IMG/VR virus record: IMGVR_UViG_3300030107_004150
Location: 1 to 24,076 of that record
From: a virus
Strand: one strand, 5' to 3'
DNA length: 24,076 nucleotides
The position numbers were made by a program, and so were the translations under genes. Under the pieces are notes generated by a model, which saw only the letters and a list, made by a program, of their open reading frames with translations, searched no databases and was not told the origin of the DNA. Shown piece after piece: positions 1 to 24,076 of the stretch (position 1 is the first letter of the stretch; every line of letters starts with the position of its first letter).

Positions 1-716
1 CCACCTTCTCTACCTATAATACCAGCTGCTTTAAATAAACCTCTAGTTACCATTTCAAAACCAGCTTCAATAGCACCGGTACCAGTAGCATTTAAAAAAA
101 GTTTATTTATACTTTCTTTTGGGTTAGCCTCAAGTTCTTCTTCAAATTTATTACCAGCATAACTAACACCTAAAGCTACCATAGCTGGTACACCCATAAA
201 AGCCGCTGCAATAGAAGGCCAAGATTCTACACCAGCAACAACTGCTCTTGCACCTAAGTTTGCTAATTTTTTTGGATCTTTTTCTTTAGTAGCCTCTATT
301 AAATCTTCTGTTAATGTTTTATCGTATTTAATATCAAATTGATCAAAATATTTACCAGCATTTGAAAAAATATTATCATCTCCTTCAGATAAAAATCCAA
401 ACTCTTGATTTTCTTCTAACCAAGCTATTTTTTCTGCTTTTTCTTCTGGTGTTAAATCTTTATAAACATAATCTAAAACAACTCTTTCACCTGCTTCAAG
501 ATAATTTACTATACCACCTAAAGTCTTTAATCCAGCTTGAGGTATACTAGTAAAAAGATCAACAGCATAGTCTTTAGCACTAGGTTTTTTTTCACCAATA
601 TCTACAAGCCCTTTTTGTTTCATGGCTTTTAAATATGAATCAAAATCCATGTTATACTTAACAGCAGCGTCTTGTAGTTCTTGATTAGAATATTGTATAC
701 CGTTTAATTCAAACAT
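1..716 (-). CDS. Partial large virion protein (N-terminal part), possible internal or ejection protein
   Basis: An open frame starts at ATG 716-714 and runs off the left edge without a stop, giving about 238 residues. It begins MFELNGIQYSNQELQDAA, followed by a helical, charged stretch rich in Lys and Glu. At about residues 150-187 there is an Ala/Gly/Val-rich hydrophobic stretch (around ESWPSIAAAFMGVPAMVALG) that could insert in or lie on a membrane. The start is 3 bases after the stop of the 447-aa gene, so the two are probably co-transcribed. Its position after the coiled-coil and 447-aa genes matches where podoviruses keep large internal virion proteins (compare T7 gp15/gp16). That role is inferred from position and composition only. 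No lysozyme or transglycosylase motif is visible in the part present, and any enzymatic domain would lie outside the window. The start is preceded by A-rich sequence without a Shine-Dalgarno. Confidence 0.75.
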   Translation of the reverse strand, partial: MFELNGIQYSNQELQDAAVKYNMDFDSYLKAMKQKGLVDIGEKKPSAKDYAVDLFTSIPQAGLKTLGGIVNYLEAGERVVLDYVYKDLTPEEKAEKIAWLEENQEFGFLSEGDDNIFSNAGKYFDQFDIKYDKTLTEDLIEATKEKDPKKLANLGARAVVAGVESWPSIAAAFMGVPAMVALGVSYAGNKFEEELEANPKESINKLFLNATGTGAIEAGFEMVTRGLFKAAGIIGREG

Positions 717-719
717 ATT

Positions 720-2063
720 TTATTTTTCTATTGGTTGATTAAGATAACTACTTAATTCTTGGGCTTCTTTCGCCACTTGAGATTGTGGATTTAAAGCATC
801 TTGGTTTATTTCAAAATTATCTAATCTATAGCCATGCTGCCAAACACCACCTTTCTGCAACATTTTTTCATTTGTTATTGGTGTTCTTACGATTTCACCC
901 TTATCATTTTTCTCTAATAATTCATATGTATTTTTAGATTCATTAAGTTCATAATTTGATCCATCTGGACCTACTATTCTAGGTGTTTTGTTTTTTATAT
1001 CATTTAGGAAAATTTCCGCTTGATTTTTTGTTATGTATCCTACACCACCCATAACATTTAACGTATCTCTACCACCTTTACCACCTGGACCTGTACCTGG
1101 AATATAGTTATCTTTACCTCTATTATAAGAATCTTCAGTAACATCTTTATAATATTCAGATACTAAATCAGTTAAAATATCAATATTTTCTTTTTTATAC
1201 ATCCAAGAAGAATCTGTACCTTTTGGTATTTGTTCGTAAAATTTTTTATCTAATAAACCTTCACTCCACATTCTCTCAAATGATAAAGGACCCGCTTTTC
1301 TTCTATTTTCACCTTCACCTATATAATACTCGTTATCACCTGTTAAATCTGTTTTAGCCATTACCATTATGCCTTCAGGTCCAGTTTCTTTAAATTTATT
1401 AATATAAAGATTTTTTATATCGTCACTATAGAAATTACCTCCTTTTTCACCCATTTGTTTAGCGATAAGATTTTGTTCTAAAGTAAAGGTTTCTGCTATA
1501 TTATTTTTAACGTTCCACTTACCAGCAACATCTTTAAATTTATTATAAGCTTGTCCACTTCCAAAACCAATGTCTCCATTAGCTTCTATGGTAAAAGCAC
1601 CTTTATTAGTATACATTTGAGTATAAATTTCATCTCCTTCTAAGTCAACAACTTGACCTTTATCAACCGCGTCCCAATAACCTTTTCTTTCGTTAACTAA
1701 ACCTTGTAATTGTTGATTTAAATTACCAAAAGAAAATTTAATAGCATCCATTTTATCTAAAATATCTGTATCTTTAGTTCTAGCATAAGCATCTGCTAGT
1801 TTTGCATATTCATCTCTTTTGCTTCTTACAAAAGTAGTTACAGCCTCTTTATTATAACCTTGTTCTAGTAAATTTATATTTTGTATACTACCTAGATCTG
1901 CTAAATAAGCTTCTCTAGTAGCTTTTAATTCTTCTTGTTTTTGTATACCAGTTAAAATAGATCCTGTAAGACCTTGTGCAAAAGCCGCGCCTCCAATAGA
2001 AGTTTTTCTAGCTTCTGATCTTGCTAAATCTCCAGCACCTTGTATTAACGATTGATTTGCCAT
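720..2063 (-). CDS. Conserved-type virion protein, 447 aa, possible internal protein
   Basis: This is a complete 447-residue frame with an ATG start. The N-terminus (MANQSLIQGAGDLARSEARK) is followed by a Gly/Ala-rich stretch (residues ~23-40, IGGAAFAQGLTGSILTGIQ) and then about 100 residues of charged, helix-forming sequence. The central and C-terminal parts are Gly, Asn and aromatic rich, with a Gly-rich linker (GTGPGGKGG, near residue 325). There is no signal peptide and no recognised catalytic motif. I recall similar N-termini in structural blocks of uncultured marine phages but cannot assign a function. It lies 1 base after the S74-domain protein gene and 3 bases before the partial left-edge gene, so the three probably form a translationally coupled set. 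A T7 gp14/gp15-like internal core role is plausible from position. Mass spectrometry of virions would settle whether it is structural. Confidence 0.75.
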   Translation of the reverse strand: MANQSLIQGAGDLARSEARKTSIGGAAFAQGLTGSILTGIQKQEELKATREAYLADLGSIQNINLLEQGYNKEAVTTFVRSKRDEYAKLADAYARTKDTDILDKMDAIKFSFGNLNQQLQGLVNERKGYWDAVDKGQVVDLEGDEIYTQMYTNKGAFTIEANGDIGFGSGQAYNKFKDVAGKWNVKNNIAETFTLEQNLIAKQMGEKGGNFYSDDIKNLYINKFKETGPEGIMVMAKTDLTGDNEYYIGEGENRRKAGPLSFERMWSEGLLDKKFYEQIPKGTDSSWMYKKENIDILTDLVSEYYKDVTEDSYNRGKDNYIPGTGPGGKGGRDTLNVMGGVGYITKNQAEIFLNDIKNKTPRIVGPDGSNYELNESKNTYELLEKNDKGEIVRTPITNEKMLQKGGVWQHGYRLDNFEINQDALNPQSQVAKEAQELSSYLNQPIEK

Positions 2064-2064
2064 A

Positions 2065-2280
2065 TTAATTTATTCTTTTAAATTCAACATCTATCATGCT
2101 GTAGTCTACCATGTCATAACCATCGTTACTAACAATAGCGTTTAAAGGTATTTCATCAGACATTACGCCTTGATATATACCATCTCCATATTTTGTATTT
2201 ATATATTCAAAACTATATATATTTAATCCACTAAGTGATTTACCAATTAAGTTTATATTCTTTTTTAGTTTTCTATCAGA
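2065..2280 (-). other. Peptidase S74-like intramolecular chaperone domain
   Basis: This segment encodes residues 274-344 of the coiled-coil protein. It starts at the Ser of SDRKLK, where cleavage is expected between A273 and S274. The catalytic pair by family analogy is S274 and K279. The conserved tail features G-YSFEY and YQGVMSDEIP are present. At about 71 residues it is a short version of the domain, which commonly ranges from about 60 to 150 residues. Assignment is by motif recognition only. Confidence 0.8.
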
Positions 2281-3099
2281 TGCAACAGCCATAGCAGCTG
2301 TTCCAAGTAAACTGCCAATACCACCATATAAAGCAGCATTTGAATCAGCTATAGCTTGATTTCTTTGTGCTAAATCTTGTTGTGCCATACCTAATAAAGT
2401 ACTCGTTTGGTCAATTTGTAAACCTCTAGCTCTTTCAGCACCGGCTAATCTCATCTGCTCTGCTTGTAACGCACCCTCTCTTTCTGCCATTTGTAATCTA
2501 CTAGCTTCACCTCTTTGGAGTTGTTGTACTTGCATAGCTCCTTGAGCTGCTAAAGCTTGGTTTCTAGATTCTTGTTGTCCAATAGAAGCCGCTGCTTGTT
2601 GAGTTTGTAATTGTCCTTGCCTTGCTAACGATTGCGCTAAACCAGCAATACCACTAGCACCAGCAGCACCTCTTAAACCCTGCATTATATTTGCCCTTTG
2701 TTGCGCACCTTGTTGTGCTTCAAATTCTGCTTGTTGTTGATTTACTGTTAAATCTTCATATGGATTTTCCATGCCTTCATATACATTTTGCATACCAGCA
2801 AATTGGTTTTGTACATTAGCAGCTAAGTTACTAGTATCTAAATTTTGATAAGCAGTTAGCATATCATCATATTGTGTTTGAGCAGCAGCTTGAGCATCCC
2901 TTCTTCTACCTCTCCCAACCAAACCTTGTATTATACCCCCAATACCACCAGCAACTTGACCCATACCTTGTGATCCTAAGTTTCCAGCAAAATCAATACC
3001 TTGACCTCCTCCACCTCCAATTGGAGACATTTGGCTTCCACTAAGCAGGTCTAACCCTTCTCCTGACACGGTAAATTGTTTTAATGGTGAATTTTCCAT
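2065..3099 (-). CDS. Gln/Ala-rich coiled-coil internal virion protein with C-terminal S74-type self-cleaving chaperone
   Basis: This 344-residue protein has three parts. Residues ~1-70 are Gly-rich (GGGGGQGIDFAGNLG, then GGIGGIIQGLVGRGRRR). Residues ~70-250 are strongly Gln/Ala rich, with long predicted helices (QQAEFEAQQGAQQRANIMQG and RQGQLQTQQAAASIGQQ), like T7 gp14 or P22 ejection proteins. Residues 274-344 begin SDRKLKKNI and contain YSFEY, YQGVMSDEIP and VDYSMIDVEFKRI. That end matches the intramolecular chaperone / peptidase S74 family (endosialidase-type), in which a Ser-Lys pair five residues apart cleaves just before the Ser; here the pair would be S274 and K279. In that family the released domain helps trimers fold and is then removed. 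The domain is best known from tail fibres, so finding it on an internal-type coiled-coil protein is notable. Alternatively, this is a short fibre or spike protein. The start is ATG 3099-3097, behind an A/T leader. Confidence 0.85.
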   Translation of the reverse strand: MENSPLKQFTVSGEGLDLLSGSQMSPIGGGGGQGIDFAGNLGSQGMGQVAGGIGGIIQGLVGRGRRRDAQAAAQTQYDDMLTAYQNLDTSNLAANVQNQFAGMQNVYEGMENPYEDLTVNQQQAEFEAQQGAQQRANIMQGLRGAAGASGIAGLAQSLARQGQLQTQQAAASIGQQESRNQALAAQGAMQVQQLQRGEASRLQMAEREGALQAEQMRLAGAERARGLQIDQTSTLLGMAQQDLAQRNQAIADSNAALYGGIGSLLGTAAMAVASDRKLKKNINLIGKSLSGLNIYSFEYINTKYGDGIYQGVMSDEIPLNAIVSNDGYDMVDYSMIDVEFKRIN

Positions 3100-3127
3100 A
3101 TTTATTCTTTTTTATATAATTATTATC

Positions 3128-3141
3128 ACAGTTTTCACTGT
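3128..3141 (-). other. Small 5-bp hairpin with GAAA loop between two genes
   Basis: On the coding strand, ACAGT-GAAA-ACTGT lies in the 51-base gap between the 615-aa and 344-aa genes. Read on the minus strand it is followed by GATAATAATT, which is not a U-run, so it is not a convincing terminator in the direction of the genes. Read on the plus strand it is followed by T7 and would look like a weak terminator against antisense transcription. With only five pairs, either function is uncertain. Confidence 0.3.
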
Positions 3142-3150
3142 TTTTTTACT

Positions 3151-4998
3151 TTATGTAATAGAAAGTAATTTTTCTACATCAAATCTTACGTAAGGCGCAG
3201 TTCTGTAACTAGCTCGCACTATTTCTACGTTACCGGTTATAGTTGCTTTTTGACCAGCGTTTGCAAATGTTAATGTTACACCACTTTCTAAATTTTGAGC
3301 TGCACTTAATGTTAACTCTCCAGCGCCACTAGTAACACTTCTACTAACAACAGTAGGATCAGCTACGGAAGGATCAATACCTATTCCGCTAACCGTGCTA
3401 ACACCTGGTAGTATTCCATTTACAGAAGCAACTGGTATCGTAGTGCTATTTACAACAGCAGCTGTAGTTGTTGTAGTTACTACATCTAACTCAACTTTTA
3501 AATCACTAAATCGTAAATTATAACCTTTTATATTAAATATAGCCTGCGTACCGTAACCACCAACATATATAACATCGCTAGCAAGAGAAAGGGGTTGTTG
3601 TTTATTAAAAACAATATTACCAGCTTGTGTTGTTAAAACACCATTAGTTATTGTTGGTGTTTGGTTTTTAGTAGTTTTAAAAGGAGCTGAATTTTCTATT
3701 ATTATTTGTTCATCTGCTGTTCCTTCGTTTAAAGTTATAGTATCTTCATAATTAGCTATCTCTGTGTCTGCAAGAATATTACCACTAGGAAAAACCTGCA
3801 TACCTTCTAGTACATTTTTTATATCATCTACCGGCCATTGGTAATTTTTTCTATTACTAAAAGTTAAAGTAGTACCATCTACAAGTGCTCTACTTAATGA
3901 CATTGAAAATTCTTTTGTATTGTCACCATCTGGATCTAAAGCAACTACAGTTACTACACCTCCATTAATCCTTGGGTTAAACGTTATTGTTGCACCATCA
4001 GCACAAGATATTTCTGCACTAACTTGTATTTCCTTTGCGTTATCCCCATCTGGATCTAAATGCGTTACTGTTATTATCTCTTTACTTAATATTTTATCAA
4101 GAACTACGTCCCCAGTAGTACCTTGTGATGGAAAAGTTAATGTATCCCCAACACCACATCTTGTGTTAACATTATTATCAAAAACAATTCTATCAGAATC
4201 TGAAGTTGCACCATCAACAGTGTTAGTAGCAGTTGATGCGGTTACTCTATCACCAACAGTAATTTTATCAGCAACATCGGTATCCATTACGATTTTATTT
4301 GAACCCGCTGTAAAATCACCATCAACAGTGTCAGTGTTACTACTCTCTGGATATTCACTTTCTCCTGGTAGCAACTCTGCTGCACTACCTACAGTAAGTT
4401 GATTAAAAGTTAAAATATCATTTGCAGTAGGTTGTTTTATTATTTGATAAGATTGAGCTACATTACCTACACTGCAAGAAAGCGTAAAAGCTTGTGAAGC
4501 GGAGCTACCAAATCTAGGAACAGTAATAGCATGTTCTACTTTTGAAGAACTTTCTATTATATTTGCAACGTTATTTGGAGAATATGGAGATAATGTTAGT
4601 GTTAAATCTAAATATTGATATATAACTTTTTGTATAAGTAGAGAATTAGATCCTATAGTAGAATTAATATCAAGAGTATTATCCGCAAATCTTACTTCAT
4701 TATAATCCGCGTGCTCTGTACCAACTTTAGCCCAAAAACTAATATCATATTGATCATTATCAGTAACTGTTGGAAATATAATAACATTATTATATTTTTT
4801 TGTTGTTAATTTTACATCTAATGATGTTTTTGTAGCTTGAAAACTACTTGATTGAAAATTATAATAATAATTATCTTCGTTTTTAACTTCCAACATAAAC
4901 TCTGCACCAATATCTCCAGTTATAGTAAAACTTCTAGTTTGACTAGCTGCTGGTAGATCTGAAAAATCTAAATCAAACGTATGTAAAATTTTAGCCAT
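3151..4998 (-). CDS. Beta-rich repeat virion protein, 615 aa, probable tail or appendage component
   Basis: This is a complete 615-residue frame with an ATG start and no signal peptide. It is dominated by Thr, Val, Ser, Asp and Gly in alternating beta-strand patterns. Residues ~1-200 look like a distinct N-terminal domain (MAKILHTFDLDFSDL). Residues ~225-375 contain related short modules: VDGDFTAGSNKIVMD near 225 and VDGATSDSDRIVFD near 260, each followed by VGD-x-(V/L)T, and LDPDGDN near 313 and 351, each followed by KE and a Thr-Leu/Ile-Thr-Phe strand end. Residues ~500-590 carry VSGIGIDPSVADPTVVS followed by LTLSAAQNLESGVTLTFANA, a motif style I recall from marine phage structural proteins. 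Asp-rich turns may bind calcium. It lies 11 bases after the 415-aa gene. A decoration or fibre-network role in the tail is inferred from composition and position. No enzyme motif was seen. Confidence 0.75.
   Translation of the reverse strand: MAKILHTFDLDFSDLPAASQTRSFTITGDIGAEFMLEVKNEDNYYYNFQSSSFQATKTSLDVKLTTKKYNNVIIFPTVTDNDQYDISFWAKVGTEHADYNEVRFADNTLDINSTIGSNSLLIQKVIYQYLDLTLTLSPYSPNNVANIIESSSKVEHAITVPRFGSSASQAFTLSCSVGNVAQSYQIIKQPTANDILTFNQLTVGSAAELLPGESEYPESSNTDTVDGDFTAGSNKIVMDTDVADKITVGDRVTASTATNTVDGATSDSDRIVFDNNVNTRCGVGDTLTFPSQGTTGDVVLDKILSKEIITVTHLDPDGDNAKEIQVSAEISCADGATITFNPRINGGVVTVVALDPDGDNTKEFSMSLSRALVDGTTLTFSNRKNYQWPVDDIKNVLEGMQVFPSGNILADTEIANYEDTITLNEGTADEQIIIENSAPFKTTKNQTPTITNGVLTTQAGNIVFNKQQPLSLASDVIYVGGYGTQAIFNIKGYNLRFSDLKVELDVVTTTTTAAVVNSTTIPVASVNGILPGVSTVSGIGIDPSVADPTVVSRSVTSGAGELTLSAAQNLESGVTLTFANAGQKATITGNVEIVRASYRTAPYVRFDVEKLLSIT
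3850..4330 (-). repeat. Degenerate internal repeats in the 615-aa protein gene
   Basis: Two pairs of related modules are visible in protein and DNA. The first pair is VDGDFTAGSN / VDGATSDSDR (bases ~4326 and ~4221), and both share the plus-strand string ccatcaacagtgt. The second pair is built around LDPDGDN (bases ~4060 and ~3947), and both share ccatctggatctaaa. The repeats lie about 35-40 residues apart, suggesting duplication of small beta units within the gene. Confidence 0.65.
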
Positions 4999-5009
4999 TT
5001 TTAATTATT

Positions 5010-6257
5010 TTAAATTTTATCTTCATTTATTATATAGTTTCTAAACCAAGCCTCTAATTGTTCTTCTGAATAATACGATTCTTTTGGTGCATCTTTTTGT
5101 AAAACGCTTAATAATTTATTTATTCTTTTTTTATTAGTCTTTAACCCACTAGAATATAACGACATTAAAGTATGTATACGATCATATTGAAAATTAGGAT
5201 CTATAGCTTTTGAATAAGTATTTCCGTTTAGGTTAAATGGAAATATACCTGCACTAGGAGGTAAGACAAGTAAATGCCATCCAATATCTTCAAGAAAAGG
5301 ATTACATCCACAAGCTGGACTAGCGGATTGCATAAAATGTGCTTTTGAGTTTAATCGTAAATACTTATACATCCAAAACTTATTTAAATTTCCATTTGTT
5401 TGATTATAAATTAATCCACTGTAAGAATTTGGAATAGCAGCTTGATTTGGTCCAGTATAAAGCGGGTGATTTGGATGTGGTTTATGAACATGATCATACT
5501 GTATATTCATATATTCTATCCATGAGTCTACAAAATAACTACATTTTGTTTTACCAGCGTTTAGTTGTGCTGAAGTAAAAGTAGATGGATACATATTGTA
5601 ATCTTGCCACTTTTTAAAAGTATAATTACGTAAACACGTCATAAAACCTGTTGATGCTACTGTTCCAGCAATTACTCCTCCCCACCCTGTTAGAGGGGTT
5701 GTAAAAAAACTTAATACTTGTGGAAATATTGATGGTTGACAACTTGGGTGATCAATTAAAGTTGAGTACTGTGGATACATCGCCGCTGCAGATGCTATAC
5801 CTTGGAACCAATCTATAGTTTGAGTACCAGGTAAACCCACACCGTAATACGATTCCTCAAGAGTAAACGATACTAAGCCATAATTATGTGTTTTACGATA
5901 ATAATCCCAAGCACTTATATTTCCACTTGGGTGTGGTATTTCTGGTTGAACATAAGGCCCAAGTGTGCCATAATTATCTGCTACAAACATAAAGGTACCA
6001 CCTCCCATGTCAAAATCTATTGGACTACAACCTGGAAAATCTAACACTTGAGCTGGTAAAGTAGTACCAGGACCATCTAGTGCTGTAAGCCACATCTGAA
6101 TCGCACTAGCGCCAGTAAGAGGATGTATTGTGCTAACAGACCAAGCAGAATTTGGAGGCACTCCAGGGTTTGAAGTATTAGTCCATCCCCAATTATTTTG
6201 TACATGTTGAAAATACTTGTTTGAATGTGATTGTCCTGAAGACGCTGATCCTGGCAT
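5010..6257 (-). CDS. Unrecognised 415-aa protein rich in Trp, Tyr, His and Pro
   Basis: I do not recognise this protein. It begins MPGSASSGQSHSNKYFQHV and has unusually many Trp, Tyr, His, Pro and Gly residues. About ten Cys are spread through it (for example FPGCSP, HPSCQP, FMTCL, KCSYF and ACGCNPF), which is rare in a phage structural protein. A His cluster, DHVHKPHPNHP, sits at residues 255-265 and could bind a metal. The last ~60 residues are different: charged and helical (KTNKKRINKLLSVLQ, then a Glu-rich end), as if a separate attachment domain. No signal peptide or membrane segment is evident. It lies between the 128-aa and 615-aa virion protein genes with gaps of 19 and 11 bases, so a virion or tail role is likely by context. 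A metal-binding or carbohydrate-acting receptor protein is possible but unproven. Confidence 0.7.
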   Translation of the reverse strand: MPGSASSGQSHSNKYFQHVQNNWGWTNTSNPGVPPNSAWSVSTIHPLTGASAIQMWLTALDGPGTTLPAQVLDFPGCSPIDFDMGGGTFMFVADNYGTLGPYVQPEIPHPSGNISAWDYYRKTHNYGLVSFTLEESYYGVGLPGTQTIDWFQGIASAAAMYPQYSTLIDHPSCQPSIFPQVLSFFTTPLTGWGGVIAGTVASTGFMTCLRNYTFKKWQDYNMYPSTFTSAQLNAGKTKCSYFVDSWIEYMNIQYDHVHKPHPNHPLYTGPNQAAIPNSYSGLIYNQTNGNLNKFWMYKYLRLNSKAHFMQSASPACGCNPFLEDIGWHLLVLPPSAGIFPFNLNGNTYSKAIDPNFQYDRIHTLMSLYSSGLKTNKKRINKLLSVLQKDAPKESYYSEEQLEAWFRNYIINEDKI

Positions 6258-6276
6258 GTTTTATATTTTTATTTAA

Positions 6277-6663
6277 TTATTTACTACTTTCTGTTACTTC
6301 TGAACCAATTGAAAATAATTCTATTTTTTGATTAGATGTGTTTCTAAAACTTGCTTTCATATAATAACCCGAAACACTAGCGTTGTTAACTCTTTGGTCT
6401 TTTTGAAACATAATAAAATCACCCGTAGTTGGTAGTGGAAAACAACCCACACAACCTATAATAGTATCATCATACAAAACCACTGGTTGGGGTGACATGC
6501 TTACTAATACACCTAGTTCATATACTGTTCCTGACGTTTGACTAAATTCAGTAGCAAAACCACCATCAACAACATTGCTTTGTGGTGAATAATATATTTT
6601 ATCTCCAAGTTGAAGACTTTCGTTAAGGGTTATACCACCCATTGGCAAAGTTAACGTTAACAT
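6277..6663 (-). CDS. Small beta-rich virion-associated protein, 128 aa
   Basis: This is a complete 128-residue frame beginning MLTLTLPMGGITLNESLQLGD. It has alternating hydrophobic strands and Gly turns and no long helix, consistent with a small beta-barrel or sandwich. A CVGC pair at about residues 70-73 (DDTIIGCVGCFPLP) could form a disulfide or bind a metal. I recall small proteins of this style (an N-terminal LPxGxSLNxSxQxGD-like pattern) in structural blocks of marine phages, with no known function. It begins 27 bases after the end of the 2791-aa gene and ends 19 bases before the 415-aa gene, so it is part of the tail operon. A tail accessory or cementing role is inferred from position. 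The leader before the ATG is almost only A and T. Confidence 0.65.
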   Translation of the reverse strand: MLTLTLPMGGITLNESLQLGDKIYYSPQSNVVDGGFATEFSQTSGTVYELGVLVSMSPQPVVLYDDTIIGCVGCFPLPTTGDFIMFQKDQRVNNASVSGYYMKASFRNTSNQKIELFSIGSEVTESSK

Positions 6664-6690
6664 AGTTTTATTTTTTTATTTTTAAACATT

Positions 6691-7254
6691 TTAATAAACA
6701 GTACTAGACCCATCACCTAATTGTGTATATGTAAAAAATACAAGATCTGCCTCGTATGGTGTTAATTGGTTGTTATTATTAGGATCTTGGAATTGTCCAG
6801 AAATTTGAATATCAAGGCGCATCTGTGTTCCACTAGTTGTAAATTGTCCTAATAAAATCCTTCCGTTACTATCAGGAAACTGTAAATCTGTAGTAGTTCC
6901 AGGAGGATAACTAATTATACCTTCTATCAACCCGTTATTGTGCATATTCCACTGATCAAAACTTCCTTCGAAATTAGCAATATTAGTCTCACCTGCGGTA
7001 GACAAAGTTGGAGCTGACAAATACTGAGTATCTCCAATAGTAAGAAAAGTGTCAAATGCAAATGCTGGATCATAATCAATCCAGGTTTGTTGCAACGTGT
7101 GTTGAAAATTAGCGTGCGTGCCAAATAAAGATTGGTTATAAAAAGTACCATTTACCGTGGTTACTGATGTATTTTGGGCTTGAACTGGTTTTGAAAATAT
7201 CCCTGTTATACTGGTCACGGAACCAGTTACAGGTGTCCCTACCGCGGCAGGCTC
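6691..7254 (-). other. C-terminal secreted-type domain of the giant protein
   Basis: Residues ~2605-2791 include FDTFLTIGDTQYLSAP, a FDQW motif and GRILLGQFTTSGTQMRLDIQ. I recall a similar layout, with an FDxxxTIG strand and a later GRVLIGQFTT-like strand, in secreted proteins of Planctomycetes and other marine bacteria, often near dockerins. This resemblance is from memory and its function is unknown. It is the extreme tip of the 2791-aa protein and could be the receptor-facing end or a capping domain. Confidence 0.45.
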
Positions 7255-10200
7255 TACAAATTTTGCGTATGCTCTAAACGTTTGATAATCTGCACTTGGT
7301 AGTATTGATTTTCTTAAACGTATATCATCAAGTATTACACTAGCAGAAGAAGTGTCACTAGTAGTTGATAAACGTAATTTAAATATTGATGAATGTGCTG
7401 TAAATGATTGTCTAAGATCCACAGGTAAACCTTCATTATAGTAATTGTATTGAGTAAGATCAATATCAACATCATCAATATGTACTGTGCCATCTGATGC
7501 TAATTGTTCAATTTGAAGTTTTGCGTCACTATTTGAGTCGTTTACTTCTATTAATTTAAATGCAACTTCATATTCTTTACCAACTTCCATTAAAGCATCA
7601 GTATAAGAATTACCATCGTCTGAAATTGCTCTCACTCTAGGATTAAAACCTTGAGTTTGCAAATTAGGATCATTTGGATCTTGGTATGCTACAGGATGCT
7701 TTATTAATTTAAGACAGTTTGTAATACTATAAGCGCCATCTTGAAAAATTTGAAAATTTTCAATTAACTGAACTGGTTCATCGTAACCGTAAGTACTTGG
7801 AAAATTTATATTAGCTCCCGTATCAATACCCCATCCACTTCCATTTGTACCTAAAGGAATACCATTTTCAAAAGAACTATTTTCAATTAAATTATCACCT
7901 TTATTTTCAACTCTTTCAAGAATTGGATATATATTATAATAGTTGGTAGCAATAGGTACATAAGTACCACTAGTACTAAGCCAATTATTAGACATAATAT
8001 TTAAATCATTTACCCCAACAATACCATCACCATCTATATCCCCGTTAGTATATGGAGTTACAGTTTGACCAAAGTTGTTAATAATCAAGTTTTGATCAGA
8101 TAAATTAACCATCCCATCACCATCCGCATCTCCCGGAAGAAATCCAACATAACTAATACAACTACCATCGTCTGTGTTAGCTGAAGGATCGTAAACACTA
8201 TCATTTACTCCTATATTATATGTACATCCTAATACTACAGGAACACAAGTACCATCATCAACTGTAGCAGTATTATCAAAATTAAAAGCGGTTGCATCTG
8301 TACATCCTGGTACTCCTATTAAGCAAGAACCATCATCATAGTTTACACCGTCACTACAAGGATATGCAGTATTACCAGTTGCGCAATCATAATTACCTGC
8401 GCTTACGTTAGAACAACCAGTAACTAATTGGTCAATTGCAATACTTCCTTCAGCGCTACTACCCATTGGTGATATTCCAAAATTAAAATTACCACTACTG
8501 TAATCACTAGCATCTGGCAATCCAATACCATCCCAACAATTTGTTTTAACTACAATAGCATAAACTACATTATCATCTAAAGGAGTTAGTGTTGTATAAT
8601 GTGTTGTTAAATTTGATACTGAATTCCATTGTGAAAAATCAGAAGGAGTACTACCATCAACTGCTACTTCAACATAATATACAGTGTAGTCTACAATAGA
8701 TGCGGAATCATTAACTGTAGCTGGTGGATCCCAAGATACAGAAACTTGAGCAACTATATCGCCTCCAATCTCAGCAAAAGTATAACTACTTAACACATTG
8801 CTTACGTCTCCGCAGTATAAACATTCGGTATCATCAGTAGAACCACTAGTAAAATTAACAGCATTACCATCATTACAAGAGTACGTATAACAACTACCAT
8901 CATCAGCAGTAGCTGCTGGATCGTAATGAATTGAACTATTATCTGTACATCCCATTGTGTTGTAAGTACAAGGATTATCAGGATCGTCTGTGTTAGCTAA
9001 AGAATCATAATTTAACGCTGTTGAATCTGTACATCCATATATAAATGGAATACAAGAACCATCATCAGTATTAGCATTAGAATCATAGTTAAATTGTGTT
9101 GAATCTATACATCCATAAACTGGATATATACAAGTACCATCATCCGTATTTGCATTAATATCAAAATTAAGTGCTGTTGAATCAATACATCCTGGATAAA
9201 TACAAGAACCATCATCTGTATTAGCTGAAGAATCATAATTAGTAGCTGTATTATCTGTACATCCTAATGTAACTGCGATACAAGGATTATCAGGATCATC
9301 ATACGCTGCTGTTGAATTATAATTAAACGCATTTGGATCTGTACATCCTAAAATAGGATTTGATGAAGGCTCAGCTTGTACGGTACCTAAACCTTGAAAA
9401 GCAGTATCAGCAACATCAAACATCCCAGTAACTTGACCACCACCTGGATCATAACCATATGTTGAATACGCAGCGTTTCTACTTGCTGCCTCAGAAATTA
9501 CACCAGTACCACCAGCCATACCTCTTATGTAGTTAAACCATTTACCTTCTTTTTCTACAAAATCTTGAATTTGTCCTCTTTCTTTATTTGTGTAAATTGT
9601 ATCTATATTCCAACCCGCTTTATAATACAAATTATTATGGTTTGCAGCAGAGTATGTTCCAGTAACAACGTTTGTTCCAGGTAAATAAGTTTCGTAACTT
9701 TTTAGTTCATTAATCCTACCTTGTGAACCCTCGTAGTTTACAGTATGAAATGTTTTTACAATTTCAGGATTATCGTTTAAAATTACATCTACACTACTAG
9801 GATAAAAAACATTATAAAAAGTATTTCTATTAACATCTTTACTATTATGTAACCAAACATGATTATTATAATATGTATAATAATCATTAGAGCAACTTAA
9901 TCCATTTTGCATGTAGGCAAAAGACTTAAAACTAACCCAACCTTTTACATCTTCTTTAAATGAAACTGTAAATTTGGTTGTTCCAAGCCCTTCACTACCA
10001 GACACAAGTTCTGGATGTTGGTGTAATGTAATATTATATTCTTTTTTGTAAGAATCGTAAGATCCTATTAGTTGTTTAGATAACTTTAAATGATCTCTAA
10101 ACCAATCTTTCATACCAAAGTTTGATATTGGTGTTAAACCATCTTTAGATAATCTTAAAACAACACCTCTAACTTTATCTGTAAAATAACACCTGTAAGA

Positions 10201-13200
10201 TTCTGATGCAAAAGATTCTGGATTTTTAGATATACCGTATTCACCGCTATAAGGTATAGCTTGTCCTAACACATTTTCTGTAGCTATTAATTGTGGATTC
10301 CCATCAGCATTATATATTGCGTCTTTATTTGCTAATATTTTTAAAACTCTATCTTCACATAATGCAATTAAATCTCCATCAGCAGTTGATCTAGCATGTA
10401 ATTTTTGAATACTACCATATGAAGGGTTTATTTCTTTTGTAATTTTTTCAGCTTGAATAAACTGATTTAAATCATTTGTTTCACTGTTTTTATTATAAAG
10501 ACCAGAATATATTAAACCATTTAATTTTCTTTCTTGTTTATATTCTCCTTGTAAAGACGCTGAAACTTTAACTCCTTTAGTAATAAATGATTCATTAAAA
10601 GAATCTTTTAAATATGTAGACTCTACACCGTTACCAAAAGAAAAGCAATTATACCAACTAAGAGATATAGCGCAATCTTCACCAATAGTTGTTTTTGTAA
10701 CCCAAATTTCAGTATCAAACGCAAGAAATGTAGCCACATTTGCTTGTTTTAATTTTAAATAAATATTATTACCGTTAGGAGTTATAAATAAAAGCTTATC
10801 TTCATTAGTAATAATTTTTTGAAACTTTGTATTAGCAGTAAAACCCATAGGGCTATTATTTAAAGTCATACAAGAACTAGAATACCCACCTGCTTTATCT
10901 TTGTGCGTAGCAACCGTAACGCCATCTAAAAAACTTGGATCTTTTGGATATATTACTTTTGACCCCTCTGGAATAAATCTTTTTAAAGTTTGAATATTTA
11001 AATCTATAGGTATTTCATCACTAGCTTCATAATATATATCTAGTTTTTCCTCATCAATTTTCTCTGCTTCGAAAACAGCTGGATTTGAAGTTGATAAAGC
11101 ATTATTACCTTCTTCAATTTTTTGTTCTAAAAATTGAATTGCTAGTTTTATGTTAGGTTGTGGAGAGTTTGTAGGATCAAGAGTAGTACCAGCAGGTGTT
11201 GTGCTTGTTAAAGGATTTTTGTCTACTTCTATTATTGCAGTTAATCTACGATTTAAAGGATCTAAAAATTGATCAATTTTATTTTGGTCATAAGCTTGTC
11301 CTTGATCTTTTTTGTATTGTTCATCTAAAGCTTCTTGTCCATTAGCATAATTAAAACGCCATTCTAATTGACAATCTTTAATAGTATATACTTCGTTTGT
11401 GCCAATAAATTTAAATTTTTGACCAATATTTTGTAAATGATCAAGTGTTTTTTGGTTTTCAGATTCTAAATCTAATGTTACATTAGAATCGTATGGCCAA
11501 TTACTATTACCTTCAGCTTTTCTATTGACATTCCAGTGTTCTGGGTGAATATTACCACCTACATAAAAAGCATTCGCCCAAATAGTTGACCAATATGCAT
11601 TTCTAGATTTTGCAGTAAAATTTAATTCTTCAAAACAACCCAATAAAGATATCTCTATGTAATATCTACCTTCTTCATTTACAAAATTATCAGGTGATCC
11701 AATATCATTATAAGCTATATTACCACCACTACCATAAACATACGTTTGAGTATCATATGTATAATAAGGTAATTTTTCTCCTTTAGGTTTAGCGGATTCT
11801 GCTAATGCATCTACACTTACATGTTGCGTATCACTTATAAATACACCTAAACCATATCTTTTACTATATGGAGCTATTGGTGGGTAATTTCCCCAAGTAT
11901 TATCGGGTGTGCTTTCTATTCTAATACTATTATTTGACCAAACTTTCTCTTTTATTTGTCTATAATATTGTAATCTATCAATAAACCAATACGTAGGTAC
12001 TGTTTCTCCATTTGGTGTAGAAGATCCAAAACCTGAACTCCCAGTTGGTGAAAAAACTTTTTTCCAATCTTCATATGTATCTAATTCTGTTGTAGTTGCT
12101 GAAAAACCCGAGATCAAGTTTCCGTTAATATCATAATTTATATTACCACCTCCAGCAGCAATACTACCAAGAGCTGGATTACCACCGAGGTGTTCAGAAA
12201 TACTATGAACATCAAACTCATGTATTTTTGTTTCTACAACGCTACTATTGAAAATTGTAGGTGCTATTTCTTTTCTTAAATCTTCTTTTGCTTCTATTTT
12301 TACAAAAAACTTACCTTGAAACTGAGGTCTTGGTAATCTTATTTTTTCAAAAAACTCTACTACAACATTACTATTTACACTAGTTGGACTGTCTGTAATC
12401 CAATCATCTTGATCTCTTATAGGTTCGTCTAATGTTACGTGATAGTTTTGTGATCCAGTGTTATCTAACGCAATTCTTCCGCAGTTATAGTATTTAGATT
12501 CTTGAACACCACCCACGTGAGAAGAATTAAGATCTATTATCGTAGTAAATTTAACAGCTAAATCTACTAAACCTTCAGCATCTAAATGTGTACCACCACC
12601 ATAACCTGTTAAATTTGAATATCGTTTTTTCCAATCAGATTTTGATATTTTAAAACCAGTAGCCCCAATTTGAGGCACATGATCTCCATATTGAAATAAA
12701 GTATGTAATACGGTTCCAGAATCATCAGAGTGTATTGCTTTTTGTTTTCCAAGTGTTCTCCATGTTGTTCCAATAAACTCAGGAACTTCGTTTTTAATAG
12801 ATATTGCTTTTGTGTTCATTTTTACTTCCACAGCATTATCACTATCAATACCTTTTTTTAATTCTAAAAAATCTCCTTCTTGTATTTTATTACGTTCACT
12901 AGAAGGAACAGCTATCCAAAAATCACCATTTTCAGCTTTATAAAAAGCATCAACGACAATATTATAAGATGGTAGTGAAGAATCTTTTACGTAATACTTA
13001 TAACTTTTTGCCCAACTAGGAATTACACAATTATTTTCAATTAAAAAAGCTAAACTATTTTGAGATTCAACTTTTGAAATTTCAACACTACTATCAGCAT
13101 TAGTAAAAATTGGACTTTCTCTTCCGTTATCGTCTACTAAAACAATTCCTAATTGATAATTTCTTTTAGACTTAATTGAGGGAAGCCCAGATAAAGGCTC

Positions 13201-15066
13201 TAAACTATAGTTTTCTACTATATCTGCTAAAGATCTATTAGCGTGAGAGACATTTAATTGAAAGTTTTTAGTATCAAAATCGTAAGAAGATAAATAATTT
13301 CCGTATACAATTCTATTACCAATTACTTCCTGAGATTTAGCAGCTAATGGAACAGCATCCCAAGGTCTTAGCATTTGATTTTCTGGAAGTACTCCTTTTA
13401 TATTTTTAGGATTAAAATCATATTCTCCATCAAAAGCGCTTTCAAACCATGGTACTTGTATTGGAAAATCATTTCTTTTTATAGTATCTATAATATATAT
13501 TAAAGGAGATCCTTCAAATTTAACTAATAAATCAACGCTTTCTACTGCTAAAGTATTATCTAAATCTATAAAATCTTTAAGTTTAACATTTGTAATAACA
13601 TTTGACATACCAATGTTATAAGCAGTATCTTTAGTGTAATGAAATTTAGATGCTTCAAAAATTAAATCAGTAAATGGAGCAAATGCAGATACTTCTTTGT
13701 CAAGATATCTATATCTATAACTAAACCTAAGCATTTCGTTTTCAAACTTTTCAAAAGATCTTTCATCTAAAACAACTGAGAAAAAAGATGGACTTTTTGG
13801 AGTTAAAGTTGAAATTGATATTATTTTATATTGTATTATAGCTGTATTAGTAGCGTTAAAGCTAATATCTTCAATAACTAGTTTAACATCAAATTCATAT
13901 GGTAAAGTTCTACTGTTATCTTCTATTGACTGCGTGTTTAAAAGTAACAAAACATCTCCTATTTCGTAATTTAATTTGCTTCCAACAAACGAAGAAATTT
14001 CTATTTCCCCTTGAAAACCAGCTGAAAATTGATTATAAGATGTATTAAAATTATATTCAGTTGTTCCTTTTGTTAAACCATCACGTTTGTTTCTAGAGTA
14101 TTTAACTGTAAGTTTTTTTGTAGGTTTTCTTTTTATAACATTTATATCTTTAGATATTACGTTACGTAAAGGGGATGAAGATAAAGTATGATTAATTAAT
14201 TTTGTTGGAGTTACTCCAGTCTGATCACTACCTTCTACACTTCTATCTATATTTATAACTTTAGGTTCATTTATATTATCTGTCCAAAACAACAAATCAT
14301 TAACAATGTTAACGCTTGTAATTAGATTATTAGAATTAAACTGTAAACAACTACCTGTAAACTCTAATATATAAGGACTAGAATCACTAGGAATAAACCA
14401 CATTAAAGGTGGTAAATTATCTAAAATTATATAGTTTTCTGGGCTAGATGGTCCTACTGATTTTACATATATTACTTTAGAATTTAATACAACATGGTTT
14501 CCTCCATACCAAATACCTGTTAGAGTGTCTCCTATTGATATGTTATTAATATTTTCATAAGGAATTCTTATTTTATCAGCAGCACCACCTTCAATTGGAC
14601 GAACTCCTCCAAAATCTGAACCTGTAACAGAGTATATATAAAACTTTTTTCTATCTGTAAACACAACCATCTGCATATACGTTTTGGTTGTTTCGTCAAA
14701 AACTCTTTTAATTATATAATCTCTAACAACAAAATCTTCATAATTAAAATCAGATACTGGTAAATCATGTATTACATCTAAAAAATTTTTAGTTCTACCA
14801 GATAAAAACCAATAAGATGCATTTTGTCTTTCGTCAGAAAAAGAACCAACACAATCATACAACTGATCTTCCTCACCCCATGTCTCAACTATTGGTAATT
14901 CAATTGCTTTATTACCTAATAAATTTTCAATAGCACCAACGTTAGACTCATCTGATGTAGATATTTGTATATTCATAGCATCTACATATTGTCCTTTTGG
15001 AACAAGTCTTTCGTCAAGATCTTTATTCATCTTACCAGCAGTAAACTGGTTTTTAATCTCTGGCAT
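6691..15066 (-). CDS. Giant 2791-aa tail nozzle-like protein with a C-terminal chain of host-like adhesive modules
   Basis: The N-terminus reads NQFTAGKMNKDLDERLVPKG, followed by DAMNIQI and GAIENLLGN. This resembles the opening of the stabilisation or nozzle proteins of short-tailed phages (T7 gp12 and P22 gp10 type, beta-propeller). Residues ~1-1890 remain beta-rich without low complexity. A block at ~1550-1660 (ALCEDRVLKILANKD, FTDKVRGVVLRLSKDG) looks propeller-like. From residue 1907 the protein changes character. It has seven Cys/Asp repeats to ~2084, an FN3-like domain ~2085-2200, three more repeats 2217-2303, a dockerin-like segment ~2311-2362, a CBM4/9-like jelly roll ~2390-2590 and a final secreted-type domain ~2605-2791. 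This extension is far beyond the ~800 residues of T7 gp12. The order (after the 470-aa gene, before small tail genes) supports a tail-tip position, where the extension could contact the cell surface or marine polysaccharide. The nozzle role is inference. The frame is continuous, with no sign of decay. Confidence 0.85.
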   Translation of the reverse strand: MPEIKNQFTAGKMNKDLDERLVPKGQYVDAMNIQISTSDESNVGAIENLLGNKAIELPIVETWGEEDQLYDCVGSFSDERQNASYWFLSGRTKNFLDVIHDLPVSDFNYEDFVVRDYIIKRVFDETTKTYMQMVVFTDRKKFYIYSVTGSDFGGVRPIEGGAADKIRIPYENINNISIGDTLTGIWYGGNHVVLNSKVIYVKSVGPSSPENYIILDNLPPLMWFIPSDSSPYILEFTGSCLQFNSNNLITSVNIVNDLLFWTDNINEPKVINIDRSVEGSDQTGVTPTKLINHTLSSSPLRNVISKDINVIKRKPTKKLTVKYSRNKRDGLTKGTTEYNFNTSYNQFSAGFQGEIEISSFVGSKLNYEIGDVLLLLNTQSIEDNSRTLPYEFDVKLVIEDISFNATNTAIIQYKIISISTLTPKSPSFFSVVLDERSFEKFENEMLRFSYRYRYLDKEVSAFAPFTDLIFEASKFHYTKDTAYNIGMSNVITNVKLKDFIDLDNTLAVESVDLLVKFEGSPLIYIIDTIKRNDFPIQVPWFESAFDGEYDFNPKNIKGVLPENQMLRPWDAVPLAAKSQEVIGNRIVYGNYLSSYDFDTKNFQLNVSHANRSLADIVENYSLEPLSGLPSIKSKRNYQLGIVLVDDNGRESPIFTNADSSVEISKVESQNSLAFLIENNCVIPSWAKSYKYYVKDSSLPSYNIVVDAFYKAENGDFWIAVPSSERNKIQEGDFLELKKGIDSDNAVEVKMNTKAISIKNEVPEFIGTTWRTLGKQKAIHSDDSGTVLHTLFQYGDHVPQIGATGFKISKSDWKKRYSNLTGYGGGTHLDAEGLVDLAVKFTTIIDLNSSHVGGVQESKYYNCGRIALDNTGSQNYHVTLDEPIRDQDDWITDSPTSVNSNVVVEFFEKIRLPRPQFQGKFFVKIEAKEDLRKEIAPTIFNSSVVETKIHEFDVHSISEHLGGNPALGSIAAGGGNINYDINGNLISGFSATTTELDTYEDWKKVFSPTGSSGFGSSTPNGETVPTYWFIDRLQYYRQIKEKVWSNNSIRIESTPDNTWGNYPPIAPYSKRYGLGVFISDTQHVSVDALAESAKPKGEKLPYYTYDTQTYVYGSGGNIAYNDIGSPDNFVNEEGRYYIEISLLGCFEELNFTAKSRNAYWSTIWANAFYVGGNIHPEHWNVNRKAEGNSNWPYDSNVTLDLESENQKTLDHLQNIGQKFKFIGTNEVYTIKDCQLEWRFNYANGQEALDEQYKKDQGQAYDQNKIDQFLDPLNRRLTAIIEVDKNPLTSTTPAGTTLDPTNSPQPNIKLAIQFLEQKIEEGNNALSTSNPAVFEAEKIDEEKLDIYYEASDEIPIDLNIQTLKRFIPEGSKVIYPKDPSFLDGVTVATHKDKAGGYSSSCMTLNNSPMGFTANTKFQKIITNEDKLLFITPNGNNIYLKLKQANVATFLAFDTEIWVTKTTIGEDCAISLSWYNCFSFGNGVESTYLKDSFNESFITKGVKVSASLQGEYKQERKLNGLIYSGLYNKNSETNDLNQFIQAEKITKEINPSYGSIQKLHARSTADGDLIALCEDRVLKILANKDAIYNADGNPQLIATENVLGQAIPYSGEYGISKNPESFASESYRCYFTDKVRGVVLRLSKDGLTPISNFGMKDWFRDHLKLSKQLIGSYDSYKKEYNITLHQHPELVSGSEGLGTTKFTVSFKEDVKGWVSFKSFAYMQNGLSCSNDYYTYYNNHVWLHNSKDVNRNTFYNVFYPSSVDVILNDNPEIVKTFHTVNYEGSQGRINELKSYETYLPGTNVVTGTYSAANHNNLYYKAGWNIDTIYTNKERGQIQDFVEKEGKWFNYIRGMAGGTGVISEAASRNAAYSTYGYDPGGGQVTGMFDVADTAFQGLGTVQAEPSSNPILGCTDPNAFNYNSTAAYDDPDNPCIAVTLGCTDNTATNYDSSANTDDGSCIYPGCIDSTALNFDINANTDDGTCIYPVYGCIDSTQFNYDSNANTDDGSCIPFIYGCTDSTALNYDSLANTDDPDNPCTYNTMGCTDNSSIHYDPAATADDGSCYTYSCNDGNAVNFTSGSTDDTECLYCGDVSNVLSSYTFAEIGGDIVAQVSVSWDPPATVNDSASIVDYTVYYVEVAVDGSTPSDFSQWNSVSNLTTHYTTLTPLDDNVVYAIVVKTNCWDGIGLPDASDYSSGNFNFGISPMGSSAEGSIAIDQLVTGCSNVSAGNYDCATGNTAYPCSDGVNYDDGSCLIGVPGCTDATAFNFDNTATVDDGTCVPVVLGCTYNIGVNDSVYDPSANTDDGSCISYVGFLPGDADGDGMVNLSDQNLIINNFGQTVTPYTNGDIDGDGIVGVNDLNIMSNNWLSTSGTYVPIATNYYNIYPILERVENKGDNLIENSSFENGIPLGTNGSGWGIDTGANINFPSTYGYDEPVQLIENFQIFQDGAYSITNCLKLIKHPVAYQDPNDPNLQTQGFNPRVRAISDDGNSYTDALMEVGKEYEVAFKLIEVNDSNSDAKLQIEQLASDGTVHIDDVDIDLTQYNYYNEGLPVDLRQSFTAHSSIFKLRLSTTSDTSSASVILDDIRLRKSILPSADYQTFRAYAKFVEPAAVGTPVTGSVTSITGIFSKPVQAQNTSVTTVNGTFYNQSLFGTHANFQHTLQQTWIDYDPAFAFDTFLTIGDTQYLSAPTLSTAGETNIANFEGSFDQWNMHNNGLIEGIISYPPGTTTDLQFPDSNGRILLGQFTTSGTQMRLDIQISGQFQDPNNNNQLTPYEADLVFFTYTQLGDGSSTVY
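7300..7905 (-). other. CBM4/9-like carbohydrate-binding jelly-roll domain
   Basis: Residues ~2388-2590 start with NLIENSSFENG, then a GW pair (NGSGWGID). Later come an EVAFKLIEV strand, FKLRLSTTSD and the closing strand ASVILDDIRLRK. This start (N-x-ENSSFE) and end (hydrophobic-DD-(I/V)-x-(L/V)) are typical of CBM4/9 and related galactose-binding-like folds. It may bind algal or capsular polysaccharide. The ligand cannot be read from sequence. Confidence 0.7.
7981..8136 (-). other. Dockerin type I-like pair of EF-hand calcium loops
   Basis: Residues ~2311-2362 hold two duplicated segments, GDADGDGMVNLSDQNLIINN and GDIDGDGIVGVNDLNIMSNN. Each has the DxDxDGxxxxxD calcium loop followed by a helix, the hallmark of dockerin type I. 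The spacing between the two loops (30 residues) also fits. In cellular proteins, dockerins bind cohesins or end extracellular proteins. Here the domain is internal to a phage tail protein. Identification by motif is strong, but the binding partner is unknown. Confidence 0.85.
8158..8418 (-). repeat. Three further Cys/Asp repeats after the FN3-like domain
   Basis: Residues 2217-2303 hold three units, starting GCSNVSAGNYD, GCTDATAFNFD and GCTYNIGVNDS, each ending in DDGSC or DDGTC. The first and third are longer than the seven units upstream (about 36 and 29 residues) because of inserted loops (for example around TAYPCSDGVN). They belong to the same family as the upstream array, and the FN3-like domain separates the two groups. 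Confidence 0.8.
8467..8814 (-). other. Fibronectin type III-like domain inside the repeat array
   Basis: Residues ~2085-2200 contain the pattern VSVSWDPPA, then IVDYTVYYVEV, then LTPLDDNVVYAIVVKTNC. These are the Trp of strand B, the Tyr-containing strand C and the Leu-x-Pro turn with Tyr in strand F of FN3 domains. The domain splits the Cys/Asp repeat array into seven units before it and three after it. FN3 domains in phage tails usually aid weak carbohydrate or surface contact. Confidence 0.7.
8815..9348 (-). repeat. Seven tandem Cys/Asp-rich repeats in the giant protein
   Basis: Residues 1907 to ~2084 hold seven imperfect units of about 22-28 residues. Each starts GC(T/I)D, continues xxAxNYD and ends with (T)DDGSC or DDPDNPC. 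The last unit is degenerate (SCNDGNAVNF). Each unit carries two Cys, one at the start and one at the end, and an Asp-rich turn suited to calcium. At DNA level, units share strings such as plus-strand ctgtacatcc and ccatcatc. I know this repeat type from secreted proteins of marine Bacteroidota, where its function is undefined. Confidence 0.85.
9998..10014 (-). repeat. Palindrome encoding the peptide HPELVSGS, possible relic of a mobile palindromic repeat
   Basis: The 17-base palindrome CCAGA-(7-base loop)-TCTGG lies within the giant gene and encodes most of HPELVSGS (residues 1684-1691). From memory, this peptide recurs in unrelated bacterial proteins through dispersed palindromic repeats of the form ATCCTGAACTTGTTTCAGGAT. 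Here the arms differ at paired positions yet still pair. It falls in an apparent loop between two beta strands. Confidence 0.35.
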
Positions 15067-15069
15067 ATA

Positions 15070-16482
15070 CTAGTGTTTTATTTGCTTAGATTTACCTCTA
15101 AGTACTTGAGTTATTTCTTCTAATTTAATATTTGATAACCTTAATTTTGCTTGTCTCATTGCAGCTCTTCTTTCTTTTTTAAGCATCATAAGTTGTCTTG
15201 CTGGTACATTAGCTCTAGTTGATAGTATTGCATACATAATACATTTATACATAGCCTCTTCCGCAAACTTATGTACAACAGCTTGGTTATCTGAACTCAT
15301 ACTATCAGTTATGTATTTTAATATTACAGTTTCTCCACTTAAATTAGAACTAAAATGAATAAAATTCGTGAGAGGATCTATGTAATATGAACCATTTGTA
15401 TGCGCGTGTTGAGGATCTAATCCATATCTTTGGCCATTGTGTGGCCAATAAGTATCGTCTTCATAATCATCATTATTATTTTCAGATGGAGTTGTGCCTT
15501 TATAGTTACTCCAAGTTGTAGAATCAATAGATCCACCAGTACTTAAATTATTTTGATACGTTGGATATGTTCTACCATCTGTTCTTTGTGTAATAATTAC
15601 TCTTTCTAATAAACCAACCCAAGTTTCATCAACAACTTCAATAATTAAACATCTTTCATTGTCATAATCACCATGAGCTGTTGTTAATTTTTGATAATAA
15701 GTAGATGTGTAATCTAAACGCATAGTAGCACTTGTATCTCCAGCACCAACCGCAAATGGAGTATAATCCTTTACACCTCTTTCATAACCATGAGTCCATC
15801 TATCGCCTTTATCTCCAAATAACATTACTTTGAATTTACCTTGAGCAGTAGCGTTGTATCGTAATTTAGAAGTGGAAAATCTTATAGCATAAACTTTACC
15901 ATTTTTTAAATCTGGTAAAGGTAATTTCATTTGTATACCTTGTGCTACTGTACTTGTGTTAGTTCCACTATTATTAACACTCCCACCTATAATAGCGCCT
16001 GAGTTAAATTTATAATTATCTGACCAAGTAAATGTATCACCTTCATTGTCTGTATCAAATGTCCAACTGTCAGCGTTATAAGTAAAATGTGATTCATCAT
16101 GACTACCAACTATATTTCCTTGAAATTGTGGGTTTGAAGTTTTGTTAGTTGGGTATATAGGATGTTCTATTCCAGAACTATCAACCCGAACTACTTTAGT
16201 ATAATTAATATAGTCGTGTGGTAAAACATCTTTAAGAGAAGGTGGTACTGTCATTTCCCAAGATTTGGTAGATAAAAGCACATCATAAGAAAGTTCCATT
16301 AAAGCTCTTTTTGTATGAAACTCAACATCTATTGGACTAACTTTAGAAATAAGTTTATCTTCACCAACATAAGCGATCATAAAATTAGCTACTAATTCTT
16401 GTAAAGTTACAAACTGATAATATCCAGCATAACCAGTTGAATAATAACTATAATCTGTTGTGATATAATTTATTCTTCCCAT
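15070..16482 (-). CDS. Connector or tail protein, 470 aa, with an apparent jelly-roll-like insert
   Basis: This is a complete 470-residue frame with ATG at 16482-16480. The N-terminal domain (~1-125) includes EFHTKRALMELSYDVLLSTK, PPSLKDVLPHDYINY and GIEHPIYPT. The C-terminal domain (~350-470) includes YGLDPQHAHTNGSYYID, IHFSSNLSGETVILKY, KFAEEAMYKC and the basic end LRGKSKQIKH. I recall both ends as conserved in structural proteins of uncultured marine phages. Between them, residues ~130-305 form a beta-rich segment (WSDNYKFN, GKVYAIRFSTSK, CLIIEVVDETWVGLLERVII) that looks like a jelly roll and seems extra compared with the shorter homologues I remember. It sits between the 229-aa gene (3-base gap) and the nozzle-like giant (3-base gap). 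A tail tube, adaptor or ring-protein role is likely by position, as for T7 gp11/P22 gp4 neighbours. Exact identity is uncertain. Confidence 0.75.
   Translation of the reverse strand: MGRINYITTDYSYYSTGYAGYYQFVTLQELVANFMIAYVGEDKLISKVSPIDVEFHTKRALMELSYDVLLSTKSWEMTVPPSLKDVLPHDYINYTKVVRVDSSGIEHPIYPTNKTSNPQFQGNIVGSHDESHFTYNADSWTFDTDNEGDTFTWSDNYKFNSGAIIGGSVNNSGTNTSTVAQGIQMKLPLPDLKNGKVYAIRFSTSKLRYNATAQGKFKVMLFGDKGDRWTHGYERGVKDYTPFAVGAGDTSATMRLDYTSTYYQKLTTAHGDYDNERCLIIEVVDETWVGLLERVIITQRTDGRTYPTYQNNLSTGGSIDSTTWSNYKGTTPSENNNDDYEDDTYWPHNGQRYGLDPQHAHTNGSYYIDPLTNFIHFSSNLSGETVILKYITDSMSSDNQAVVHKFAEEAMYKCIMYAILSTRANVPARQLMMLKKERRAAMRQAKLRLSNIKLEEITQVLRGKSKQIKH
15568..16095 (-). other. Beta-rich insert, possibly a carbohydrate-binding-like jelly roll
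   Basis: Residues ~130-305 of the 470-aa protein alternate short hydrophobic strands with Gly/Asn/Ser turns and contain aromatic residues typical of ligand-binding jelly rolls. The flanking domains are helical or conserved-looking, so this segment reads as an insertion. No family assignment is possible by eye. Confidence 0.4.
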
Positions 16483-16485
16483 TTC

Positions 16486-17175
16486 TTATTGTTTTTGTTG
16501 TTGAGTATTCACTGTTTCCATACCTTGAGCCATTTGAACAAGACCTTGTTGTTTTATAGAGATACCAGCGTATTTTAATATTTTATAAACCAATTCGTTT
16601 TCTTCAGAATGATGTAGTTGAAAATCTTGATAAGAATTATTATTAGGATCATACATTGCTTTTCCATTTACAACAACATATGTCCAACTAGGTTTATCTG
16701 GTTGTTTTATATACTCATAACTAAACTCTGTTATACCTTCTCCATACACAGTAATTTGCCCTTGTCTTTTAGTATAAACAGAACATGCCGCAAGACTTTC
16801 TGGCGTAAGTAATCTTGATTTGTACATAAACTTCATTTTATCGTATTCTATTGGTTCACAAACATTCCCTTTGTTATCCCAAACGGTACCTAATTGATAT
16901 AAATTAGTTTGTACATTACCTGGATTACTAGATGATGTTCCAGTTCTTTTAAATACATTAATTTTTTCTTCTATATACTTTGTTATATCTGCGTATTCTT
17001 CAGAACCTCTATTTACACGAGAAAATTGATTTAAATCATAAAAATATTGATCAAATATTTCGTTTTGAGCTTGGTCAGCAAACAAATTAAATTGTTGAGG
17101 TGTAATATAACCTCTTTGTTCTTTATTAGCAAATGCTAAAACTTTTTGATATACTGTATTTATATTTACTGCCAT
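16486..17175 (-). CDS. Head-tail connector-type protein, 229 aa
   Basis: This is a complete 229-residue frame beginning MAVNINTVYQKVLAFANKEQ, then RGYITPQQFNLFADQAQNEIFDQYF. The first ~80 residues are helical. The middle is mixed, with VYGEGITEFSYEYIKQPDKPSW at about 150-170. The end is Gln-rich (TVNTQQQKQ). I recall this N-terminus from structural blocks of marine flavobacterial and uncultured phages. The position, after the capsid genes and just before the 470-aa and nozzle-like genes, fits an adaptor or ring protein that joins the portal to the tail (T7 gp11-like or crAss-like ring protein), but this is inferred from order. It overlaps nothing and ends 3 bases before the next start. The start follows an A-rich leader (AAAAAGAAATT), with no clear Shine-Dalgarno. 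Confidence 0.75.
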   Translation of the reverse strand: MAVNINTVYQKVLAFANKEQRGYITPQQFNLFADQAQNEIFDQYFYDLNQFSRVNRGSEEYADITKYIEEKINVFKRTGTSSSNPGNVQTNLYQLGTVWDNKGNVCEPIEYDKMKFMYKSRLLTPESLAACSVYTKRQGQITVYGEGITEFSYEYIKQPDKPSWTYVVVNGKAMYDPNNNSYQDFQLHHSEENELVYKILKYAGISIKQQGLVQMAQGMETVNTQQQKQ

Positions 17176-17184
17176 AATTTCTTT

Positions 17185-17349
17185 TTAATTATTATAAGGA
17201 AAAAATCTATTTAAAGTATCTTTTCGTTCTTTACAACCACAATCTTTACCTGTTGCTTTAGAAATCTTATCTACAACTTTTTTTATCCCTGTAGCTTTTG
17301 TGAATTTTTCTATTGAGTCGCCTAATCCTTTTGATTTTTTCTTTTCCAT
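17185..17349 (-). CDS. Small conserved-type Cys-containing protein, 54 aa
   Basis: I chose ATG 17349-17347, giving 54 residues that begin MEKKKSKGLGDSIEKF. A longer frame from GTG 17394 is rejected because it would translate through the strong UACG hairpin. The protein is basic and helical, with a short Cys motif, DCGCKERKDTLNRFFPY, at about residues 36-52. The pattern GLGDxIxK plus CGCxxRxxxLNxxFPY is familiar to me from many phage structural regions as a tiny protein of unknown function. CxC with Arg/Lys suggests a metal site, or a disulfide when in the virion. It ends 9 bases before the 229-aa gene, so the two are probably translated from one message. Candidate roles are a minor head or neck component or an assembly helper. 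Confidence 0.75.
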   Translation of the reverse strand: MEKKKSKGLGDSIEKFTKATGIKKVVDKISKATGKDCGCKERKDTLNRFFPYNN

Positions 17350-17360
17350 ATAATTTATTT

Positions 17361-17397
17361 GTAGTTTGTAATCGCCCCGTAGGGCGACTACCACTAC
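17361..17397 (-). promoter_or_regulatory. Strong RNA hairpin with UACG tetraloop between the 283-aa and 54-aa genes
   Basis: In the transcript, GUAGUCGCCC pairs with GGGCGAUUAC around a UACG loop closed by C-G (10 pairs including one G-U). An outer GUAGU/ACUAC arm of five pairs follows after a small internal loop. The inner loop is bases 17378-17381. It lies 8 bases after the 283-aa stop and 12 bases before the 54-aa start. There is no U-run after it, so it is not a classic terminator; a processing or stability element, or translation control of the next gene, is more likely. Confidence 0.75.
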
Positions 17398-17404
17398 AGT
17401 TAGA

Positions 17405-18256
17405 TTAATTTAATCTTTTTTCAATATTGGAGTAGATCTCCATTCCTTCATCAGTTTTAAACCAAGCAGCTAAAGCTGAATAAGGATGTTCATCAAATGG
17501 AACATTCATTAGTTTTCTATCATTAGAAGCCCAAGTAAATGTTCTTTGATCTGGAGATAGTTTGATAATACCCAATTCAGTTGCTTTAATACCAAAATTT
17601 CTAAGCTGAACATTATCATCATTTACTAACTCTAAGAATAATTCAGGGTTTCTTTTAGCGTATAATAATAAATCTCTTTTTAGTTCTTTAGAACTCATCT
17701 CTGACACTTTAGAACCAACTTCAACTCTCATAATAGCTTCAGCCATATCTATATCAATGTTTTTAGCAGTATTTAACGCTTCTATTTCCATTTCCAACCA
17801 AGCTATTTCACTTGTTGCTACCGCGACTGGTTTTTCTTCATAGAAAATTTTATCTCTATCAGGATGGTATAAAGAAAGTAGTTTTTGTAAAACTGTTTTT
17901 TCTTTTTCAACAATTAGCATACCATTTCTAAAAATAATATGCTCTAATCTTTGATCACCATTCATTTCATCAACGAAAACTGTTTTTTGGTTTTGACAAT
18001 ACTTAAGTTCTCTTTCATAACCTTTTTCTTGATCGAACCAATGTATATTAGCAGCTCTTACAGATCTTGATACAGGTTTTTTATTTCCTTTTAATCTGTA
18101 TATTCTATCTTTTAATTCCCAACCGTCGTTTAGTATTAAATTTTTCTTTTCAACTCTTTTTGGTTTTGGGGTTTCTATTTCTAGTGTTTCAACTTTTGGT
18201 TTTTCTACAACCGGTGGAGTTGTTTCCACTTCTATATTTTTTGTTTTTTTTGCCAT
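17405..18256 (-). CDS. Conserved-type structural-region protein, 283 aa, unknown role
   Basis: This 283-residue frame starts at ATG 18256-18254. Residues ~1-40 are Lys/Pro/Glu-rich and disordered (EVETTPPVVEKPKVETLEIE). A compact domain follows, with WELKDRIYRLKGNKKPVS, HWFDQEKGYERELKYCQNQ and HIIFRNGMLIVEKEK. The last 100 residues are helical (SKELKRDLLLYAKRNPELF) and end with a WASNDRKLMNVPFDEHPY segment. I recall this combination (a WFD-x(2)-(K/G) block, then QKLLSLYHP) from uncultured marine phages next to capsid genes, without a known function. It could be a minor head protein, head-completion or decoration protein. It is bracketed by two UNCG hairpins, which suggests separate expression control from the capsid gene. 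The disordered acidic/basic tail would suit binding to the capsid or DNA. Confidence 0.7.
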   Translation of the reverse strand: MAKKTKNIEVETTPPVVEKPKVETLEIETPKPKRVEKKNLILNDGWELKDRIYRLKGNKKPVSRSVRAANIHWFDQEKGYERELKYCQNQKTVFVDEMNGDQRLEHIIFRNGMLIVEKEKTVLQKLLSLYHPDRDKIFYEEKPVAVATSEIAWLEMEIEALNTAKNIDIDMAEAIMRVEVGSKVSEMSSKELKRDLLLYAKRNPELFLELVNDDNVQLRNFGIKATELGIIKLSPDQRTFTWASNDRKLMNVPFDEHPYSALAAWFKTDEGMEIYSNIEKRLN

Positions 18257-18280
18257 AATATAATATATAATAAAATTAAT

Positions 18281-18315
18281 AAAAAGAAAGGGTCGAGGCC
18301 GAAGCCTCGATCCTT
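18281..18315 (-). terminator. UUCG-loop intrinsic terminator after the major capsid gene
   Basis: On the coding strand, GGAUCGAGGC-UUCG-GCCUCGACCC forms a stem of seven pairs below the C(UUCG)G loop, then one A-C mismatch, then two G-C and two A-U pairs. It is followed directly by UUUCUUUUUAUU. It begins 11 bases after the capsid stop. Stem stability, the tetraloop and the U-tail are all typical of intrinsic terminators. Downstream genes have no obvious promoter of their own, so partial read-through is likely. Confidence 0.85.
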
Positions 18316-18326
18316 AATATAAATGC

Positions 18327-19832
18327 TTAGTTCATTAACATGAAATTGTTAGCACCTTGTACAACTAAACATCTTTCAGATAAATAGTGTACTTGCATTG
18401 CATCAAGCGCAGATGTAGCAGCACCAACAGAACCAGTAACCCAAGTTTTTAATCTTCGGTCATCAGTTTGTGAAGCTCTATATCTAACATGTAAGAAAGG
18501 ACGTTTAAGGTTCTTTCCTAAACTTTGGTCATAAACTGAAGAAGTACCAGCTGGAATAATAACACCACGGATAGCTGCGCTACCTGCTGCGTCATTAATA
18601 CCACCTCTTGTAGCTTTGTCATTTAAGTATCTGAAATCAGACTTGTAGAAGTCATAAGAACCTCTTCGGAATCCAGAGAAACCTAAATTAAGTGCCATAT
18701 CTTCAGAGTTATCGAATACACCGTAAGATGTACCACCAGCACCGTAAGAATTCATTGAAGCTAGCATATCATCTATAGCAAGAGACGTAGCTCTATTAAC
18801 AAACATCATGTTTTCTTCAATAGCACCATTTTTATCAAACTCTGCTAAAATAGCATCAAACTCCGCTAAATCAGTAGCAGCGTTAACACCAGTAACACCA
18901 GAAGTTAAATTACCTCTAGCTTCAATAGCAGCGAATAAACCTTCAGTACCAACATTAGTACCACCATCTGCAGAACCTCTAATTTGCTTATTAGCAAAAC
19001 CAATAGCAGAGTTACCAACAGCTTTTTCAGCTTCAATCATACTCATTTCTAAGTAATCAGTAAAACGTGCTCTTGTATCACCTTCAGCTTTTAAGTACCA
19101 TAAGTATCCGTTTTGACCTTCTTCACCTGTAACTTCAACCCAACCTACTTGAGAAGCGTCAGATCCTGAAACTTCGTAGTAGTCTTTCATAATAATTGGC
19201 TTGTTGTCAAAATGCTTGAAAGTAGGTGTTAAAGCTTCTCTTCTATCAGAGTTATGAGTACCAGTAATATCAGAGTAAGACTGACCTTTACCATATTCAG
19301 AACCAATAACTAATACAGTAGCAGAAGCATCAGTAAGACCAGCAGCAGTTAAAGTTGCCTCTGAATAAGGTTCAACTGAAACAACATTTGAGTCTGGAGT
19401 TTCAACAACTAATGCTTTAACAACCTTACCAGATTGTGCTATTAATACTGTATCATTAACTCTAATACCATGCTTTCTAGCAGTTGTAGAAGAAGAACCC
19501 ATTGTAGTATCTCCATCTATATCAGCTTGAATTGCTAAAGTACCATTTGTATCACCAACACCAACTACGTTAGCAGTGTATGATAAATGTAATCTTCCTT
19601 GTTCAGACCAAACAACCTGATCGGATGTCATAGCCTCTTCAGCTCCTACTTGCGAAAGAAATCCTGAGATAGTTCTGTTTCCAAAAATCTCAGCTTCTTT
19701 TTCCATAAGATCTGGTAAATATTGTTGCGCCCAGTCGTTCGTACCAGTCGTAAAATCGATGTAATTCGATGCTAACGTTTGCTGTTGAGCAGCTGGAGCA
19801 ATAGTTCCCGCAGGAACACTTGTAATTGCCAT
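18327..19832 (-). CDS. Major capsid protein
   Basis: This 501-residue protein follows the portal and scaffold-like genes, the usual position for the major capsid protein. It begins MAITSVPAGTIAPAAQQQTL. Its sequence is that of a soluble alpha/beta shell protein, with regions such as LSQVGAEEAMTSDQVVW (~60-75), GDTRARFTDYLEMSMIEAEKA (~245-270) and MFVNRATSLAIDDMLASM (~340). It ends VVQGANNFMLMN. No prohead protease gene or obvious N-terminal delta domain is seen, so assembly probably depends on the separate scaffold. The HK97 fold is assumed because nearly all tailed phages share it; I cannot show it by eye. Base composition is less AT-rich than in neighbours, as expected for a highly expressed gene. 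A terminator hairpin follows the gene. The start has the A/T leader TTTAAAATT and no Shine-Dalgarno. Confidence 0.88.
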   Translation of the reverse strand: MAITSVPAGTIAPAAQQQTLASNYIDFTTGTNDWAQQYLPDLMEKEAEIFGNRTISGFLSQVGAEEAMTSDQVVWSEQGRLHLSYTANVVGVGDTNGTLAIQADIDGDTTMGSSSTTARKHGIRVNDTVLIAQSGKVVKALVVETPDSNVVSVEPYSEATLTAAGLTDASATVLVIGSEYGKGQSYSDITGTHNSDRREALTPTFKHFDNKPIIMKDYYEVSGSDASQVGWVEVTGEEGQNGYLWYLKAEGDTRARFTDYLEMSMIEAEKAVGNSAIGFANKQIRGSADGGTNVGTEGLFAAIEARGNLTSGVTGVNAATDLAEFDAILAEFDKNGAIEENMMFVNRATSLAIDDMLASMNSYGAGGTSYGVFDNSEDMALNLGFSGFRRGSYDFYKSDFRYLNDKATRGGINDAAGSAAIRGVIIPAGTSSVYDQSLGKNLKRPFLHVRYRASQTDDRRLKTWVTGSVGAATSALDAMQVHYLSERCLVVQGANNFMLMN

Positions 19833-19852
19833 AATTTTAAATTTTTAAATTG

Positions 19853-21040
19853 TTATTTATTGTTTTTAATTTTAAACTTAAAATCAGAAGAATTATCACC
19901 TAACACTTTAAACTTCATACCTCCAGTCTCAATGTTACCATGACTTTGCCTTGGATTCATATCTACGTTTTTAGCTTTAGCAACACTATTTTTCATAGCG
20001 TCTGCTTTACCTTGTTCATAAAAGTGTTTTGCGATAGCATCTGCGTTCATTGCTGTATATAAAGATTTGTGATAACCCGCGGCATCTGACATTTCATTTT
20101 TTTCGTTCAAAAACTTTTTGACAAAATTATTAATATCACTTTGGGTATTCTTAACCTCGTTAGCATTGTTTATATTAAATCTATATTTTTTATCACCAAC
20201 GTTGTATTCAAAACCTTTGAACTTGTTGTTAAAAACAGAATCTGTTTTCTTTAAAAAATTAGACTTTTGTGCATCTGCTTGTTTTTTAGTCTCTTCTGAC
20301 TCTTTGTTGTATCTATTAAAGAAGTCCCAAGCTTTTTGTTGTTCAAGCGTAAGCTTTGAACCAGCTTTGATTTCTTCATAGTATTTAGACTTTTGCCCGT
20401 CTAAGTGGCTTTTAGCGCTGGCAACTTGCTCTTTTAACGCTAATTTTTTTCTTTTAATATCTTTTTCATCATCTTCTTCTTCGTCGTAAGAAAATGAATC
20501 TTCCATAAGGAAGCTTATTTCATCATCGTTTAAATGTGATTTAGTTTGTTTATAATATTCTCTTAATAAAGACATATCATCTAGTTTACTATAATCTTGG
20601 TTTAAACGAACATAATCATTTAAATCACCACCAGTTTCTTCCATAAAATCCATTAATTTTTGAATATTCTCTGGTAATGGTTTACCGGTTTCTAAGTTTT
20701 CTTTAATAGCTTCTTCTGCTACATCAGCTATTTCTTCAACTTCTTCTTTAACTTCTTCTTCAGTAATTTCTTCTAATACTGGAGTTTCTTGTGTTTCATT
20801 TTCCGGTTGTACTTCTTCTTGTTCTTGTGTGGGCTCGGCATCTTCAGACTCTGCAACCACTCCGCTGTCGTCAGTGTTATCTTCTTTAGTTTCATTTTTT
20901 TCTTCTTTTGGTGTTGGTGGTTTACTTAAATCTACTTTTATAACACTATCGTCATCAGCGGATTCAAATTTACTTTCTTCAACTTGTTCAGTTGTTTCTT
21001 GGGTAGTTTCTTCAACTACTTTTTCTTCTTTTTCTTCCAT
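19853..21040 (-). CDS. Scaffold-like assembly protein with acidic N-terminus
   Basis: This 395-residue protein lies between portal and capsid genes, where scaffolding proteins usually lie. Residues ~1-115 are extremely acidic and disordered (MEEKEEKVVEETTQETTEQ and repeated EE/TQE runs). Residues ~115-310 are helical and charged, with likely coiled coils (EETKKQADAQKSNFLKKTD). The C-terminal region includes NADAIAKHFYEQGKADAMKN and ends with a Lys-rich tail (FKVLGDNSSDFKFKIKNNK). A basic helical C-terminus that docks on the coat protein is usual for P22, T7 and phi29-type scaffolds. Function is inferred from order and composition, not from a diagnostic motif. The gap to the capsid gene is 20 bases. 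No protease signature is present in this frame. The gene leader is A/T-only and ends ATTATATTATGG. Confidence 0.75.
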   Translation of the reverse strand: MEEKEEKVVEETTQETTEQVEESKFESADDDSVIKVDLSKPPTPKEEKNETKEDNTDDSGVVAESEDAEPTQEQEEVQPENETQETPVLEEITEEEVKEEVEEIADVAEEAIKENLETGKPLPENIQKLMDFMEETGGDLNDYVRLNQDYSKLDDMSLLREYYKQTKSHLNDDEISFLMEDSFSYDEEEDDEKDIKRKKLALKEQVASAKSHLDGQKSKYYEEIKAGSKLTLEQQKAWDFFNRYNKESEETKKQADAQKSNFLKKTDSVFNNKFKGFEYNVGDKKYRFNINNANEVKNTQSDINNFVKKFLNEKNEMSDAAGYHKSLYTAMNADAIAKHFYEQGKADAMKNSVAKAKNVDMNPRQSHGNIETGGMKFKVLGDNSSDFKFKIKNNK

Positions 21041-21068
21041 AATATAATATAATAATAATTAATAAATT

Positions 21069-23489
21069 CTAACTAGGTTCAAAACTACCTAAATCAAATC
21101 CTCCACTTAGTATATCATTACCTGCAGACTCAAAGTTTTTAGGTGGTTTTCCACTATTTCTTTGTTCAATCATTTCTGATTGTTGCGTAGCTTGTATTTT
21201 TGTTCTTTCGTCTTTACGATCTTCTTTTTCTTTTTCTCTTTGTTTCATTCCATCAACTTCTAAGTTTTTCAACTGCATGTTCATTTGAAACTCTAGTTGC
21301 ATTAATTCTTTTTTATAAGCAACTTCTTGCGCCATTTTTTGTTGCTCTAACTGTGATTTAACTTGTTCTAACTGCGCTTCGCTTTGTGCTAATGCTTGGT
21401 TTTTTTGAACATCTACTTGTGCAGCGGCTTGAGCTGCTTGTGTATTAGATTGTGATTGTGCTTGGATATTTTCTAATTGTAACTGTCTGTCTTTTTCTTG
21501 TTTTTTCTTTCTACGTATTTTTAACATTTGGTTTGCTAATTTTACGTTTTTAATTTCTCTAAGATCAATCGCGTCTTCAAGTTCTATACTTTTTTGTTGT
21601 AAAGCCATTTGAATATTATTTTCAAGTCTAGCTTTTTCTTCTTCGTCTGGCATTAAATCTATAAATATACCAAAGTCATATAAGTGTAGTTCTGACATTT
21701 CTTCTAACGTAGCAACGTTATGCGCGCCAATAGCTTGTATAAAAGCGTTTCTAGTTGGGGAATACTCTATAATATCTGATATTCTTAGAGATAAACACTC
21801 AGCAGTTTCAGCTGTTAAATATAAACCGGCTTGTAGAATATGTCTTGTCGCTGTGTTACTATTTGCTGCTGCTAATTTTTGTACACCTACTAAAGCATTT
21901 TTGTCTGGCATGCTACCATCTCTAGCTTCGTTAAGTCCAGTCACGTCTCTTATCATTTGTAAATAATAATTATAATTACCAATAAGAGCTTGTATTTTGT
22001 TTCCACCAGATCCTGAAGTAATTTCTTGAATAGGTACTTTACCTGGATTTAAATCTCCATCTTGAGTAAACGATCTACCAATAACGCTACCTGTTTGGAA
22101 GAACATGTTTAAGGCTTCTTGTGGATTATAATTAGTACCATTACCTAAATCAATTTCAGCTAAACCATCAGCATCTAAATAAACACCATCTGGCACCATA
22201 CGAGACATTACTTGTTGAAGTTTTAAATGCGTTAATTGAATCATATCAGCAAAACCCGTAATACGTTTTACTAATGAATCTATTTTACCATTATACATTC
22301 TTGGAGCTACAATAGCATAATTCATTTTAACTTTTGTAAAATCACTTTTAGGTCGCATCATATTTTTAGACATTTCCCATTTAAGTAGTTTATTAGTACC
22401 TAAAATTACAGCACCATCATATAAACACTCTATAGATCTTAATAATCTTGAGTATCCACCCTCTTTGTTTTCTGGTGGATTAAAAGAATCATCTTTAGGT
22501 ATTATTTTATCAGCACCTGTTCCAGTTTCTTTTATTTTATATACCTCATTCATATAAGTTTTATAATTAAAATACAAAACTTGAATTTTATTATTATCTT
22601 CTTTATTATAAGTGTGTCTTGAGTTATAATTAGATCTATTATTAGGTTTATTTTTCATTATATCCTCTAAATCACTTTCCGTTAAATGAGGAAATTGTTT
22701 TGCTAATTCATTTACTGGTATAGATTTAACTTCACCAACATAATATATATCATCAAAATAAGGAGAATCGCTATAAGAATAAACTAAATTAGCAGGATCT
22801 ACATAATCAATAATAACACCTTCTGATGTATTAAAAGAAGTTTTTACAGCACCTATACCTAATACTGTTAAATCATAATAAAATCTTTTCTTTATTAATT
22901 CATACTTATTACCTTCAAACAATACATTTAAAGCTTGTTCTTCTGCTAATTCTACAGCTTGTTTATAATTAAGCTGCATATGTAATCCTAATTCTTCCTC
23001 TGTGTCTGGTAATGTTTGTGGATCGTTTTTTGCTAAAGATATACCGAAAGCTTGTTTTGAAAATGCATTTAATTCTTTTGTTCTCATGTCAGCAAGCATA
23101 GATTCCATATATTCTGTACGTTTACTAACACCATATTTATCTTGTGAAAATGCTTTTATATCATATGTTCTTTCAGCAATACCATTTACAACAATATCTA
23201 CAAATTTAGATATAATTGGAACAGGCTTCCAATCTAAATTTAAATAGGACAAATCACCATTTATAGATAACTCATCCTTATATTTTTGTATAGACTGCTC
23301 GCCTCTAGCGTACAATCTTAAATTATGAAAATTATTTTGATTAGAAGTATATTTACTAATACTTCTATCATTATTAAACCATTCTGTTTCAATAGCTTTA
23401 GCTACTTTTAAACCATAATCATAGCTTAATTTTTCAGCATCACTTACTGTTTGACTTGGAAAATAACTTTTAATGCCAGAGTATGCCAT
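21069..23489 (-). CDS. Portal protein
   Basis: This 806-residue protein starts 1 base after the terminase stop, the classic terminase-portal pair. N-terminal and central parts (about 1-630) are mixed alpha/beta. They include YLNLDWKPVPIISKFVDIVV near residue 85 and, at ~505-530, the motif IRDVTGLNEARDGS followed by VGVQKLAAANSNTATRH, which I recognise from portal proteins of marine and crAss-like phages. Residues ~640-775 are a very long Gln/Lys/Glu-rich coiled coil (IRRKKKQEKDRQLQLENIQ, then QSNTQAAQAAAQVDVQ). The protein is longer than T7 (about 536) or P22 (725) portals, so the coiled coil may form an extended barrel in the capsid interior, as in P22. The dodecameric ring would sit at one capsid vertex, bind terminase during packaging and join the tail. 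Confidence 0.88.
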   Translation of the reverse strand: MAYSGIKSYFPSQTVSDAEKLSYDYGLKVAKAIETEWFNNDRSISKYTSNQNNFHNLRLYARGEQSIQKYKDELSINGDLSYLNLDWKPVPIISKFVDIVVNGIAERTYDIKAFSQDKYGVSKRTEYMESMLADMRTKELNAFSKQAFGISLAKNDPQTLPDTEEELGLHMQLNYKQAVELAEEQALNVLFEGNKYELIKKRFYYDLTVLGIGAVKTSFNTSEGVIIDYVDPANLVYSYSDSPYFDDIYYVGEVKSIPVNELAKQFPHLTESDLEDIMKNKPNNRSNYNSRHTYNKEDNNKIQVLYFNYKTYMNEVYKIKETGTGADKIIPKDDSFNPPENKEGGYSRLLRSIECLYDGAVILGTNKLLKWEMSKNMMRPKSDFTKVKMNYAIVAPRMYNGKIDSLVKRITGFADMIQLTHLKLQQVMSRMVPDGVYLDADGLAEIDLGNGTNYNPQEALNMFFQTGSVIGRSFTQDGDLNPGKVPIQEITSGSGGNKIQALIGNYNYYLQMIRDVTGLNEARDGSMPDKNALVGVQKLAAANSNTATRHILQAGLYLTAETAECLSLRISDIIEYSPTRNAFIQAIGAHNVATLEEMSELHLYDFGIFIDLMPDEEEKARLENNIQMALQQKSIELEDAIDLREIKNVKLANQMLKIRRKKKQEKDRQLQLENIQAQSQSNTQAAQAAAQVDVQKNQALAQSEAQLEQVKSQLEQQKMAQEVAYKKELMQLEFQMNMQLKNLEVDGMKQREKEKEDRKDERTKIQATQQSEMIEQRNSGKPPKNFESAGNDILSGGFDLGSFEPS

Positions 23490-23490
23490 A

Positions 23491-24076
23491 TTATTTGATT
23501 ATTTGTGAATTAACTCCATTATTATTATATTTGGAGATATTTATATTTAGTTTTGGTTTTTCAACTTTTACATTTGGCGCATATAAATGTCTATTGTTAG
23601 CCATAATAGCTAACCCAGAGCTTATTGTTGCGTCAAATTTTGTTCTTTTGTTTATATCGAATTTAGCCCAGTCATTTAATAATGAATTAAAATATAAATC
23701 ACCAAAAGTACCATCTTGTTTTATACCAACATGGTCTTGGATATACATTTCAATAGCTGCTGCGTGAGCTTGTTTTATATCTTCTGAAGAATTAGGTATT
23801 CCTCCAACTTCTTTTTCTGCTACAGATAGCTTATTCCAAACTTTATCAGGGCGATTCATACTAAACCCTCTGTAACCTCTTCTTCTTAAGTAGTATAATA
23901 ATCTTGGTTTATTATTCTCCGCAAGTATTGGCATTCCATAAAATACTAATGCCATTAAAACATCTTCAAAGAATATTTCTGCCGTAGGTGGTCTTGATAA
24001 GTATTCTAAAAAGAAGCTATTCGCAGGAGCGTCCTCCATACTAAACCTGGTTAAGCCGTGTAATGCTCCTTTAGAA
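23491..24076 (-). CDS. Terminase large subunit, C-terminal part (cut by window edge)
   Basis: The frame is open to the right edge and ends with TAA at 23493-23491, so about 195 codons are visible. The internal ATG at 24039 is not the true start, because upstream codons continue (SKGALHGLTRFS) without a stop. The visible part includes FFLEYLSRPPTAEIFFEDVL and YGMPILAENNKPRLLYYL, followed by RRGYRGFSMNRP. This looks like the RNase H-like nuclease half of TerL, with an acidic pair (EIFFED) and the ENN patch. The ATPase Walker A and B motifs would be upstream, outside the window. Identification rests on this C-terminal pattern and on the portal gene that follows 1 base later. The end (KPKLNINISKYNNNGVNSQ) is a short non-conserved tail. 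Confidence 0.78.
   Translation of the reverse strand, partial: SKGALHGLTRFSMEDAPANSFFLEYLSRPPTAEIFFEDVLMALVFYGMPILAENNKPRLLYYLRRRGYRGFSMNRPDKVWNKLSVAEKEVGGIPNSSEDIKQAHAAAIEMYIQDHVGIKQDGTFGDLYFNSLLNDWAKFDINKRTKFDATISSGLAIMANNRHLYAPNVKVEKPKLNINISKYNNNGVNSQIIK

What the first reader, a model, noticed from the sequence alone, without database searches (positions are those of the whole stretch)
2065..2280. Self-cleaving S74 chaperone attached to an internal-type coiled-coil protein
S74 domains are known mainly on tail fibres and spikes, where they help trimers fold and then cut themselves off. Here the domain follows a Gln/Ala-rich helical protein in the internal protein block. It may time the assembly of an ejected channel or core: folding first, cleavage releasing an active form.
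Basis: partly seen in the sequence, partly recalled or inferred. Interest (0 to 1): 0.65.

Follow-up and report, generated by a model that had tools for sequence, protein, structure and literature searches.

The report
Self-cutting tag on phage ejection protein
A marine virus of bacteria carries, on the end of a protein from its DNA-injection set, a small domain that in other proteins cuts itself off; some relatives lack it and some carry an unrelated self-cutting (intein-type) domain in the same place, which suggests these phages trim this injection protein themselves.

Summary
ORF 3099-2065 (-, 344 aa) ends in a short S74 domain beginning at S274 with the catalytic spacing S274...K279. The gene lies in the ejection-protein block, not among fibres.

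Relatives extend it. In a scan that used neither catalytic residue, S, D and K were invariant in 73/73 distinct proteins, 70 of them on Gln/Ala-rich bodies. The body family exists with and without S74 (8/73 with it in a body-only scan); the tree needs at least 16 gains or losses. Close S74-less relatives end within about 16 residues of the cleavage site. Seven relatives carry a Hint (intein-type) domain there, with invariant Cys; one Hint/S74 pair has 77%-identical bodies. In one locus S74 lies at a fusion of ejection proteins 1 and 2. S74 also sits on true P22 gp7 homologues.

Best reading: self-cleavage at A273|S274 matures a gp14/gp7-type ejection protein. Cleavage is inferred, not shown: the short domain lacks the C-terminal helix bundle that MYRF's S74/ICA domain needs. 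'Timed channel assembly' is only partly supported; the S74/Hint exchange points to C-terminal removal, rather than trimer folding, as the shared function. No description was found in the open library searched.

The parts
2065..3099 (-). Gene for the S74-tagged ejection-type protein (344 aa)
   Evidence: ORF list; relatives with conserved body and gene order
2065..2280 (-). Short S74 domain, residues 274-344 plus stop; predicted nucleophile S274 (2278-2280), K279 (2263-2265)
   Evidence: PF13884 weak hit, family hits, S/D/K 73 of 73 in a scan not using them, pLDDT about 95, 3GUD/6F45 profile match
2281..2340 (-). Gly/Ala-rich hydrophobic end of the body just before the predicted cut (residues 254-273, NAALYGGIGSLLGTAAMAVA)
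   Evidence: Sequence; mean Kyte-Doolittle 1.24 here, but family median only 0.39; the S74-less relative L001 ends 3 residues past this point
2332..2895 (-). Conserved body (residues 69-256; NPYEDLTVNQQQAEFE...RGAAGASGIAGLAQ...SIGQQE), mostly predicted helix
   Evidence: HMM family of 173 proteins with and without S74; AlphaFold helix 152-260
720..2063 (-). Next gene, 447 aa, predicted second ejection protein
   Evidence: 52% identical to the gene after the S74 gene in L039; its homologue also follows the S74-less gene in L001
3..716 (-). Start of a large third protein of the block (cut by the window end)
   Evidence: Open ORF; in L039 the gene in this place is at least 1248 aa

Best explanation
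The gene encodes the small, first protein of the ejection (internal virion) set, in the slot of T7 gp14 / P22 gp7, made as a precursor with a C-terminal S74 module. After synthesis the S74 part folds and trimerises, and S274 with K279 cuts the A273|S274 bond, leaving a 273-residue mature protein like the one that close S74-less relatives encode directly. Transient capping of the C-terminus probably keeps a poorly soluble, Gly/Ala-rich protein assembly-competent until it enters the head. Shown here: domain, dyad, position in the block, module boundary, repeated gain and loss, replacement by Hint. Inferred: cleavage, its timing, location inside the virion, and the solubility role.
For: S, D and K invariant in 73 of 73 distinct proteins found with patterns that exclude them; the i,i+5 Ser-Lys spacing is the one proven by mutation in MYRF (PMC3742440). 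Gene order small(S74)-medium-large in nearly all loci, and some downstream genes match families named 'released from the phage upon host infection'. S74 fused to a P22_gp7 domain above Pfam's cut-off in L114 and L096; named ejection proteins with S74 in isolates H6/1 and GAP52, and the gene before an injection translocase in AH02. Seven S74-less sisters whose bodies are 61-86% identical to S74-bearing ones stop between 16 residues before and 14 after the Ser, without S74 remnants downstream in those checked. Hint domains with invariant Cys in the same slot in 7 contigs, one with a body 77% identical to an S74 relative. In L253 S74 lies at the junction of a fusion of protein 1 with protein 2 (47.5% identity to the separate gene of L028, E 5e-118). 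In 38 of 39 records with S74 on such a protein there is only one S74, so fibres there do not carry it too.
Against: No cleavage data. The domain is about 71 residues and matches only residues 1-69 of 129 in 3GUD: the C-terminal helices, whose leucine zipper is needed for cleavage in MYRF (PMC6972908), are absent. The window body alone has no PHROG match and no profile similarity to the P22_gp7-type bodies. The hydrophobic end is not a family rule (18% of members above 0.8). More distant S74-less relatives run 30-40 residues past the site.
Confidence: 0.62

Rival explanations
1. The S74 domain is kept uncut and serves as a permanent trimerisation or docking domain of the internal protein; the dyad is conserved for structural reasons.
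For: The short form lacks the helix bundle needed for cleavage in MYRF. Conserved Asp and Ile positions beside the dyad show that structure is also under constraint.
Against: Lys at i+5 is invariant on otherwise variable bodies; Hint replaces S74 in near-identical bodies and is not a trimer fold; S74 lies at a protein fusion junction.
Confidence: 0.2
2. S74 and Hint are passengers spread by recombination, with no need for cleavage; the ejection protein simply tolerates C-terminal additions.
For: S74 is gained and lost often (16 to 28 changes) and most relatives do without it.
Against: Strict conservation of catalytic residues in both modules; both modules are of kinds that cut at their own first residue.
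Confidence: 0.12
3. It is a tail fibre or appendage with its usual S74 chaperone, not an internal protein.
For: Very similar S74 domains occur on fibre-like, low Gln/Ala proteins (L017-L023), and fibres are where S74 is best known.
Against: Body is helical and Gln/Ala-rich; the gene lies at the head of the ejection block in dozens of genomes; S74 also sits on P22_gp7 homologues; in L045 and L073 a fibre-like S74 protein and an S74-less body protein coexist as separate genes.
Confidence: 0.06

Closest known systems
S74 / ICA autoprocessing domains (endosialidase, phi29 neck appendage gp12, MYRF)
   Same: Ser-Lys dyad at i,i+5; the G-V-[MI]-[SA]-[DQ] region that corresponds to the trimer motif GVIAQ; position at the C-terminal end of the mature chain
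   Different: About 71 residues, without the C-terminal helix bundle; follows helices and a flexible linker rather than a triple beta-helix
First ejection protein of podoviruses (T7 gp14, P22 gp7)
   Same: Small protein, first of three ordered ejection genes; S74 is directly fused to P22_gp7 in L114 and L096
   Different: The listed known ones (181-240 aa, PMC8954989) are not described with S74; the window body shows no detectable P22_gp7 similarity
Hint/intein-type self-cutting domains (Hint_2, bacterial intein-like)
   Same: Fills the same C-terminal slot in seven relatives, with an invariant Cys at its start
   Different: Unrelated fold and Cys chemistry; not present in the window

Membership tests
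Peptidase S74 / intramolecular chaperone (PF13884) | Sequence and fold of the S74 core | tested here: met
   Window itself below Pfam's cut-off (16.4 of 22), but 36 of 47 family members match, weak 3GUD/6F45 profile matches and BFVD matches to ICA proteins
Peptidase S74 / intramolecular chaperone (PF13884) | Ser-Lys catalytic dyad, spacing i,i+5 | tested here: met
   S274/K279; 73 of 73 in a scan not using them
Peptidase S74 / intramolecular chaperone (PF13884) | C-terminal helix bundle used for trimer and cleavage in full-length members | tested here: not met
   Chain ends right after the core; alignment covers 3GUD 1-69 of 129; model has no C-terminal helix. The claim is therefore limited to a short-form S74
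Peptidase S74 / intramolecular chaperone (PF13884) | Actual self-cleavage | not testable with these tools
   Needs protein expression or virion mass spectrometry
Podoviral first ejection protein (gp14/gp7 type) | First of a small-medium-large ejection gene block | tested here: met
   Window order; same order in most S74 loci
Podoviral first ejection protein (gp14/gp7 type) | Sequence similarity to P22_gp7 | tested here: inconclusive
   Not found for the window body; found for other S74-bearing proteins. Works like one by position; not shown to be a member
Podoviral first ejection protein (gp14/gp7 type) | Present inside the virion and ejected | not testable with these tools
   Needs proteomics or cryo-EM

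The most novel reading that the evidence does not exclude
A large group of marine podoviruses matures its first DNA-ejection protein by C-terminal self-cleavage, using interchangeable unrelated modules (S74 with Ser-Lys, or Hint with Cys) that cut just before their own first residue; in some lineages the module also splits a fusion of two ejection proteins.
Probability: 0.5. Interest if true: 0.78.

Novelty: new variant of a known kind. Interest (0 to 1): 0.6.

Why it matters
Ejection proteins must stay soluble and compact in the head, yet form membrane channels minutes later; how they are held back is open. A removable self-cutting tag would be a simple, directly testable control step (two point mutants and one mass-spectrometry run). 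It would also move S74 from a fibre-folding device to a general self-removing tag, and the S74/Hint exchange is a natural experiment that separates cleavage from trimer chaperoning.

Tried and rejected
Single-sequence PDB search: no hit. Foldseek and VIA-align of the S74 model against PDB gave only weak unrelated rows: uninformative, not evidence against S74. The window's PHROG hit (phrog_6121) depends on S74: the body alone has none, so it was not used to name the body. hhalign of the body family against P22_gp7-type bodies: no similarity. Coiled-coil periodicity: not significant. A membrane-peptide role for the residues before the cut: not a family rule. Flavobacterium elemo phage: a 202-aa 'structural protein' sits in the same slot but without BLAST similarity. 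Search for S74 remnants after S74-less genes: none. Literature: no paper in the held open library joined S74 or Hint with ejection, injection or internal virion proteins; the 2022 ejection-protein review has no occurrence of 'S74' or 'proteoly', nor has the PhiGT1 podovirus paper any of 'S74', 'chaperone' or 'cleav'.

Full report
Observation. The window is a 24,076-base virus fragment from IMG/VR. On the minus strand it carries a portal gene (relatives in Maribacter, Flavobacterium and Cellulophaga phages), then capsid and tail genes (named here from order and PHROG hits only), then a 344-aa protein (3099-2065), a 447-aa protein (2063-720) and the start of a large one (716-3). The last 71 residues of the 344-aa protein begin S274-D-R-K-L-K279. 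Pfam's S74 model hits them below its cut-off, but relatives pass it clearly, the family profile finds solved S74 domains weakly but with the catalytic residues aligned, and the predicted structure matches viral 'intramolecular chaperone auto-processing' proteins.

What the body is. AlphaFold gives a mostly helical protein with one helix at 152-260, a low-confidence linker at 257-271, then a confidently folded S74 domain. Gene order around S74 genes of this kind is strikingly uniform: medium tail gene, often a gene of about 135 aa, the S74 gene of about 300 aa, one of about 500 aa, one of about 1,100 aa. This is the small-medium-large order described for gp14, gp15 and gp16 (PMC8954989). A few downstream genes match families named 'released from the phage upon host infection'. 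Elsewhere the same kind of S74 is fused directly to a P22_gp7 domain (L114, L096), and annotators have called the S74 protein of isolates an ejection protein. The window's own body family has no detectable similarity to P22_gp7, so I call it gp14/gp7-like by position and composition, not by descent.

Is the dyad kept? A scan built only from the part of the domain downstream of the dyad gave 73 distinct proteins: Ser, Asp and Lys are invariant. All but three have Gln/Ala-rich bodies. Thus in this subfamily S74 is mainly a tag of ejection-type proteins.

Presence and absence. A body-only scan found 8 of 73 complete family members with S74. On a tree of 173 bodies the label needs 28 changes, at least 16 forced by well supported branches (a FastTree with long branches, so the number is approximate). 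Close pairs show the boundary: L002 and L219 (without) are about 85% identical and L219 stops 4 residues short of the Ser; L001 stops 3 residues past it. No S74 remnant follows in the DNA, and L001 keeps the same next gene. More distant S74-less members have tails of up to about 40 residues.

Replacement by Hint. L204 and six further contigs carry, in the same slot of the same body, a domain starting C-[IVML]-P-[KQ]-G with an invariant C-D-M-H motif. It matches Pfam Hint_2 in five of seven (best E 2.9e-5, below Pfam's cut-off) and aligns weakly with the bacterial intein-like domain 2LWY and with PI-SceI. L283 (Hint) and L155 (S74) have bodies 77% identical over 482 residues. S74 and Hint are unrelated; what they share is cutting the bond before their own first residue (established knowledge for inteins; shown by mutation for MYRF, PMC3742440). 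This is the main reason to prefer self-cleavage over trimer chaperoning as the common function.

Fusions. In L253 one 847-aa protein holds body, S74 at 292-362, and then a region 47.5% identical over 442 residues to the separate next gene of its sister L028. In MW202675 S74 is followed by a region with a lytic transglycosylase domain in one 1,185-aa protein. If S74 cuts, these fusions are separated; each is a single contig, so a stop codon lost by sequencing error cannot be excluded for L253.

Mechanism. Most likely the precursor folds with S74 as a transient C-terminal cap, S274/K279 cut at A273|S274, and the 273-residue product enters the ejection core. T7 gp14 is insoluble on its own and is held by gp15 in the virion (PMC8954989), so a removable cap on its counterpart is plausible. 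Steps shown: domain, dyad, slot, boundary, turnover, Hint exchange. Steps inferred: cutting, timing, solubility, location. The strongest objection is that the short S74 lacks the helix bundle whose leucine zipper is needed for cutting in MYRF (PMC6972908); fibre-like proteins in this survey carry the same short form.

Novelty. S74 on ejection proteins is visible in scattered annotations, but I found no paper in the held open library that discusses it, nor the Hint exchange; subscription papers were not searchable. I rate it a new variant of a known kind.

Noticed in passing
L204:2357-3589; L279-L285: Hint (intein-type) domain in place of S74 on the same ejection-type body in seven contigs, with invariant first Cys and C-D-M-H motif.
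   Followed up: yes
L253:2405-4948; L036:5173-8730; L015:225-1313: S74 in the middle of longer proteins: a fusion with the next ejection protein (L253), with a lytic transglycosylase region (L036), and with a 67-aa tail (L015).
   Followed up: partly
window 2746-2808 (residues 98-118), strongly expanded in L283 and L284: Seven-residue repeats of the form N-x-[YF]-[AE]-[GD]-[ML]-[EQ] near the start of the conserved body; a few copies in the window, many more in some relatives.
   Followed up: no
L034:4184-4321, L035:4914-5318, L036:4679-5173, L037:33628-34038: A small gene annotated as acetyltransferase lies in or beside the ejection block of several phages; the window has no clear counterpart.
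   Followed up: no
window 6691-15066 (-): 2,791-aa tail-region protein containing multiple 'GC.D..A.NYD..AN.DDGSC' repeats and a dockerin-like 'GDADGDG.VN..D' pair, which looks unusual for a phage tail protein.
   Followed up: no
L045, L073: Records in which S74 sits on a fibre-like protein while the ejection-type body in the same record lacks it; records rarely hold more than one S74.
   Followed up: partly
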